Source: Microbulbifer guangxiensis (GTDB taxonomy: Bacteria > Pseudomonadota > Gammaproteobacteria > Pseudomonadales > Cellvibrionaceae). Taken from it: DNA of 64,000 nucleotides. The stretch lies in NCBI RefSeq assembly GCF_021729075.1, contig NZ_JAJSAQ010000001.1, positions 195,997 to 259,996 of the forward strand. The letters run 5' to 3'. Below the pieces are notes generated by a model. The model was given only the letters and a program-made list of their open reading frames with translations, made no database searches and had not been told where the DNA came from. Shown piece after piece: positions 1 through 64,000 of the stretch (the stretch's first letter is position 1; each line of letters starts with the position of its first letter). A program made the position numbers and the translations under genes.

Positions 1-505
1 TGGCATCCGCGACGAGAACCGGGCAATAGCCATAGTCCGCTGCGGCCCGGATCGTGGATTCGACACTGGTATTGGTATGTACACCGCAGCAATAGAGCTG
101 CTGGACATCCAGCTGGACGAGCAGGGCGTGGATATTGGTGTTGCCGAATGGTCCCGAGCCGGTCTTGTTGACGATCAGCTCGTCGTCATGCGGACTCACA
201 GAGTCGATGAATTCTGACTCCCGGGAACCCGGGGTGGCCAGCAGCCCGGCCCGCTTCTGCCAGAAGGTGCGCTCGCGTCCGTCTTTGGTCTTGCTTCGGG
301 TGCGAATATGCAGGACCTCGATGCCCTTGTCGCGGAAGATTGCCTGCAGTTTCTGAACATTGGGCAGGACCTGCTGTTCCAGTCGATCGAAAAAGTAGTC
401 CTGATCTGCAGTACTGAACGGGCAGCGGTCGCTTTGCCTGAAAATCCCCTCACCGCGAACGGCGCAGAGATGCTGGAGATCGATACAGAGCAGGGCGGAT
501 TTCAT
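1..505 (-). CDS. Isochorismatase-family hydrolase with Ser at the catalytic Cys position, partial
   Basis: The reading frame opens at ATG 505 and runs off the left edge, so at least 168 residues are visible and the C-terminus is missing. The start MKSALLCIDLQ has the family's first catalytic Asp (D9), and K114 in IVNKTGSGPFG is the catalytic Lys. In the nucleophile motif GVHTNTSVEST the usual Cys is Ser (S147), although C139 and C140 lie just upstream. Members of this fold hydrolyse isochorismate, nicotinamide, N-carbamoyl amines or related small molecules. The substrate cannot be told here, and activity is uncertain without the Cys. No partner gene is visible; the next gene on the same strand, the ETF-QO gene, ends in its own terminator. 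Confidence 0.85.
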   Translation of the reverse strand, partial: MKSALLCIDLQHLCAVRGEGIFRQSDRCPFSTADQDYFFDRLEQQVLPNVQKLQAIFRDKGIEVLHIRTRSKTKDGRERTFWQKRAGLLATPGSRESEFIDSVSPHDDELIVNKTGSGPFGNTNIHALLVQLDVQQLYCCGVHTNTSVESTIRAAADYGYCPVLVADA

Positions 506-617
506 CGCGTTTCTCTTCAATGGCTACAGGATGGCGCGGGAAGCTTCTCTCAGTGTAGCCAATGCCTGTGGTTGCGTTTCAGGCCGGGCTGGATGGCAGG
601 GGGTGGGATTGGCGGCA

Positions 618-643
618 CAAAAAAGGGCGCTCAAGGAGCGCCC
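618..643 (-). terminator. Rho-independent terminator after ETF-QO
   Basis: Perfect 8-bp stem GGGCGCTC/GAGCGCCC (625-632 and 636-643) with a 3-nt loop. Read on the minus strand it is followed by a run of six T. It lies 30 bases past the ETF-QO stop codon. Confidence 0.85.
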
Positions 644-672
644 GGACAAGGAAATATGGTGACCCGTTGGTC

Positions 673-2310
673 TTACATATTCGGGTAGTTGGGACCCCCG
701 CCACCTTCGGGTGAGACCCAGACAATGTTCTGCGTGGGATCCTTGATGTCACAGGTTTTACAGTGCACGCAGTTCTGGGCGTTGATCTGGAACCGCTTGC
801 CACCGGCATCTTCCACCACCTCGTAGACGCCGGCCGGACAGTAGCGCTGGGCCGGCTCATCGTAGATGGGCAGGTTGTGGTTGAGCGGAATCTCATCGTC
901 CTTCAGGGTCAGGTGACAGGGCTGGTCTTCCTCGTGGTTGGTGTTGGAGATGAACACCGAGGACAGCTTGTCAAAGCTGAGCACGCCATCAGGCTTCGGG
1001 TAGGCGATCTTCTTGCAGTCCGCAGCAGGCTTCAGCTGGGCGTGGTCTGGTCTGGTGTCACGCAGGGTCCACGGGAGCTTGCCCTGGAAGATGTTGATAT
1101 CGATAAAGGCGTAGGCAGAGCCGAGGATATTGCCGAACTTGTGCTGGGCCGGGCCGAAGTTGCGCTGCTTGTGCAGCTCCTTCCACGCCCAGCTATCCCG
1201 GTATTTGTCGGCGAATGCGCTCAGCTCGTCACCGCCGCGCTCCGCGCCCAGGGCTTCGACCACGGTCTCTGCGGCGATCATGCCGGACTTCATGGCAGTG
1301 TGGTTACCCTTGATCTTGGCAAAGTTCAGGGTGCCGGCATTATCGCCGACCAGCAGGCCGCCCGGGAAAGTCATCTTGGGCTGGGATTGCAGGCCGCCCT
1401 TGGTAATGGCGCGGGCGCCGTACGCTACGCGTTGTCCGCCTTCAAGGTACTGCCTGATGACCGGGTGATGCTTGTAGCGCTGGAACTCGTCGAACGGGCT
1501 GACATGGGGGTTGCTGTAGGCCAGGTCGGTAATCAGGCCGACCACGACCTGGTTGTCCTCCAGGTGATAGAGGAAGCCACCGCCGTGGGAGCCGCTCTCA
1601 TCCAGGGGCCAGCCTGCGGTGTGGACCACGAGGCCCGGCTGGTGCTTGTCGTCGGCAACCTTCCAGATTTCCTTGATGCCGATGCCATAGTGCTGCGGGT
1701 CCTTGCCTTCATCCAGCTTGAAGCGGGAAATCAGCTGCTTGCCCAGGTGCCCGCGGCATCCCTCGGCAAACAGGGTGTACTTGGCGTGCAGTTCCATGCC
1801 CGGCATATAAGAGTCTTTCTGTTCACCGTTGGCAGACACACCCATATCACCGGTGGCGATTCCCTTGACGGAGCCGTCCTCGTTGTAGAGCACCTCAGCG
1901 GCGGCAAAACCCGGGAAGATTTCTACCCCGAGGTTCTCAGCCTGCTCGGCCAGCCAGCGGCACAGGTTGCCCAGGCTGATGATGTAGTTGCCCTCGTTGT
2001 GCATGGTACTGGGCACAAAGAGGTTGGGAATACGGGTGGCCTTTTCGGCGCCACCCATGACGTAGATGTCGTCGCCTTTTACCGGGGTGTTGAGTGGGGC
2101 ACCGCGATCCTTCCAGTCCGGGAAGAGCTCGTTCAGGGCAGTGGGTTCGAACACTGCGCCCGAGAGGATATGGGCGCCTACCTCGGAGCCTTTTTCCACG
2201 ACACAAACGGAGATGTCTTCGTTCAGCTGGCGAATACGGCAGGCCGCTGCCAGGCCTGCGGGGCCGGCTCCCACGATCACTACATCGTATTCCATTGATT
2301 CGCGTTCCAC
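673..2310 (-). CDS. Electron transfer flavoprotein-ubiquinone oxidoreductase
   Basis: Membrane-associated enzyme that passes electrons from reduced electron transfer flavoprotein to ubiquinone. The FAD-binding motif GAGPAG sits at residues 14-19. The C-terminus carries the [4Fe-4S] ligands, one Cys in RYCPAGVYEV and three in NCVHCKTCDIKDP. The 545-residue length fits the family. I chose the GTG start at 2310 because GAGGAG lies 6 nt upstream and the protein then begins MERESMEYDVVIVGAG, as in pseudomonad homologues; an in-frame GTG at 2352 is also possible. The gene is divergent from etfB-etfA, its direct electron donors, so the three genes form one functional unit. Confidence 0.95.
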   Translation of the reverse strand: MERESMEYDVVIVGAGPAGLAAACRIRQLNEDISVCVVEKGSEVGAHILSGAVFEPTALNELFPDWKDRGAPLNTPVKGDDIYVMGGAEKATRIPNLFVPSTMHNEGNYIISLGNLCRWLAEQAENLGVEIFPGFAAAEVLYNEDGSVKGIATGDMGVSANGEQKDSYMPGMELHAKYTLFAEGCRGHLGKQLISRFKLDEGKDPQHYGIGIKEIWKVADDKHQPGLVVHTAGWPLDESGSHGGGFLYHLEDNQVVVGLITDLAYSNPHVSPFDEFQRYKHHPVIRQYLEGGQRVAYGARAITKGGLQSQPKMTFPGGLLVGDNAGTLNFAKIKGNHTAMKSGMIAAETVVEALGAERGGDELSAFADKYRDSWAWKELHKQRNFGPAQHKFGNILGSAYAFIDINIFQGKLPWTLRDTRPDHAQLKPAADCKKIAYPKPDGVLSFDKLSSVFISNTNHEEDQPCHLTLKDDEIPLNHNLPIYDEPAQRYCPAGVYEVVEDAGGKRFQINAQNCVHCKTCDIKDPTQNIVWVSPEGGGGPNYPNM

Positions 2311-2381
2311 GGCGCTCTCCTCAGCTAGTTTCACGGTATTATTGCCGGCCACGGGGCCTTTGGCTTTTATATTGGTCGCGG

Positions 2382-2411
2382 ATTATATCGGTGTTTATTC
2401 AACCCTACCAA
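2382..2411 (-). promoter_or_regulatory. Sigma-70-like promoter for ETF-QO
   Basis: On the minus strand TTGGTA (2411-2406), an 18-nt spacer and a perfect TATAAT (2387-2382). The implied transcript starts about 65 nt before the GTG start. Confidence 0.5.
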
Positions 2412-2662
2412 TTGCAGGAGTATCCATTTCCCGTGGCAAATACGCCATATTTCAACAGGTTAGGGTGACCGGATTTGACGCTCCTGTTCTCCCTGGCATA
2501 TCTGGGGAATGGTCGGGCAGGGCGGGGCAGCCTATTGATTTTGCCGTATAGAAGGCTCAACATACACCGCGTTCAAACAACTGTTTGACTCCACGATCCG
2601 ATTCGTTCGCGATTTGACCTGTCAGTCGCGGCTTGTAAACAGATTACCGAGACGGGATTTCC
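2412..2662. other. Divergent intergenic region between ETF-QO and etfB
   Basis: No gene is visible here. For etfB the best candidate promoters on the plus strand are TTGACG at 2475 with TATCTG at 2499, and TTGACC at 2614 with TAAACA at 2636; neither is strong. I see no clear regulator site. Confidence 0.4.
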
Positions 2663-3412
2663 ATGAAAGTTCTTGTAGCTGTGAAACGCGTTGTCGACTA
2701 CAACGTCAAGGTTCGCCCGAAGGCGGACGGCAGTGACGTCGACACTGCCAACGTAAAAATGTCTATCAACCCCTTCTGCGAAATTGCCGTGGAAGAGGCC
2801 GTGCGTTTGAAAGAAAAAGGCGTTGTCAGCGAGATAGTCGCCGTTTCCATGGGCCCCAAGCAGTGTCAGGAGCAGATTCGCACCGCACTGGCACTGGGCG
2901 CGGACCGCGGCATCCTGGTAGAGACCGCTGAAGAGCTGCAGCCGCTGGCGGTGGCCAAGTGTCTCAAGGCGATCGTAGAGAAAGAAGAACCGCAGATGGT
3001 CATCATGGGCAAGCAGTCCATCGATGGCGATAACAACCAGACCGGCCAGATGCTGGGCGCCCTCACCGGTATGGCCCAGGGCACCTTTGCCTCCGAGGTT
3101 GTCGTAGAGGACGGTGCTGTCAAAGTGACTCGCGAGATCGATGGCGGCCTGCAGACCGTGGAGCTGAAGCTGCCGGCGGTAGTCACTACAGACCTGCGCC
3201 TCAACGAGCCGCGCTACGCTTCCCTGCCAAACATCATGAAGGCGAAGAAAAAGCCCCTCGACACCACCACCCCGGCGGACCTGGGCGTCGACATCACGCC
3301 GCGCACCAAGACCCTGAAGGTCGAGCCGCCGGCCGAGCGCCAGGCCGGCGTCAAGGTCGCCGACGTGGCGGAACTGGTAGAAAAACTGAAGAACGAGGCG
3401 AAAGTAATCTGA
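2663..3412 (+). CDS. etfB: Electron transfer flavoprotein beta subunit
   Basis: Small subunit of the soluble heterodimeric flavoprotein that collects electrons from acyl-CoA and other dehydrogenases. It starts [19 protein letters not shown] and carries the AMP/FAD-side stretch [17 protein letters not shown], both typical. The 249-residue length is standard. The stop overlaps the etfA start (TGATG), so the two are translationally coupled. GGGA lies a short distance before the ATG. Confidence 0.97.
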
Positions 3413-4341
3413 TGAGCATTCTCGTTATTGCAGAACACGACAACGCCGAGCTGAAGGGCGCCACCCTCAACACCATCGCTGCCGCCAAGGCAATTGGCGA
3501 CGATATACATGTGCTGGTTGCGGGTGCTGGTTGCGGCGCGGTTGCGGAAGCCGCGGCCAAGGTTGACGGTGTGGCCAAGGTGATTCTTGCCGACAACGTG
3601 GCTTACGAGCATCAGCTGGCGGAAAACGTTGCCAAGCTGGTTGCCGACCTGGGCAAGAATTTCAGTCATATCCTGGCGCCGGCGACGACTACCGGCAAGA
3701 ACATGCTGCCTCGTGCGGCGGCCCTGCTGGATGTGCAACCGATTTCCGACATCGTCGCCGTCGAGAGCGCCGATACCTTCAAGCGCCCGATTTACGCTGG
3801 TAACGTGATTGCCACCGTGCAGAGCTCCGATGCAATCAAGGTGGTTTCTGTCCGCTCGACGGCTTTCGATGCCGTGGCAGCAGAAGGTGGCAGCGCGGCA
3901 GTGGAAAGTGTGGATATCGCTGATGACGCCGCTGTCTCGTCCTTCGTGGGCGAAGAACTGGCCGAGTCCGACCGCCCCGAGCTGACCGCTGCCAAGGTGG
4001 TGATCTCCGGTGGTCGCGGCATGCAGAACGGTGACAACTTCGAGATGCTGTACAAGCTGGCCGACAAGCTGGGCGCCGCTGTCGGTGCTTCCCGCGCGGC
4101 AGTGGATGCAGGCTTTGTCCCGAATGACATGCAGGTTGGCCAGACCGGCAAGATTGTCGCGCCGGACCTGTATATTGCGGTGGGCATCTCCGGTGCCATC
4201 CAGCACCTGGCGGGCATGAAGGATTCCAAAGTGATCGTGGCCATCAACAAGGACGAGGAGGCGCCGATCTTCTCCGTCGCGGACTATGGCCTGGTCGCGG
4301 ATCTCTTCGATGCAGTCCCGGAGCTGGAAACAAAATTGTAA
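3412..4341 (+). CDS. etfA: Electron transfer flavoprotein alpha subunit
   Basis: Large ETF subunit; it binds FAD through its C-terminal domain. That region shows [22 protein letters not shown], where the SGAIQH stretch contacts FAD, followed by [16 protein letters not shown]. At 309 residues it has the usual length. It overlaps etfB by one base and is followed by a good terminator, so etfBA is a two-gene operon. Its electrons go to the quinone oxidoreductase encoded divergently upstream. Confidence 0.97.
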
Positions 4342-4369
4342 TTTTCGCTTTATATACTGGCGAGCACAG

Positions 4370-4394
4370 AAAGGGCGGCGATGGCCGCCCTTTT
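4370..4394 (+). terminator. Rho-independent terminator after etfBA
   Basis: Stem GGGCGGC/GCCGCCC (4373-4379 and 4384-4390) with loop GATG, flanked by AAA on the left and TTTT on the right, 30 bases past the etfA stop. It separates etfBA from the secretion operon. Confidence 0.85.
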
Positions 4395-4580
4395 GCTACC
4401 TGTCTGGAACACGGAAACCGGTACAGGCAGTGCCAGCACAGGGCGTCACCCCCTATCGCGATTCTAGGGATGGGATCTCCGCCAATGAAGGAACATTGCC
4501 TTTCTGGTAATGACGAATGAGAATAGGCGGCTTAGATCAATAATTCAGGTCAGTTTTGCACTTGGCCACTAGGGTTGTAC

Positions 4581-5249
4581 ATGTCGGCTTTACAGCGATT
4601 TTCCTGGGCTTTGCCAGTATCCGCGGCGAACAGCGCCAATCGACGCAGTTTGCTCGCCTCTGTCGGCGTCGCTGGGGCCTGGTTGATGGTCAACGTTTTG
4701 GCTTATGGTGCCAATTTGTTACCCGCATCGGAAGATGAATCTTTTCTCGCTGCACGTCACACCTCTGCGGCCCCTCACAATGGTGTCTCCCTACCCAGCA
4801 CCCCGTTCTTTGGCGTTGCAGCCAGGGAACCGGCCGCCGAGCCGCAGCTGGATCTTGCCAATATCCCCATCACCCAATTGAACCTGGTGCTTTCCGGGGT
4901 CCTCGACAATAGCGATGAGCAGAAGGCCAGTGCACTGGTGGCAGAGCGGGGCAAGCCGGCCCAGCGCCTGTTTGTGGGGGACCGGCTGCCAGGTGGCGCA
5001 GAGCTTTATTCTGTGGATACCGATCACATCATCCTGCGGCGCAATGGCAAGATGGAAAAACTGACCTATCCGGATGAGGATGGGCGTCCGACGGTGCCGA
5101 CGAATAATTTTGCCAATGGCGGGTTCGCCCGACAGGCGGCCGAAGTCAGTGCGCAAAACGATCAGAGCCGTTCAGAAAAACAACAGTCGATCCGGGAGCG
5201 CCTCGAGCAGCTTCGCAGTATCGCGCGAGAGCGGCGTTCCGAGCGGTAG
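4581..5249 (+). CDS. gspC: Type II secretion protein GspC
   Basis: Inner-membrane protein that links the cytoplasmic-membrane platform to the GspD secretin. After a short cytoplasmic stretch there is one membrane segment (about residues 25-45, ASVGVAGAWLMVNVLAYG). A periplasmic homology region follows (about 90-160, with GVLDNSDEQKASALV and RLFVGDRLPGGAELYSVD). The 222-residue protein ends in a charged, helix-forming tail instead of a PDZ domain, like the coiled-coil subtype of GspC. ATG 4581 is preferred over TTG 4575 because AGGG precedes it at proper spacing. First gene of the gsp operon. Confidence 0.9.
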   Translation: MSALQRFSWALPVSAANSANRRSLLASVGVAGAWLMVNVLAYGANLLPASEDESFLAARHTSAAPHNGVSLPSTPFFGVAAREPAAEPQLDLANIPITQLNLVLSGVLDNSDEQKASALVAERGKPAQRLFVGDRLPGGAELYSVDTDHIILRRNGKMEKLTYPDEDGRPTVPTNNFANGGFARQAAEVSAQNDQSRSEKQQSIRERLEQLRSIARERRSER

Positions 5250-5313
5250 AGAACCGGCGGATGGCCCCTTTAATTTTTTGACCAAGACCATTTGAGAAAG
5301 AGCCAGAACAATA

Positions 5314-7281
5314 ATGAAGAGGATGTATATTCGTCGACTGCTCGCAGTCGGGCTGGGGTTGCTGTTATCCACAGTGGTGCTCGCCCAGCCCCCGGAGCGG
5401 GTCACGCTCTCTCTCGATAATGCGGATATCCGAGACCTCATCAACTGGGCAGCGGATTTCACCGGCAAGAACATCATCGTCCACCCCAATGTGAAGGGAA
5501 AGGTCACCGTGGTGGCCGGTGACCCGATGACGCACGACGAGGCTTTCGAAGTCTTCATGTCTGTGCTGGACGTAAATGGCTTTACGCTCGTTGAGCAGGG
5601 CGGGGCCTGGAAGGTGGTGCCGGACTCGCAGGCCAAGGCGCAGGCCATTCCGGTGGTTGAGGGCAGCGTTCGGGTTCCCGGCGAGACCATGCTGGTTCGG
5701 ACCATCCGCGTGGAGAATATTTCCGCGACACAGCTGATCGCCATGCTGCGACCGCTGGTTCCGACTGCCGGTCACCTGGCTGCCTATGCCGACACCAATA
5801 CCCTGATCATCGCCGATCGAGCTGCCAATATTGAGCAGATTGTGCGCCTGGTAAAACAACTGGATCGCGCAGGAGCCATCGATATCGAGCTGGTCCCCCT
5901 GCAGTTCGCCTCTGCCAAAGAGGTCAAGCAGGTACTCGGGGAGTTGCTGCAGGGCGGGGGCAAGCAGGCGGGCAATGATGTTCAGCCTTTGCGGATCGCG
6001 GTAGATGAGCGCTCCAACTCTGTCCTGCTCACCGGGGATCCGGTGACCCGCACCCAGCTCAAGAACGTGATTCGCCGCCTCGACCAGCCGCTCGACGGCG
6101 AGGGCAATACGGCTGTGGTGTATGTGCAATACGCGAATGCCGCGGACCTGAAGCCGATTCTGGAAGGGATGAGCGGCAGCATCCAGAAGACCGAGAAGGA
6201 CCAGCAGGCCGCGGACGTCGAGGTCAGCATCCAGGTCAATGAATCCCTCAATTCCCTGGTTCTGACCGCCCCGCCTGCATTGCTGGAGACCATGAAGGGC
6301 GTGATCGCCAAGCTGGACGTGCGTCGCGCCCAGGTGCTGATCGAGGCCATCATCGTAGAGGTCACCGAAGGGGCGGGCAGCGATCTCGGTATCAAGTGGA
6401 TTGCCGGTGCCAACGATGATGTGGCGGCGGGCTTTAACAACGACGCCTCTCCCAACCCCATCGTGGATAGCGACGGCAATGTGCTGTCGGAGTTCAATCC
6501 CGGGTCGCTGAACCCTCTCAACCTGCTGGGAACAGGCCTCAACCTGGGTTATCTCACCGGAACTGATGTTCGTGCCGTGGTCAATGCGGTTGCGACAACC
6601 AACAACGCCAACATCCTCTCCACGCCGACCATCATGGCGCTGGACAATGAAGAGGCGGAGATTCTGGTTGGCCAGAACGTGCCCTTCATTACCGGCGAAC
6701 AGCTGCTGTCCGGCAGCAACAACGACCCGTTTACCACGATCCAGCGTCAGGATATCGGCACCACCCTGAAAGTGGTTCCGCGCGTGAACAACAACAATTC
6801 CGTGACTCTGGATATTGAGCAGAAGGTGGAAAATGTCCTGCCGTTCGCTGAAGGAGCGAGCGGCGCTTCCGATATCGTTACCAGCAAGCGGGAGATTCGC
6901 ACGCGGGTACTGATCGACGACGGTGCCATTCTGGTGCTCGGTGGCCTGATCGAGGACCAGGTGAGTGAAACTGCCTCCAAGGTGCCCCTGCTGGGTGATC
7001 TGCCGGGGATCGGCCGACTGTTCCGTTCCAGCAGCAAGGACGTCAGCAAGACCAACCTGATGGTGTTCCTGCGACCCAAGATTCTCAGCACCCAGATTGC
7101 TGGCTATGAAGAGACCCGCCAGCGCTATCTGGACCTGCAGGAGAAGCAGTTCCGCATCCGCGACAAGACCAGTGTGATCTGGGACTGGCATCGCGGCGAT
7201 GTGTTGCCGGACCTGCTGCCCCCTACCGGAAGCTACGAGGGGGAAGGCGAACCGGTCGAGGTAATTGAGGTAGAAAAATGA
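5314..7281 (+). CDS. gspD: Type II secretion secretin GspD
   Basis: Forms the outer-membrane channel of the type II secretion system. A signal peptide ([19 protein letters not shown], cleaved near VLAQ) precedes the N0 domain and three N1-N3 repeats, then the C-terminal secretin domain with [16 protein letters not shown] and [12 protein letters not shown]. The length, 655 residues, is normal. It lies 64 nt after gspC, and its stop overlaps the gspE start by ATGA. No pilotin gene is visible nearby, so how it is targeted to the outer membrane is open. Confidence 0.97.
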
Positions 7282-8774
7282 CTCTAGCAGCGGCCCCGCG
7301 GGAGCTGGCATCCAAGCGCCTGCCCTACGCCTTCGCCAAGCGCCATCGCGTGCTCCTGACTGCCGCCGACGGAGAATTGCGCTGTCAGTATGTGGCGCCG
7401 CTGAATCCCAGCGTATTGGCGGAGGTCCAGCGGCTGTGCGGATTCCCGGTGGATATCGAGGCCGTTCAGGAAGAGGGGTTCCAGGCTGCTCTGCAGCGGG
7501 AGTATGAAAACCGCGAAGGCGGCAATCTCTCCGATGTGGAGGGGCTGGGGGATGACCTGGACCTGGCCGCCGTCGCCGATTCACTGCCGGAAACCGAGGA
7601 CCTGCTGGAGCAGGAGGATGATGCACCGATCGTCCGCCTGATCAATGCGATTTTCGCCGAGTCGCTCAAGCAGGGTGCCTCGGATATTCATATCGAGACG
7701 TTTGAAAAGCGGCTGGTGGTGCGTTTCCGCGTCGACGGCGTATTGCGTGAGGTTCTGCAGCCGCGTCGGGCGTTGGCACCGTTGCTGGTATCCCGTATCA
7801 AGGTGATGGCCAAACTGGATATCGCCGAGAAGCGCGTGCCCCAGGATGGCCGCATCTCCCTGCTGATGGGCGGGCGCGAAGTGGATGTACGGGTTTCCAC
7901 CATGCCGTCCAGTGCCGGTGAGCGGGTGGTCATGCGCCTGCTGGACAAACAGGCGGGCAAGATGGACCTGACCAAGCTGGGCATGTCGGGCCACGATCTC
8001 AAGATCATGAACGAGCTGCTCGGGCGCCCGCACGGTATCCTGCTGGTCACCGGCCCGACCGGCTCCGGTAAGACCACCACGCTTTACGCCGGCCTCGGCA
8101 GTATCAACAATCGCGAGAAGAACATCCTCACGGTCGAGGACCCGGTTGAGTACAACCTCGAGGGTGTGGGGCAGACGCAGGTCAATACCAAGGCTGATAT
8201 GACCTTTGCCCGCGGGCTGCGCGCGATCCTGCGTCAGGACCCGGATGTAGTGATGGTCGGTGAGATCCGCGACCTGGAAACCATGCAGATTGCTATTCAG
8301 GCGTCACTGACCGGCCACCTGGTGCTCTCGACCCTGCACACCAACACTGCGCTCGGGGCGGTCACCCGACTGGTGGACATGGGCATCGAACCCTTCCTGC
8401 TGTCCTCGAGCCTGATCGGTGTGCTTGCCCAGCGGCTGGTACGGGTACTGTGTCCGGAGTGCAAACAGCCCCATTCGGCTGATCCCGGCGAGCGTCGCCT
8501 GCTGGGTACGGATGGCGCCGGTGACACCATCATTTACCGGCCCTCCGGCTGCGAACACTGCAATCACAGTGGCTATGTGGGTCGGGTCGGCATCTATGAG
8601 CTGGTCCCGGTCAATGAGACCATGCGCCAGCTGATCCACGATCGCGCCTCGGAGAGTGCGCTGGTGCTGGAAGCCCGCAAAGTGGCCAAGAGCATCCGTG
8701 AGGATGGCATCGCCAAGGTGCTGGCCGGTATCACTTCCCTGGAGGAAGTGCTGCGGGTCACCCAGGAGTCCTGA
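7278..8774 (+). CDS. gspE: Type II secretion ATPase GspE
   Basis: Cytoplasmic hexameric ATPase that powers pseudopilus assembly. The N-terminal domain binds GspL. The core shows the Walker A motif [10 protein letters not shown] near residue 259, the Asp box [17 protein letters not shown] and the Walker B/His-box region [21 protein letters not shown] four-Cys zinc module follows (CPEC with GCEHC some 30 residues later). The 498-residue length is standard. Coupled to gspD by an ATGA overlap and followed by gspF after 2 nt. Confidence 0.97.
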
Positions 8775-8776
8775 TC

Positions 8777-9994
8777 GTGGCTGCCTTCGAGTACATCGCA
8801 CTCACTGACTCCGGTCGCAAGAACCGCGGCACGCTGGAGGCCGACAGCGCCAAGGCCGCGCGCCAGCAGTTGCGGGCCCGTGGCCTGGTGCCCCTCGAGT
8901 TGGGGCCGGCGACGGAGACATCTAGCTCAGGTGGTTCCTCCCTGTTGTCCGGCACCCCCGGGCTTAGCGTCAAAAACCTGGCGCTGCTGACCCGCCAGAT
9001 TGCGACACTGCTGCGGGCGGGCATTCCCCTGGAAGAATCGCTGAGCGCCATCGCCAACCAGACACGCAATGCGAAGATACGCCGCATCGTGATGGCGGTT
9101 CGCGGAAAGATTCTAGAAGGCCACAGCTTCGCCCAGGCACTGGGCAATTTCCCCCGCGCATTTCCAAAGCTCTACCGGGCGACGGTGGAAGCCGGTGAGC
9201 ATTCCGGCCACCTCGATGGCGTTCTCGAGCGCCTGAGCGAATACGTAGAAAACCAGCAGAAGTTTCGCCAGAAAGTACAGCTGGCGCTGATCTACCCGCT
9301 GGTTCTGGTGTTTGTCTGCATCCTGGTTGTGACCGGCCTCATGGTTTACGTGGTGCCGGACGTGATCGAGGTGTTCACCGGTACTGGACAGGTGCTGCCA
9401 CTGCCGACCCGCATCCTGGTGGCCATCAGTGACTTCATTGCCGCCTGGGGCTGGCTGGTACCGCCGGCACTGATCGCGTCTGGGATCGGCATTGCGATGC
9501 TGTTGCGCCAGCCGGCGATCCGTTACCGCTTTCACCACCGGCTGCTGGAGTTGCCGCTGATCGGCTGGCTTGTGCGCGGCGCGCAGAGTGCGCGTTATGT
9601 GGGCACCCTGGCCATCCTCACCGGCAGCAGCGTGCCGTTGGTCCAGGCAATGGGTATTGCCAGTGGCGTGATGAGTAATGAATTCCTGAAGGCGCGGCTG
9701 CAGGTTGCGCAGAAATTCGTGCGGGAAGGGGGCAGCCTGCGCAGGGCGCTGGAGGATGTGGAGTACTTCCCGCCAATGATGATTTACATGATCGCGAGCG
9801 GTGAGTCGTCAGGCTCCCTCGACGAGATGCTCGCCAGGGCCGCCGAGTCCCAGGAGCAGGATCTCCAGGGTGCAGTGACGGCGTTTGTCAGCCTGTTCGA
9901 GCCGGCGATGCTGCTGCTGATGGCCGCCATCGTGCTCTTTATCGTGATGGCGATCATGATGCCGATCATGAGCATGAATCAGATGGTCATCTGA
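8777..9994 (+). CDS. gspF: Type II secretion inner-membrane platform protein GspF
   Basis: Polytopic platform protein of the secretion machine. It has the two repeated cytoplasmic helical domains of the family (the first at about LLTRQIATLLRAGIPLEESL, the second at about LAILTGSSVPLVQAM) and three hydrophobic segments, the last near the C-terminus (LLLMAAIVLFIVMAIMMPI). It starts with GTG 2 nt after gspE. At 405 residues it has full length. Confidence 0.96.
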   Translation: MAAFEYIALTDSGRKNRGTLEADSAKAARQQLRARGLVPLELGPATETSSSGGSSLLSGTPGLSVKNLALLTRQIATLLRAGIPLEESLSAIANQTRNAKIRRIVMAVRGKILEGHSFAQALGNFPRAFPKLYRATVEAGEHSGHLDGVLERLSEYVENQQKFRQKVQLALIYPLVLVFVCILVVTGLMVYVVPDVIEVFTGTGQVLPLPTRILVAISDFIAAWGWLVPPALIASGIGIAMLLRQPAIRYRFHHRLLELPLIGWLVRGAQSARYVGTLAILTGSSVPLVQAMGIASGVMSNEFLKARLQVAQKFVREGGSLRRALEDVEYFPPMMIYMIASGESSGSLDEMLARAAESQEQDLQGAVTAFVSLFEPAMLLLMAAIVLFIVMAIMMPIMSMNQMVI

Positions 9995-10084
9995 CCGGCG
10001 TCGGCCGGGGCAGTTGGCCTGTTCGGGCGTAATAGCGCGAAGACGCTAGACGCTAACAAGAGAACTGTGACAGAGAGTGATGTT

Positions 10085-10513
10085 ATGAGAAATCTGAAAA
10101 AAAACGGCGGCTTTACGCTGATCGAGATCATGGTGGTGATCGTGATCCTCGGGGTGCTTGGTGCCCTGGTAGTGCCCAATATCATGGGCCGTACCGGCGA
10201 GGCGCGGATGAAGGCGGCAGTGGCCGACCTCCGGGCCATTGAAACCCAGCTGGACCTGTACCGGATGGACAACTTTGTTTATCCCAGCACGGAGCAGGGC
10301 CTTCAGGCACTGGTCGCCAAGCCTAACGGTTTTCCTGAGGCAAAAAACTGGACCCAGCCATACCTGAAGCGCGAGCCCAAGGATCCGTGGGGTAATGAGT
10401 ACCAGTATGTCAGCCCTGGGAGCGAGGGCCCCTATGACCTCTTCAGCCTGGGCGCCGACGGCAAGCCCGGTGGGGAAGGCGAGGCGGCCGACCTGTTCGC
10501 TTCCGAGCTCTGA
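10085..10513 (+). CDS. gspG: Major pseudopilin GspG
   Basis: Main subunit of the type II secretion pseudopilus. The prepilin leader MRNLKKNGG is cut before FTLIE, with Glu at +5, and a hydrophobic helix follows. The C-terminal part has the calcium-loop region (DPWGNEYQYVSPGSEGPYDLFSLGADG) of GspG. I prefer ATG 10085 over an upstream GTG at 10067 because it gives the normal short leader. The 90-nt gap after gspF is the largest inside the operon, as is common before the most highly expressed subunit. Confidence 0.96.
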   Translation: MRNLKKNGGFTLIEIMVVIVILGVLGALVVPNIMGRTGEARMKAAVADLRAIETQLDLYRMDNFVYPSTEQGLQALVAKPNGFPEAKNWTQPYLKREPKDPWGNEYQYVSPGSEGPYDLFSLGADGKPGGEGEAADLFASEL

Positions 10514-10533
10514 TCGTAGATTGCTCTCCTAGC

Positions 10534-11106
10534 ATGAACCCGATGCCGGGCCGCCATCGCGGCTTCACGCTGATCGAGCTGCTGGTGGTAATTGTCATCA
10601 TTGCCGTGCTCGCCGGTATGGCGATGGTTTCCCTGGGTGGAGCCGGTGCCCGTGCCTGGAGTGCGGAGGTTCAGCGGCTGGCAAACCTGCTGCAGTTGGT
10701 GGCTGACCGGGCCCTGATTGACAAGGCCCACTACGGTGTCGTGTTTGAAGAGGACAGCTACAGCGTTGTCCGCTTCGATGCGGTCACCCTGACCTGGGAA
10801 CCCCTTGCCGAAGCGGTGCAGGGCACTGCTGCTGCCCGCTTTGCCAGTCACCAGCTACCCGGAGATATTCGTCTCGAGGTTCTGAGCGAAGCCGAGATGC
10901 CGGTTTCCACCCCGACAGAATTTGCTGCCGACCGTCGAGAGGATGATGAGCCGGTTCCGCAGTTTGTCTCTCTGTCCAGTGGTGAGGTCCTCCCCGCAGA
11001 AATTGGCGTTCAATTGCTGGAGAGCGGCAGGGTCCTGCGGGAGGCACGCCTGAATTACAGCAGCCTGCATGGGCTCGAGCTCGAATGGGGCGCCGCGGAT
11101 GACTAG
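10534..11106 (+). CDS. gspH: Minor pseudopilin GspH
   Basis: Pseudopilus subunit with leader MNPMPGRHRG cut before FTLIELLVV, Glu at +5. The rest is a variable beta-rich domain of about 150 residues ending ELEWGAADD. Assignment rests on the prepilin motif, length (190) and position between gspG and gspI. Its last bases overlap the gspI start. Confidence 0.9.
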   Translation: MNPMPGRHRGFTLIELLVVIVIIAVLAGMAMVSLGGAGARAWSAEVQRLANLLQLVADRALIDKAHYGVVFEEDSYSVVRFDAVTLTWEPLAEAVQGTAAARFASHQLPGDIRLEVLSEAEMPVSTPTEFAADRREDDEPVPQFVSLSSGEVLPAEIGVQLLESGRVLREARLNYSSLHGLELEWGAADD

Positions 11107-11503
11107 GCAGCGCGGCCGCAATTGGCATCAGAACCTCAATAGGCATCAGGGCTTCACCCTGATCGAGGTGCTGGTGGCACTGACCATTTTTGGTGTGATT
11201 GCTGCCAGCGTGCTCAGAACCATGCACGACAGCGTGCGCACCCAGGCCTACCTTGAGGAGCGTCTGGCAGCCAGCTGGGTTGCCCAGCAGGCTCTGGCAG
11301 AGATTCGCCTGCAGGCGCCCTGGCCACCACTGGGCAAGAAGTCCGAGCGTATCCCGCAGGGGCACGGCGAGTGGCTGGTGACCGCCAATGTCGAAGATAC
11401 CAGTGAGCCCCGGTTGCGCCATATCACCATCGAGGTGATGCGCCCCGATGCCGAGAATCCCGCCGTGACACTGGATGCCTGGGCGGCAGAGGAGTCGCGG
11501 TAG
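11099..11503 (+). CDS. gspI: Minor pseudopilin GspI
   Basis: Prepilin-type protein with leader ending NRHQG before FTLIEVLVAL (Glu at +5) and a small C-terminal domain containing AQQALAEIRL, typical of GspI. The ATG at 11099 overlaps the gspH stop (ATGACTAG); an upstream in-frame start at 11069 would give an overlong leader. Together with GspJ and GspK it forms the tip complex that starts pseudopilus assembly. Confidence 0.92.
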   Translation: MTRQRGRNWHQNLNRHQGFTLIEVLVALTIFGVIAASVLRTMHDSVRTQAYLEERLAASWVAQQALAEIRLQAPWPPLGKKSERIPQGHGEWLVTANVEDTSEPRLRHITIEVMRPDAENPAVTLDAWAAEESR

Positions 11504-12282
11504 TGAGGCGATATCGAGGTTTTACCCTGATCGAGATGATGGTGGTCCTCACCATTGTCGCCGTGATCAGCATTGGCTCCTACGCCCTGATGGACACCCT
11601 CAATGGTACTGACCGGATGCTTTCCGAGCGGGCAGAGGAAATGCGCCGGATGTCGATGGCCATGTACCGGATCGAAGATGACCTGCGCCAACTCACCGCC
11701 AGACCGGTAAAGAACCCCTATAGCGGTTACGAGCCGGCACTCAGGGGCGATGTGGATGAGCTGGAATTCACCCGGCTGGGTGCCGCCAATCTCACGGGTG
11801 AGCCCCGTGGAGAGCTACAGCGGCTGAGCTACAGCCTGGGCTTTGCAGAACAGGGTGCAGGTTTCGAGGAGGGCGGCGGGCTGCTCCTGCGCAGCCGCTG
11901 GCGGGTGCTGGACCGCGCCCCTGACACCGAACCCGTGTCCGAGCCGTTACTGCTCGGTATACAGACACTCGGTTTTCGCTACTACGACGCCGACAGCAAG
12001 GTCTGGTTGGCGGAGTGGCCCCCGTTGGATAGCCGCGGCCCGGTGGATGCGGTCGAGATCAGGCTACCGGACGCAGTGGAGCTGACGATGGAAACCAGTG
12101 TCGGAGAAATCCGCCGGGTATTTCCGCTGAACCGCTACGAGATGCTCGGGGCGACCGGTGCCGACGGTGGCGATGACAACACAGGCCCGTCACCCGATCC
12201 GGGCGACAGTTTGCAGGATGATGCCGGGCAGGACGACGGCGCCGGCGGGTCCGATAGTGAACAGTCGGGGGGGCAACGATGA
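11503..12282 (+). CDS. gspJ: Minor pseudopilin GspJ
   Basis: Prepilin-type protein; leader MRRYRG before FTLIEMMVV, Glu at +5. The GspJ-like region RRMSMAMYRIEDDLRQLTARPV follows. The GTG start shares one base with the gspI stop (TAGTG). The 259-residue protein has an unusual Gly/Asp/Ser-rich tail after about residue 215 (TGADGGDDNTGPSPDPGDS), probably disordered. Part of the I-J-K tip complex. Confidence 0.93.
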   Translation: MRRYRGFTLIEMMVVLTIVAVISIGSYALMDTLNGTDRMLSERAEEMRRMSMAMYRIEDDLRQLTARPVKNPYSGYEPALRGDVDELEFTRLGAANLTGEPRGELQRLSYSLGFAEQGAGFEEGGGLLLRSRWRVLDRAPDTEPVSEPLLLGIQTLGFRYYDADSKVWLAEWPPLDSRGPVDAVEIRLPDAVELTMETSVGEIRRVFPLNRYEMLGATGADGGDDNTGPSPDPGDSLQDDAGQDDGAGGSDSEQSGGQR

Positions 12283-13292
12283 GTGCACGGCATGCCCCCA
12301 GGCGACTGGGCCATCAAAGGGGCGTGGCACTGGTGACGGTGTTGCTGCTGCTGGTTGTTGCGGTCGCCGCCCTGACCCACACCATTACCCGCAATCGTAT
12401 TGCAGTGACCCGCACCGCAGCCTTGCTCGCCAACGCGCAGCTGGCTGAGTTTGTCGGTGGCGCAGAGGCCTGGGCGCGGATTGCCCTGCAGCGTGACTAC
12501 GAGCAGGACAAGGAGCAGCCCGACTCAGCGGACACCGCTCTGGAAGCCTGGGCAGTTCCGGCGCTTTCATTCAACCCGGATAATGGGAAAATACGCATTA
12601 ATATCAAGGAGTTAAATTCTTGTTTTAATGTAAATAATCTGACTGAAACGGCCGGGCAATCCGAGCAGGGCCAGATCTTCGAGCGACTGGTACGCAACGT
12701 TACAGGCAAGTCTGACCTGGCCCGGGCAATTCAGGATTGGGTCGATGCCGGGGATACTCCGCTGGCGCCGGGTACCGAGGACGACGGGTATCTGGGCCGG
12801 GAATTGGCGCATCGGACGCCTGATGCACCGATTACCGATATCTCGGAGCTTGCGGCGGTGACGGGCATGGAGGCCGAGGATTGGGAGGCCCTGAGACCGC
12901 ACTTGTGTGCGCTGCCGGAGACCGGTACCGCGATCAACGTCAATTTCGCTTCGCCGGAACTGCTGTCAGCGATTGCCCCGCAGTCCCGCGCCAACGAGGT
13001 GGAAAGTTTCCGCGATGCCGACGGGGTCTTCACCGAGCGCAGCCAGCTGGAGGCCTATGGCCTGAACGCAGCCCCCGGCCTGGTATTTCACAGTCGCTAC
13101 TTCCTGGCCAGGATCGCGGTGCAGCTTGGAGAGCAGGGAGACCACCGGCAATACTGGGAGTCGCTATTGCAGCTGGATGAGCGCCGCGGCGAGGTGCGGG
13201 TGGTTCAGCGCCAGCGTCGTCCCTTTGCGGTTGGACAAATGGCTCAATTGCTGGATGAGACAGCGTCTGAAGTCTCGAAAATATCGAATTAA
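12279..13292 (+). CDS. gspK: Minor pseudopilin GspK
   Basis: Tip subunit of the pseudopilus. The leader ends HQRG before VALVTVLLLLVVAV; there is no Glu at +5, as is usual for GspK. The large alpha-helical domain (about residues 120-290) matches the family in length and in the stretch NVNFASPELLSAI. It overlaps gspJ by ATGA. A short AT-rich patch at 12585-12650 stands out from the GC-rich surroundings but does not break the frame. Confidence 0.93.
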   Translation: MSARHAPRRLGHQRGVALVTVLLLLVVAVAALTHTITRNRIAVTRTAALLANAQLAEFVGGAEAWARIALQRDYEQDKEQPDSADTALEAWAVPALSFNPDNGKIRINIKELNSCFNVNNLTETAGQSEQGQIFERLVRNVTGKSDLARAIQDWVDAGDTPLAPGTEDDGYLGRELAHRTPDAPITDISELAAVTGMEAEDWEALRPHLCALPETGTAINVNFASPELLSAIAPQSRANEVESFRDADGVFTERSQLEAYGLNAAPGLVFHSRYFLARIAVQLGEQGDHRQYWESLLQLDERRGEVRVVQRQRRPFAVGQMAQLLDETASEVSKISN

Positions 13293-13303
13293 AACAACTA
13301 GTT

Positions 13304-14626
13304 ATGATTAAAAAGTCAAGCCCCGCCGAGGGGCGTCCAAACACTTCGGGACAGATTCGTTTGCTGCGCATTGTCGATGCACCGGCGGATAGCGGCCTCG
13401 CCCTGCAGCAGTGGGCCGGGGAGGGCTGGCGCACCTGTGCCTTGCCCGATGCCGCCAGGGCCGCATTTGCCCTGGCGGAGGGCGCTGACGTTCATGCCGA
13501 CTCTGAACACTCGACGCCACCAACGTTGGAAGAAGGGGACAAAGTGCTCCTGCTGCTGCCCGGTCACTGGGTCTGGAGCGGAACCGAAGACATTCCCAGG
13601 GCTGCGCGACGGCAGCCGCAGGCGGTGGGCTACATGGTGGAGGAGCGCCTCGCCGGTGATGTGGAGGACCTGCACTTCGTTTCCCAGCCCCGCCAGGGCG
13701 AGCGCTGCTCTGTCTATGCCGTCGATCGCGAGCGGATGGCGGCAGTGCTCGAAGCCGTGACCGTGATGGAATTACCGGTACTTGCAGTGATCCCGGAATA
13801 CCAGTTACTCGACCGCGGAGGCGATGCCAACCTCCTTTGGGTCGACGGTGAACGTGTCCACCTCTGGCAGGGTGAGGGCCATGGGCTTTCGATGCGGCGG
13901 CAACACCTGCAGCCGGTCATCGAGAGCCTGGCCCAAGGCGGCACGGAGGATCCGCAGGCGCCTGACAATGCCCCCGAAAGCCGAGGGCTCGAGGTTCTCG
14001 GGCCGGTCGATGACATGTTTGCGGCTGAGCTGAGAACCCTGTTCGGTGACAATTTGACGCTCACTGATGGATTTCCGGAGTCTGAGCTTCTGTCGCGCCT
14101 CAGGCCGGCACAACTGGCCAATCTGCTCAGCGGGGAGTTCAAGCCCGTGGAGCCCGCCGCCCAGCGGCACTGGTGGGCGCTGCCGGTCAAGGTGGCCGCC
14201 GCCTGCTTTGTGCTTCAGCTCGTGTTCTTTGTGGGTGCGGGGAGCTATTTCAACTGGCGTGCCGCTGCCGTGGAGGCCGAGGCTGAAGCCATGTTCAGCC
14301 GCCTTTTCCCCAACGATACCCCGCGGGCTGACATCCGGCGCCAGGTGGAGGGTTATCTGCGGCAGTCCTCCGGAACCGGAGGCGGCTTTGAAAACATGCT
14401 CCAGCATCTCAGTCGTGTCTGGGCGCAGAGCCGCAGCCAGGGCCTGAAACTTCAGTCCCTGCGTTTCGACGGCACCCGTGGTGACATGGTGCTGCAATTG
14501 CAGGCCAAGAATCTCTCTGACCTGGACAGCGTGGTGGGCCAGCTCTCCGCTGGGCAGATCCGCGCGGAACTGCTAGCGGCGAATGAATTGGAAGATGGTG
14601 TTTCCGGCCGAATCCGTCTCCGCTGA
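13304..14626 (+). CDS. gspL: Type II secretion protein GspL
   Basis: Bitopic platform protein that recruits the GspE ATPase. It has a cytoplasmic actin-like domain (about residues 1-285, with LLLLPGHWVWSGTEDIPRAA and YMVEERLAGDVEDLHF). One membrane helix follows (about 295-320, WWALPVKVAAACFVLQLVFF), then a periplasmic ferredoxin-like domain. The 440-residue length fits. It begins 11 nt after gspK; no strong ribosome site precedes the ATG. Confidence 0.93.
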   Translation: MIKKSSPAEGRPNTSGQIRLLRIVDAPADSGLALQQWAGEGWRTCALPDAARAAFALAEGADVHADSEHSTPPTLEEGDKVLLLLPGHWVWSGTEDIPRAARRQPQAVGYMVEERLAGDVEDLHFVSQPRQGERCSVYAVDRERMAAVLEAVTVMELPVLAVIPEYQLLDRGGDANLLWVDGERVHLWQGEGHGLSMRRQHLQPVIESLAQGGTEDPQAPDNAPESRGLEVLGPVDDMFAAELRTLFGDNLTLTDGFPESELLSRLRPAQLANLLSGEFKPVEPAAQRHWWALPVKVAAACFVLQLVFFVGAGSYFNWRAAAVEAEAEAMFSRLFPNDTPRADIRRQVEGYLRQSSGTGGGFENMLQHLSRVWAQSRSQGLKLQSLRFDGTRGDMVLQLQAKNLSDLDSVVGQLSAGQIRAELLAANELEDGVSGRIRLR

Positions 14627-14665
14627 CGGCGTCAGTTCCGCTGAACATAACGAAGTAGTCGAACT

Positions 14666-15151
14666 ATGAAAGAGCAGATAGAGCAATTACGGCAAAAGTG
14701 GAAGACGTTACCCCCCGGTGACCGGCGGGCGCTCGGTATCCTCGGGCTCTTCCTTGGCAGTCTCTTTGTCGTTTTCGGCCTGTTCCTGCCTGCCAAGAAT
14801 TATTTCGAGGCGGCACAGGCGCGCACGGTCGAGGCCCGTGAGCTGCTGGCCTGGATGCAGCAGCAGCGACCGGTGCTGGAGCAGATCGGCAGTAGCCACA
14901 AGCCATCGAGTGCCAGTGGCACGCTGCTGCAGCGAGTCACCGCCGCCGCAGAGCAGAGGAAGATAGCCATCAAGCGCTTCGAGCCGGAGGGCGACGGGCG
15001 TGTCCGCCTGTGGATCGAACGCGCCCGCTACCAGGATCTGCAGCCCTGGCTTAACAGCCTGCTGCAGCAGGGCATCACAATCCACACGGTAAACATGGAT
15101 GGCCTTGGAGAAGAGGGCATGGTGTCTGCGCGTCTGACTCTTGAGGGTTGA
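14666..15151 (+). CDS. gspM: Type II secretion protein GspM
   Basis: Small inner-membrane partner of GspL. One membrane segment (about residues 25-45, LGILGLFLGSLFVVFGLF) is followed by a periplasmic ferredoxin-like domain ending SARLTLEG. The 161-residue length is usual. Last gene of the operon; no gspN or gspO follows, so the prepilin peptidase must be encoded elsewhere. Confidence 0.92.
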   Translation: MKEQIEQLRQKWKTLPPGDRRALGILGLFLGSLFVVFGLFLPAKNYFEAAQARTVEARELLAWMQQQRPVLEQIGSSHKPSSASGTLLQRVTAAAEQRKIAIKRFEPEGDGRVRLWIERARYQDLQPWLNSLLQQGITIHTVNMDGLGEEGMVSARLTLEG

Positions 15152-15356
15152 TGATGTCCGGCTCTTCGGAATGTTCGCACGGTATTTTGGCTTTAATCTT
15201 CGAATAAATCGTGGGTTTGTTCCTTTTTGGGGGTAATCCTTGCTGTTTAATCGACTGAGGGCGTCATGTGAGAGCGGTCAGCAGCAAAGCTGATACTGGC
15301 AGAAAATGCCTCAGAGGGCCCTATACTGAAGGTAACTTGAAGAAATAGGTGCCACC

Positions 15357-15629
15357 ATGCTCTTTAAAGATACCGCAACCAACCATCTCGTCGAGGTCGC
15401 CGATATCGTTACTCTCTCCAATCCCTATGAGTTGACCGTGGTCGGCCGGTACCTGTGGGGAGAGGAGGTTCAGGATCCCGAAGTATTCGATAAGACACAG
15501 CTCAGCTTCCTGTCCGGGGAATCACTGCCACGTTGCTGGCATGACAGCCGCTACCGGGATCGCGAAGTGCGCCGCTTGCGCTGTGGTACTCGCGCCGCAG
15601 AGGACAGCGACTACTACCAGGGCGCGTGA
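15357..15629 (+). CDS. Small conserved protein of unknown function
   Basis: A 90-residue soluble protein starting MLFKDTATNHLVEVADIVTL, with the stretches GEEVQDPEVFDKTQLSFLSGE and LPRCWHDSRYRD. It resembles short proteins in pseudomonads and relatives that are sometimes labelled acetyltransferase without an acetyltransferase domain. I do not know its function. It sits alone 205 nt after gspM, and the gap holds no other gene or clear terminator. Confidence 0.75.
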   Translation: MLFKDTATNHLVEVADIVTLSNPYELTVVGRYLWGEEVQDPEVFDKTQLSFLSGESLPRCWHDSRYRDREVRRLRCGTRAAEDSDYYQGA

Positions 15630-15870
15630 TCCGTATCCCGCCGAGTGGGCCTGTGCGGAAACCCGGTGCCGCCGCCTCCTCGCGGTCGGGGGATCACGGT
15701 GAGGTGTTTGCTGGCTGGAGGCGCGACTGCCGGGGCTGCTTCCCATGCCCCGCTGCAGTCCAGGTGCACGTGAAGCCCGCTATGCGCGGGCCGGTGTGGG
15801 CAATTGGTGACGCTGTTCACCACTTTGCTAACCCTGTAAAATGCGCGCCAATTTTTAAGCGGGCTGTTAC

Positions 15871-16074
15871 ATGACGTTTGAACAGTTTGAAGAATACTCC
15901 CTGTGGCTGGGAGTAGGGGGCCTGATTCTTTTCATGGTCTTCATCGTTTGGAATCTGGCAAAAGAGTCTGAAGCGGGTCGGTTCGGTACCTTCATCCTGT
16001 TTCTCGCCCTGGGCCTTGGCCTGCTCGGGTTTGTCATCAAGACGGTTCTCGTCGAGGTCATGGGGATCGGTTAG
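15871..16074 (+). CDS. DUF2788 family membrane protein
   Basis: A 67-residue protein with two membrane segments (about residues 12-29 and 40-60) separated by the polar stretch NLAKESEAGRFG, the pattern I know from DUF2788 proteins of gammaproteobacteria. Function unknown. A TAAAAT box at 15837 lies at a fitting distance for its promoter. It stands alone upstream of the hybrid kinase gene. Confidence 0.8.
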   Translation: MTFEQFEEYSLWLGVGGLILFMVFIVWNLAKESEAGRFGTFILFLALGLGLLGFVIKTVLVEVMGIG

Positions 16075-16198
16075 TGCCGGGGAGTGTGGTCGCGTCCGTG
16101 CCCGATGGTTCACCATGGCGCGGCTGTGGCTCCCGGGCTTTCGCAGCGAAGAGTCCATGCCGCCGGATGGTGGCGCACCGTATTCTGGGAAGGGATTC

Positions 16199-18409
16199 AT
16201 GCCCATATTTGATCGTCCGGAGCTGAAGGTCCAGAAAGACCGCCGTGTCTGCCGGGTAACCGACAACCGCATTGCCAAGTACAGTCGTCGGGGAATGCTG
16301 CTGTCCCTGCTGGCATTTGCCATCGCGATCGGGATTGGTGACCTGCGTATCGTTGCGCCAAAAATGGCGCTGGTCCTGGGGATCGGCCTGGTGCTGTTTA
16401 CCCTCTGGCGCGGCTACTATGTATTCCGGTTTTCTGCGCTCTATGCCACTGGTCCCAACCGATGGCGCCGACGCTATTTTCTCGCATCAACGGTCGGCGC
16501 CGCCTGGTGGGGCGTCATCCTCCTCTGCCACGTCTGGCTACTGGGTTTTGCGCCCGAGACCCATTTCCTGTGGCTTTACACCGTCATCTTCTGCTCCAGC
16601 GTCACTTCGGTGTTTTCCCCGTACCACCGCTTCCTGGCCTGGTTTATTGCCGGTTCGCTATTACCGGCGGCATTCAAGGCTTTTCTCTCAGGGGATGTGC
16701 TCGGCGGCATTTATGGTTTTCTCACCATCGCTTTCGTCTGGTTGACGGCCCATCAGGGGCGCCGGGACTCGGAAAATTACTGGGACAGGTTGTCGGCGAT
16801 GCAGGACCTGCAGACACGGGCCAGCAACCTTGCCGCTGCGCGCAAACACTCCGAGGCGGCGGTTGAGCTCACCAACGAGTTCGTGGCGAATATCGGCCAG
16901 GAGTTCCGCAGCCAGTTGTCCGACTCCCTTGGCGCGCTGGCGCTACTGGAGGCCGAGCCGCTGTCCGAGCGACAGCGCGAGTGGGTGCAGCTGGCCAAGA
17001 ACGCCGGCAGTCAGCAGCTCAAGCTGGTGGATAACGTGGGGCTTTTCACCCGGGTTGCCCGCAAGGATATCCGCCTGCGCCATGGTCCCTTCAACCTGGT
17101 CAAGACCATCGAGAAGTCGTTCAAGTTCGCCGCCAGGGCTGCCCATCGCCAGCGTCTTGAATTCAACTTCCAGATCGATGACAACCTGCCGGTGATGGCC
17201 ATCGGTGACAACCGCAAGACCTCGCAGCTGATCCGCAACTTGGTGGATTCCGCCACGGCCATCGCCCAGGTCGGTGAACTGTGGGGACAGGTGACCTTTC
17301 GCCCCAGCAACCAGGGTGAAGGGCAGTTGACGATCAGTCTCGTCGATGACGGCCGCGGGGAAATCCTGCCCGATGAAAGCGAGCTCTTCGGAGCCTTTTC
17401 GCGCCTCGATACCACCCAGGTCACCACCGGACTGGGACTTTCCATTGCCAAGGGCCTTGCAGAGGCCATGGGTGGGTACCTTCAGCTCCACTCGTCCCCG
17501 GACGGCAACCGTTATCACGTCGAGATCAAGCTCGAGATAGAGCCCAACCAGCGTGTGTACCTGACTCCCGACCGCAGGCTGCAGGACTGTGAAGTACTGG
17601 TCCTGCACCAGAAAGGGCTTTTCGTGGCGGGCCTGGTTCAGGTACTGCGTTCCTTCGGCATGGAGGTCACCTGCCTGAAGTGGCAGGCCGAGGGTGATGA
17701 TGAGCAGAAAGCGACCCTGCTTCGCTCGATCGAGCGCCGCCAACTGGTATTGCTCGCTCCGGCCATGGGCGACGAAACGTTGCTTGCGGAAGCTGCCGGG
17801 ATCTTCGCCGGTGAGGGTGTCGATCCCGAGGGCTGCCCGCTGATCTGTCTCGGTGGTTATGGGCAGAAACCGGCGTTTGCGCCGCTGATGCAGGCGGTTC
17901 CCGGCGCCATGTACCTCGGGCGACCGGTCACTCGCAAAGAGCTGCACGACGCGCTGATCAGCCGCCTGTTCGGCGGCAGCCGCAAGCCGAGCCGGCGGAT
18001 TGTCTCCAGCAGTGGTGTATCACCACGTCAACGCAACCTGCTGTTGATCGAGGAGTCCCGTCAGCACCAGGGGGTGACAGAAGAAATGCTGCAGGCCCTG
18101 GGTTACCGGGTCGATGTGGCCTCGTCCGTGGAGAACGCCCTGGAGCGCCTGCCGGAAGGGCAATACGACATGATTCTGGTGGATTGCCAGCAGAATACCG
18201 AGCACAGTGCGGAGATCATCGAGAGTCTGCGACACTGGGAGTCTGAGCACTCTCCGGACGATCGGCTGCCGATCGTTGCCCTGACCAGCACGACTGAGGA
18301 GCAATTCGAGGGTCGTTGCCTGGCGGCAGGCATGGACGACTTCCTGACCAAACCGCTGGCCAAGGAGCCGCTCCGGGAGACGCTGGAGCGCTGGCTGGGA
18401 AACGACTGA
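16199..18409 (+). CDS. Degenerate hybrid sensor histidine kinase
   Basis: A 736-residue membrane protein: several N-terminal membrane segments (about residues 30-190), a HisKA-like helix pair, a HATPase domain, a divergent receiver-like segment and a C-terminal receiver. In the H-box, ANIGQEFRSQLSDS aligns with the usual ANMSHELRTPLNAI, so the phosphoacceptor His is Gln (Q234) and the following Pro is Gln. The N-box reads NLVDSA (from N347), without its second Asn. The G1 box DDGRGE and G2 box TGLGLSIAKG are kept. The last receiver keeps phosphoacceptor Asp D662 (ILVDCQ), a Thr/Ser and LTKPL. GGGAAGGG before the ATG at 16199 supports that start. It may act as a scaffold or phosphatase rather than a kinase; that is inference. 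Confidence 0.88.
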   Translation: MPIFDRPELKVQKDRRVCRVTDNRIAKYSRRGMLLSLLAFAIAIGIGDLRIVAPKMALVLGIGLVLFTLWRGYYVFRFSALYATGPNRWRRRYFLASTVGAAWWGVILLCHVWLLGFAPETHFLWLYTVIFCSSVTSVFSPYHRFLAWFIAGSLLPAAFKAFLSGDVLGGIYGFLTIAFVWLTAHQGRRDSENYWDRLSAMQDLQTRASNLAAARKHSEAAVELTNEFVANIGQEFRSQLSDSLGALALLEAEPLSERQREWVQLAKNAGSQQLKLVDNVGLFTRVARKDIRLRHGPFNLVKTIEKSFKFAARAAHRQRLEFNFQIDDNLPVMAIGDNRKTSQLIRNLVDSATAIAQVGELWGQVTFRPSNQGEGQLTISLVDDGRGEILPDESELFGAFSRLDTTQVTTGLGLSIAKGLAEAMGGYLQLHSSPDGNRYHVEIKLEIEPNQRVYLTPDRRLQDCEVLVLHQKGLFVAGLVQVLRSFGMEVTCLKWQAEGDDEQKATLLRSIERRQLVLLAPAMGDETLLAEAAGIFAGEGVDPEGCPLICLGGYGQKPAFAPLMQAVPGAMYLGRPVTRKELHDALISRLFGGSRKPSRRIVSSSGVSPRQRNLLLIEESRQHQGVTEEMLQALGYRVDVASSVENALERLPEGQYDMILVDCQQNTEHSAEIIESLRHWESEHSPDDRLPIVALTSTTEEQFEGRCLAAGMDDFLTKPLAKEPLRETLERWLGND

Positions 18410-18442
18410 AAACGCAGCGGAGCCGTTGGCAGGTAACCGGGC

Positions 18443-19660
18443 TCAGCGGGGTGCCTGCCGGTGCTCGCCCGCCCAGTCCGGCAGGCGCAACACGATCAGC
18501 GCCGATACTCCCAAAAAGAGCGCCGAAGCCCAGAGGCAACCGGTCAGGCCGCTCGCCTGGAAAAGCCAGCCCGACAGTAGGGTTCCCGCCAGGCGCCCGG
18601 CGGCGTTGGCCATGTAGTAGAAGCCCACATCCATCGACACGCCGTCCTCCCGCGCGAATTGCACGATCAGGTAGCTGTGCAGGCCCGAATTGACCGCAAA
18701 CACTCCACCGAACAACAGTAGCCCGGCAATGATGGTGACCTGAGCTGGTATCGACGAGCTGAGCAGCAGGGCGATGGCGGCGGGGACGATACCCAGGCAC
18801 AGTGCCCACAGAAATGCCGAGCGTCCCCCGGGACTGCCTCCGGTGATGCGAGGGGCCTGGGACTGGACCACGCCGTAGCCAATGACCCATAGGGCGAGAA
18901 AGCCGCCAACCTGCCAGTGATCCCACCCAAAGGTGCTGCTCAGGTAGACGGGCAGGGCCACCACGAACCAGACATCACGGGCAGCGAACAGGAATACCCG
19001 GGCTGCCGCGAGCAGGTTGACGCCCCGGCTCTTGGAGAAGATATCGCGGAATTTGCGCTTAGCGCTGGCCTTGCCAAGATCCTGCTTCAGCAGCAGGAGG
19101 CTGGCCATCCACACCAGGGCCAGTGCGGTGACCATCGCCAGCACGGCACCCCGGAATCCCCACGTGGCAAGCATCAGGCCGCCGAGGAAAAAGCCAACCC
19201 CCTTGAGCGCATTCTTGGAACCGGTCAGGAGTGCCACCCAGTGGTAAAGGCGGCCTGGTTCGCGATTCGAAACCAGCAACTTGATCGCACTCTTGGCACT
19301 CATTTTGTTGAGATCCTTGGCGATCCCGGACAGGGCCTGCGCGGACATGACCCAGGGCACTGTAAGGCGGCTCTCCGGTACCAGCAGCATGGCCAGCGCG
19401 ATGACCTGCAGACCGAGCCCGATATTCATCGTCCGGTTCAGTCCAATCAGGGCGCCGAGCCAGCCACCAACCAGGTTGGTGACTACCCCAAATGCCTCAT
19501 AGAAGACGAACAGCAGGGCGATCTCGAGTGGGCTGTAGCCGATCTGGTGGAAGTACAGCACCACCAGCATGCGCAGTGCGCCATCGGTCAGGGTGAATGC
19601 CCAGTAATTCCCGGTAACCACCATGTATTGGCGTAGTTCCGGGGAGAGTGATGCCAACAT
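18443..19660 (-). CDS. arsJ: Organoarsenical efflux MFS transporter ArsJ
   Basis: Twelve-helix major-facilitator protein of 405 residues, starting MLASLSPELRQYMVVTGNYWAFTLTDGALRM (residues 1-31). I recognise it as ArsJ from this start, from MSAKSAIKLLVSN and above all from context: it is the last gene of an arsR-GAPDH-arsJ unit. ArsJ exports 1-arseno-3-phosphoglycerate, the unstable product GAPDH makes when arsenate replaces phosphate. Breakdown of the product outside the cell releases arsenate, giving resistance. It lies 64 nt after the GAPDH gene and converges on the hybrid kinase gene. Confidence 0.9.
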   Translation of the reverse strand: MLASLSPELRQYMVVTGNYWAFTLTDGALRMLVVLYFHQIGYSPLEIALLFVFYEAFGVVTNLVGGWLGALIGLNRTMNIGLGLQVIALAMLLVPESRLTVPWVMSAQALSGIAKDLNKMSAKSAIKLLVSNREPGRLYHWVALLTGSKNALKGVGFFLGGLMLATWGFRGAVLAMVTALALVWMASLLLLKQDLGKASAKRKFRDIFSKSRGVNLLAAARVFLFAARDVWFVVALPVYLSSTFGWDHWQVGGFLALWVIGYGVVQSQAPRITGGSPGGRSAFLWALCLGIVPAAIALLLSSSIPAQVTIIAGLLLFGGVFAVNSGLHSYLIVQFAREDGVSMDVGFYYMANAAGRLAGTLLSGWLFQASGLTGCLWASALFLGVSALIVLRLPDWAGEHRQAPR

Positions 19661-19724
19661 AGCTTGTTATGGTTTTCGTAAATTTGGTGGTTGCCGTTCA
19701 GATCCGTGCCGCGGGGCGGCTTGG

Positions 19725-20726
19725 TCAATTTGCCCCGATACGTGCTGCCAGCTCGATGGTGCGATTGGCATAACCCCATTCATTGTCATACCAGGCATAG
19801 AGCTTGACCTGGGTGTCGTTGACCACCATCGTCGACAGGGCATCGATGATGCTGGAGCGGGGGTCGGTTCGGTAATCGATACTGACCAGCGGGCGTTCCT
19901 CGTAGCCGAGGATCCCCCTGAGTTCACCTTCCGCAGCACTGCGAAACATCGCGTTTACCGCCTCGGCGGTGGTTTTCTTCTCCACCTCGAAAACACAATC
20001 GGTGAGTGAGGCGTTCGCCAGCGGTACCCTGACCGCATGGCCGTTCAGCTTGCCTTTGAGTTCAGGGAAAATTTCGGTAATGGCGCTGGCGCTGCCGGTG
20101 GTCGTTGGAATCAGGCTCATGCCGCAGGCCCGGGCCCGGCGCAGGTCCTTGTGTGGTGCATCCAGGATCACCTGGGTATTGGTGATGTCGTGGATCGTGG
20201 TCATGGAGCCGTGGCGGATCCCCAGTTGCTCGTGAAGCACTTTCACGACCGGTGCCAGGCAATTGGTGGTGCAGGAGGCGGCAGTCACCACCTTGTGCCT
20301 GCCCGGCTCGTAAAGATGATCGTTAACCCCGAGAACAATGTTCAATACATCGGGATCCTTCACCGGCGCCGTAACCACTACCCGTTTTACACCCTGCTGC
20401 AGGTAGGCCTCAAGCAACTCTCTGTCCCGCATCCTGCCGGAAGCCTCGATGACCAGGTCGCAGCCGGACCAGTCGGTATCATTGATGGCAGTGTTGCGGG
20501 TACAGCGAATACGATGCCCGCCGACGGCGATGGAATCCCCGTCGGCCGATGCCTCGTGCCTGCAGCGCCCGTGTACGGAATCGAAGTTGAGCAGGTGGGC
20601 GAGGGTGGCTGCATCGGCGGCGGGATCATTGATGTGGCAGAACTTCAGCGCCGGATTATCCAGCCCGGCCCGCAGTGCCAGGCGGCCAATACGTCCAAAG
20701 CCATTGATCCCGATTTTGATCGCCAT
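19725..20726 (-). CDS. ArsJ-associated glyceraldehyde-3-phosphate dehydrogenase
   Basis: A 333-residue GAPDH. The NAD-binding motif INGFGRIGR lies at residues 7-15, the catalytic Cys is C152 in SCTTNC, and the general-base His is H178 in TIHDITNTQ. With arsenate it would form 1-arseno-3-phosphoglycerate for export by ArsJ. Its place between arsR and arsJ argues for this role over central glycolysis, although glycolytic use cannot be excluded. AGGAGAG lies just before the ATG. It starts 60 nt after the arsR stop. Confidence 0.93.
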
Positions 20727-20786
20727 GTCTTCCTCTCCTTGTTGAAGGGTCCCTGATTTCAGCCTAGTGGGAGTTTCCCGGAACAG

Positions 20787-21134
20787 TCAGCCTGCGCAGC
20801 ACTGCATTCGCTCGGGCCGGTTGCCCATGCGCGCGAGCCTTGCCAGATCCTGCAGGTGCGGTGAAGGTGCTTGTTTGCGGGTAAGTTCGATCACCTCCCT
20901 CGCCCAGGAATCCAGTGAGCCGGCAAGTCGATAGAAAATCCACCGCCCGCGGCGCTGATCGTCGAGAAGCCCGGCCTCCCGGAGGAGCGCCAGGTGGCGG
21001 GAAATTTTGGGCTGCCCTGCATGCAGGGCTTCGGTCAGTTCGCAGACGCAGAGTTCACTTTCAGCTGCCAGTAACAACAGGATCCTCAGGCGGGTCTCCT
21101 CGCCCAGATGCCGGTATAAATGCAGTGGTTCCAT
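20787..21134 (-). CDS. arsR: ArsR-type arsenic-responsive repressor
   Basis: A 115-residue winged-helix repressor. Metal-site Cys residues are C29 and C31 in ELCVCELTEAL, and a Cys pair lies near the C-terminus (QCCAG). The recognition helix is in HAGQPKISRHLALLREAGLL. It likely represses the arsR-GAPDH-arsJ operon until trivalent arsenic binds. An inverted repeat 38 bases upstream is a good operator candidate. Confidence 0.93.
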   Translation of the reverse strand: MEPLHLYRHLGEETRLRILLLLAAESELCVCELTEALHAGQPKISRHLALLREAGLLDDQRRGRWIFYRLAGSLDSWAREVIELTRKQAPSPHLQDLARLARMGNRPERMQCCAG

Positions 21135-21171
21135 CGCGCGTGACCTGACTGGCGGTGATCTGTCTGTGCAT

Positions 21172-21195
21172 CATATATGGATAACCAGATATATG
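21172..21195 (-). promoter_or_regulatory. Candidate ArsR operator
   Basis: Perfect 7-nt inverted repeat CATATAT/ATATATG separated by 10 bases, upstream of arsR in otherwise GC-rich DNA. The AT-rich arms could also form the -10 region of the ars promoter, as in other autoregulated arsR operons. Confidence 0.55.
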
Positions 21196-21382
21196 GGAAG
21201 CCGAATATGTTTGCTAGGTGCATGAGAGCTAAAGCGCGGCTGGAGCGGCTGGCCTGATCGTTACCGCTGCGAATTCGCGACAGAGGGGACCCTTTGTCCG
21301 GATTGAGGGATTGGCGAGCGATCCGATGTCTGGTGAAGCGGAAAGGGGGGCAGGGGTGCCGCGAGGGCACCCCAGTATTCAG

Positions 21383-22198
21383 TCAGAGCTGGAATTCTGC
21401 CCACACCGGCGCGTGATCGCTGGGACGCTCCATCCCGCGAATGTCATAGTCCACTCCGGCGCCGGTGCAGCGCTCGGCGAGAAAGCGGGTGGCGAGGATC
21501 AGGTCGATGCGCAGCCCCCGCTTGGGATCCCGGTCGAAACCACGGCTGCGGTAGTCAAACCAGCTGAAGACGTCATCGGTTTCTGGGTGTAGCTGACGGT
21601 AGGTGTCGGCCAGCCCCCAGTCCTCGACTTTCTGCAGCCACTCCCGTTCTTCGGGGAGGAAGCTGCATTTGCCGTCTCTCAGCCAGCGCTTGCGGTTGGG
21701 CTCGCCGATGCCGATATCGAGATCGGTTGGGGAGATATTCATGTCACCGATGACCAGTACCGGTGCATCAGCCTTACAGTGCTTGTCCAGGTAGTTGCTC
21801 AGGTCCGAGTAGTACTTGCGTTTGGCCGGGAACTTGACCGGGTGCTCGCGGTTCTCCCCCTGAGGGAAGTACCCATTGATCACAGTCAGTGGTTCGGGAG
21901 TGCCGATATCGAATTTTCCGGTTACCAACCGGCGTTGGGCCTCAGTCCCGTCGTCGGGAAAACCGAATTGCTGATCGATAAATGGCAACTTCGAGAGCAT
22001 CGCTACACCGTAGTGGGTCTTCTGCCCGAAGAAGATCACTTCGTAGCCGAGATCCCGGATTACGTCGACGGGAAACTCCTCGTCGGTAACCTTGGTTTCC
22101 TGCAGGCCGATGATGTCCGGCGCATGGCGATCCACGAGCGCTTCCAGCTGATGCAGGCGTGCACGAATGCTGTTGACGTTAAAGGAAACGACTTTCAC
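21383..22198 (-). CDS. xthA: Exodeoxyribonuclease III
   Basis: DNA-repair AP endonuclease and 3'-5' exonuclease of 271 residues. Family motifs present: [20 protein letters not shown] (metal-binding Glu), [26 protein letters not shown], and the catalytic end RIDLILAT and [11 protein letters not shown]. The GTG at 22198 gives [10 protein letters not shown], matching the E. coli start, with GGGGGAGA just before it; a longer frame upstream is unlikely. It lies downstream of prc but behind a terminator. A GGGGTGCC/GGCACCCC hairpin follows at 21353-21373 without a T-run. Confidence 0.95.
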
Positions 22199-22210
22199 TT
22201 CTCTCCCCCA

Positions 22211-22240
22211 AAAATAAAAAAGGCCGGGCGCACCCAACCT
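22211..22240 (-). terminator. Rho-independent terminator after prc
   Basis: On the minus strand, an 8-bp stem (22240-22233 with 22228-22221, two G-T pairs) and loop TGCG, followed by six T, then A and more T. It separates prc from xthA. Confidence 0.7.
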
Positions 22241-22320
22241 GTTAGTCGTTCAAGTTTTTTTCACGTTATGGAAACTGATTCCCGGGCGACAGGAAATCTC
22301 CCTGCCGCCCAGGTCAGTTG

Positions 22321-24426
22321 TCAGAAGTTGGCGACCTGAGGCGGTGTTTTGGCTCGTTTTCCTGCCAGGCCGATAAAGTCGGCCATGATGAAACCGGCCT
22401 CGTTCAGTATCGGATCATTCTCCAGCTTGATCTCCACCGGGCCACCAATGGTGGCAACTTCCTCTGATTCGCTCTTCTCATAGGCCTCGAAGTTCTCATA
22501 GGGCTCGAGACCCTTGGCGGTACGGCGCTGGTTTTCCATCGCGAGCATCTCTTGGTTCAGCTCCTCCCGTTCCTGTTTGCGGGCGAGCTCGTTCAGCGAT
22601 ACGAACTTGCGATCGGACTGTTCGCGTTCAAGACGGAACTGGTCGCGCAGGAAGACGAAGTCCGGATCGGAAGCCGTCCTCTGGTTGTGCTTGGTCACCA
22701 GATCCGGCAACAGCTCTTTCAGGTTGAAATACTTCGCATGCTTCACCGCATGGATGCGATCCCAGGGCAGGGCAGTGTCATACGCGCTTTCCCCCACGCT
22801 TTCGGCATCGATCAGCTGTGGCATGGGGATGTCTGGCACCACACCAGCATGCTGGGTACTGTCGCCGGAAACCCGGTAGAACTTGGACTGGGTGATCTTG
22901 AGCTGACCCTCCTTGAGCGGTGCCATTGTCTGCACCGTGCCTTTGCCGAAAGACTGGTTGCCCACCACCAGGCCGCGGTTGTAGTCCTGGATCGCGCCGG
23001 CAAAGATTTCGGACGCGGACGCAGACAGGCGGTTGATCAGCACCATTAGCGGGCCGCGATACATGGCCCGTGAGCGGGAGCGGTTGTGTCGGGATATCTG
23101 CTCATTTGCATGGCGGATCTGCACCACCGGGCCCTGGTCGATGAACAGGTCGGTCAGCATGGTGGCTTCCTGCAGGGAGCCGCCACCATTATTGCGCAGG
23201 TCGAGGATAATGCCGTCGACACCTTCCTCTTTGAGTTCACTCAGCAGCCGGGCTACATCGCGGGTGGTGCTCTTGTAATTGGGGTCGCGACGGCGATAGG
23301 CCTCGAAGTCGATGTAAAAAGTCGGCAGGTTGATCACACCGATCTTGAAGGTTTCATTACCGTCAGAGAACTCGAAAGTGGCCTTCTTGGCGGCCTGGTC
23401 CTCAAGCTTCACCTTGCTGCGCTTGATCAGGATGGTGCGGTGGGTGCCATCGCTACCTGAGGGGATGGTCTCCAGACGCACGTAGGTGCCCGCGGCACCG
23501 CGAATCAGGTCGACGACATCATCGAGGCGCCAGCCCACCACATCGACCATTTCACCGTCTTCATCCTGTCCAACGGCCACGATCTTGTCGTTGGGTTTGA
23601 TCTTTCCGGTGCGGTCCGCGGGCCCACCGGCCACGAGGCGGGCGACCTTGGTGTACTCGTCTTCCATCTGCAACACGGCGCCGATGCCCTCGAGGGAGAG
23701 GGACATGCTCATGTTGAAGTTTTCCAGCGACCGCGGTGACAGGTAGTTGCTGTGCGGGTCGTACAGGCGGGTGAGTGAGTTCATGTACAGCTCGAAGACA
23801 TCGTCACTATTCTGCTGCTTGATGCGCTTCAGCTGCCCCTGGTAGCGCCGGGTCAGCAGGTCCTGGATCTCCTCATCGGTCTTACCGGTCAGGCGCAGGT
23901 TGAGGATGCTGGACTTGAGGCGCTTGCGCCAGAGCTCATCTGCCTCGCTGATGGAAGAAGGCCAGGCGCTGTCTTCCCGGTCCAGTAACAGGTTCTCGTC
24001 ACGAGTGAAATCAAACTGTGGCAGGCCCTTCTCCAGCTGGGAAACAATGTTTTCCAGGCGGTCGTTCAGGCGCAGGCGATACCGGTTATAGATATCGAAA
24101 CCAGCCTCTACTTTTCCGGCGCGCAACTGGTCATCCAGCTGGTTGCGCAGCTGGCGAAATTCAGCGATGTCAGAGGCGAGGAAGTAGCTTCGCGTGGGGT
24201 CCAGCGCATCGATGTACTCGTCCCACAGCTCACCAGACATTTCATCGCCCACTTTGAGCTTGTTGTAGTGCAGCAGCTCGAGTTTGTCGACGATCTCCCC
24301 GGCAGTGCCGCCATGGCCCTCTTTCGGTAGCAGTGCATCGACCTCGGCCAGAGTGGCGCAGGGCAGGGCAACCAGGGTTGTGAGCAGCAATCCTGAGAAA
24401 AGCGTGGCGATCCGATTGGTCAGCAT
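22321..24426 (-). CDS. prc: Tail-specific periplasmic protease Prc
   Basis: S41 family serine protease of 701 residues that trims C-terminal tails and turns over envelope proteins. A signal peptide (MLTNRIATLFSGLLLTTLVA) is followed by the N-terminal helical domain, a PDZ domain (LEGIGAVLQMEDEYTKVARLVAGGPADRTGKI spans it) and the protease core. The core has the Ser/Lys dyad region LSASASEIFAGAI and NQSFGKGTVQ. A C-terminal helical DUF3340-like part follows. ATG 24426 is preferred because it places the signal peptide at the N-terminus; the frame is open to 24471. Confidence 0.95.
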   Translation of the reverse strand: MLTNRIATLFSGLLLTTLVALPCATLAEVDALLPKEGHGGTAGEIVDKLELLHYNKLKVGDEMSGELWDEYIDALDPTRSYFLASDIAEFRQLRNQLDDQLRAGKVEAGFDIYNRYRLRLNDRLENIVSQLEKGLPQFDFTRDENLLLDREDSAWPSSISEADELWRKRLKSSILNLRLTGKTDEEIQDLLTRRYQGQLKRIKQQNSDDVFELYMNSLTRLYDPHSNYLSPRSLENFNMSMSLSLEGIGAVLQMEDEYTKVARLVAGGPADRTGKIKPNDKIVAVGQDEDGEMVDVVGWRLDDVVDLIRGAAGTYVRLETIPSGSDGTHRTILIKRSKVKLEDQAAKKATFEFSDGNETFKIGVINLPTFYIDFEAYRRRDPNYKSTTRDVARLLSELKEEGVDGIILDLRNNGGGSLQEATMLTDLFIDQGPVVQIRHANEQISRHNRSRSRAMYRGPLMVLINRLSASASEIFAGAIQDYNRGLVVGNQSFGKGTVQTMAPLKEGQLKITQSKFYRVSGDSTQHAGVVPDIPMPQLIDAESVGESAYDTALPWDRIHAVKHAKYFNLKELLPDLVTKHNQRTASDPDFVFLRDQFRLEREQSDRKFVSLNELARKQEREELNQEMLAMENQRRTAKGLEPYENFEAYEKSESEEVATIGGPVEIKLENDPILNEAGFIMADFIGLAGKRAKTPPQVANF

Positions 24427-24776
24427 AAGGAGTCTCTTTATACGTCCTACTTCAAGGCGCCCCACGACCATAACCCGAGGGGCGTGGTCATGGCGACTTA
24501 TAGCTTAGGACAAGTATAAAGGCTGAAAGCTCCAAAAGGCATGGAACGCCTCCAATACAGGATGAATGGTGTCGGGCGACCGGGTTGCGGAAAACAAACT
24601 TGCACAATAAGAACAAATTATGCACGAACTTCCCATATTGGATGGGGGGAAGTACGGGCTACAGGGTCGAGAGGCGAGTGCGCTGCCTGAAATTTGACCG
24701 CCAGGAGTGTGTGTCTCGCGGGTCACATACCGGGTGGCCGGATCAGGCCTCTCGGTCATCAGATGGCCTTGTGGGA
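24427..24776. other. Intergenic region upstream of prc
   Basis: No gene is visible in these 350 bases. On the minus strand a TATAAG box lies near 24501. A hairpin with stem CGCCCC/GGGGCG (24458-24463 and 24479-24484) sits in the presumed prc leader. The rest shows nothing I can name. Confidence 0.4.
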
Positions 24777-25490
24777 TCAGGAATCTACCGGATGGGTGAA
24801 GATATAGCCCGATCCCCAGGCGGTTTTGATGGTATCCGGTGCGCGGGCGTTGTCCCCCAGCTTGCGCCGCAAACGGCTGACATGGGAGTCAATGCTGCGG
24901 TCGAAAGGGAAGCTGTCGCGCCCTTTGGTGAGGTCGAGAAGCCTGTCGCGGCTCAGGGGAGTCTGGGGGTTCTGTACAAAGGCCAGTAACAGTGCAGTCT
25001 CACTGGTCGACAGCGCCACCAGTTCACCACTGGGGGCGTGGAGCTCCATCCGGGCCGGATGAAAGCGCCAGCTGTTGAACGAGAAGATCCGCGGTTGCTC
25101 CCGTAGCGGGTCCCGGCGGACCCGGCGCAACACAGCTTTAACCCGGGCCAGTAATTCGCGGCTTGAATAGGGTTTGCCGACAAAGTCATCCGCACCCAGC
25201 TCCAAACCCAGCACCCGGTCGATTTCGTCGTTACGCGCCGTTACGACGATGACCGGGACTGCATTGTCGTGACTGCAAAGCTCCCGACATAACTGAAAGC
25301 CATCTGCGCCCGGGACTTCCACATCCAGGATAATCAGGTCAGCCTGGTGCGACATCAGGCTGCCGGGTGTGAGGTCTGTGCCGTCCTCCTCGAATACTGT
25401 ATGTCCGGCTTGCCGCAGGTGACTCGCCAATGCTGCACGGTCATCTGCGCTGGCGTCCAGTAACACGATAGATGCTGTACCGATACTCAT
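24777..25490 (-). CDS. Orphan OmpR-type response regulator
   Basis: A 237-residue regulator with a receiver domain (about residues 1-120; phosphoacceptor Asp in LIILDVEVPGADG, Thr in VIVVTARN, Lys in FVGKPYSSREL) and a C-terminal winged helix (DSFPFDRSIDSHVSRLRRKLG and GSGYIFT). The acidic pocket near the N-terminus reads LLDASADDR. ATG 25490 has AAGG upstream. No sensor kinase is adjacent. The gene is divergent from the Mrp antiporter operon, which makes that operon a possible target; this is inference. Confidence 0.92.
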   Translation of the reverse strand: MSIGTASIVLLDASADDRAALASHLRQAGHTVFEEDGTDLTPGSLMSHQADLIILDVEVPGADGFQLCRELCSHDNAVPVIVVTARNDEIDRVLGLELGADDFVGKPYSSRELLARVKAVLRRVRRDPLREQPRIFSFNSWRFHPARMELHAPSGELVALSTSETALLLAFVQNPQTPLSRDRLLDLTKGRDSFPFDRSIDSHVSRLRRKLGDNARAPDTIKTAWGSGYIFTHPVDS

Positions 25491-25654
25491 TGGCTGGCCT
25501 TGAAGTGTATGGGGTCCATCCATTTGTGCTCGCTGGCAAAGCCTTTCATGTGGCAGGGGGCGGGCGGATGGATAGGCAGGTTTTGCGCTTGAGGCAGGTG
25601 CACTTGTTCAAACGCTGCCACACTTATTCACATTTGTGCCAATTTTTACCACAC

Positions 25655-25683
25655 TATTAATGCCAAAGTAATCGCATAACCAA
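25655..25683 (-). promoter_or_regulatory. Candidate promoter for the orphan response regulator
   Basis: On the minus strand TTGGTT (25683-25678), a 17-nt spacer and TTAATA (25660-25655), in an AT-rich stretch. It would leave a leader of about 160 nt. An inverted repeat CACA-TT-TGTG (25629-25638) lies just downstream. Confidence 0.35.
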
Positions 25684-25710
25684 TAAAAACTGGCCAATAA
25701 ACAGGCATTT

Positions 25711-26205
25711 ATGGCGAAGCAGCGGTCCTGCCCACGGCAATCGATCCGGCAACTCATTCACGCTCTGGCTTTTACCCGGCCAGCCCTCTGCAGCCTGCCC
25801 GCATCGGCCCTCGAAGATCTCGGGGCCGCCAGCCTCAGAACTTCCTGTAGCAACTCAGTCACCGGGACAGAACCTGTTTCCGGCGCTCCCCTGCAGACCC
25901 GCGGGGCCTGCATGAAGGGCTATTTTGCTGCCAGAGGTGCGGTGGTCGTCGCGGGAGAACGGCCCTCGGACCTTCGCGTTCGCGCAGTCAAGACGAGCGG
26001 AAACCGGCAGCCCGGGGCTGCTGAGGGTGAGCTGGCTGGCAGTGATCGTTTGCCGGTAGCGAACTCGTTGATGGATTTGGCTGCAGGTGTCGCGGCGAAC
26101 TCCCGAACCGGCCTGCCATCATCCGCCGGCGAGCTGGTGGAGCAGGTTCTCGAGCAGCACTTCCACTGTGGTAGAGGTCAGCGTGCAATGGAGAGAATGT
26201 CTTGA
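25711..26205 (+). CDS. Doubtful open frame upstream of the Mrp operon
   Basis: A 164-residue frame from ATG 25711 whose last four bases overlap the TTG start of mrpE. The translation matches nothing I recognise, has no membrane segment, and is rich in Ala, Gly and Ser with scattered Cys. Codon third positions are GC-rich, which is weakly in favour of coding. If it is not a gene, the whole 711-base gap between the regulator and mrpE (25491-26201) is non-coding leader or regulatory DNA. Confidence 0.3.
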   Translation: MAKQRSCPRQSIRQLIHALAFTRPALCSLPASALEDLGAASLRTSCSNSVTGTEPVSGAPLQTRGACMKGYFAARGAVVVAGERPSDLRVRAVKTSGNRQPGAAEGELAGSDRLPVANSLMDLAAGVAANSRTGLPSSAGELVEQVLEQHFHCGRGQRAMERMS

Positions 26206-26714
26206 AGACCGACAACCGCGGCCGGGCCGACAGGGCTGATGCGCACTACTCACTCTATCTGGTTGTGGTGCTGAGCGTCATCTGGCTGGGCAATTCCGGC
26301 CATTATTCGCCGCTGCTGCTGACCTTCGGAGTGGTTTCTGTGGCGCTGGTGGTCTGGATTGGCCGGCGCATGCAGGTGGTTGATGGTGAATCCCAACCGT
26401 TCCATCTTTCCCTCCGGTTGTTGGCTTATTACGGCTGGCTGTTGAGGAAGATCGTGGAAAGTAACATCAAGGTAGCGGCCTGTGCCTGGAAGGGCCCCAG
26501 GGCGATCAGCCCGGTGAGTGGCCGTGTTCCGTGCAGGTTGGAGTCCGATCTTTCCCGTGTCATCTACGCCAATTCCATTACGCTCACACCCGGTACGGTG
26601 ACAGTGTCCCTCGATGACGGCGAAGTGCTTGTGCATGCGCTGACGGAGTCCGGGCTGGCAGAGCTCCGTGAGGGAGAAATGGAGGGCCGCGTCGCGCGGT
26701 TGGAGCAGCCATGA
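26202..26714 (+). CDS. mrpE: Mrp antiporter subunit E
   Basis: A 170-residue membrane protein with two N-terminal hydrophobic segments (about residues 15-50) and a C-terminal domain. The family signature is visible at LLRKIVESNIKVAACAW and YANSITLTPGTVTVSLDDGEVLVHAL. It starts at TTG with GGAGA about 8 nt upstream and overlaps the next gene by ATGA. First of the nine-gene Mrp cluster exchanging Na+ or another cation for protons. Confidence 0.93.
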   Translation: MKTDNRGRADRADAHYSLYLVVVLSVIWLGNSGHYSPLLLTFGVVSVALVVWIGRRMQVVDGESQPFHLSLRLLAYYGWLLRKIVESNIKVAACAWKGPRAISPVSGRVPCRLESDLSRVIYANSITLTPGTVTVSLDDGEVLVHALTESGLAELREGEMEGRVARLEQP

Positions 26715-26983
26715 TCATTGCTACCGCAATTGCCCTGCTGGTAGTGATGGTGCTTGCCCTGGTGAGGGCCCTGCTGGGCCCGACTATTCACGACCGTATC
26801 CTGGCCGTGAATGTATTTGGAACGAAGACTGTGCTGCTGATCTCGGTAATCTGTTTTATCAGTGGCCGACCGGAGTTTCTTGATATTGCGCTGGTTTATG
26901 CACTGATCAACTTTGTCAGCATCATCGGGGTTCTCAAGTACTTCGAGTATCAGGGGCGCGATGAGAGGGAGGGGATGCAGTGA
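26711..26983 (+). CDS. mrpF: Mrp antiporter subunit F
   Basis: A 90-residue protein with three membrane helices; family residues in RALLGPTIHDRILAVNVFGTKT and FLDIALVYALINFVSIIGVLKY. It overlaps mrpE by ATGA and mrpG by GTGA. A small core subunit of the antiporter. Confidence 0.94.
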   Translation: MIIATAIALLVVMVLALVRALLGPTIHDRILAVNVFGTKTVLLISVICFISGRPEFLDIALVYALINFVSIIGVLKYFEYQGRDEREGMQ

Positions 26984-27372
26984 TTGATTCAGTGCTTGCC
27001 ATCCTCTCTGCCGTAATGCTGGGGTTGGGCGGTTTTTTTATGGTGTCCGGTGCTATTGGGTTGCTGCGCTTCCCGGATTTTTATTCGCGCATGCACGCTG
27101 CCAGCATGACCGACACCTTGGGGAGCTACCTGGTTGTCGGTGGATTGATGCTGACGGCTGGCTGGGGGCTGCCGCTGTTCAAGCTCGCTTTGATTCTGGT
27201 CTTTATTTTCTTTACCAGCCCGACGGCTGGACACGCACTCGCCAAGTCGGCGCAACACTGTGACTTGCGTCTCCCCGGTGGGGGAGCCAGCACAAAGAAA
27301 GCCGATAACGAGATCTCCGGCTCCGCACAAGGCCCGGACTCCCGGGACGTCGTCAGTGCTGATCGTGTTTGA
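26980..27372 (+). CDS. mrpG: Mrp antiporter subunit G
   Basis: A 130-residue protein; about the first 85 residues form the three-helix MrpG/PhaG domain (GAIGLLRFPDFYSRMHAASMTDTLG, then PTAGHALAKSAQ). A hydrophilic tail of about 40 residues follows and is longer than I expect. GTG start overlapping mrpF; the stop overlaps or abuts the start of the B subunit. Confidence 0.92.
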   Translation: MIDSVLAILSAVMLGLGGFFMVSGAIGLLRFPDFYSRMHAASMTDTLGSYLVVGGLMLTAGWGLPLFKLALILVFIFFTSPTAGHALAKSAQHCDLRLPGGGASTKKADNEISGSAQGPDSRDVVSADRV

Positions 27373-27389
27373 ATTCGGGGGTTGAACCT

Positions 27390-28388
27390 TTGGAGCTGAT
27401 ACTGGATATCGCACTGCTGTCACTGCTGCTGGTGACTGCAGTCTACATCGCCTGGACGCGCGATCTCTTCGCAGCGGTGATACTGGCAGGCATCTATGGC
27501 CTGCTCTCTGCCAGTTTTTTCATGAGCATGGGGGCGGTTGACGTTGCGTTTACCGAGGCAGCAGTCGGTGCAGGCATCTCGCCGCTGTTGATGTTGTCGA
27601 CGCTGGCCATCTGCGGACGGGCGCAGCGGGCAAATCCTCAGCGGGCGTTACTGGCGCTCCTCACCGTGGGTGTCGTCGGCGCACTGCTGATTACTGCCAC
27701 GCTGGAAATGCCGGCCTTCGGATCTCCCGATGCGCCGGCTCACCTGCATGTGGCACCGCGCTACATCGCGGACTCCATGCGCGAGATCGGTATCCCCAAT
27801 GTCGTCACCTCGGTGCTGGCCAGCTATCGCGCCTTTGACACCCTCGGTGAGGTGGTGGTGATTTTCACGGCGGGGCTGGGTGTGCTCTCCCTGCTGGGCT
27901 TGCGTGGCGACGTGCGGGAAGAGCCGATCCATTCTCCCATGGCGGAACCCTCGCACCTGGTGTTGCGTGTCGTGGGCAAGGTACTGATTCCGCCAATACT
28001 GCTCTTCGCTCTCTATGTGCAGTTTCACGGTGAGTACGGCCCCGGGGGCGGTTTCCAGGCCGGAGTGATCTTTGCCGTTGGCTTTATTCTCTATTCCCTG
28101 GTGTTTGGCCTGGAAGCCGTTGAGAAGATCGTCAACAGGGCTCTGGTCCAGGCCCTCGCGGCGGTCGGGGTGTTGATTTACGGTACGGTGGGCCTGCTGG
28201 GTATCGTCAGTGGCCGCAATTATCTCGATTACAGCGGGCTGGCGGGAGATTCCGTCGCTGGCCAGCATCTCGGCATCATCGCCATTGAGCTCGGGGTCGG
28301 GATCACCGTTGCCTCCGTGATGATGATCGTGTTCTTCGTGTTCTCTGCGCAACTCGCCAGGGGGAGGGCAGTCCCGCATGCTTCTTAG
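27390..28388 (+). CDS. mrpB: Mrp antiporter subunit B fused to an MrpA C-terminal-like domain
   Basis: About 332 residues in two parts. The first (to about residue 180) matches the C-terminal helices of MrpA/MbhD-MbhE (MGAVDVAFTEAAVGAGISPLL and SVLASYRAFDTLGEVVVIFTAG). The second is the MrpB domain (VQFHGEYGPGGGFQAGVIFAVGFILY). The TTG at 27390 has GGGGG at good spacing; a TTG at 27369 overlapping mrpG is the alternative. Splitting MrpA this way is typical of operons that carry only MrpD-type antiporter subunits, and of archaeal Mbh clusters. Confidence 0.9.
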   Translation: MELILDIALLSLLLVTAVYIAWTRDLFAAVILAGIYGLLSASFFMSMGAVDVAFTEAAVGAGISPLLMLSTLAICGRAQRANPQRALLALLTVGVVGALLITATLEMPAFGSPDAPAHLHVAPRYIADSMREIGIPNVVTSVLASYRAFDTLGEVVVIFTAGLGVLSLLGLRGDVREEPIHSPMAEPSHLVLRVVGKVLIPPILLFALYVQFHGEYGPGGGFQAGVIFAVGFILYSLVFGLEAVEKIVNRALVQALAAVGVLIYGTVGLLGIVSGRNYLDYSGLAGDSVAGQHLGIIAIELGVGITVASVMMIVFFVFSAQLARGRAVPHAS

Positions 28389-28731
28389 TGCGCTCTATAA
28401 CTACTGGGTCGTCATCCTGCTGATGATGACTGGTCTCTACATGGTGATCGCCCAGGGTAACCTGATCAAAAAGGTCATCGGGCTGAATATTTTCCAGACT
28501 TCGGTGTTTATCTTCTACATCAGCGTGGGCAAGGTGGCCGGTGGAAGTGCCCCGATCCTGAGCCAACTCACTACGGTGTATTCGAACCCGTTGCCTCATG
28601 TGCTCATCCTGACAGCCATTGTGGTGGGAATCGCCACCACGGCGCTGGCGCTGGCCCTGATCCTGCGGATCCGCCAGGCCTATGGCTCGGTGGAGGAACA
28701 GGACATTCTTGCGGGAGATGGCCAGTGCTGA
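28378..28731 (+). CDS. mrpC: Mrp antiporter subunit C
   Basis: A 117-residue three-helix protein homologous to NuoK, with MIAQGNLIKKVIGLNIFQTSVFIF and PLPHVLILTAIVVGIATTALALALIL. It overlaps both neighbours, showing tight coupling in the operon. Confidence 0.94.
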   Translation: MLLSALYNYWVVILLMMTGLYMVIAQGNLIKKVIGLNIFQTSVFIFYISVGKVAGGSAPILSQLTTVYSNPLPHVLILTAIVVGIATTALALALILRIRQAYGSVEEQDILAGDGQC

Positions 28732-30209
28732 CGCATCTCCCCATCCTGCAGGTCATCCTGCCGCTGGTGGCGGCCCCCTCATGCATGATCCTGCAGCGGT
28801 CGAGGCTCTCCTGGCTGTTTACTGTACTGGTCAGCCTGGCGGCCTTTGTCGTCAGCGCACTGCTGCTCCAGCAGGTCATGGCCGAGGGCGTGATCCGCTA
28901 CAGTCTCGGTGGATGGGATGCACCCTGGGGGATTGAATATCGGATCGATGCCCTGAATGCCTGGGTACTGTTTATCGTCACTGCTGTCAGCACTGCCGTC
29001 ATTGCTGCGGCGCGGACAAGCATTGAGGCCGAGCTGGGTGCGTCGCGGCAGACGGTCTTCTATACGCTCTATCTGTTGTGCTTTGCCGGGTTGCTCGGCA
29101 TCGTTGCCACCGGTGATGTTTTCAACGTTTTTGTCTTCCTGGAAATTTCTTCGCTGTCGACCTATGCGCTGATTGCCATGGGGCGTGACCGGAGAGCGTT
29201 GTGGTCGGCCTTCCAGTACCTGGTGCTGGGCACCATCGGGGCCACCTTTATCCTGATCGGGATTGGGTTCCTGTACATGATGACCGGCACCCTCAACATG
29301 CTAGACCTGGCAGAACGACTGCCGGCAGTGGAGAGTTCGACGGCGGTTCTCGCGGCGTTTGCCTTCATTCTGGTGGGTATTTGCCTGAAGCTTGCGCTAT
29401 TCCCCCTGCATCTGTGGCTGCCGAACGCCTACAGTAATGCCCCCTCCATCGTGACGGCATTCCTGGCCGCCACAGCTACCAAGGTCGCGCTGTATTTGCT
29501 GGTCCGGTTTACCGTCACCGTCTTCGGGATCGACTTCTCGCTGTCTGCACTGCCACTGCAGTCACTTTTCATCCTGTTGGGGCTGGCCGGCGTCTTCGTT
29601 GGTTCCGCGGTGGCAATTTACCAGTCCAATATCAAGCGGATGCTTGCCTATTCCTCCGTGGCCCAGATCGGCTACATGATCATCGGCATCGGCATCAGTA
29701 CTGTGGTAGGACTGCAGGCTACGCTGCTGCACCTGTTCAACCACGCCCTGATGAAGGCAGCACTGTTTCTGGCGCTCGCCGGCGTCGCCTACCGGATCGG
29801 TGGTTGCAGCCTGGAGCAGATTCGGGGCCTTGGTCGCAGCATGCCCTGGACCATGGGAGCGATTGCCATCGGTGGCGCCAGCCTGGTGGGCATGCCGCTG
29901 ACAGCGGGCTTTATCAGCAAGTGGTACCTGATCGCTGCGTCTATCGACAGTGGCTTCTGGCCGCTGGCTCTGCTCATCGTCGCAGGTTCACTGTTGTCGG
30001 CGGTCTATGTCTGGCGCCTGGTCGAAGCGGGCTATCTTCGTGAGCCACAATCCGGACAGTTGGCAGCAGAACCGGGCGAAGCCCCCCTGGGCCTGCTGAT
30101 CCCGACCTGGATACTGGTTCTGGCCAATCTCTACTTCGGTGTTGAGACCAGTCTGCCGGTCTCTGTCACGGAAATGGCAGCAACTTATCTGCTCGGAGGT
30201 GCACCCTGA
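28725..30209 (+). CDS. mrpD: Mrp antiporter subunit D (first copy)
   Basis: A 494-residue, about 14-helix antiporter subunit related to NuoM/NuoN. Conserved Glu in FNVFVFLEISSLSTYALIAMG and Lys in LKLALFPLHLWLPNAYSNAPS, plus the discontinuous-helix region SNIKRMLAYSSVAQIGYMI. GTG start with GGGAGA upstream, overlapping mrpC; it ends on the first base of the next gene. Confidence 0.94.
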   Translation: MLTHLPILQVILPLVAAPSCMILQRSRLSWLFTVLVSLAAFVVSALLLQQVMAEGVIRYSLGGWDAPWGIEYRIDALNAWVLFIVTAVSTAVIAAARTSIEAELGASRQTVFYTLYLLCFAGLLGIVATGDVFNVFVFLEISSLSTYALIAMGRDRRALWSAFQYLVLGTIGATFILIGIGFLYMMTGTLNMLDLAERLPAVESSTAVLAAFAFILVGICLKLALFPLHLWLPNAYSNAPSIVTAFLAATATKVALYLLVRFTVTVFGIDFSLSALPLQSLFILLGLAGVFVGSAVAIYQSNIKRMLAYSSVAQIGYMIIGIGISTVVGLQATLLHLFNHALMKAALFLALAGVAYRIGGCSLEQIRGLGRSMPWTMGAIAIGGASLVGMPLTAGFISKWYLIAASIDSGFWPLALLIVAGSLLSAVYVWRLVEAGYLREPQSGQLAAEPGEAPLGLLIPTWILVLANLYFGVETSLPVSVTEMAATYLLGGAP

Positions 30210-31669
30210 TGGAGACTTCCGCGCTGTTGGGGCTCGCCCTGGGTCTTCCGGTCCTGGCGTTTGCCGGGGTCTTGATGGCTGACCAGCGGCAAAACCTTCG
30301 GGAGGCCATCTCCCTGCTTTGCGGCGGCCTTCTGCTCTGGACGGTCGCCAACCTGTACCAGCCGGCATTACAGGGCGAGTCGGTGAGCCTTGCGTGGCTG
30401 CAGGTGATGCCGGGGATTGAACTGGCATTCCGGGTTGAGCCGCTGGGGTTGCTGTTTGCCCTGGTGGCGAGTTTTCTGTGGATAGTGACCACCCTGTATG
30501 CCATCGGTTACATGCGTGGCCATAACGAGGCCAACCAGACCCGCTTCTTTGCCCTGTTCGCCTTGTCCATTGGCTGTGTCATGGGGATCGCGTTTGCGGA
30601 GAATCTGTTCACCCTTTTTGTCTTTTACGAGGTGCTGACACTCGCTACTTATCCACTGGTAACGCATGCGGGTACCGAAAAGGCCAGGGCAGGGGGGCGA
30701 ACCTATCTGATGATCCTGCTCGGCACGTCGGTGGGCTTCTTCCTGGTGGCGATTGCCGGAACCTGGCTGTTGGCTGGCACCCTGTCATTTACCCCTGGTG
30801 GCGTCTTCCCCACAGAGACAGCCCCGGCGGTGTTGTCACTGTTGCTGGTCCTCTATGTATTTGGTGTCGGTAAGGCAGCGATCATGCCTTTTCACCGCTG
30901 GTTGCCGGCGGCGATGGTGGCCCCAACACCGGTCAGTGCGCTTCTCCATGCTGTTGCCGTGGTGAAGGCCGGTGTGTTTGTGATCCTGAAGGTTTGTCTG
31001 ATGATCTTTGGTCTTGAAACCCTGAAGGCCATCCCCGCAACCACCTGGCTCCTGTACCTCGCGGCAATTTCCATTTTGCTGGCCTCGCTGGTCGCCCTGC
31101 GTCAGGACAACCTGAAGGCGAGGCTCGCCTATTCCACCATCAGTCAGCTCGGGTACATTACCCTGGGCGCACTGCTGGCCACGTCGGCCGGTATTGCCGG
31201 CGGTGCAATGCATATCGTGATGCATGCCTTCGGCAAGATCACCCTGTTTTTCTGTGCCGGAGCCATTCTCGTCGCTGCGCACAAAACCGAGATCAGCCAG
31301 CTCGATGGCCTCGGAAGGCAGATGCCTGTGACCATGTCTGCTTTCTTTGTTGCCAGTCTGTGCATCATCGGTGTCCCCCCGACCGGTGGTACCTGGAGCA
31401 AATGGTTCCTGTTGCTGGGCACAGTGGAGGCTGAGCAGTGGTCTCTGGTCGTCCTGCTGATGCTGAGCTCACTGCTCAGCATCGCTTATCTGCTGCCGAT
31501 TCCACTGCGGGCTTTCTTCCCCCGTAACGGCACCACTGTGCCGGGTAAAGTGATGGTCCGGGAAGCCCCGTGGCCGTCGATGGTCGCGATTGCGGTGACG
31601 GCGATCGGCTGCGTGCTGTTGCTCGCTTATCCGACAATTTTTTCCCGGTTGATTCACGCGGGGATCTAA
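30209..31669 (+). CDS. Mrp antiporter subunit D-like (second copy)
   Basis: A 486-residue MrpD/NuoM-like subunit with the conserved Glu (LFTLFVFYEVLTLATYPLV) and Lys (VGKAAIMPFHRWLPAAMVAPTPVS spans it) and DNLKARLAYSTISQLGYI. It shares one base with the preceding mrpD. It is a distinct paralogue, not a recent duplicate, judging by how different the two sequences are. Confidence 0.92.
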   Translation: METSALLGLALGLPVLAFAGVLMADQRQNLREAISLLCGGLLLWTVANLYQPALQGESVSLAWLQVMPGIELAFRVEPLGLLFALVASFLWIVTTLYAIGYMRGHNEANQTRFFALFALSIGCVMGIAFAENLFTLFVFYEVLTLATYPLVTHAGTEKARAGGRTYLMILLGTSVGFFLVAIAGTWLLAGTLSFTPGGVFPTETAPAVLSLLLVLYVFGVGKAAIMPFHRWLPAAMVAPTPVSALLHAVAVVKAGVFVILKVCLMIFGLETLKAIPATTWLLYLAAISILLASLVALRQDNLKARLAYSTISQLGYITLGALLATSAGIAGGAMHIVMHAFGKITLFFCAGAILVAAHKTEISQLDGLGRQMPVTMSAFFVASLCIIGVPPTGGTWSKWFLLLGTVEAEQWSLVVLLMLSSLLSIAYLLPIPLRAFFPRNGTTVPGKVMVREAPWPSMVAIAVTAIGCVLLLAYPTIFSRLIHAGI

Positions 31670-31676
31670 TCAACTC

Positions 31677-31988
31677 ATGCGCAAGAAAGCTGAATATCTT
31701 TTTGATAACCCGAGAAATGTACGCTGGCTGCTGCGAGGGTTTTACGCCTGCTGCCTGGTGTTGTTTATTCTCGAGTTTCTGGTCCACCGCCACACCGAGC
31801 GTGCCTGGGAGCAACTGCCTGGCTTCTATCCGCTTTATGGTTTTGTGGGATGTGTGCTGCTCGTGCTGATTGCAAAGTGGATGCGGGGTTTGCTGATGAG
31901 ACCTGAGAACTACTATGAGACCCTGGACTCAGCCGACAAGCAGCCGGATTCCGGTGCCGACCACAGCCCGGCGGAGGTAGAGCATTGA
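31677..31988 (+). CDS. Small two-helix membrane protein of the Mrp operon, unknown
   Basis: A 103-residue protein starting MRKKAEYLFDNPRNVRWLLR, with two membrane segments (about residues 20-36 and 54-70) and a hydrophilic, acidic C-terminal tail. I do not recognise a family. It starts 7 nt after the second D subunit and overlaps the third by ATTGA, so it is co-translated with the antiporter and may be an accessory subunit. Confidence 0.85.
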   Translation: MRKKAEYLFDNPRNVRWLLRGFYACCLVLFILEFLVHRHTERAWEQLPGFYPLYGFVGCVLLVLIAKWMRGLLMRPENYYETLDSADKQPDSGADHSPAEVEH

Positions 31989-33679
31989 TCCTGATTCCCC
32001 CGTTCATCGCTTTTTTTATCGCCGCGGCACTGGCGCTGGTCTTGCGGGGTTGGGCCCGCGGTCTTGTCGCCATTGTGATACCGGCACTGAGCCTCGCCAA
32101 CTTGTGGGGGACTCCCGCCGGCGAGTACGCCACTGTCGGCCTGATGCAGTTTGAGCTTGTGTTCTTTTCCGTGGACAGGCTCAGCCTGTTGTTCGGTTAC
32201 CTGTTCCACGTCGCTGCGCTCATTGCTGTGATCTACTCCCTGCATGTTAGGGATACGTTGCAACAGACTGTGAGCCTGCTGTATGCGGGCAGTGCACTGG
32301 GGGCAGTGTTTGCCGGCGACCTGATGACGCTGTTCCTGTTCTGGGAGCTGCTGGCGCTGACATCGGTGTTTCTGGTGTGGGCGCGTCGCAGTCAGGCTTC
32401 ATACGGGGCGGGGCTGCGTTACCTGGTCATGCATATCCTCTCGGGCTTGTTGCTGCTGGTCGGTATTGTGATTTACAGCCGCACGGAACCATCACTTGCT
32501 CTGGGGCAGATCGGGCTCGAGCAGGGTGCCGCCGGGTGGTTGATGTTTCTCGCCTTCGGAATCAAATGCGCCTTTCCGTTCTTCCATGGCTGGCTCACGG
32601 ATGCCTACCCTGAGTCCACCCCCACCGGAACCGTTTTCCTCAGTGCCTTCACCACCAAGGTCGCCGTCTACGCGCTGGCGCGCACTTTCCCCGGCACCGA
32701 GTTGCTGATCTACATCGGTGCCGCCATGGCCTGCTTCCCGATTTTTTATGCGGTGATTGAAAATGATCTGCGTCGGGTACTGGCGTACAGCCTGATCAAC
32801 CAGCTCGGCTTCATGGTGGTAGGTATCGGTATCGGTACGGCACTGGCCATTAATGGTGCCGTGGCGCACGCCTTCAACGACGTCATTTTCAAGGGGCTGC
32901 TGTTTATGTCGATGGGGGCAGTGCTGCATGTGACCGGCAAGATCAACGGATCTGAACTTGGCGGACTCTACAAGACCATGCCCAAGACCACCGTGCTCTG
33001 CATTGTGGGCGCCGCCTCGATCTCTGCATTCCCGTTGTTCAGCGGATTTGTCAGCAAGTCGATGGTGATGACCGCAGCAATAAAGAATGGCTATGACTGG
33101 GTGTGGCTGGTACTGCTGTTCGCGTCGGCGGGGGTATTTCACCACGCCGGTATCAAGATTCCGTATTTTGCCTTCTTCGCCCACGACAGTGGCATCCGTG
33201 CCAAGGAGCCGCCGCTGAATATGCTGATTGCAATGAGCATCGCCGCCGCCCTGTGCCTGGTGGTGGGGATCTATCCGCAGGCCCTATACCGGTTGCTGCC
33301 GCACGAGGTGGCCTATTCGCCCTATGACATGACCCACGTGCTGACCCAGCTACAGTTGCTGTTCTTCTCCGCGCTGGCCTTTGTGTGGCTGAACCTGCAG
33401 CGCCTTTATCCGCCGGAGTTGCCGTCGGTAAATCTGGATGTGGATTGGGTGTACCGCCGGTTGCTGCCAGTGGCGGTTCAGCGGATTGGAAACGGGGCTT
33501 TCCGGCTGGATCAGCAGGTGCGCGCGGCGGCCCGCGCCCGCGTCGGGAGCCTGCTGGATACCATCACCAGCCATCACAAGCCGGAGGGAATCCTGGCCCG
33601 GAACTGGCTGACCGGGAGTATGGTGGCAGGGGTTGTCCTGTTACTGGGGTTTTATCTGTTGCTGGGTTTCGCTCTCTGA
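31985..33679 (+). CDS. Mrp antiporter subunit D-like (third copy), long form
   Basis: A 564-residue NuoL/MrpA/MrpD-like subunit. Conserved Glu in LMTLFLFWELLALTSVFLVWARR and Lys in GIKCAFPFFHGWLTDAYPESTP, plus ENDLRRVLAYSLINQLGFMVVG. The C-terminal extension beyond about residue 470 is amphipathic and ends in one more membrane helix. TTG start overlapping the small membrane protein gene. Last gene of the operon, 1 nt from the convergent TetR gene. Confidence 0.92.
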   Translation: MILIPPFIAFFIAAALALVLRGWARGLVAIVIPALSLANLWGTPAGEYATVGLMQFELVFFSVDRLSLLFGYLFHVAALIAVIYSLHVRDTLQQTVSLLYAGSALGAVFAGDLMTLFLFWELLALTSVFLVWARRSQASYGAGLRYLVMHILSGLLLLVGIVIYSRTEPSLALGQIGLEQGAAGWLMFLAFGIKCAFPFFHGWLTDAYPESTPTGTVFLSAFTTKVAVYALARTFPGTELLIYIGAAMACFPIFYAVIENDLRRVLAYSLINQLGFMVVGIGIGTALAINGAVAHAFNDVIFKGLLFMSMGAVLHVTGKINGSELGGLYKTMPKTTVLCIVGAASISAFPLFSGFVSKSMVMTAAIKNGYDWVWLVLLFASAGVFHHAGIKIPYFAFFAHDSGIRAKEPPLNMLIAMSIAAALCLVVGIYPQALYRLLPHEVAYSPYDMTHVLTQLQLLFFSALAFVWLNLQRLYPPELPSVNLDVDWVYRRLLPVAVQRIGNGAFRLDQQVRAAARARVGSLLDTITSHHKPEGILARNWLTGSMVAGVVLLLGFYLLLGFAL

Positions 33680-33680
33680 G

Positions 33681-34334
33681 TCAGGGGGCCGCAGCGATCG
33701 GTTCCCGGCGCAGGCTCGGGGCGTGGTGCAGCATCTCGATCAGGGTGTCGAGATAGCGCTCCCCCAACTGGGCGAGGTCCCGCCCGTCCGGCCGTAGCAG
33801 CCAGTCTCCCAGCAGGCCGACCAGTGCGCCGTGTAGCATGGGGGCCGCGAGCTCCACGTCGAGGTCTGTGGGGAGCTGCGCCCGCGCCACGGCCGCGCGA
33901 AGCAGTTCCCGCAACCGTTCCAGGCCTTCCTCGCGACAGTCGAGCATACGCTGGCGGATTTCGCCGCTCTCCGTCACCAGTTCACAGCGGTGCAGGATGA
34001 TATCGAGGATCTGCTGCCACTGCCGGTTGCAGGCTACTTCCTGAAACAGCCACAGCCAGCGGGTGCGCAGGATGCCCAGGGGGTTGTGTTGCGGGTCGTC
34101 GCTGGCTCCCTCACAGAGTTTTTCCCCGGGCAGCTGGACGCGCTCTGCCAGCTCATTGAACAGATCCGCCTTGTTGCGGAAATGCCCGTAAACCGCGCCA
34201 CGGGTGACCCCCGCCAGTTCCGCAACCTCTGTCAGAGACGGCCGTGCCAGTCCCTGTTGGTGGAACACGGTCACCGCCGCATCCAGGATGCGCTCGCGGG
34301 TCTCCAGTGCGTCTTCTTTACGCCGCTTGGCCAA
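33681..34334 (-). CDS. TetR-family repressor of the RND pump
   Basis: A 217-residue AcrR/TtgR-like regulator. The N-terminal helix-turn-helix is RERILDAAVTVFHQQGLARPSLTEVAELAGVTRGAVYGHFRNKADLF (about residues 13-59), and the C-terminal ligand domain includes LGILRTRWLWLFQEV. It starts at TTG with GAGGAAG about 6 nt upstream. The divergent position and palindromic intergenic site indicate local repression of the efflux operon, relieved by a drug-like ligand. Confidence 0.93.
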   Translation of the reverse strand: MAKRRKEDALETRERILDAAVTVFHQQGLARPSLTEVAELAGVTRGAVYGHFRNKADLFNELAERVQLPGEKLCEGASDDPQHNPLGILRTRWLWLFQEVACNRQWQQILDIILHRCELVTESGEIRQRMLDCREEGLERLRELLRAAVARAQLPTDLDVELAAPMLHGALVGLLGDWLLRPDGRDLAQLGERYLDTLIEMLHHAPSLRREPIAAAP

Positions 34335-34423
34335 TTTTTACTTCCTCGACAGGCATGATTGCAGGGCAGTGCGCCACTTTACCTGGCAGGCACCGCACTG
34401 ATGCGGCGCGCAGTGTAATTCAT

Positions 34424-34437
34424 ATTCATGCATGAAT
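34424..34437. promoter_or_regulatory. Palindromic candidate operator for the TetR repressor
   Basis: Perfect 14-nt palindrome ATTCATGCATGAAT, flanked by further TTCAT and TGAAT half-sites on each side, in the gap between tetR and the adaptor gene. A weak promoter follows on the plus strand (TTGCTG at 34444, 18-nt spacer, TAGAAT at 34468), so bound repressor could block both directions. Confidence 0.6.
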
Positions 34438-34562
34438 GAATACTTGCTGTTGAATCGGGGCTCGACGTAGAATGCGCCGCTTCGAGAACCATTCATTCCT
34501 GTCATTGGCGCCAAAAGTGTCTTGGCAGCGCTCGCCGGGCTCCCGGTCACAGAGAGGTAATC

Positions 34563-35735
34563 ATGCGGAAACGGAATCTGATCGTCGGCGTGCTGGCCGC
34601 AATGTCGCTACTGGTGGCCTGCAGCGAGGAGCAGGGCAGTCGCCCGGAGATGGTGCCTGAAGTGGCTGTGGTTACACTGGCGACTCAGGCGGTAACCCTT
34701 ACCCGCGAACTCCCGGGCCGGACCAATCCCTACAAAGTCGCCGAAGTACGCCCGCAGGTGAATGGTCTGGTGCAGGAACAGCTGTTCCGCGAGGGTGGCA
34801 TCGTTGAAGCCAACCAGCCGTTGTATCAACTGGATGACGCCACTTACCGGGCCGATTACGAGAGTGCCCGGGCCGTGCTGCAGAGTGCCCGCGCGGAACA
34901 CAACGTGGCGCGTTTGAAGGCAGGGCGGGTGGCGAACCTGGTCAAGAGCGGTGCGGTGAGTGCCCAGGACCATGACAGCGCCCAGGCGGCACTGCAGAAG
35001 GCAGATGCTGCCGTGGCCAGGGCAAGAGCTGCAGTCCGGCGTGCTGAGGTGAACCTCGATTACGCCCGCATCAGTACGCCCATTGCTGGCCGCATCGGCA
35101 AGTCTTCCGTGACCCAGGGGGCGCTGGTGACAGCCAACCAGCCGCAGGCGCTGGCCACTGTTCAGCAGCTGGACCCCATTTACGTGGACCTCAACCAGTC
35201 CACCAGCGAGCTGCTTAGCCTGCGCCGTGCCGTGGAAGCCGGCAAAGTGGCGGATGCCCGCGATCTGCCGGTGACCATCCTGCTGGATGATGGCAGCACC
35301 TACGAGCACCGCGGAGAGCTCGAGTTTGCGGAAGCCCGTGTCGACCCGACCACTGGCAGCGTACTGCTGCGGGTGGTGGTGCCCAACCCCGATCACATGC
35401 TGCTGCCTGGCATGTATGTGCGCGCCGTCATCGGACGTGGTGTGAAAGAAAATGCTGTGGTGGTGCCGCAGCAGGCGGTAATGCGGGACCCGAAGGGCAA
35501 CACCAACGCCCTGGTGGTGAACGCAGAGAACCAGGTTGAGCGGCGCCCGGTTACCGTGAGCCAGACCATCGGTGATGGGTGGCTTGTCGAAGAGGGACTT
35601 GCGGCGGGCGACCGGGTGATTGTCGAGGGTCTGCAGAAAGTGCGCCCGGGCGTTGCGGTCCGCGCCGTTGAGTCCGAAGAGGCGGCCGGCGTGGCAAACG
35701 CCGCAGCGGATGCCACCGACGCAGCGGACTCCTGA
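34563..35735 (+). CDS. RND efflux periplasmic adaptor lipoprotein
   Basis: A 390-residue membrane fusion protein of the AcrA type. The lipoprotein signal ends LLVAC. The split lipoyl domain (RPQVNGLVQEQLFREG and YARISTPIAGRIGKSSVTQGA) flanks a coiled-coil hairpin, and the barrel and membrane-proximal domains follow (VVPQQAVMRDPKGNT). It joins the RND pump to an outer-membrane channel. AGAGAGG lies before the ATG; the pump gene follows after 8 nt. The Ala/Asp-rich tail is low complexity. Confidence 0.95.
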   Translation: MRKRNLIVGVLAAMSLLVACSEEQGSRPEMVPEVAVVTLATQAVTLTRELPGRTNPYKVAEVRPQVNGLVQEQLFREGGIVEANQPLYQLDDATYRADYESARAVLQSARAEHNVARLKAGRVANLVKSGAVSAQDHDSAQAALQKADAAVARARAAVRRAEVNLDYARISTPIAGRIGKSSVTQGALVTANQPQALATVQQLDPIYVDLNQSTSELLSLRRAVEAGKVADARDLPVTILLDDGSTYEHRGELEFAEARVDPTTGSVLLRVVVPNPDHMLLPGMYVRAVIGRGVKENAVVVPQQAVMRDPKGNTNALVVNAENQVERRPVTVSQTIGDGWLVEEGLAAGDRVIVEGLQKVRPGVAVRAVESEEAAGVANAAADATDAADS

Positions 35736-35743
35736 GGTAAACC

Positions 35744-38700
35744 ATGGCAGCTTTCTTTATTGACCGACCCATCTTTGCCTGGGTTATCGCCATTATCGTC
35801 ATGCTCGGTGGCGGCCTTGCGATCAGCAAGCTGGCGATCGAGCGCTACCCGGATATTGCCCCGCCGACGGTCAGTATCAGCGCCAGCTACCCCGGTGCCT
35901 CTGCCAAAGTCGTGGAGGACTCCGTTACCCAGGTCATCGAGCAGAACATGACCGGGCTCGACGGCCTGCTTTATATGTCGGCCACCAGCGAATCCATCGG
36001 CCAGGTGAACATCACTCTGACCTTTGCCAATGGCACCGACCCGGATATCGCCCAGGTGCAGGTGCAGAACAAGCTGCAACTGGCGATGCCGTTGCTGCCG
36101 GAGGCGGTACAGCGCCAGGGCGTGAATGTCGGCAAGGGGCGCAGTGGCTTCCTGATGGTGGTCGGTTTTGTTTCGGAAGACGGGCGCATGAACCGCTCGG
36201 ATATCGCCGATTTCGTCAACGCCAGCATCGTTGATCCGATCAGCCGCGTTCCCGGCGTGGGCGGTATCCAGGTGTTTGGTTCCCAGTACGCCATGCGTAT
36301 CTGGCTGGACCCGAACAAGCTCGAGACCTACAGGCTGGTGCCCAGCGATGTCATCGCAGCCGTGCGCTCGCAGAACCAGCAGGTGGCTGTCGGCAGCCTC
36401 GGCGGCACGCCGGCCATTGATGGACAGCAGCTGAATGCCAATGTGGTGTCCCAGGGGCGCCTGGAAACCCCGGAACAATTTCGCGAGATCGTTATCCGTT
36501 CCAACCCTGATGGCTCGGTACTGAAGCTGGGGGATATCGCGCGGGTGGAGATCGGCGCTGAAAACTATGACTTTATCAGCCGCTTCAACCGTCAGCCGGC
36601 AACAGGCCTGGCGGTGACCCTGGCCACCGGCGCCAACGCGCTGGAGACCGCCGATGGCGTGCGGGAAAAGCTCAAGGAGCTGGAGCCGTATTTCCCAGCC
36701 GGGATCAAGTCCGTGGTGCCGTTTGACTCGACGCCGTTTGTGGAGGTTTCCATCAAGGGCGTGATCCAGACGCTGATTGAGGCGGTGATCCTGGTGTTCC
36801 TGGTGATGTACCTGTTCCTGCAGAACATCCGCGCCACGATTATTCCGACCATCGCCGTGCCGGTGGTGCTGCTGGGAACCTTCGGGATACTGGCGGCGCT
36901 GGGCTTCTCCATCAACATGCTCACGATGTTTGCCATGGTGCTGGCCATCGGCCTGCTGGTGGATGACGCCATTGTGGTGGTCGAGAACGTCGAGCGTGTG
37001 ATGAACGAAGAGGGACTCTCGCCCAGGGAAGCCACACGCAAGTCGATGAAGCAGATCACGGGCGCACTGGTGGGCATCGGGGTGGTGCTGTCGGCGGTAT
37101 TCGTACCCATGGCCTTTCTGGAAGGGGCCACCGGTGTGATTTACCGGCAGTTCTCGGCGACCATCGTTGCCGCAATGGCGCTGTCAGTGCTGGTGGCGAT
37201 CGTGCTTACACCGGCGCTCTGCGCCACCATGCTGAAGCCTGTCGCGCGTGGCCAGGGCCATGTGCAGAAGGGCTTTTTCGGCTGGTTCAACCGCAACTTC
37301 GAGCGCGGCAGTGCCCGCTACCAGCGAGGAGTGCGCGGTATTGTGGCCCGCAGCGGCCGGTTCCTGCTCCTGTTTGCCGTGCTCACCGGCATTATGCTGG
37401 TGCTGTTCCAGCGCCTGCCCAGTTCATTCCTGCCGGAAGAAGACCAGGGTGTACTGCTCTCCATGGTGCAGACGCCGGTAGGGGCGACGCAGCAGCGCAC
37501 CATGGAGTCGATCAAAAAGGTGGAGGACTACTACCTCGACCAGGAGCAGGACACCGTCGCCTCCGTATTCAGCGTACAGGGCTTCAGCTTTGCCGGTAGC
37601 GGCCAGAACAATGGCATTGCGTTCGTCAACATGCACGACTGGGGCGAGCGCGAGGCGCAGGGCCAGGATGCGGGCTCCGTGGCCATGCGGGCCATGGGGG
37701 CCCTGATGCAGATCAAGGATGCCATGGCGTTCGCATTCTCACCGCCTGCATTGCCGGGGCTCGGCACCTCGGGTGGGTTCGATTTCTACCTGAAGGACAA
37801 CGCCAACCAGGGGCACGCGGCGCTGACCGAAGCGCGCAACCAGCTGCTGGGCGCGGCGGCACAGAGCCCATTGCTGGTGAATGTGCGTCCCAACGGCCAG
37901 GACGACACGCCCCAGTTCCGCCTCAATATTGATACCGAGAAGGCGGCCGCACTGGGCCTGTCGATCGACGAGATCAACAGCACGATTGGCACTGCCTGGG
38001 GCGGCCGTTATATCGATGACTTCATCGATCGCGGGCGGGTCAAGAAGGTGTACGTGCAGTCGGACGCGCCGTACCGCATGGTGCCAGAGGACTTCAGGCT
38101 GTGGTCCGTACGCAACCGCGACGGGGAGATGGTGCCGCTGTCGACGTTTGCCAGCTTCTCATGGGAATACGGATCGCCCCGGCTGGAGCGTTACAACGGT
38201 GTCCCCGCGATGCAGATCAACGGCTCTGCCGCACCGGGCGTGAGCTCGGGTGAAGCGATGGCTGAAGTGGAGCGGCTGGTGGCGCAGCTGCCGGCCGGCT
38301 TTGGTCTCGAGTGGACCGGCCTGTCCTACCAGGAGCGCCAGGCGGGCGCCCAGACCCCGCTGCTGTATACCCTGTCGCTTCTCATCGTGTTCCTGTGCCT
38401 GGCGGCTCTCTATGAGAGCTGGACGGTGCCAACTGCCGTGCTGTTGGTAGCCCCGCTGGGCATCCTGGGTGCAGTGCTGGCCAACACCCTGCGCGGTATG
38501 GAGCGTGACATCTATTTTCAGGTGGCCATGCTCACCACGGTGGGGCTGACCAGCAAGAACGCCATTCTGATCGTGGAGTTTGCCAAACAGAATCTCGAGG
38601 AGGGCATGGAACTGGTCCATGCGACCATGCGGGCGGTGCGCGATCGGCTGCGCCCGATCCTGATGACGTCGCTGGCGTTTGGCCTGGGTGTGCTGCCACT

Positions 38701-38923
38701 GGCGATAGCCACCGGGGCAGGCTCTGGCGCCCAGCGCGCTATCGGTACCGGTGTGCTTGGCGGCATGCTGGTGGGTACCCTGCTGGGACTGTTTTTCATA
38801 CCGCTGTTCTTTGTGGTGGTCCAGCGCCTTTTCGGAAAGCGGCCGGTAGCCAACGAGTCAATGCCCCGACCCGGGGTTATGAATGAAGAACGAGAGGAGA
38901 GGGAAGAGGGCGCAGTGGTCTGA
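35744..38923 (+). CDS. RND multidrug efflux pump, AcrB type
   Basis: Inner-membrane proton-driven pump of 1059 residues (HAE1 family). It starts [21 protein letters not shown], has the proton-relay Asp pair in [19 protein letters not shown] and the matching Lys in [16 protein letters not shown]. All 12 helices and both large periplasmic loops are present. It forms an operon with the adaptor; no outer-membrane channel gene follows, so a TolC-type protein must come from elsewhere. Confidence 0.96.
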
Positions 38924-38950
38924 TGGCGCCGATCCCGACGTAATACTTTG

Positions 38951-38979
38951 ACGCCGGCATACGCCGGCGTTCTTTTTTT
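38951..38979 (+). terminator. Rho-independent terminator after the RND operon
   Basis: Perfect 8-bp stem ACGCCGGC/GCCGGCGT (38951-38958 and 38963-38970), loop ATAC, followed by a run of T with one C. Confidence 0.9.
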
Positions 38980-39044
38980 GTGGGCGTGATTCCGTAGAAT
39001 TGGCCGGCAATCGGGGACAGAACAATAGTGTTGGAGCAGACAGC

Positions 39045-41159
39045 ATGCGGGGGATCACTGCAATTCTGGTGTTGCTATCGGCTTCGGTCGTCGCGGCAGG
39101 TGAGACGGTTAAAACGAGTGGAGAAGCGCAGCGGGCAGCACACCCCAGTCCCATCCCCGTGCCCGATCGGATCGAGGCAATTGTCGTCACCGCCAGTCCG
39201 CTGGCAGCGGCCGGGGGTGAGTTTCCCGGCAGCCTGTCGGTGGTGGATGGCAGCGATCTCTCTCTGCTGAACCACAGCCATATCCAGCAGGCGCTGGTTC
39301 GGGTGCCCGGTGCCAACATCAGTCGCGGCAACGGCCAGGAGTACCTGCCGGCACTACGCTCGCCGGTGCTGACCGGCGCCGGTGCCTGCGGCAGTGTTCT
39401 CTCCATGCAGGATAACCTGCCTCTGTTTCCGGCCGGCTTCTGCAATATCAATGAACTGTTCGCGGCACACAGTGAGGCTGCGGAACGGGTGGAAGTCATC
39501 CGCGGACCTGCCGGGACGCTGCATGGTGCCGGGGCCATGCATGGCGTGATCAATGTGGTCGGGCCCTCCGCCAGATCGGAGGAGGAAACGCGTCTGCGGG
39601 CTGAGGCCGGTCCCGAGGATCGGTGGAAACTGGGCTTGCGCAGCAGTGCTGACACGCAGAAGGGTTCCATCCTTTCCTCGGCACTGTCTCTTGGCCAGGA
39701 TGGTGGTTACCGGGCCCAATCCGGATTCGACCAGCAAAAGCTCAGCCTCGTATTCCGTTCCGCCGTATCCGGCGACGTCACCCGTTTTACCGGGACCAAC
39801 CTGGAACAGGAAACGGCAGGGTATGTGGTCGGGGAAGACGCTTACCGGGATGACGCCCTGCGCCGCTCTAACCCGGATCCGGATGCCTTCCGCAACGTCC
39901 GCACCGCCCGTTTATCCCATAGTCTGACACGAGCCCTCGGATCCGGCTTCGAACTGGACATTACTCCCTATGTACGCTGGGGTGAGATGGCGTTTCTGCA
40001 ACACTTCCTGCCCGGCCAGCCCCTTGAGCAGACCGGCTACCGGAGCGCTGGTTTTCGTGCGGATATCCAGTCGGATCTCAGCGCGACCACCCGGGTGATC
40101 GGGGGTCTCGACGCGGAGGTAACGCACGCCTCCCTGCGCCAGTCCCAGTCAGAACCGGCCAGCGGTTCCGACTTTCTGCGCGAGACCCTCCCGGTTGGCC
40201 TTCATTACGATTACCGGGTGGACGCTGCACAGCTGTCTCCGTTTGTGCTGGCGGCCTTAAGCCCCAGTGAACAACTGTCGCTGGAGCTGGGCCTTCGCCT
40301 CGAAGGGCTTCGGTACGACTACGACAACCGGATGCTGTCGGGACGCACCCGTGAAGACGGCAGCGCCTGCGGCTTTGGCGGTTGCCGCTACAATCGCCCG
40401 GCCGATCGCACCGACGATTTCGCCAACTGGTCGCCCCATGCAGGAGTGACCTATGAGTGGATGCCGGAGCAGCAGCTGTTCGTCAATCTGGCCCATGGAT
40501 ACAGGGCACCGCAAGCCACCGAGCTCTACCGCCTCCAACGGGACCAGTCTGTTGCCGAACTGGACTCAGAGGCATTGCGCAGTATTGAGTTCGGCTTGCG
40601 TGGCAGGGCGCCCCGATGGCGCTATGAGCTGGTGGGTTTCGCGATGGAGAAACGCAATGTCATCTTCAGGGATGCGGATTTCTTCAATCGCTCCGGCGCG
40701 TCCACCAGCCACCAGGGCGTCGAACTCGCGCTCGGTCTACAGCTGGCACCGCGCTGGTCGCTGGATCTGAGCGCCAGCTATGCAGAACACCGATACCGCG
40801 ATGACCGGCTGCTCGATGGACTGCCCGTCGACGGAAAACTGGTGGATTCGGCGCCCCGTGTCTTTGGCAGCACCCGTCTTTCCTGGGTCCCGGATGAGAG
40901 CAGCAGGCTCGAGCTGGAATGGCAGCACCAGGGGCGCTATTACACCGATCCGCTCAACCTGCATGGCTATCCGGGGCATGACCTGCTCAACCTGCGTGCC
41001 GAGAGGCGACTGGGAGCAGGCTGGTCTGTCGCCCTGCGGCTGCTCAATCTCACCGATGAACACTATGCGGAACGGGCAGACTACAGCAGTTTTGCCGGTG
41101 ATCGGTATTTCCCCGGAGAGCCCCGTGCGCTCTATGGAGAAGTGGCACTGCTTTTCTGA
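39045..41159 (+). CDS. TonB-dependent outer-membrane receptor
   Basis: A 704-residue receptor. A signal peptide (MRGITAILVLLSASVVAAG) precedes the plug (IEAIVVTASPLAAAGGEFP through VEVIRGPAGTLHGAGAMHGVINV) and a 22-strand barrel ending in Phe (ALYGEVALLF). Two Cys in the plug (GACGSV and GFCNIN) and two in a barrel loop (SACGFGGCR) could form disulfides. The ligand is unknown; siderophore, metal or another scarce nutrient are all possible. No TonB-system gene is nearby. Confidence 0.92.
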   Translation: MRGITAILVLLSASVVAAGETVKTSGEAQRAAHPSPIPVPDRIEAIVVTASPLAAAGGEFPGSLSVVDGSDLSLLNHSHIQQALVRVPGANISRGNGQEYLPALRSPVLTGAGACGSVLSMQDNLPLFPAGFCNINELFAAHSEAAERVEVIRGPAGTLHGAGAMHGVINVVGPSARSEEETRLRAEAGPEDRWKLGLRSSADTQKGSILSSALSLGQDGGYRAQSGFDQQKLSLVFRSAVSGDVTRFTGTNLEQETAGYVVGEDAYRDDALRRSNPDPDAFRNVRTARLSHSLTRALGSGFELDITPYVRWGEMAFLQHFLPGQPLEQTGYRSAGFRADIQSDLSATTRVIGGLDAEVTHASLRQSQSEPASGSDFLRETLPVGLHYDYRVDAAQLSPFVLAALSPSEQLSLELGLRLEGLRYDYDNRMLSGRTREDGSACGFGGCRYNRPADRTDDFANWSPHAGVTYEWMPEQQLFVNLAHGYRAPQATELYRLQRDQSVAELDSEALRSIEFGLRGRAPRWRYELVGFAMEKRNVIFRDADFFNRSGASTSHQGVELALGLQLAPRWSLDLSASYAEHRYRDDRLLDGLPVDGKLVDSAPRVFGSTRLSWVPDESSRLELEWQHQGRYYTDPLNLHGYPGHDLLNLRAERRLGAGWSVALRLLNLTDEHYAERADYSSFAGDRYFPGEPRALYGEVALLF

Positions 41160-41574
41160 CGAGTGCGTGCCGAGTGTCCCCCGTGTGGCAGTTCCCCAGG
41201 CTCCATTTAGCGGGAATGTTCTGGCCGCTTCCCGGCATGGAGTGGGGAGATTCGAACGGATGGGGTGTAATAGATCCGGGCGTTTGCGCGACTCACTCCG
41301 GGGCGTGATCGGAATGGGAATCGAGCGCAGTAATGTCGTCAGACAGGGAAGTGCATCCTGTGCGGATTAGCGCTGCTGCAGTTCCTTATCCATCGGCCTG
41401 CAATGACGGGCAGATTGGGTTACAGCGCGTGGCCTCTGTTTTGACGCTGGATCTAGTGGTCAAGGTTAGTGGTCACGGATGGCCAGCAATTCGTTATCGC
41501 GACGATGACCGGTGCCTCAAGATATGGATGGCGCCTCCGACAAATACATTGGGAATTAAAAAAGAGCCCCTTGA
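41160..41574. other. Gene-free gap between the two receptor genes
   Basis: 415 bases without a convincing gene. I looked for a cobalamin riboswitch box, a Fur box and a terminator and found none. The last 60 bases, before the second receptor, are AT-richer (ACAAATACATTGGGAATTAA) and may hold its promoter. Confidence 0.4.
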
Positions 41575-43941
41575 ATGAACACCAAACAACGCTTTCTGCT
41601 ATGTCCGCTGGCTGCTGCCCTCAGCGCTTTCACCTGTGTTGAGGTCATGGCTGCTGACGAATCGGTCGAGGCATCCCGTGTGGATGGTACGACTGAGTTT
41701 GTCGAAGTTCTGGGGGATCGCCTCGAGCAATCCAGTGTGGGTCCACGCAGTGGCGCTGCTGGTGGCGCTTTTGCTGGCGACCTGACCGCAGCGGAGATCG
41801 GCCGTTCGATCACGCCGGTGGGGGAGTGGCTGCTTGATGAGGCCGCGGTGGAGAACCTGCGCGACCTGCAGCGGGTCGCCCCCAATACCTATGGCGCCAC
41901 CGGCTTCGGTGCTCCCAGCTTGCCAACCATCCGGGGTCAGCTCGGGGAGGTGTTCGAGGCGGGGATGCGTCGCCAGGTGGGCAACAACGGCCTGGGTATT
42001 CCCTTGTCCTTCAATGCTGTGGGCCAGGTGGATGTGGTGCGGGGCGTCCCTTCGGTGATGCTCGGTTCCACCCAGCGCACAGGTGGCTTCGTAAACCTGG
42101 CCCCCAAGCAACCGGGACTGGAGAGCAACGCTGGCAGTGCGGACTTTCGCGCCGGGCAGTGGGACCGCTACCGCACCCAGCTGGATTATTCCTATGTGCT
42201 TGAGCCCTCGCATAGTGCCGTGCGGTTCAGTCTTGAGCACCGCAATGAAGGCAGCTTCTACGACTTCAGTGGCCTGGACAGCAATAACCTGTTTGCCGCC
42301 TACCGCATGAAGCCCTCGGACGCGGCGGAGTGGAATATTTCGCTGGAATATTACGATATCAGCTGGACGGACAACGCCGGCATCAACCGTCCCACCCAGG
42401 CCCTGATCGACGACGGCCTCTATATCCAGGGGCAGGGTGTGGGTCCCGACGGCTCGACCGTGCCGGGTGCCGGGGCTGTGATCAGTCCCACCGATGTGGT
42501 CGAGATCGACCGCAGTCGCGTCCTCACTGATCCGCGCGATATCAACGGCGCGGATACCCTGCTGCTGCATTCTACCTATGAGGCGGTGCTCAGCGAATCA
42601 CTGCGCTTCGTGAACCGCTCTTACTTCGAGTACCTGAACCGCGAAGAAATTGCCCAGAATAGCTTCGTTGAAATCATCGATGGAGCCAGCACCTTCGAGA
42701 ACCGCACCGAGTGGCACTTCGACAACACTGTGGCCGGCATCGGCCTGCGTTACAACGACGTGCTCGGTTACAGTCAGTTCACCACTGAGGCGGACCTGCC
42801 CATCGACCTGACCGGGCCGCTGGACAACCGCCGTATACCCCTGACTAACGCCCAGAAAGCGCGCCTGGTGGAATTGCGGCCCGGGCTGTTTGTTTCGCCG
42901 GGCGGCCAGTACGACCTGGACGGGGATGGGGCAGGGGATTTCAACCTGTCGGATACCACTGACTCGACGAGCCTGCAGACTGGTGTGTTTCTCGAGCACC
43001 GCCAGGCACTGTCGGAGCGATGGTCTTTCACTGCCGGTGTGCGGGGGGACTGGTATCGGGTAGAGGCACGGGATCCGCTGGCGCCAGAGGGGGTCCGCGC
43101 GGCGGAAGACCGGCATCGGGATTTCCTCAAATCCGGCAACCTGACCCTGCACTTCGAGCCGGGCGAAGCAGGCATGGCTTACGCCACGGCGGCCTATCAG
43201 GAATCCACGTCCAACAGTCTCGGTGGCGGTAACAGCCTGGGCGGAGACAATACGATCAGTCCGCTGAATTTCGCCACGGAAAACCAGCTGTTGGAGCTCG
43301 GTTACAAGTATGCCCCCGCTGGCGCCGCCTGGTACTGGGATGCGGCCGTGTTCGACCAGACGCGCAGCCTGCGTAATCGCGATGGCAGCAATTCCGGCAT
43401 TCGCACCCGTGGTGTAGAGGTGCAGGCCCAGTATCGCGGCGAGCGCCTGTGGGCCAATGCCGGCGCCAGTTATCTCGATGCGCGGTTCGATGATTCCGCG
43501 GCCTTCCAGGATGCCCGCCAGGTTGCCGATGCTTTTGACGATTCCCGGCCCGACATCATCGCCGGTACCGGTATCGGGGCGCCGAACTTCACTGCCTTCC
43601 CGCCCTCTGACGCCCGGCTGCAGGGGATTCCGAAATTAAGCGCGTCGGCGGCCATGGGCTATCGCATCAATGACCATTGGTCCGCAGGGGCCAGCCTTGC
43701 CGCCAGCGGCAGCTATCCGCTGGACTACCTGCAGACGGTCGAGATCCCGGCTCAGTTCACCCTCAACACGAATCTGCGCTACCAGTTCGCGGACCAGCGC
43801 ACCAGTCTGCGCCTGAATGTATTCAACCTGACGGATGAAGAAAACTGGGCGCCAGTGTTTGAGGGGGGATACTTTGGGTCGACGCTGGTCTTCCCGGAGT
43901 TACCGAGATACTGGGACCTGAGCCTGGTTTATCAGCTGTGA
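41575..43941 (+). CDS. TonB-dependent outer-membrane receptor, second
   Basis: A 788-residue receptor. The signal peptide MNTKQRFLLCPLAAALSAF precedes a plug domain (LRDLQRVAPNTYGATGFGAP, then GQVDVVRGVPSVMLGSTQRTGGFVNLAPKQP). The large barrel ends WDLSLVYQL. It is unlike the first receptor in the plug and much longer in the barrel loops, so the pair is not a recent duplication. Ligand unknown. Convergent with the deaminase gene, 7 nt apart. Confidence 0.92.
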   Translation: MNTKQRFLLCPLAAALSAFTCVEVMAADESVEASRVDGTTEFVEVLGDRLEQSSVGPRSGAAGGAFAGDLTAAEIGRSITPVGEWLLDEAAVENLRDLQRVAPNTYGATGFGAPSLPTIRGQLGEVFEAGMRRQVGNNGLGIPLSFNAVGQVDVVRGVPSVMLGSTQRTGGFVNLAPKQPGLESNAGSADFRAGQWDRYRTQLDYSYVLEPSHSAVRFSLEHRNEGSFYDFSGLDSNNLFAAYRMKPSDAAEWNISLEYYDISWTDNAGINRPTQALIDDGLYIQGQGVGPDGSTVPGAGAVISPTDVVEIDRSRVLTDPRDINGADTLLLHSTYEAVLSESLRFVNRSYFEYLNREEIAQNSFVEIIDGASTFENRTEWHFDNTVAGIGLRYNDVLGYSQFTTEADLPIDLTGPLDNRRIPLTNAQKARLVELRPGLFVSPGGQYDLDGDGAGDFNLSDTTDSTSLQTGVFLEHRQALSERWSFTAGVRGDWYRVEARDPLAPEGVRAAEDRHRDFLKSGNLTLHFEPGEAGMAYATAAYQESTSNSLGGGNSLGGDNTISPLNFATENQLLELGYKYAPAGAAWYWDAAVFDQTRSLRNRDGSNSGIRTRGVEVQAQYRGERLWANAGASYLDARFDDSAAFQDARQVADAFDDSRPDIIAGTGIGAPNFTAFPPSDARLQGIPKLSASAAMGYRINDHWSAGASLAASGSYPLDYLQTVEIPAQFTLNTNLRYQFADQRTSLRLNVFNLTDEENWAPVFEGGYFGSTLVFPELPRYWDLSLVYQL

Positions 43942-43948
43942 CACTTGG

Positions 43949-44440
43949 CTACCGGGCGGCACGTCCGGTCCATGCGGGATACAGCTTCTCACCATCCGGT
44001 ACGGGCAGGTGCCACATTGGAAGTTGCCGGTCGGCAGGCGCCCTGGCCAGCTCGCGATAAATGTCCTCGGTGGAAAGCCCGTGGGGTTCGGCATCAGCCT
44101 GGCTCAGTGCGTAGTACACGGCACTGACACCGCTCAGGTACATGGCTGACAGGCACATGGGGCAGGGATGCCCACTGGCATACATCACAGTCCCGTCGAG
44201 TCGGTGATTGCCGGCGGCAGTCGTGGCCGCGCGCAGCGCTTCCATCTCTGCATGGGCGGTCACGTCTCCGCTGCGATGGATGGTGTTGACGCCCTCGGCC
44301 AGTATCTGCCCGTCCCTCACCAGTACGGCGCCGAAGGGCCGCCCGCCTTCCTCGCTGACATTGCTCAGCGCGAGGCTGACAGCCCTTGCAAGAAAATGGC
44401 GATGTGCCGCGACATCCTGCGCCTCAGTTGTCATCCCCAC
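43949..44440 (-). CDS. Nucleoside deaminase
   Basis: A 163-residue zinc-dependent deaminase of the cytidine/guanine deaminase fold. The zinc and catalytic motif HAEMEAL and the second site PCPMCLSAM are complete. The C-terminal part resembles guanine deaminase-like proteins more than tRNA-specific TadA. GTG 44440 has GGGGAG 7 nt upstream; ATG 44434 is the alternative. Substrate unknown. Confidence 0.9.
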   Translation of the reverse strand: MGMTTEAQDVAAHRHFLARAVSLALSNVSEEGGRPFGAVLVRDGQILAEGVNTIHRSGDVTAHAEMEALRAATTAAGNHRLDGTVMYASGHPCPMCLSAMYLSGVSAVYYALSQADAEPHGLSTEDIYRELARAPADRQLPMWHLPVPDGEKLYPAWTGRAAR

Positions 44441-44510
44441 TGTTTTGCTCCCCTGTGCGTTCCGGTTGCAAGCAGCAATAGCGTAGTTGGGGTAGAGGGA
44501 CTGGTAACGT

Positions 44511-44537
44511 CTGAGGGCGGCGACCGGCCGCCCTCAG
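44511..44537. terminator. Strong hairpin between azoR and the deaminase gene
   Basis: Perfect 11-bp stem CTGAGGGCGGC/GCCGCCCTCAG with a 5-nt loop, no T-run on either strand. It may terminate or attenuate transcription between the two minus-strand genes. Confidence 0.4.
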
Positions 44538-44577
44538 GAAGATTGAGAGCAGGTGCTATTGAGGGGGGAGCAGGTCG

Positions 44578-45180
44578 TCAAGCGGCCTGCGCAGCCAGGG
44601 CCATTTTTTGCTGCGCTGACTCCAGTGCCTGCTGCCTGCTGTCTTCGCCGACAGCCAGTCCCTCGGCATGGATGAGCTCTACGTCCGTGATGCCGATGAA
44701 GCCGAGCATCTGACGAATGTAGGCCGTCTGGGCGTGATCCTCTCCGTAAATTCCACCACGGGTGATGAAGACCACCGCCTTCTTGCCAGTCAACAGCCCC
44801 TGCGGCCCATCCGGCGTATAGCGGAAGGTGATGCCAGCGCGGGCGATATGGTCAAAGTAGGTGCTGAGCGTGGAGGGGACGCTGAAATTGTACATGGGCA
44901 CGCCGAGAACCAGCACGTCTGCCGCGCTGATTTCGTCAATCAATGCCTGGGAAAAGTCGGCAACTGCCCGCTGGGCAGGAGTGCGCTCCTCTTCCGGGGT
45001 GGTGAATGCCTGAAAGCGCTCCATGTCGAGGTGTGGAACCGGCTGCGCGGCGAGATCGCGGCTGGTGACGGTGCCACCGGGATTCTTTTCCAGCCACTGG
45101 CTCGCAAATGAATCGGCGAGCCGGGAAGACTGGCCATCCTGTTGGAACAGGCTGGTCTGGATTTTCAGTAGGTTTGCCAT
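44578..45180 (-). CDS. azoR: FMN-dependent NADH-azoreductase
   Basis: A 200-residue flavodoxin-fold quinone/azo reductase. The phosphate-binding start is KIQTSLFQQDGQSSRLADSF. The active-site strand is GVPMYNFSVPSTLSTYFDHIARAG, followed by GKKAVVFITRGGIY. It reduces quinones, and azo dyes in vitro. GGAGGTG lies before the ATG. An 8-nt palindrome AGGTACCT (45262-45269) upstream could be a regulator site, but that is weak. Confidence 0.95.
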   Translation of the reverse strand: MANLLKIQTSLFQQDGQSSRLADSFASQWLEKNPGGTVTSRDLAAQPVPHLDMERFQAFTTPEEERTPAQRAVADFSQALIDEISAADVLVLGVPMYNFSVPSTLSTYFDHIARAGITFRYTPDGPQGLLTGKKAVVFITRGGIYGEDHAQTAYIRQMLGFIGITDVELIHAEGLAVGEDSRQQALESAQQKMALAAQAA

Positions 45181-45278
45181 CGAACACCTCCTAAACAGGA
45201 TCTGGTAATGATGGTGCTATTCAATCACTGACTAACTCGATAGAAAATCGCAAATTTCTGTAGGTACCTGTCGAAAAT

Positions 45279-46142
45279 TTAGGATTCATTGCCAGTATTG
45301 GTGGCGGCTGCCTCAGTGGTTACCTCCTGCGGCCCGCTGTGCCAGAAGTTATAGAAATCCTCAGTCACCCGCTGCTCGATCTCATGGGCCTCCTCACGGG
45401 GACAGAACAGGGTGATGGTCACCACATCGTGGCCGAGCTCATTGGTGGTGAAGCTGATCTTCGCGTCCGTGCCGACCAACTCGACCCCGGTGCGGTGCTC
45501 GATCATCTGGCAGTAGCGCACGGCCACGTCATGGAAGGCCTCGCTGTGCTCGCGGATACGCTCCTGCAGGAATGCCTTGGCGGCAAATGGATTGCCACCT
45601 TTGTTCTCACGCGTAATGGAAAATGTGTGCTCGATATAGCGGCGCATGAAATTGAGGTTCTTCACCGGTTTGGTGAAGAAGACGTTATTCGGGATATACA
45701 GGGTGATCCCGGTGTAGCCGCTGCCAAGCCCGTGGGGGTCGATTTCGAGCAGGGTGGTGCTCAGCCAGTCACTGTCGATGACCTCGCCAAAATGCTCACC
45801 CACCATGATCCAGTCGCCCACCTGGAAAGAGCGCATATTGGCCTGGTAGAGCTTGCCGACCAGGCTCTGCACCAGCTCACGCAATGCCAGAACGATGGCA
45901 ACGGAGAAGGCGGCAATGGAGAGGGCGAACTCCCGTAGCTCCGACACCCAGACTGCGACCAGTCCGATGACGATCACCAGGTTGGAAAAGTTGTGGACTG
46001 TGTTGATCCGGCGCCGGCGATCCTGCTTGGACCAGCGGGTAATGCGGGAAAAGAGCAAGGACAGGAGCACTCTCAGGAGAATGATCGTAGCGATCACCAG
46101 GCCCGAGAGGAGAAGCTTGTTTTCGAAAATCTGTTCCAACAT
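45279..46142 (-). CDS. MscS-family mechanosensitive channel
   Basis: A 287-residue small-conductance channel homologue with membrane helices at about residues 8-26, 50-68 and 72-100. The pore-lining third helix is in SIAAFSVAIVLALRELVQSLVGKLYQ. The beta domain begins SFQVGDWIMVGEHFGEVIDSDWLSTTLLEID, then a mixed C-terminal domain follows. ATG 46142 is chosen because it places the first helix normally; the frame is open to 46193. Releases solutes on osmotic downshock. Confidence 0.92.
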   Translation of the reverse strand: MLEQIFENKLLLSGLVIATIILLRVLLSLLFSRITRWSKQDRRRRINTVHNFSNLVIVIGLVAVWVSELREFALSIAAFSVAIVLALRELVQSLVGKLYQANMRSFQVGDWIMVGEHFGEVIDSDWLSTTLLEIDPHGLGSGYTGITLYIPNNVFFTKPVKNLNFMRRYIEHTFSITRENKGGNPFAAKAFLQERIREHSEAFHDVAVRYCQMIEHRTGVELVGTDAKISFTTNELGHDVVTITLFCPREEAHEIEQRVTEDFYNFWHSGPQEVTTEAAATNTGNES

Positions 46143-46581
46143 GGAGTGACTACCGTGTCCGCCGCGCGGTCTGCCAGAGAAAAAAGGCGCCAATTATAGG
46201 GCCTCTCCGGGCTGAAACGCACCACCCAGAAAGAATAGACCGGAGACCCCGCTCAGCTGTTCATGTTTCCCCGGCGCGGCGCGGCGCAGGGCATGCGGAC
46301 GATGTCGTGACAGGGCCCTGGTAAACGGGGTGCCAGGCCCGGGGCCCTGCATGGACACCTGTGGCTCTCGACACTTCGTCCTGGTCGAAAGAATGGCGGG
46401 GCCCTCGCCGGCTTTTTACCAACTTTCCAGTGGCAGGCGGCTCAGATCTTTCGCTGGAACCGGGCAGGCCACCCAAACCAGGTGCGGTGGTTGGCTACCA
46501 TGCGGCTTGCGTTTCATGCCGGCGAGGCGACAATGAAAACGTCGCAGGGAAGAAAAACAGCAGAGGACGGGGTAATCGTTA
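46143..46581. other. Gene-free leader region upstream of the acetolactate synthase-like gene
   Basis: 439 bases between divergent genes with no convincing frame. It contains a nested inverted repeat: CAGGGCCC (46311-46318) with GGGCCCTG (46342-46349), and CCTGG/CCAGG inside it, in GC-rich DNA. No terminator-type T-run follows it directly. Confidence 0.4.
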
Positions 46582-48222
46582 ATGAAAGCATCTGACTTGT
46601 TTGTACGGGCTCTGGAAGCAGAGGGCGCCGAATATGTGTTTGCCATCCCCGGCGAGGAGAACCTGGACCTGCTGGAGTCCCTGCGCGGGTCGAAAGTCAA
46701 ACTGATCGTGACTCGCCACGAACAGGCTGCCGGCTTTATGGCGGCTACCTATGGCCGCCTGACAGGCCATTCGGGAGTCTGCCTGTCCACACTCGGTCCC
46801 GGCGCTACCAACCTGGTGACTGCGGCCGCCTATGCCCAGCTCGGCGCCATGCCAATGGTGATGGTGACGGGCCAGAAGCCGATCAAGAGTTCCAAGCAGG
46901 GCCAGTTCCAGATCATCGATGTGGTCGACATGATGCAGCCCCTGACGAAGTTCACCAAGACCATCGTCAGTGGTGACAATGTGCCTGCCCACGTTCGCGA
47001 GGCCTTTCGCCTGGCGGAAGAAGAGCGGCCGGGGGCGACGCACCTGGAGTTTCCCGAAGATATTGCCCGCGAGCACTCCACCATGCCGGTGCTCGAGCCC
47101 AGTTACACCCGCCGACCCATTGCCGAGGAAAAGGCCATTCGCCAGGCGGCCGAGGCCATTGCCGCGGCCCGGAAGCCATTGTTACTCATCGGCGCCGGGG
47201 CAAACCGCAAGCTGACCGCCAAGATGTTGCGGGAATTCGTCGCCAAGCTGGGCATCCCCACGATCACCACGCAGATGGGTAAGGGGGTTATCGACGAATC
47301 CGGCCCGCACTTTATCGGCAATACCGCCCTGTCGGACGGGGATTTTGTCCACAGGGCCATCGATCAGGCGGACCTCATCATCAATGTCGGCCACGACGTG
47401 GTGGAGAAACCCCCTTTCTTTATGCGGCCCGGCGGTGCCGAGGTCGTCCATATCAACTTCAACTCGGCCAAAGTAGACCCGGTTTACTTTCCCCAGATCG
47501 AGGTGGTCGGTGATATCGCCAACAGTCTGTGGCAGCTGAAAGAGCGCCTCGAGCCCCAGCAGCACTGGAGTTTCGCGGACGCACACAGGATTCGTGACGC
47601 CCTGCAGAAACATATCGTTGATGGCTGTGGTGACGACAGTTTCCCGATGCGGCCACAGTGCCTCGTCCAGCAAGTCCGCGATGTCATGCCGGAAAATGGC
47701 ATCCTGGCCCTGGACAACGGCATGTACAAGATCTGGTTTGCCCGCAACTACCCGGCTCATTCACCCAATTCCGTGTTGCTGGACAATGCCCTGGCGACCA
47801 TGGGGGCCGGCCTGCCATCGGCCATGGCCGCCAAACTGGTCTATCCGGATCGGCGTGTGCTCGCCATCTGTGGCGATGGTGGTTTCATGATGAATTCGCA
47901 GGAGCTGGAAACGGCAGTGCGCCTCAAGCAGGATCTGGTCATCCTCCTGTTAAGGGACGATGCCTATGGGATGATCAAATGGAAGCAGGCACAGATGGAG
48001 TTTCACGAGTTTGGCCTGGATTTCGGCAATCCGGACTTCGTCGCCTACGCCGAATCCTATGGTGCCCACGGGCATCGGGTAGGCGCCACCGCCGAGTTCA
48101 AGCCATTGCTGGAACACTGCTTTACCGAAGGTGGCGTGCACCTGATCGATGTGCCGGTGAATTACAGTGACAACGACCGGATCCTTAACCGGGAAATCCG
48201 GGAGCTGGCGCGCAAACTGTAA
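46582..48222 (+). CDS. Acetolactate synthase-like thiamine diphosphate enzyme
   Basis: A 546-residue enzyme of the acetohydroxyacid synthase family. The N-terminal domain carries PGEENLDLLESL and the catalytic Glu in VTRHEQAAGFMAATYGRLTG. The C-terminal TPP site is GDGGFMMNSQELETAVRLK with the metal ligand stretch RDDAYGMIKWKQ. It would condense pyruvate to 2-acetolactate. There is no ilvN-type regulatory subunit next to it, so it resembles single-subunit catabolic AlsS-like enzymes. GAGGACGGGG lies upstream of the ATG. Confidence 0.9.
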   Translation: MKASDLFVRALEAEGAEYVFAIPGEENLDLLESLRGSKVKLIVTRHEQAAGFMAATYGRLTGHSGVCLSTLGPGATNLVTAAAYAQLGAMPMVMVTGQKPIKSSKQGQFQIIDVVDMMQPLTKFTKTIVSGDNVPAHVREAFRLAEEERPGATHLEFPEDIAREHSTMPVLEPSYTRRPIAEEKAIRQAAEAIAAARKPLLLIGAGANRKLTAKMLREFVAKLGIPTITTQMGKGVIDESGPHFIGNTALSDGDFVHRAIDQADLIINVGHDVVEKPPFFMRPGGAEVVHINFNSAKVDPVYFPQIEVVGDIANSLWQLKERLEPQQHWSFADAHRIRDALQKHIVDGCGDDSFPMRPQCLVQQVRDVMPENGILALDNGMYKIWFARNYPAHSPNSVLLDNALATMGAGLPSAMAAKLVYPDRRVLAICGDGGFMMNSQELETAVRLKQDLVILLLRDDAYGMIKWKQAQMEFHEFGLDFGNPDFVAYAESYGAHGHRVGATAEFKPLLEHCFTEGGVHLIDVPVNYSDNDRILNREIRELARKL

Positions 48223-48243
48223 GGATATGAAGAAGTCTCACGG

Positions 48244-49257
48244 CTACCACTCCACGCAGATTTTACCGAAGTGGCCGCCGCTCTGTTCGAAGCGGAAGGC
48301 GTCTGGCAGGTCCTCAAAGTCAAACGTGCGATCCACTACCGGCCGGATCCCGGTGGCATTCAATGCAGCGATATAGTCAAGCTGGTTGCGGCGGCTGCCG
48401 ACGATCAGGCCCTGCAAGCGGGCCTGCTTCGCCATCAGCGTAGCTGTGGGTACTTCGCCGCTCATGCCGGTGAGGACGCCGATCAGGGCGATATGTCCGC
48501 CGACCCGAACTGCCTGAATAGACTGGCTCAGAGTCCCCGGGCCGCCGACCTCAATCACCTGATCCACACCGCGGCCACCGGTGAGAGACAGGACCCTTTC
48601 GCCCCAGTTTTCCTCTTGGCGGTAATTGATGGTGTGGTCAGCGCCCAGGGCCCGGGCTCGCTCGAGCTTTTCGTCGGATGATGAGGTGATGATTACCGAC
48701 GCGCCCATGGCTTTGGCGATCTGCAATGCAGCAATGGACACGCCGCCAGTGCCGAGCGCGAGCACGGTGTCGCCAGCCTTGAGACTGCCGTCGACGACCA
48801 GGGCGCGCCAGGCCGTGAGGCCAGCGGTGGTGATGGTGGCGGCCTCAGCGTGACTCCAGCCCCGGGGCGCCCGGGTGAATGCAGCTGCATCCCGGACCGC
48901 GTGAGTCAGCGCAAATCCGCCAATGCCATCGCCCGGGGTGGCAGAGAAGTTGCTGACGGCAGGGAAGGGCAGCCCATCGGTCCACTGGGGGAAGAAAGTC
49001 GAGACGACATGATCTCCCGGCCTTAACTCTGTCACCCCATCTCCTACGGTCTCGATTACGCCCGCGCCATCAGACATCAGCACCCTGCCATCCTCCGAGG
49101 GGATCTGCCCTGAGGCGACTAGAAAATCGTGGAAATTCAGTGAGGTGGCGTGGATAGCCACCCGAACCTGTCCCGGTCCGGGATCGCCGGGATCCGGTAA
49201 CTCGCGGATTTCAAGCTGATCGAGTCCCCCGGGCGTTCCTACTGTAAATGCTCTCAT
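48244..49257 (-). CDS. Zinc-independent MDR-family NAD(P)-dependent oxidoreductase
   Basis: A 337-residue medium-chain dehydrogenase/reductase. The N-terminal catalytic fold has SLNFHDFLVASGQIP where zinc enzymes carry Cys, so it lacks the catalytic zinc and resembles quinone/enal reductases. The Rossmann motif is LALGTGGVSIAALQIAKAMGASVI. Substrate unknown. It converges on the acetolactate synthase-like gene. Its start faces the CATAA-N4-TTATG repeat array 95 bases upstream, so it may belong to that regulon. Confidence 0.92.
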   Translation of the reverse strand: MRAFTVGTPGGLDQLEIRELPDPGDPGPGQVRVAIHATSLNFHDFLVASGQIPSEDGRVLMSDGAGVIETVGDGVTELRPGDHVVSTFFPQWTDGLPFPAVSNFSATPGDGIGGFALTHAVRDAAAFTRAPRGWSHAEAATITTAGLTAWRALVVDGSLKAGDTVLALGTGGVSIAALQIAKAMGASVIITSSSDEKLERARALGADHTINYRQEENWGERVLSLTGGRGVDQVIEVGGPGTLSQSIQAVRVGGHIALIGVLTGMSGEVPTATLMAKQARLQGLIVGSRRNQLDYIAALNATGIRPVVDRTFDFEDLPDAFRFEQSGGHFGKICVEW

Positions 49258-49351
49258 GCTCTCTGCTCACTGTAATTTGGCCGCATCCAGGCTTTGCTTG
49301 CGATCCGAATTGTAGAAGCTTTGGTGACCGCTCCGAGTTGGTAGCTTGTCG

Positions 49352-49446
49352 CATAAATAGTTATGTGGGCGACACATAAACAGTTATGTTGCCGTGATCA
49401 TAATTATTTATGTTCCGCATCAGCGGTCGCATCATAAATAATTATG
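49352..49446. promoter_or_regulatory. Array of four inverted-repeat operator-like sites
   Basis: Four copies of CATAA-N4-TTATG, each followed by T: 49352-49365 (spacer ATAG), 49375-49388 (ACAG), 49399-49412 (TTAT) and 49433-49446 (ATAA). Copies 3 and 4 are exact reverse complements of each other. Centre spacings are 23, 24 and 34 bp. An extra TTATGT half-site lies at 49464. The array sits between the divergent MDR gene and the small RHH-like gene, and is markedly AT-rich for this genome. Such arrays normally bind a dimeric regulator cooperatively. Confidence 0.8.
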
Positions 49447-49501
49447 TGTGGCGGGTATGTTGTTTATGTACACTGCTCGCGAATTATTGCGCGGAGGCGG
49501 C

Positions 49502-49768
49502 ATGGCGTCAGTCATCATCGATGGTAGAAATGCAGACTCGAAGCGGGTTTCGATCAGCCTGGATGAATTCTTGTGGCGGCTGGTGGCTGCGGACTTTCAG
49601 TCTGAGGCTGCAGCCCGGGGCTGGATCCGTGAGTACATCTCGACGCTGCACACCACCAAAGGACTGACTGCGATCGTCCGTGATCACTGTCTGCATCGCA
49701 TCGTCAAGCCGTCACTGATCCGACGCGTCCAAGGCCTTGAAGGCCAGATGGATATCGATGAGTTATGA
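49502..49768 (+). CDS. Small ribbon-helix-helix-like protein, probable regulator
   Basis: An 88-residue protein starting MASVIIDGRNADSKRVSISLD. The stretch KRVSISLDEFLWRLVAADF looks like the strand-helix of a ribbon-helix-helix DNA-binding domain, followed by a helical region (SEAAARGWIREYISTLH) and an acidic end. I do not recognise a named family. GGAGG lies just before the ATG. The gene is directly downstream of the four-site array, so autoregulation is likely. No toxin-like partner follows; the next gene encodes a DUF202 membrane protein. Confidence 0.75.
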   Translation: MASVIIDGRNADSKRVSISLDEFLWRLVAADFQSEAAARGWIREYISTLHTTKGLTAIVRDHCLHRIVKPSLIRRVQGLEGQMDIDEL

Positions 49769-49876
49769 ATGACTGATTGATAAGCCCCGGAGCTTCATTG
49801 CTGTGCTGGGGAAACGACGTTGGGGATGGGGGTCGGGGCTGGATTGGCTGTGCCTCCCGGCCCAGCCCGCATTGCG

Positions 49877-49892
49877 CATAATATAGATTATG
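49877..49892. promoter_or_regulatory. Fifth, wider copy of the inverted-repeat site
   Basis: CATAATATAGATTATG: perfect 6-nt arms (CATAAT/ATTATG) around ATAG, followed by T as in the four upstream sites. The spacer between the CATAA and TTATG half-sites is 6 rather than 4 bases. It lies 102 bases before the DUF202 gene in a short AT-rich stretch. Confidence 0.5.
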
Positions 49893-49994
49893 TTAAATAT
49901 GGTATTTGCGTTCCGAATGGCTGCTGGCCGGACCCCCGGCCGTTCCTGTTGGCCTGGACTCTTCCCGTGCGCCAATCCCGCTCTGGAGACGTCC

Positions 49995-50315
49995 ATGTCC
50001 ACGCATTTCACTGAGCACGCGGCCAATGAGCGAACGTTTCTCGCCTGGGTGCGGACGGCCATTGCCGTCGTTGGCTTTAGACTGGTTGTCGGGCGCATCG
50101 GCAATGAGCCCCCTGCGATTTGGTCCGAGATTGCGTTGGTCATCAGCGGCGCACTCGTCGTGCTTCTTTCCTATGTCCGTATGCAGCGACAGCGAAAAAG
50201 GATTGACCGGGATGCGGGCCTGGTTGACGAGGCGAATCCGGTTGACCTCCTTCTGGTCGGGCTGTTGTTCAGCCTGTTTGCCCTGATCCTGTTCTTTGGC
50301 CAGTACCTGGCCTGA
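49995..50315 (+). CDS. DUF202 (YidH-like) membrane protein
   Basis: A 106-residue protein with the DUF202 signature ANERTFLAWVRTAIAVVGF near the N-terminus and three membrane helices (about residues 18-32, 42-58 and 85-103). Function unknown in general. ATG 49995 is chosen because the signature then begins at the usual distance; the frame is open upstream to 49890. Convergent with hypE. Confidence 0.85.
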   Translation: MSTHFTEHAANERTFLAWVRTAIAVVGFRLVVGRIGNEPPAIWSEIALVISGALVVLLSYVRMQRQRKRIDRDAGLVDEANPVDLLLVGLLFSLFALILFFGQYLA

Positions 50316-50373
50316 CAACCATCTGCGCCGCAGGCGCTCTCTGGCACTCGGAGTCCGGGACGGCTGCGGTGGA

Positions 50374-51420
50374 TTAGCAGATCCGTGGAAGCTGTTCACC
50401 GGGGAGCCGCTCCAGGAGGCGTTCGCAGCCCAGCGTATTTTCAATGATGACCCTGCCTCTGTCCCTGGGGGCGACAGCATTCACCCTGCCAATGACACAG
50501 GCCTCCCTGGAAACAGGGTGCGCTGCCAGCAGATTCAGGGCCGAATCCACCTCCGCGGCGGGAACGAACGCGATAAACCGCCCTTCATTTGCCGCGTATA
50601 GGGCGTCGAGCCCCAGTAATTCGCAGGCGCCCTGGACCGATTCACTGATGGGGATGTGGTCCTCGCTTATCCAGAACTCAAGCCCGGCAGTTTCCGCGAG
50701 TTCAACCATTGCCGTCGCCAGTCCGCCCCGGGTCAGGTCCCGCAGGCAGTGGACATCGATCCCGTTGTTCAACAGTGCCTGTACGGGCTGATGCAGTGGC
50801 GCGCAATCACTGGCAAGGGGAAACCCGAATTCGAGTCCCTCGCGTTGCGCCATGACGGCGATCCCGTGTCTGCCAATGTCCCCAGACAGCAGGATGGCGT
50901 CGCCGACCTCGATCGCCTGCGGTGTGATGGTCTGCAGGCTTTCCACGAGACCAATACCGGCGGTATTGATGTAGAGACCATCCCCCTTCCCTCGCTCGAC
51001 GACTTTCGTATCGCCGGTAACCAGCTGCACACCAGTTGCAGTCGCCGCCCGGCCCATGGAAGCCATGACCTGCTGCAGGATGTCCATTTCCAGGCCTTCC
51101 TCGAGTATCAGGCTGCAACTGAGGTAAAGCGGCCTGGCGCCGCTCATGGCGAGATCATTGACGGTGCCAAACACGGCCAGTTCGCCAATATCACCGCCGG
51201 GAAAAAACAGAGGGGTTATCACAAAGGAGTCGGTGGTGAAGGCGATCTGCGTGTTACCAATTGGCAGGGCAGCGCTGTCGTGTCCCTGCTGTAGCCAGGC
51301 ATTGTCGATATGGGGCAGGACAAATTGTCGCAGCAGTCGCTGGGTCAGCTCCCCGCCACTACCGTGACCCAAGCGAATCGTTTGCTCCGTGGCAATCGGC
51401 AAAGGACAGTCAGTATTCAT
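50374..51420 (-). CDS. hypE: Hydrogenase maturation protein HypE
   Basis: A 348-residue ATP-dependent dehydratase that turns the carbamoyl group on its C-terminal Cys into thiocyanate for the cyanide ligands of the [NiFe] site. It starts MNTDCPLPIATEQTIRLGHGSGGEL, carries the PurM-like ATP region DSFVITPLFFPGGDIGELAVFGTVNDLAMSGA, and ends in PRIC, the modified Cys. GGAGTACGG lies upstream of ATG 51420, which overlaps the end of hypD. Last gene of the hydrogenase operon. Confidence 0.95.
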   Translation of the reverse strand: MNTDCPLPIATEQTIRLGHGSGGELTQRLLRQFVLPHIDNAWLQQGHDSAALPIGNTQIAFTTDSFVITPLFFPGGDIGELAVFGTVNDLAMSGARPLYLSCSLILEEGLEMDILQQVMASMGRAATATGVQLVTGDTKVVERGKGDGLYINTAGIGLVESLQTITPQAIEVGDAILLSGDIGRHGIAVMAQREGLEFGFPLASDCAPLHQPVQALLNNGIDVHCLRDLTRGGLATAMVELAETAGLEFWISEDHIPISESVQGACELLGLDALYAANEGRFIAFVPAAEVDSALNLLAAHPVSREACVIGRVNAVAPRDRGRVIIENTLGCERLLERLPGEQLPRIC

Positions 51421-52513
51421 CGGCCGTACTCCGTTTGCGGTAGCGGTAATAGGCGGCGCAGGCACCCTCGGATGACACCATTGGTGCTCCCAGCGGGTGT
51501 TCCGGGCGACAGCGTTTGCCAAAGTGTGGACAGTCGTGCGGTTTTTTCAGTCCCTGCATGATGGCGCCGCTGAGGCATCCGGAATTGTCACTTTCGGGGC
51601 GCGACTCTATGGAGAATCTCTTGCGGGCATCAAGTGCGGAAAAGGCCGGGCGCAGCGTCAGTCCGCTGAAGGGGATGGGCCCTACTCCGCGCCAGGTCTG
51701 GGCGCTGATCTCGAATACCTCTTCGAGCCTGGCGCGGGCTTGCGGATTGCCCTCCGCTTTGACGGCGCGGGCATACCGGTTTTCAACCCGGTGCTCGCCC
51801 TGCTCCAGCTGGCGAACACACGCGAGTATCCCGTCAAGGATGTCCAGGGGCTCGAACCCGGTGACGACGATCGGCACGCAGTGGCTCCTGGAAAGCTCAT
51901 GATAATTGTCGTAACCGGTAATGCTGCAGACGTGCCCTGCAGCCAGAAAAGCCTGGATGCGTGATTTAGGAGAGGCGCAGATGGCCTCGATGGCCGGTGG
52001 TACCAAAAAGTGAGATACCAGTATCGAAAAGTTGGCCAGTCCACGCTCCCTCGCCAGGCATGCGGTGAGCGCATGGGCCGGCGCGGTGGTTTCGAAGCCG
52101 ATGGCGAACAATACGACCTCGCGGTCCGGGTTTTGTTCGGCGACGTCCAGCGCATGCAGTGGGGAATAGAGTGTGCGGATATCCCCACCTGCTGCCTTCA
52201 CTGCCAGCAGGTCCTGACTGGAGCCTGGCACCCGCAGCATATCGCCGAAAGAACAGAAAATGACGTCCTTCCGTGAAGCCAGTGAGATCGCGAGATCCAT
52301 GGTTTCCAGCGAGGTAACACACACCGGGCAGCCCGGGCCGTGGATCAGTTCCAGGCTTTCCGGTAGCAGTTGCTGCAGGCCGTATTTCATGATCGCGTGT
52401 GTCTGGCCGCCGCATATTTCCATAATCCGCCAGGGTTTTGTGGCGGTTCTCTGAATCTCGCCGGCGAGCTGGCGGATGCTCTGTTTCTGCCGGTATTCGT
52501 CGATGTACCTCAC
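51410..52513 (-). CDS. hypD: Hydrogenase maturation protein HypD
   Basis: A 367-residue scaffold on which the Fe(CN)2CO group is built. Conserved Cys motifs: EICGGQTHAI, HGPGCPVCVTS, and the [4Fe-4S] ligands in the C-terminal part (SGCLSGAIMQGLKKPHDCPHF, then GKRCRPEHPLGAPMVSSEGAC). The GTG start at 52513 overlaps the hypC stop by GTGA. The frame is open well upstream, but that part is shadow coding of hypC. Confidence 0.95.
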   Translation of the reverse strand: MRYIDEYRQKQSIRQLAGEIQRTATKPWRIMEICGGQTHAIMKYGLQQLLPESLELIHGPGCPVCVTSLETMDLAISLASRKDVIFCSFGDMLRVPGSSQDLLAVKAAGGDIRTLYSPLHALDVAEQNPDREVVLFAIGFETTAPAHALTACLARERGLANFSILVSHFLVPPAIEAICASPKSRIQAFLAAGHVCSITGYDNYHELSRSHCVPIVVTGFEPLDILDGILACVRQLEQGEHRVENRYARAVKAEGNPQARARLEEVFEISAQTWRGVGPIPFSGLTLRPAFSALDARKRFSIESRPESDNSGCLSGAIMQGLKKPHDCPHFGKRCRPEHPLGAPMVSSEGACAAYYRYRKRSTADEY

Positions 52514-52764
52514 CCTTCCTCCTCCGCCGGATTCCCGTTGCTTGCCAGCCGTTCGAGTTCGAGGAATACCCGCTGCGCCTCCTGCTCGTGAAGCTTGCTG
52601 ATCGCAAAGCCGACATGCACGATGACGTAATCCCCCACCTCCGCATCTGGCACATAGGCCAGGTTCACCTCGCGGCGGATGCCGCCAAAGCTGACGATAC
52701 CGCTTCGTTCCAGCGGCAACTCGTTGAGCAGCTCTTCGATCTGCCCGGGCACGCCTAGACACAC
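52510..52764 (-). CDS. hypC: Hydrogenase maturation chaperone HypC
   Basis: An 84-residue chaperone starting MCLGVPGQIEELL. Cys2, exposed after Met removal, binds the iron group made with HypD and carries it to the large subunit. The stretch GDYVIVHVGFAISKLHEQEA is typical. It overlaps hypF by 10 bases and hypD by GTGA. Confidence 0.95.
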   Translation of the reverse strand: MCLGVPGQIEELLNELPLERSGIVSFGGIRREVNLAYVPDAEVGDYVIVHVGFAISKLHEQEAQRVFLELERLASNGNPAEEEG

Positions 52765-55091
52765 TGCGCGTTGCCCTCCTCCGACCGGCTTGTTGCAATA
52801 GACATGATGCGGGCGTAGTAAATCTGGCCCAGCGCGATACCGCCATCATTGGGGGGCACCCGGCTCTGCAGGTAAACGGTAAACCCATCGGCTTCGAGTG
52901 CCGTAGCGGCGGACTCAGCCAGGATGCGGTTCTGAAATACCCCGCCGGACAGGAATACATGTTTGCAATGACTGCGCTTCGCCAGGCTCAGGATCATCTG
53001 CACCAGGGTATTATGGAAAGTGCGGGCGATGTCATTGGTGGAGGTCTGGTGCCTGATGTCCGTCAGCAATGCCGCCAGCATTGGCTCCCAGTCCAGTATC
53101 CACTCCTCATTTTCCAGAGTAAGCCGGTAGGAATAGCGCGACGACCTGCCGGAGCACTGGGCAGCAAACTCCACGGCCATGGCGGCCTGCCCCTCGAAGG
53201 AGTTTTCTTTTGCGAGGCCAAGCAGGCCTGCAACTGCATCGAAAAGCCGGCCGGCACTGGAGCATTCCGGGCTGTTGATCCCGCGTTCCAGCATGCGTGT
53301 CAGTACCGGAATCTGCTGTTGCGTAAACAGTGCCCGCAGAGCCGGTTGAGAGAACGCCTGCTGCCGCATTGCTGTGTAGAGCAAGCCTGCGGCGCTGCGC
53401 CGTGGCTCCCTGATTGCCTGCTCTGCGCCGGGCAGAGGGAACGGCCGGAATCCGCCGAGCCGTCTGAGCCCGTTGCCGCCATCCCAGGTCATGAACTCGC
53501 TGCCGCGCAGTATGCCTCCCTCTCCATAGCCACTGCCATCCCAGCAGATGCCCAGCGCCCTGCCCCGAAACCCATGCTCTGCCATGGCCGAGAAGAAATG
53601 GGCTACATGGTGCTGCACAGGCGTTTGCGGTAGCCCCTGTGCGGTGGCCCAGCGGGTAGACGCATAGCCCGGGTGTCGATCTGTGAGGATGTGCTTGATG
53701 TCCAGGTCATTGAACCTGCTGATGTCTCGAATCGTGCTCTCGAACAGGGATCTGGACCGGCGCTCACCGAGGTCGCCGATATGCTGGCTGCAGTAGACCG
53801 TGTTGCCCCGACAGACGGCGACGGCATTTTTCAGGTCCGCCCCCACCGCCAGCAGGTCACCGTTCTCTTGCGCGCTTCCTGGCAGGGCCAGCTCCAGGGG
53901 CAGCGGCGCAAATCCCCGCGCACGCCGCAGCAGTACCATCTGCCCACGCATGATCCGGGCAACCGAGTCATCGAGTGGGCGCAGGACCGGCCTGTCGTGC
54001 ACCAGGAACAGGTCGGCGATAGCGCCAAGGCGAGCCAGAGCCTCGTCGTTATCGATGCAGATGGGCTCGCCGGCCCGATTGCCGCTGGTGGCAACAACGG
54101 GAACTCCTAGCCTGTCCATCAACAGGTAATGAAGAGGCGAACAGGGCAGCATCACGCCGAGGTTGGGGTTGCCCGGCGCCACTTGCGCGGCAATTTGGCG
54201 GCTTGCATGTGCCCGCGCCTGCAACAGGACGATGGGGCGGGCTTGGCTGGCGAGAAGTTGCCGCTCCGGCTCGGAAAGGTGGCAATCCTTCCGCACCCCG
54301 GACAGATCCGCGTACAGCAGCGCAAATGGCTTATCAGGCCGCTGTTTGCGCTGCCGCAATCTGGCCACTGTGTTGGCATCCCCGGCACGGCAGAGAAGCT
54401 GGAAACCGCCGACGCTTTTCATGGCCACGATGGCGCCGCCGGCGAGCGCGTCTGATGCTGTCATCAGTGCGCTCTGGCCAGCGTCCTGGACATTTCCGTC
54501 GCTGTCCATGAGCTGAAGCTGCGGGCCACAGGTTGGGCAGGCATTGGGTTCGGCGTGAAAGCGACGATTCTGCGGATCCCCGTATTCCCGCTCGCACTCC
54601 GGGCACAGCGGGAACCCCCGCATAGCGGTATGAATGCGATCGTAGGGCAGTCTTTCGACAATGCTGTATCTCGGGCCACAGCTGGTGCAATTGGTGAACG
54701 GGTAACCATAGCGGCGGTTGCCCGGGTCGAAGATTTCCCGCAGGCACTGTGCGCAGGGCGCAAGATCTGGCAGCAGGGTCGCGGTGTTGGGACCGTTTCG
54801 CTCGCTTTCGCGAATCGTGAAACCGGTGTCTTTTCCTGCCTTGCTGTACTCGAGGGGCTGTACCTGCAGGGAAGTGATCTGTGCCAGTCCAGGCTTCTCG
54901 TCATCAAGCCGGCGCAGAAAGCGGCGCAGTGATGAACGCGCCCCCTGCGCCTCGATCCGGACACCCCGGCTGTGGTTGGCGACCCAGCCACTGAGTTCGC
55001 ACTGGTGGGCCAGGCGCAGGACGAACGGGCGAAAGCCCACGCCCTGCACCAGCCCTGTGACCTCGAATCCCCACCGTTCAGGCTGGGTCAT
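52755..55091 (-). CDS. hypF: Carbamoyltransferase HypF
   Basis: A 778-residue enzyme that makes the cyanide-ligand precursor from carbamoyl phosphate and passes it to HypE. In order: acylphosphatase domain (GLVQGVGFRPFVLRLA), four zinc-finger Cys pairs (CAQC, NCTSCGPR, CPEC, ACPTCGPQ), the YrdC-like domain (AIVAMKSVGGFQLLCRAGD), and the Kae1-like domain (HHVAHFFSAMAEHG, with SGGVFQN near the end). ATG 55091 gives the usual start; the open frame beyond it is hypA shadow. It overlaps hypA and hypC. Confidence 0.96.
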   Translation of the reverse strand: MTQPERWGFEVTGLVQGVGFRPFVLRLAHQCELSGWVANHSRGVRIEAQGARSSLRRFLRRLDDEKPGLAQITSLQVQPLEYSKAGKDTGFTIRESERNGPNTATLLPDLAPCAQCLREIFDPGNRRYGYPFTNCTSCGPRYSIVERLPYDRIHTAMRGFPLCPECEREYGDPQNRRFHAEPNACPTCGPQLQLMDSDGNVQDAGQSALMTASDALAGGAIVAMKSVGGFQLLCRAGDANTVARLRQRKQRPDKPFALLYADLSGVRKDCHLSEPERQLLASQARPIVLLQARAHASRQIAAQVAPGNPNLGVMLPCSPLHYLLMDRLGVPVVATSGNRAGEPICIDNDEALARLGAIADLFLVHDRPVLRPLDDSVARIMRGQMVLLRRARGFAPLPLELALPGSAQENGDLLAVGADLKNAVAVCRGNTVYCSQHIGDLGERRSRSLFESTIRDISRFNDLDIKHILTDRHPGYASTRWATAQGLPQTPVQHHVAHFFSAMAEHGFRGRALGICWDGSGYGEGGILRGSEFMTWDGGNGLRRLGGFRPFPLPGAEQAIREPRRSAAGLLYTAMRQQAFSQPALRALFTQQQIPVLTRMLERGINSPECSSAGRLFDAVAGLLGLAKENSFEGQAAMAVEFAAQCSGRSSRYSYRLTLENEEWILDWEPMLAALLTDIRHQTSTNDIARTFHNTLVQMILSLAKRSHCKHVFLSGGVFQNRILAESAATALEADGFTVYLQSRVPPNDGGIALGQIYYARIMSIATSRSEEGNAQCV

Positions 55092-55350
55092 TGCGGTCGA
55101 ATACCAGGCTCTCGAGAATGATGTCCTGGGCGAACGGGTGATTGATGTCCGCCAGCTCCTGAATCTCCAGTCGTAACCCTTCCAGGGGAGTGCCTGCGGT
55201 AGCGTGGTCGAAGTGCTCCTGCAGGTGCTCTGCAGAAATATGGGCGAGCGCACCGAGCCGGAGTTTGGCCGTGGTCAGGCGGCCAGTTTCCCTGGCCGCG
55301 AGTTCATGGATTTTTGTGACCAGATCGTTGATCAGGGATTGCTCGTGCAT
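55078..55350 (-). CDS. hypA: HypA homologue lacking the zinc domain
   Basis: A 90-residue protein starting [11 protein letters not shown], which keeps the N-terminal Met-His-Glu nickel-binding group, and LRLGALAHISAEHLQEHFDHATAGTP, typical of HypA. The family's two CxxC zinc motifs are absent: after LRLEIQ the chain goes to ELADINHPFAQDIILESLVF and ends, with no Cys at all. A normal HypA has about 113 residues. It may be a variant nickel chaperone, or may work with a protein from elsewhere. Overlaps the protease gene and hypF. Confidence 0.85.
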   Translation of the reverse strand: MHEQSLINDLVTKIHELAARETGRLTTAKLRLGALAHISAEHLQEHFDHATAGTPLEGLRLEIQELADINHPFAQDIILESLVFDRNDPA

Positions 55351-55813
55351 GGGGGCCGGCCTCCGTTGCAATTTGAATCAGTATTTTCTGAACCAGCTTT
55401 TCTGCCGCCGCCCGGACCGCCGGGCTGATTGGAGCGCCAGTACTGAACTCTCGGCCACAGACAGCATAGACAGTGAGTTTCTCCGGCAGGGCGTCGAGAA
55501 GCCGGGACAGTTCTAGGGCCTCTCCGAGGTTGAGGCCATGACTCGATGTCATGCAGAGGCTGGGCGGGATCGTTTCCTTCAGCCCATCCAGGCACAGCAG
55601 GGATCCGGGTTCGTGCCGGTCGCTCTGCAGTGCATCGACCAGGATGACCTGTCGGTGCCGCCAGTCTTCCACCAGCTGTGGCATGTCGCCGCCGTTTTCA
55701 ATGCAGGCAGGCGGTTCTCCGGGTTTTGCCCTCAGGCGGTCGACCACATAGGGGCCGACAGCGTCATCGCCGCGAAAGCGGTTGCCGAGACTGATAATGG
55801 TCCAGTCTGTCAT
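55304..55813 (-). CDS. [NiFe] hydrogenase maturation protease
   Basis: A 169-residue endopeptidase of the HyaD/HybD/HupD family (M52). It shows [21 protein letters not shown] with the nickel-ligand Asp region, ILVDALQSD, and [17 protein letters not shown] with the His ligand. It cuts the C-terminal tail of the large subunit once nickel is in place. It overlaps the large-subunit gene by ATGA and hypA by about 45 bases. Confidence 0.94.
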
Positions 55814-57129
55814 GGCAAAGCCCTCCCGCTTCTCTGCAGGTCGACTTTCAGGAAGTGCGTGGCGCAGGAAATACAGGGGTCATAGTTGCGAATGGCCTGT
55901 TCGCACCGGGCCTGCAGCTGTTCCGGCGGCAAGTGCAGCAACTTCGGCAGCATCAGCCGAAGATCGTCCTCGATGGTTTTCTGGTTCTGGGAGGTTGGGG
56001 GGACGATCCTGGCATCGCTAATCTTGCCCTGCTCATCCAGGCTGTAGCGATGGTAGAGCAGGCCCCGGGGCGCTTCTGTGGCGGCAAATCCGGTTGCTGC
56101 CCTGGGTGTTGTCGTGAGATAGGGAGCATCCGGTGCGCGATAGCGGTCGATGATTCCGATCGCTTCATCGAACGCGTGCAGGACTTCGATGCTGCGTACA
56201 ACGATGCTCTGGAACGGGTTGGCGCAGAACGGGGGGAAGCCAACCTCCTCAGCAACCTGCCGTGCCAGTGGTGAAAGCCTGGAGTAATTGAGGTTGTAGC
56301 GCGCCATCGGACCCACCAGGTAGGCGCCACGCTCCCGGATCCTGCTTTGCAGGGCATTGGTGTAAGGAACCTGTTCCTCCTGGAAGTGGCAATCATATTC
56401 CCGGGCGGAGATGTCCAGTCCGTGAGTGGAGGTGATGCGCCCCTCGTTCATTGGGTATTCGTCGGGATGCGTCAGGGCTACGAATTCGTATCGTTCACAG
56501 TCATCCCGTTCGAATTTCGGGTGCGGGAGAGACGCTGCCCAGCGCACCATGTCCTCAGCCTGCGCCCTCCCCTTCAATAACTGATCCCGCAGGCTCAGCA
56601 ATTGCTTGTAGGTCGGAACACGGTAAAACCCACCGATGCGAACATTGATCGGATGGACTTCGCGACCACCCAGAAGCGCGACGATGGTATTGCCGGCTTT
56701 CTTGATTTCGAGTCCAGCCTTCACCACCTGGGGGTGGTCGCGGGCCATTTCCACCGCACTGTGATAACCAAGAAAGTCCGGTGCGTGCAGCATGTAGATA
56801 TGCAGGACATGGCTTTCAATCCATTCGCCGCAATACATGAGCCGCCGAAGGGCGCGTAGTTGCGGACTCGGCTGCAGGCCGAGCGCGTCCTCCATCGCAT
56901 GCAGGGCGCTCATCTGGTAAGCCACGGGACAGATGCCACAGATTCTCGCCGTGATGTCAGGCGCCTCAGTGAAGTCCCTGCCACGCAGGAAGGCCTCGAA
57001 GAACCTGGGCGGCTCGAAAATCTTCAGTTTGACATCATGTACACCACCATCGTCATAACGGACATAGAGGGCGCCCTCACCTTCCACCCGGGCCAGGTAG
57101 TCGACCTTGATGGTTTTACTTCTGGTCAT
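55810..57129 (-). CDS. hydA: Group 3b [NiFe] hydrogenase large (alpha) subunit
   Basis: A 439-residue catalytic subunit. Nickel-site ligands are C64 and C67 in RICGICP and C419 and C422 in DPCISCATH. Processing after H425 would remove the last 14 residues. The sequence [18 protein letters not shown] and the order of the operon point to the NADP-linked group 3b (sulfhydrogenase) class. ATG 57129 has GGAGAG just upstream and overlaps the small-subunit gene; longer frames are not needed. Confidence 0.95.
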
Positions 57130-57922
57130 CGCCGCTCTCCTGCCCTGCCTCGCCTGCCAGGCGTCGGCTCTCATGTGCAAAGGCAGGGGCCTCTGCATTG
57201 AAGTTGCGCAGGTTCTCGATCACCGTCGCTTGTTCTGCCCCCAGCTCTTCCTGCCACCAGTGCACGAGCGAGCCGGTGTTGGGGTTTTCCTTTGGCCCGT
57301 AGCAGCCGTAACACCCCCGGTCATAACTCGGGCAGATTGCTCCGCAACCGGCGTGGGTGATGGGGCCCATGCAGGGGGTGCCGTGAGCCACCCAGACACA
57401 GACATTGCCGCGCAACTTGCACTCGATGCAGACAGAGTGCGCCGGCACCTGTGGGGGACGTCGATGGAGAAAGGAACTGATGACCTCCAGCAGTTGATGT
57501 TTGTTGATCGGGCATCCCTGCAGCTCGAAGTCCACTGTCACATGGGCACTGATCGGGGTGGAAGTCGCCAGAGTGGCGATGTATTGCGGCTCGGCATAGA
57601 CGATCGCGGCAAAATCCTCCACATCGGAAAAATTACGCAGCGCCTGGACCCCGCCAGCCGTGGCGCAGGCGCCGATGGTGATCAGGGCCCGGGACTGACG
57701 TCGAACCTCTACGATACGGTCCCTGTCATGCGCAGTGGTAATGGAGCCCTCAACCAGCGACAGGTCGTAGGGTCCCTCCACTTCACGGCTGGATGCCTCT
57801 TTGAAGTAGGCGATGTCTACGATGTCGGCCAGCTCCAGCAATTCATCTTCGCAGTCCAGCAGGCTCAGTTGGCAGCCATCGCAGGAAGCAAATTTCCACA
57901 CTGCCAATTTTGCCCTGTCCAT
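57116..57922 (-). CDS. hydD: Group 3b [NiFe] hydrogenase small (delta) subunit
   Basis: A 268-residue Fe-S subunit. Proximal cluster ligands lie in [22 protein letters not shown] and [10 protein letters not shown]. Further clusters are bound by [29 protein letters not shown] and RGCYGCYGP. It carries electrons between the nickel site and the FAD subunit. No Tat signal is present, so the enzyme is cytoplasmic. Start ATG 57922; overlaps the large-subunit gene. Confidence 0.95.
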
Positions 57923-57948
57923 GCACGCTTCTCCCTGATTGCCCTCTT

Positions 57949-58764
57949 CTAAAGTGCGTGAATCCCGAGCCAGTTTTGGACGTCTGCAAAGCAGAACACC
58001 GGGCCATTTTTGCAGACGAAATTCGGACCCCACTGGCAGTGGCCGCACAGCCCGGTGCCACACTTCATATTGCGCTCCATAGAGATATAGATTGCGCTCG
58101 CCGGCATACCCCTCTCCAATAGCATCTGGATGGAGAAGCGCATCATGGCTTCGGGACCGCAGAGAAATGCCACGGCGTTGTGGGCATCGAAGTCGGCCCT
58201 CTTGAGTGGTGTGGTGATGACGCCTACCTCCCCGCTCCATGCAGAATCGCCGTGATCCACCGTCGTTATCACCGGCATCTCGTGACTCCAGGCCTGCAGT
58301 TCTGTGCCGTATAGCATCTCACCGGGGCGGCGGGCACCATAGAACAGGCGGAAGTTGGGGATCGCCCGCGGCCGGGGTTGGTGCAACAGGTGGTAAATAA
58401 CCGGCCGAAGCGGCGCCAACCCCAGCCCTCCGGCAATCAGCAACAGCTCCCTGCCCTTCGCTTCAGGCAGGGGCCAGCCATTGCCGAAGGGGCCGCGCAC
58501 GCCGAGCTGCTCGCCTTCCTGCAAGCGCGCGAGGGCCGCGGTCACCAGTCCCCGGGTTCTGATGGTATGGACGGTGGTGCCCTCCAGCTGTTGGGGGCGG
58601 CCGCTCATGGAAATGGCCACTTCGCCGGCACCGAAGGCGTAGAGCATGTTGAACTGCCCCGGACTGAATGCCGGTGCGGGCTGCTCAATGGCAGTGAGGT
58701 GCAGGGTGAAAGCGCCGGGATACTCCTCGGTGCGGCGGTCCACGCGAAAAGGCCGGGGCGTCAC
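57949..58764 (-). CDS. hydG: Hydrogenase FAD/NAD(P)-binding (gamma) subunit
   Basis: A 271-residue ferredoxin-NADP reductase-like subunit. FAD is bound in [25 protein letters not shown](P) in [21 protein letters not shown] and [12 protein letters not shown] [2Fe-2S] cluster is bound by [11 protein letters not shown] and the later Cys in [10 protein letters not shown]. Links the hydrogenase to NADP(H). GTG start overlapping the preceding gene by GTGA; the small subunit follows after 26 nt. Confidence 0.95.
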
Positions 58765-59243
58765 GGAGCTGCCGTCCCCGCCGAAGGCTTGTCGCCGTAT
58801 AGGTCGAGCAGTTGTATGCGCGCCTCCCGCAGCCGCTCGGTGGTGATGCGCGCAAAACGTTTCATCAGCTCAAAGCCAAGGGCAGGCTCCGTCTCACACT
58901 TTTCCCGCAGGCATTTGCCGTTCAGGCGAATGCCGTGCACCTTCTCCAGCGCTCGCGCATCGAAAGTCCACCGGTAAGGTGGAAACAGCCAGGACCAGCC
59001 GAAGATTTCGCCCCCGCTGATGGTTTGCAGGCAGAGAGCGCCGTGATTGGGGACAAAGGTCTCGACGGCAACCCTGCCGGCCCGGATCAGGAAGAAGTCA
59101 TCTGCAGGTGCCCCTTCGCGAGCAAGGTAGTCTCCCGGCTGGTAGATGCAGTTCTCCCCGCAGCCGGCAATGAACTCCTGATGCTCCCGGGGCAGGTCCT
59201 GGAAGAACGGATGTTGTTGCAAGAGCTCCGCGATCGTCTTCAT
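58761..59243 (-). CDS. Cyclic nucleotide-binding-domain protein of the hydrogenase operon
   Basis: A 160-residue single CAP_ED domain (IYQPGDYLAREGAPADDFFLIRAGRVAVE, then ISGGEIFGWSWLFPPYRW) with no DNA-binding helix-turn-helix. The position of the sugar-phosphate motif is altered, so cyclic nucleotide binding is unsure. Similar proteins (HoxI-like) accompany group 3 hydrogenases and act as accessory subunits. It overlaps both neighbours, supporting a subunit role. Confidence 0.9.
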   Translation of the reverse strand: MKTIAELLQQHPFFQDLPREHQEFIAGCGENCIYQPGDYLAREGAPADDFFLIRAGRVAVETFVPNHGALCLQTISGGEIFGWSWLFPPYRWTFDARALEKVHGIRLNGKCLREKCETEPALGFELMKRFARITTERLREARIQLLDLYGDKPSAGTAAP

Positions 59244-60364
59244 GACGGCTCTTCGAGCTCACGGATACGCGCGACCTGCTCGGTCAGGTCGATCCCTACC
59301 GGGCACCAGCTGATGCACCGGCCGCAACCGACACATCCAGATGAGTCGAACTGGTCGAACCATGAAGCCAGCTTGTGTGTCATCCACTGACGATAACGTG
59401 AGCGCGTGTCGGCGCGCACCGGGCCGCCGCTGATATAACTGAAGTCCCTGGTAAAGCAGGAGTCCCAACGTTCACGCCTTTCAGCGGTCTCACCACTCAA
59501 GTCCGTGCTGTCTTCGACGGTTGAGCAGAAGCAGGTCGGGCACACCATGGTGCAATTGGCGCAGGAGAGGCAGCGCTCCGCGACTTCATCCCAGGCTGGG
59601 CTGTCCAGATTGCGGTACAGCAGTTCCTTCAGGTCGCCACTGTCGAATTGGCGGCTTCCCGATTCCATCTCCTTTGCTGCCCGGTCGACCGCGGCCTCGG
59701 CTAACTGTAGCTGCCGGGCTGTTGCGGGCTTGACCGGTAGGCTGTTGAGAATCTGTCCCCCCCGATAGGAATCACTGCCAATCAGGAAATAATGTTCCTG
59801 GCCGTCGATGACTTCCGTCAGCGCCAGGTCACTCTCCAGCGTAACCCTGGGGCCTGTCTGCATGGAGGTACAGAAGCAGGTTTCCGCTGGCGCGGTACAA
59901 TTGACGGCTACGGTCAGGATGTTTGCCCGCCGGTTCAGGTAACTGTCGTTGCGATAGTGATCATCGATGAAGATGCGGTCCTGGATTGCGATTGCGTGAA
60001 GCTCACAGCTGCGCACGCCGAGGAAGGCCACTGCGGGGGCTTCGTCCACGATCTCCGTCATGCGGATACCGTGATCGGTTCGTTGCGCCTTCCAGACCGG
60101 CCGGGTAGGCAGTTGAAGAAATTGTTTCCAGGAGTGTGGCCCGGCCGCGTAGCCGAAATAGGCCCCGTCGGTACGGCGTTTCAGTCGATAGTGTCCCCTG
60201 TCCTGCTCGTCAGTCCAGCCGCGGGGTAAGTCACTGGCGCAGGCGACAGGACCGTAGGTAATGGCCTGGTCCTGTACTACCGGACCGAGAACCTCGTAGC
60301 CCTGCGCCCGGATCGCCTGTATCAGCGAATCCAGGTCGTCTGCCTGTAGTACGAAGTTGTACAT
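59240..60364 (-). CDS. hydB: Hydrogenase Fe-S (beta) subunit
   Basis: A 374-residue sulfhydrogenase beta-like protein. The N-terminal half carries the family region VAFLGVRSCELHAIAIQDRIF. Two cluster motifs lie in the C-terminal half: CLSCANCTMVCPTCFC and CVGCGRCISWCPVGIDL. ATG 60364 is used (AGGG about 9 nt upstream); the frame is open to 60523. First gene of the operon. In Pyrococcus this subunit contributes to the electron path and was linked to sulfur reduction. Confidence 0.93.
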   Translation of the reverse strand: MYNFVLQADDLDSLIQAIRAQGYEVLGPVVQDQAITYGPVACASDLPRGWTDEQDRGHYRLKRRTDGAYFGYAAGPHSWKQFLQLPTRPVWKAQRTDHGIRMTEIVDEAPAVAFLGVRSCELHAIAIQDRIFIDDHYRNDSYLNRRANILTVAVNCTAPAETCFCTSMQTGPRVTLESDLALTEVIDGQEHYFLIGSDSYRGGQILNSLPVKPATARQLQLAEAAVDRAAKEMESGSRQFDSGDLKELLYRNLDSPAWDEVAERCLSCANCTMVCPTCFCSTVEDSTDLSGETAERRERWDSCFTRDFSYISGGPVRADTRSRYRQWMTHKLASWFDQFDSSGCVGCGRCISWCPVGIDLTEQVARIRELEEPS

Positions 60365-60495
60365 GATTGGACGCCCTGCCGGCTGAGTTTTACGCGTCAA
60401 TGAACAGGCCTGGTTGGGTGGTTGCAAGCAGAGCCTTCTATTATTGAGGCAGATTGTAGAAAGCGGCTGGCCGCTGTGAGAGGAGACTGGCGACA
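60365..60495. promoter_or_regulatory. Divergent promoter region of the hydrogenase operon and the GNAT gene
   Basis: A 131-base gap that must hold the promoter for the 11-gene hydrogenase operon. I looked for an FNR/ANR box (TTGAT-N4-ATCAA) and found only poor partial matches, so the control signal is not visible to me. Confidence 0.4.
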
Positions 60496-61044
60496 ATGTC
60501 CAAACAGGAACCACAGGAAGCACTGACCCGCACCGTCACCGAAAAGCTCAGCAATGACAGAGTAGTGACGATTCGGCCCATGGAGCGTGAAGATCGGGAG
60601 CTCGAGAGCGACTTTATTACCCATCTGTCGCCAGAATCCCGCCACTTCCGCTTTCTTGGTGGTGTCGGCAAGCCCAGTGAAAAGCTGCTCGATGCACTGA
60701 CGGACATAGACCACGATCAGCGGGAGGCCTTCATCGCACTTGCCGGGGATGATTCCCGTGAAAAGCAGGTTGGCGTATCCCGTTATGCGGTGGATGCCGA
60801 CGGCACAGCTGCCGAATGCGCAGTGGTGGTGGCCGACGACTGGCAGAAGGCTGGGCTGGGAACCCTGTTGATCAATCGCCTGGTCGAATCGGCCAGGGCA
60901 AGGGGGCTCCAGCGGCTTTACTCCATCGACTCGGCGGAAAATCACAAATTACAGGAAGTTGCCCGCAACATGGGCTGGGACTGCAAGACCAATCCCGATG
61001 ACCATACCCAGGTCATTTACACCCTGCAGTTGAACGGCGCCTGA
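60496..61044 (+). CDS. GNAT-family acetyltransferase
   Basis: A 182-residue N-acetyltransferase. The acetyl-CoA loop is in VVVADDWQKAGLGTLLINRLVESARARGLQRL (central QKAGLGT), and the family start VTIRPMEREDRELESDFITHLSPESRHFRF resembles the GNAT domain of Pat-type protein acetyltransferases. GAGGAG precedes the ATG. It lies between the hydrogenase operon and ppsA; whether it acts on either is unknown. Confidence 0.9.
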   Translation: MSKQEPQEALTRTVTEKLSNDRVVTIRPMEREDRELESDFITHLSPESRHFRFLGGVGKPSEKLLDALTDIDHDQREAFIALAGDDSREKQVGVSRYAVDADGTAAECAVVVADDWQKAGLGTLLINRLVESARARGLQRLYSIDSAENHKLQEVARNMGWDCKTNPDDHTQVIYTLQLNGA

Positions 61045-61229
61045 GACCCACCGGTGGAATAGCCGCTCGCAAGCCATTGTGTAGCAGTCTGGATTTCCCC
61101 TCCGGAAACCCCCTGTCCCCAGAGGGCGGCCGGTCTACAGTCCCTCGGACGTCAGCGACAGCCCATTTTGGCAAGCCGCCATTCGCCTGCCAGTCCGTCT
61201 CCCCCGTCTGATCCCAGGCAGTGAGCAAG

Positions 61230-63644
61230 ATGTCCGAACAACGACACTACATACGATGGTTTGAAGAAACGACCCTGCAGGATATCGCTGCTGTGGGAGG
61301 CAAGGCTGCCTCGCTCGGCGAGATATACCAGGCGCTGACCCCGCAGGGCATCCGGATCCCCAACGGTTTCTGTGTAACCGCCGATGCCTATCGGGCAGTC
61401 CTTGATGAGGCAAAGCTGTGGGAAAAGCTCAGGACCCTGCTATCGAATGATCCCCCCAAAGACGCCCCGGTGGCAGCAGAAGTCGCCGCACAGGCCCGGG
61501 CGCTGGTCTACGGGGCGGGACTCCCGACTGCCGTTGAAGAGCAGATTACGCAGGCCTATCAGCAACTCTGTGGTGAATATGGTGATGGACTGCGGGTCGC
61601 GGTTCGCAGCTCTGCCACCGCGGAGGATCTACCCTCGGCCAGTTTTGCCGGCCAGCACGAAAGCTTTCTGAATATTGGCGACCTGGATGGTCTGCTCGAT
61701 GCTTGTCGCCATTGCTTTGCCTCGCTCTTCACAGAGCGGGCCATCAGCTACCGGGAGCGCAACGGTTTCGACCACTTCAGCGTGTACCTGGCGGTGGTGG
61801 TGATGAAGATGGTGCGGGCGGATCGAGCCTCGAGTGGAGTCATGTTTACGCTGGATACGGACACCGGCTTTCGCGATGTGGTGTTTATCAACTCGGCCTA
61901 TGGCCTTGGAGAGAATATTGTCCAGGGGACCGTTGATCCAGACGAGTTCTATGTCCACAAGCCCACGTTCGCAGAAGGGCATCGGTGTGTGTTGCGCCGC
62001 CATCTGGGAGCAAAACAACAGACACTCACCTGTGACGAAAACCCTAACAGCCAGGAATTGCAGAACCTGGACACCCCCGTGGAGCGCAGTCAGCGATTCA
62101 GCCTCAGCGATGATGAGGTGCTGCTTTTGGCGGATTACGCGTTGAAGACTGAAGCCCACTTCCGCCGCCTTCGCGGCCAAGAGTGCCCTATGGATATTGA
62201 GTGGGCCAAGGATGGCGAGGACAACCAGCTCTACGTATTACAGGCGCGTCCGGAGACGGTTGCTTCCCAGAAGCCACGCAATCAGCTGAAGCGGTACCAC
62301 TTTACAGAAAAGCCGGATAAAACCGCTCTTCTCGCCTCCGGGCGCGCAATCGGCACCGGTATCGCCAGTGGGAAGGTTCGGCGAGTCGATAATGCTGCCG
62401 GCCTGACGGACTTCCGTGATGGCGAAGTGCTGTACGCAGAGAGCACCAGTCCTGATTGGGGGCCGGCGATGCGGCGTGCAAGTGCTCTGGTTACGGAACG
62501 GGGTGGGCGTACCTGCCACGCGGCGATTGTGGCGCGGGAATTCGGCATCCCGGCGGTAGTGGGTATCGGTAATGCTGGAGGAGCATTGCAGAACGGCGAG
62601 TTTGTGACCGTCACCTGTGCTGAAGGGGATATCGGCAGGGTATTCGGGGGTGAGATTCCTTTTGAAGCCAGCACCATCGCGCTCGATGATGTGCCGCGGA
62701 CCAGGACCAGAATGATGATCAACCTCGGCAGCCCGGACCAGGCCTTTCGGCTGAGTGCCCTGCCCTGCGATGGCGTGGGATTGGCGCGGATGGAGTTTAT
62801 CGTCAACGAGTACATCAAAGCCCACCCGATGGCACTCGCGCACCCCGAGCAGGTCGACGACCCGGATGCGCAGGCGGCACTCGCCACACTCACCAGCCAC
62901 CACAAATCTGGCGCCGACTTCTTTATCGAAAAGCTCTCCGAGGGTATCGGTACCATCGCTGCTGCCTTCTACCCGCACCCGGTGATTGTGCGAACCTCGG
63001 ATTTCAAGACCAACGAATACGCGCGCCTGATTGGCGGCAGCGGCTTCGAGCCCCACGAGGAGAATCCGATGCTGGGTTTCCGCGGGGCGTCCCGCTACGC
63101 CCATGAAGCCTACGCCGATGGCTTTGCGCTGGAATGCATGGCCCTGAAACGGGCCCGGGAGGAGATGGGGCTCAGTAACATCAAGGTGATGATTCCCTTC
63201 TGCCGCAGGGTTTCTGAAGGGAAACAGGTCGTGCAGACGATGAGGGCACATGGACTCGCAGCGGGTGAAAATGAGCTTGAGATCTACGTGATGTGTGAAA
63301 TTCCCAATAACGTCGTGCAGATCGATGCCTTCAGCCAGGTTTTTGATGGCATTTCCATTGGCTCCAATGATTTGACCCAGCTGGTTCTCGGCGTAGACCG
63401 GGATTCGGACATTGTGGCTTTTGATTTTGATGAGCGGGATGCCGGGGTCATGGAAATGATGAAGCAGGCAATTGAAGGTGCTCACCGCAACGGCATTCCC
63501 GCTGGTATCTGCGGCGAAGCTCCATCCAATTATCCGGAAGTGGCGGAGTTCCTGGTGCGACAGGGGATCGACTCCATCAGCCTCAGTCCGGATGCGCTCC
63601 TGAAGACCCTTGAGCGGGTGTCGGCTCTGGAGCGGGGGCTGTGA
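61230..63644 (+). CDS. ppsA: Phosphoenolpyruvate synthase
   Basis: An 804-residue enzyme that makes phosphoenolpyruvate from pyruvate and ATP for gluconeogenesis. The ATP-grasp domain has VAVRSSATAEDLPSASFAGQ and DRASSGVMFTLDTDTGF. The phosphohistidine domain has TERGGRTCHAAIVARE. The PEP/pyruvate TIM-barrel domain has VRTSDFKTNEYARLIGG and FDGISIGSNDLTQLVLGVDRDS. ATG 61230 is preferred, with GTG 61221 as the alternative. A terminator follows. Confidence 0.96.
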   Translation: MSEQRHYIRWFEETTLQDIAAVGGKAASLGEIYQALTPQGIRIPNGFCVTADAYRAVLDEAKLWEKLRTLLSNDPPKDAPVAAEVAAQARALVYGAGLPTAVEEQITQAYQQLCGEYGDGLRVAVRSSATAEDLPSASFAGQHESFLNIGDLDGLLDACRHCFASLFTERAISYRERNGFDHFSVYLAVVVMKMVRADRASSGVMFTLDTDTGFRDVVFINSAYGLGENIVQGTVDPDEFYVHKPTFAEGHRCVLRRHLGAKQQTLTCDENPNSQELQNLDTPVERSQRFSLSDDEVLLLADYALKTEAHFRRLRGQECPMDIEWAKDGEDNQLYVLQARPETVASQKPRNQLKRYHFTEKPDKTALLASGRAIGTGIASGKVRRVDNAAGLTDFRDGEVLYAESTSPDWGPAMRRASALVTERGGRTCHAAIVAREFGIPAVVGIGNAGGALQNGEFVTVTCAEGDIGRVFGGEIPFEASTIALDDVPRTRTRMMINLGSPDQAFRLSALPCDGVGLARMEFIVNEYIKAHPMALAHPEQVDDPDAQAALATLTSHHKSGADFFIEKLSEGIGTIAAAFYPHPVIVRTSDFKTNEYARLIGGSGFEPHEENPMLGFRGASRYAHEAYADGFALECMALKRAREEMGLSNIKVMIPFCRRVSEGKQVVQTMRAHGLAAGENELEIYVMCEIPNNVVQIDAFSQVFDGISIGSNDLTQLVLGVDRDSDIVAFDFDERDAGVMEMMKQAIEGAHRNGIPAGICGEAPSNYPEVAEFLVRQGIDSISLSPDALLKTLERVSALERGL

Positions 63645-63657
63645 CGATTCGTGCTGC

Positions 63658-63682
63658 CCCACCTGCCCAGACAGGTGGGTTT
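63658..63682 (+). terminator. Probable terminator after ppsA
   Basis: Perfect 8-bp stem CCCACCTG/CAGGTGGG (63658-63665 and 63672-63679) with loop CCCAGA and a short TTT. Only three T follow, so it may be partial. Confidence 0.6.
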
Positions 63683-64000
63683 CAGGGCGGTGACTGGCCT
63701 GGATTGACCTGAAGTCGGCTTTGCCGTCCTGAAACGAGCAGGAGCAGCTCCATGGCAGCGAGCTGTAACAGGGCGATCATCAGCAGTGTTAGCCAATGTC
63801 CTGCACTGACTGGTTGCACACCGAGAACAGTCTGCATCAGCGGTGAGTACATAGCCGCGATATGCAGTCCCTGAGCCGCAAGCGTGCCCAGCAGCAGGAG
63901 CGGGTTGCTGAACAGGGGGTGGCGGAAGACCGAGCGGGTCTCGGAGCGACTGTTGAATACCTGCACATTTTCGAACAGCACCATCAGTAAAAGGACGCTA
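63682..64000 (-). CDS. P-type cation-transporting ATPase, C-terminal part
   Basis: The frame is open through the right edge, with codons for SVLLL before an internal Met at 63984; only the last 105 residues are visible. They match the C-terminal membrane domain of P-type ATPases of the calcium/magnesium type: VLFENVQVFNSRSETRSVFRHPLFSNPLLLLGTLAAQGLHIAAMY (from residue 2 after that Met) with two or three helices. The ion cannot be told. Convergent with ppsA. Confidence 0.85.
   Translation of the reverse strand, partial: SVLLLMVLFENVQVFNSRSETRSVFRHPLFSNPLLLLGTLAAQGLHIAAMYSPLMQTVLGVQPVSAGHWLTLLMIALLQLAAMELLLLVSGRQSRLQVNPGQSPP

Follow-up and report, generated by a model that had tools for sequence, protein, structure and literature searches.

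A zinc-domain-less HypA, the absence of HypB and one clade of group 3b-type [NiFe]-hydrogenases

A [NiFe]-hydrogenase operon of Microbulbifer guangxiensis was analysed in a window of 64,000 nucleotides, which was the whole stretch of DNA under study, and its features are given in Table 1. The genes were arranged in the order hydB, a cNMP-binding protein gene, hydG, hydD, hydA, the protease gene, hypA, hypF, hypC, hypD and hypE. The large subunit kept both nickel cysteine pairs (RICGIC and DPCISC) together with a C-terminal extension. The best NCBIfam matches of the subunits were sulfhydrogenase alpha, beta and delta and cytochrome-c3 hydrogenase gamma, all of which lay under the equivalog or subfamily cut-offs. 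From these matches and motifs, and by analogy to the clusters of PMC7285500, the enzyme is presumed here to belong to group 3b. Histidine-rich stretches of the nickel-storage kind were absent from the other operon proteins of the window, in which the maximum was 3 histidines per 12 residues.

Table 1. Genes of the hydrogenase operon in the window, in operon order.
Feature	Position	Strand	Evidence
Hydrogenase beta (Fe-S) subunit (approximate start)	59240..60370	-	NF040833 136.4 bits, under cut-off
Cyclic-nucleotide-binding-domain protein, recurrent in cassette	58761..59243	-	PF00027 47.3 bits
Hydrogenase gamma (FAD/NAD) subunit	57949..58764	-	NF006220 174.8 bits, under cut-off
Hydrogenase delta (small) subunit (approximate start)	57116..57910	-	NF040831 163.1 bits, under cut-off
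Group 3b-type hydrogenase large subunit, HydA/ShyA-like (approximate start)	55810..57129	-	NF040828 252.6 bits, under equivalog cut-off 700
Hydrogenase maturation protease	55304..55813	-	TIGR00072 88.6 bits, over cut-off
Short HypA, 90 aa, H37/H42/H46 signature, zinc domain absent	55078..55350	-	PF01155 and predicted HypA fold
hypF, carbamoyltransferase	52755..55091	-	TIGR00143 769.8 bits
hypC	52510..52764	-	TIGR00074 75.2 bits
hypD (approximate start)	51410..52513	-	TIGR00075 478.3 bits
hypE (approximate start)	50374..51420	-	TIGR02124 430.5 bits

The product of hypA began with MHE (M1, H2 and E3) and had no cysteine in its 90 residues. Its score on PF01155 was 42.2 bits against a cut-off of 28.9, and the match spanned only positions 1–67 of the 112 in the profile; on NCBIfam TIGR00100 it reached 28.5 bits against a cut-off of 88.1. 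The matches of this short HypA family in NCBIfam 20.0 were classical hypA models only. The stop of hypA was overlapped by 14 bp by hypF, which starts at 55091, and the start of hypA was overlapped by the upstream protease gene. CxxC was absent from all three frames over 54900–55350, and the protein had the same length in relatives. A frameshift near 55090 or a lost start hiding the zinc domain was thereby ruled out, and the statement of the preliminary description that this domain is missing entirely was borne out.

The source assembly comprised 3.65 Mb in 9 contigs, with a completeness of 100%. Genome-wide, PF01155 had one match, which was the short hypA itself. PF02492 had two matches, in an Ffh-like and an Era-like frame, which we take to be Ffh and Era, and the TIGR00073 profile had no match at E <= 0.001. 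Hence, a second hypA, hypB and ureG are absent from this assembly. The absence of hypB, which had been described for the operon, thus extended to the whole genome, and the complete hypAB or second hypA that might have made this copy dispensable was looked for there and not found.

The fold of the short HypA was evaluated with an AlphaFold2 model built from 75 sequences (pLDDT 88.8). The predicted order of elements was a helix (residues 2–20), a strand (24–32), a helix (40–51) and two strands (60–65 and 77–85). The model was matched to the solved HypA 3a43_B with a Z of 12.5 and an rmsd of 2.2, and all 90 residues were aligned against chain residues 1–139. Seven HypA entries had Z values of 10.7–12.5 and one had 9.0, and the best unrelated entry had 6.8. 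The last strand (77–85) was kept, and the alignment to 3a43 ran over the full length. Hence, the zinc domain appears to have been excised from within the nickel domain, between two of its strands, and the protein was not truncated at its end.

The N-terminus was conserved among the 75 short HypAs, in which H2 was invariant and M1 and E3 were each found in at least 90%. Moreover, histidine occurred at positions 37, 42 and 46 in 15, 16 and 16 of 16 short HypAs, whereas the corresponding values were 1, 0 and 0 of 50 full-length HypAs; these 16 proteins were gathered by Pfam before the scan described below, without motif selection. D40 of the Helicobacter pylori HypA is a likely nickel ligand (PMC5557546). 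The equivalent position by alignment is position 39, which was Ser in 15 and Thr in one of the 16 short HypAs and was Ser in the Microbulbifer window copy. The nickel site that had been regarded as kept was therefore kept in part: MHE was present, but the acidic ligand position was not retained. H37 lies two residues before this position, so it is likely to be close to the nickel site. Among full-length HypAs, an acidic residue stood at position 39 in 40 of the 44 from HypB-bearing genomes but in only one of the six from HypB-less genomes. In this small sample of related proteins, the acid and HypB appeared to be lost together, whether the HypA was short or full-length.

The distribution of the short form was explored by scanning named genomes with the short-HypA alignment, and 76 loci were obtained. 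They came from Microbulbifer and other Proteobacteria, relatives of Nitrospina, Planctomycetota, Opitutales, Pelagicoccus, Acidobacteriota and Sulfidibacter, as well as Zixibacteria, Omnitrophota, Armatimonadetes, KSB1, Anaerolineales, Solirubrobacterales, Myxococcales, Leptospiraceae, Brocadia and others. The scan pattern demanded two of the three histidines, and the absence of cysteines was no criterion; CxxC was found in the short HypA of 0/76 loci. The copies of 74/76 loci were intact and 82–95 aa in length, and the short form is thus no peculiarity of the window. The copies of the other two loci (L219 and L226) were broken; they were outside the 75-member alignment, and their genomes (G557 and G559) were still counted among the 48 cross-phylum genomes below.

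The cassette around these 76 copies was examined by tblastn with the window genes. Matches were found for hydA in 71, the protease in 72, hypF in 62, hypC in 60, hypD in 61, hypE in 58 and the cNMP-binding gene in 65 of the 76 loci; missing genes were partly due to contigs ending there. A HypB query matched 0/95 short-HypA loci (76 and 19 more), whereas the control loci L146–L149 were matched in 4/4 cases at 43–100% identity. A gene replacing HypB beside hypA was also sought and rejected, as the inserts before hypA in L084, L086 and L089 and before hypD in L091 and L092 were differing genes and, by eye, none was HypB-like.

The relation between HypA type and HypB was then evaluated in whole genomes, in which HypB was counted when TIGR00073 exceeded its curated cut-off. 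HypB was present in 0/86 genomes with short HypA only, whereas it was present in 80/86 genomes with full-length HypA only and in 2/2 genomes with both types. The short-only genomes consisted of 32 relatives, 6 class genomes and 48 cross-phylum genomes, and they are dependent events, 30 of them belonging to one genus; the full-length-only genomes consisted of 14 relatives and 72 class genomes. Among 145 relatives, PF01155 was matched in 48, of which 32 were short (profile end at 65–68 of 112, the coverage on which the short label rests in part of the relatives), 14 were full-length and 2 had weak matches to the zinc part only. The 32 short-type relatives were 30 from Microbulbifer, including the source genome, and G092 and G110. 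HypB was found in exactly the 14 relatives with full-length HypA.

The class sample of 369 genomes contained six short-only genomes (G365, G254 with two copies, G404, G370, G393 and G293), with HypB in 0/6. The class genomes with full-length HypA that were counted for HypB were two batches and G197. HypB was present in 40/40 genomes of the first batch and in 27/33 of the second, which was picked for hydrogenase; two genomes were common to both, and the total with G197 was 66/72. G197 was counted as full-length, as its short match (C85) was cut by a contig end and a full-length HypA and HypB were present. Among 50 cross-phylum genomes searched whole, HypB was found in two (G545 and G523), in both of which a second, full-length HypA directly adjoined HypB. 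These 50 were the genomes of 50 of the 76 scan loci; the remainder were 16 Microbulbifer loci, four from genomes already counted, one second locus and five more. Left out of the counts were G333 (C291, at a contig edge, HypA type undecided, no HypB), G073 and G105 (weak matches to the zinc part only) and five genomes with hydrogenase and no HypA match, namely G353 and G375, with HypB, and G350, G305 and G441, without it.

Full-length HypA without HypB occurred in six gammaproteobacterial genomes of three families (G164, G311 and G418; G165 and G312; G177). Hence, the zinc domain can stay when HypB is lost, and the rule is not strictly one-to-one. These genomes resembled the short-HypA genomes in lacking HypB and in carrying a group 3b-type HydA, and five of their six HypAs were without the acidic residue. 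However, they kept the zinc domain and lacked H42 and H46. Furthermore, their hyp genes were divergent from the hyd genes, with three loci running A-F-C-D-E and two running C-A-D-F-E, and no match to the cNMP gene was found there.

The history of the hydrogenase was examined with a HydA tree (LG+G4, quick search, SH-aLRT support) of the 88 proteins that were left when 25 identical sequences and then 16 from Microbulbifer had been taken out; seven of its full-length-HypA rows were of unsearched HypB status. All 62 short-HypA rows, together with four others, formed one HydA clade with an SH-aLRT of 96, and the short label required 3 changes on the tree versus 22.7 in shuffles. The four non-short rows inside the clade were two lineages, L107/L108 and L109/L112. 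No hyp genes were found downstream of the protease in L140 and L142, one far-reaching locus for each of these lineages, and the contigs of L107 and L141 ended too soon. One genome from each lineage (G227 and G230) had full-length HypA and HypB elsewhere. With classical HypAB elsewhere and no adjacent hyp genes, HydA of this clade may accept classical HypAB. The simplest reading is a single origin of short HypA and two returns to classical HypAB. The clade HydA had 12 diagnostic columns (a residue in at least 90% inside and in at most 15% of 20 outside enzymes, which were with full-length HypA or of unknown HypA), for example H117, found in 62/62 versus 3/20. Most of the 12 diagnostic residues were retained in the four non-short rows. 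An L1 motif change peculiar to short-HypA large subunits was ruled out, because RICG[IL]CP.AY was common to the enzymes with full-length HypA.

The short HypA shares with classical HypA/HybF (PF01155 and TIGR00100; structures 3a43, 2kdx and 6g81) the MHE start, the alpha/beta nickel-domain fold and a place in the hyp operon beside the large subunit. It differs from them in having no CxxC zinc domain, no genomic HypB, Ser/Thr in place of D/E and three new histidines. The Thermococcus complexes of HypA with ATPase-type HypB (5yxy and 5yy0) were among its fold matches. The ATPase-type HypB of some archaea is kin of Mrp/MinD proteins, and His98 of T. kodakarensis HypA is presumably a residue of the zinc domain. 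Unlike the short HypA, Thermococcus HypA has a zinc domain and an NTPase partner, and in the T. kodakarensis HypAB complex His98 moves close to the N-terminus and helps complete the nickel site (PMC7055735). In classical systems, NTP-bound HypB docks on HypA and reshapes it so that a nanomolar nickel site is formed, and NTP hydrolysis frees the loaded HypA for the large subunit (PMC12134894, PMC7055735). A zinc site is stated for all HypA proteins in PMC7055735.

The absence of HypB has been described in part before. In a 2020 paper, hypB was described as missing from some hypAFCDE clusters of group 3b, of the Nitrosococcus oceani AFC132 type, and UreG was suggested in its place; Nitrospina gracilis, Marinobacter, Sorangium and Luminiphilus were named, and the hypB of Rhodothermus marinus was described as set apart (PMC7285500). 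The cluster section of that paper makes no mention of the HypA zinc domain. Those clusters and the short-HypA cassette are both of group 3b, with hypA-F-C-D-E and no hypB, and relatives of Nitrospina were among the scan loci, so they are probably the same cluster type, a comparison that concerns gene content and not the HypA sequences; however, the hyp genes are described there as first in order, unlike those of the cassette (PMC7285500). An earlier report of a zinc-less HypA was not found in the open-licence PMC literature. Hence, the loss of the zinc domain, the histidine signature and the genome-wide HypB rule are apparently new, and the absence of HypB itself was partly known.

The explanation that we consider best, at a probability of about 0.5, is that the short HypA is a functional single-domain protein dedicated to group 3b [NiFe]-hydrogenases of one clade, whose maturation does without HypB, and that its own histidine-rich site replaces the zinc domain and HypB. 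The zinc domain would have been removed from between the third strand and the last one. H37 would stand in for the missing ligand from inside the nickel domain, and H42 and H46 would lie on the helix that follows. The nickel-binding site would thus be preformed, and neither its assembly nor release of the metal would depend on any NTPase. The nickel domain would dock directly on HydA and pass nickel to it, in the manner of the HyhL–HypA complex, and the protease of the cassette would then cleave the C-terminal extension of HydA. As the zinc domain and HypB were lost and a new histidine lies near the old acidic ligand, completion of the site within the nickel domain would be the economical solution. 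Several observations weigh against this explanation. In H. pylori, the zinc-cysteine mutants C74A, C74D, C91A and C94A of HypA had 9–15% of the hydrogenase activity left (PMC5557546), so loss of the zinc site is harmful there. Moreover, the six gammaproteobacterial genomes without HypB keep full-length HypA, and the HydA of the G227 and G230 lineages may work with classical HypAB.

The partner role of HypB might instead be filled by a housekeeping NTPase, e.g., an Mrp/ApbC-type ATPase or a MinD-like protein. The PF10609 matches of the source genome were a full-length Mrp-type ATPase and three weaker ones, and some archaeal HypB homologues hydrolyse ATP (PMC12134894). However, Mrp-type ATPases occurred in 14/14 control genomes, so that their presence was uninformative, and no such ATPase gene was noticed in the cassette. 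His98, which is brought in by the HypAB complex (PMC7055735), would also be absent from the short HypA if it is a zinc-domain residue as assumed above, and a stand-in of this kind is regarded as unlikely. Replacement of HypB by UreG, as proposed for N. oceani AFC132 (PMC7285500), is far less probable still. UreG-like matches (about 65–88 bits on TIGR00073, under its cut-off) were found in 23/86 short-only genomes, namely 9/32 relatives, 3/6 class genomes and 11/48 cross-phylum genomes. The other 63/86, the source genome with its Ffh- and Era-like PF02492 frames included, had no such match; hence, UreG was ruled out as a general substitute, although it could still serve where it exists.

The short HypA might also no longer carry nickel and only aid the docking or folding of HydA, which would take nickel from the cell pool in a nickel-rich habitat. 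Under laboratory conditions, HypAB is bypassed when nickel is high (PMC12134894), and a search for the NicO family found no nickel permease of that type in the source genome. However, the conservation of MHE and of the three new histidines suggests that selection maintains a metal site, and we consider this reading improbable. It is similarly doubtful that these histidines lie outside the nickel site and serve HydA or the protease as a contact surface or structural site, with independence from HypB arising from another change; the clade HydA does have diagnostic columns of its own, such as H117, but H37 lies just ahead of the D40-equivalent position. The two broken copies would suit a sequencing error or pseudogene, a reading to which we give almost no weight and which was ruled out for the whole family by the 74 intact copies across many phyla.

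The idea that nickel delivery to this enzyme follows a different route was supported, in that zinc domain and HypB are absent together across phyla as it predicted, and the route suggested here is simpler than the textbook one. More tentatively, an NTPase-free nickel-insertion module may exist across many phyla, in which the preformed histidine-rich site of a single-domain HypA would load and deliver nickel alone, with HypB and the zinc domain dispensable. If so, the maturation set would be smaller than that of textbooks, consisting of HypA-short, F, C, D, E and the protease, and such a compact set could simplify the heterologous production of [NiFe]-hydrogenases. Furthermore, a cross-phylum group with neither the zinc domain nor the GTPase provides a natural experiment on what both are for.

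A group 3b-type hydrogenase and full-length HypA were found together in six genomes (G164, G311, G418, G165, G312 and G177; loci L133-L139), none of which contained a HypB over the cut-off. The acidic nickel-ligand residue, equivalent to D40 of H. pylori HypA, was missing from the full-length HypA in five of these six HypB-less genomes. A second, weak match to the Pfam HypA profile PF01155 was observed in the short-HypA genome G042 (C1:4753483-4753680). This match spanned only positions 39-103 of the 112-position profile within an open frame of 118 aa, and it may reflect either an isolated zinc-ribbon protein or chance. Broken copies of the short HypA occurred at L219 (Candidatus Jettenia ecosi) and L226 (a Sericytochromatia MAG), and their sequences were taken as they stand, unmended.

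Two further genes of the window and their positions
Gene	Window position	Location
cNMP-binding-domain protein	58761-59243	flanked by hydB and hydG
Phosphoenolpyruvate synthase-like	61221-63644	near the group 3b hydrogenase operon

The cNMP-binding-domain gene recurred in the short-HypA cassette at 65 of the 76 loci, and no match to it was detected in the HypB-less, full-HypA hydrogenase loci L133-L138. A phosphoenolpyruvate synthase-like gene was repeatedly located near group 3b hydrogenase operons. Within the stretch examined per locus, it was present in 7/76 short-HypA loci (L196, with only 23% identity, L200, L211, L214, L224, L226 and L227), and it was also near two full-HypA loci (L147 and L149).

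The cassette was present twice in the gammaproteobacterial MAG G254 (L086 and L087), the L087 copy ending within hypD at the contig end. The gene order of the cassette was not universal, because hypE was positioned upstream of hydB, not downstream of hypA, in L175 (Planctomycetes GWA2_39_15), L201 (Brocadiaceae) and L219 (Jettenia), and in two of these loci hypD was likewise upstream of hydB.
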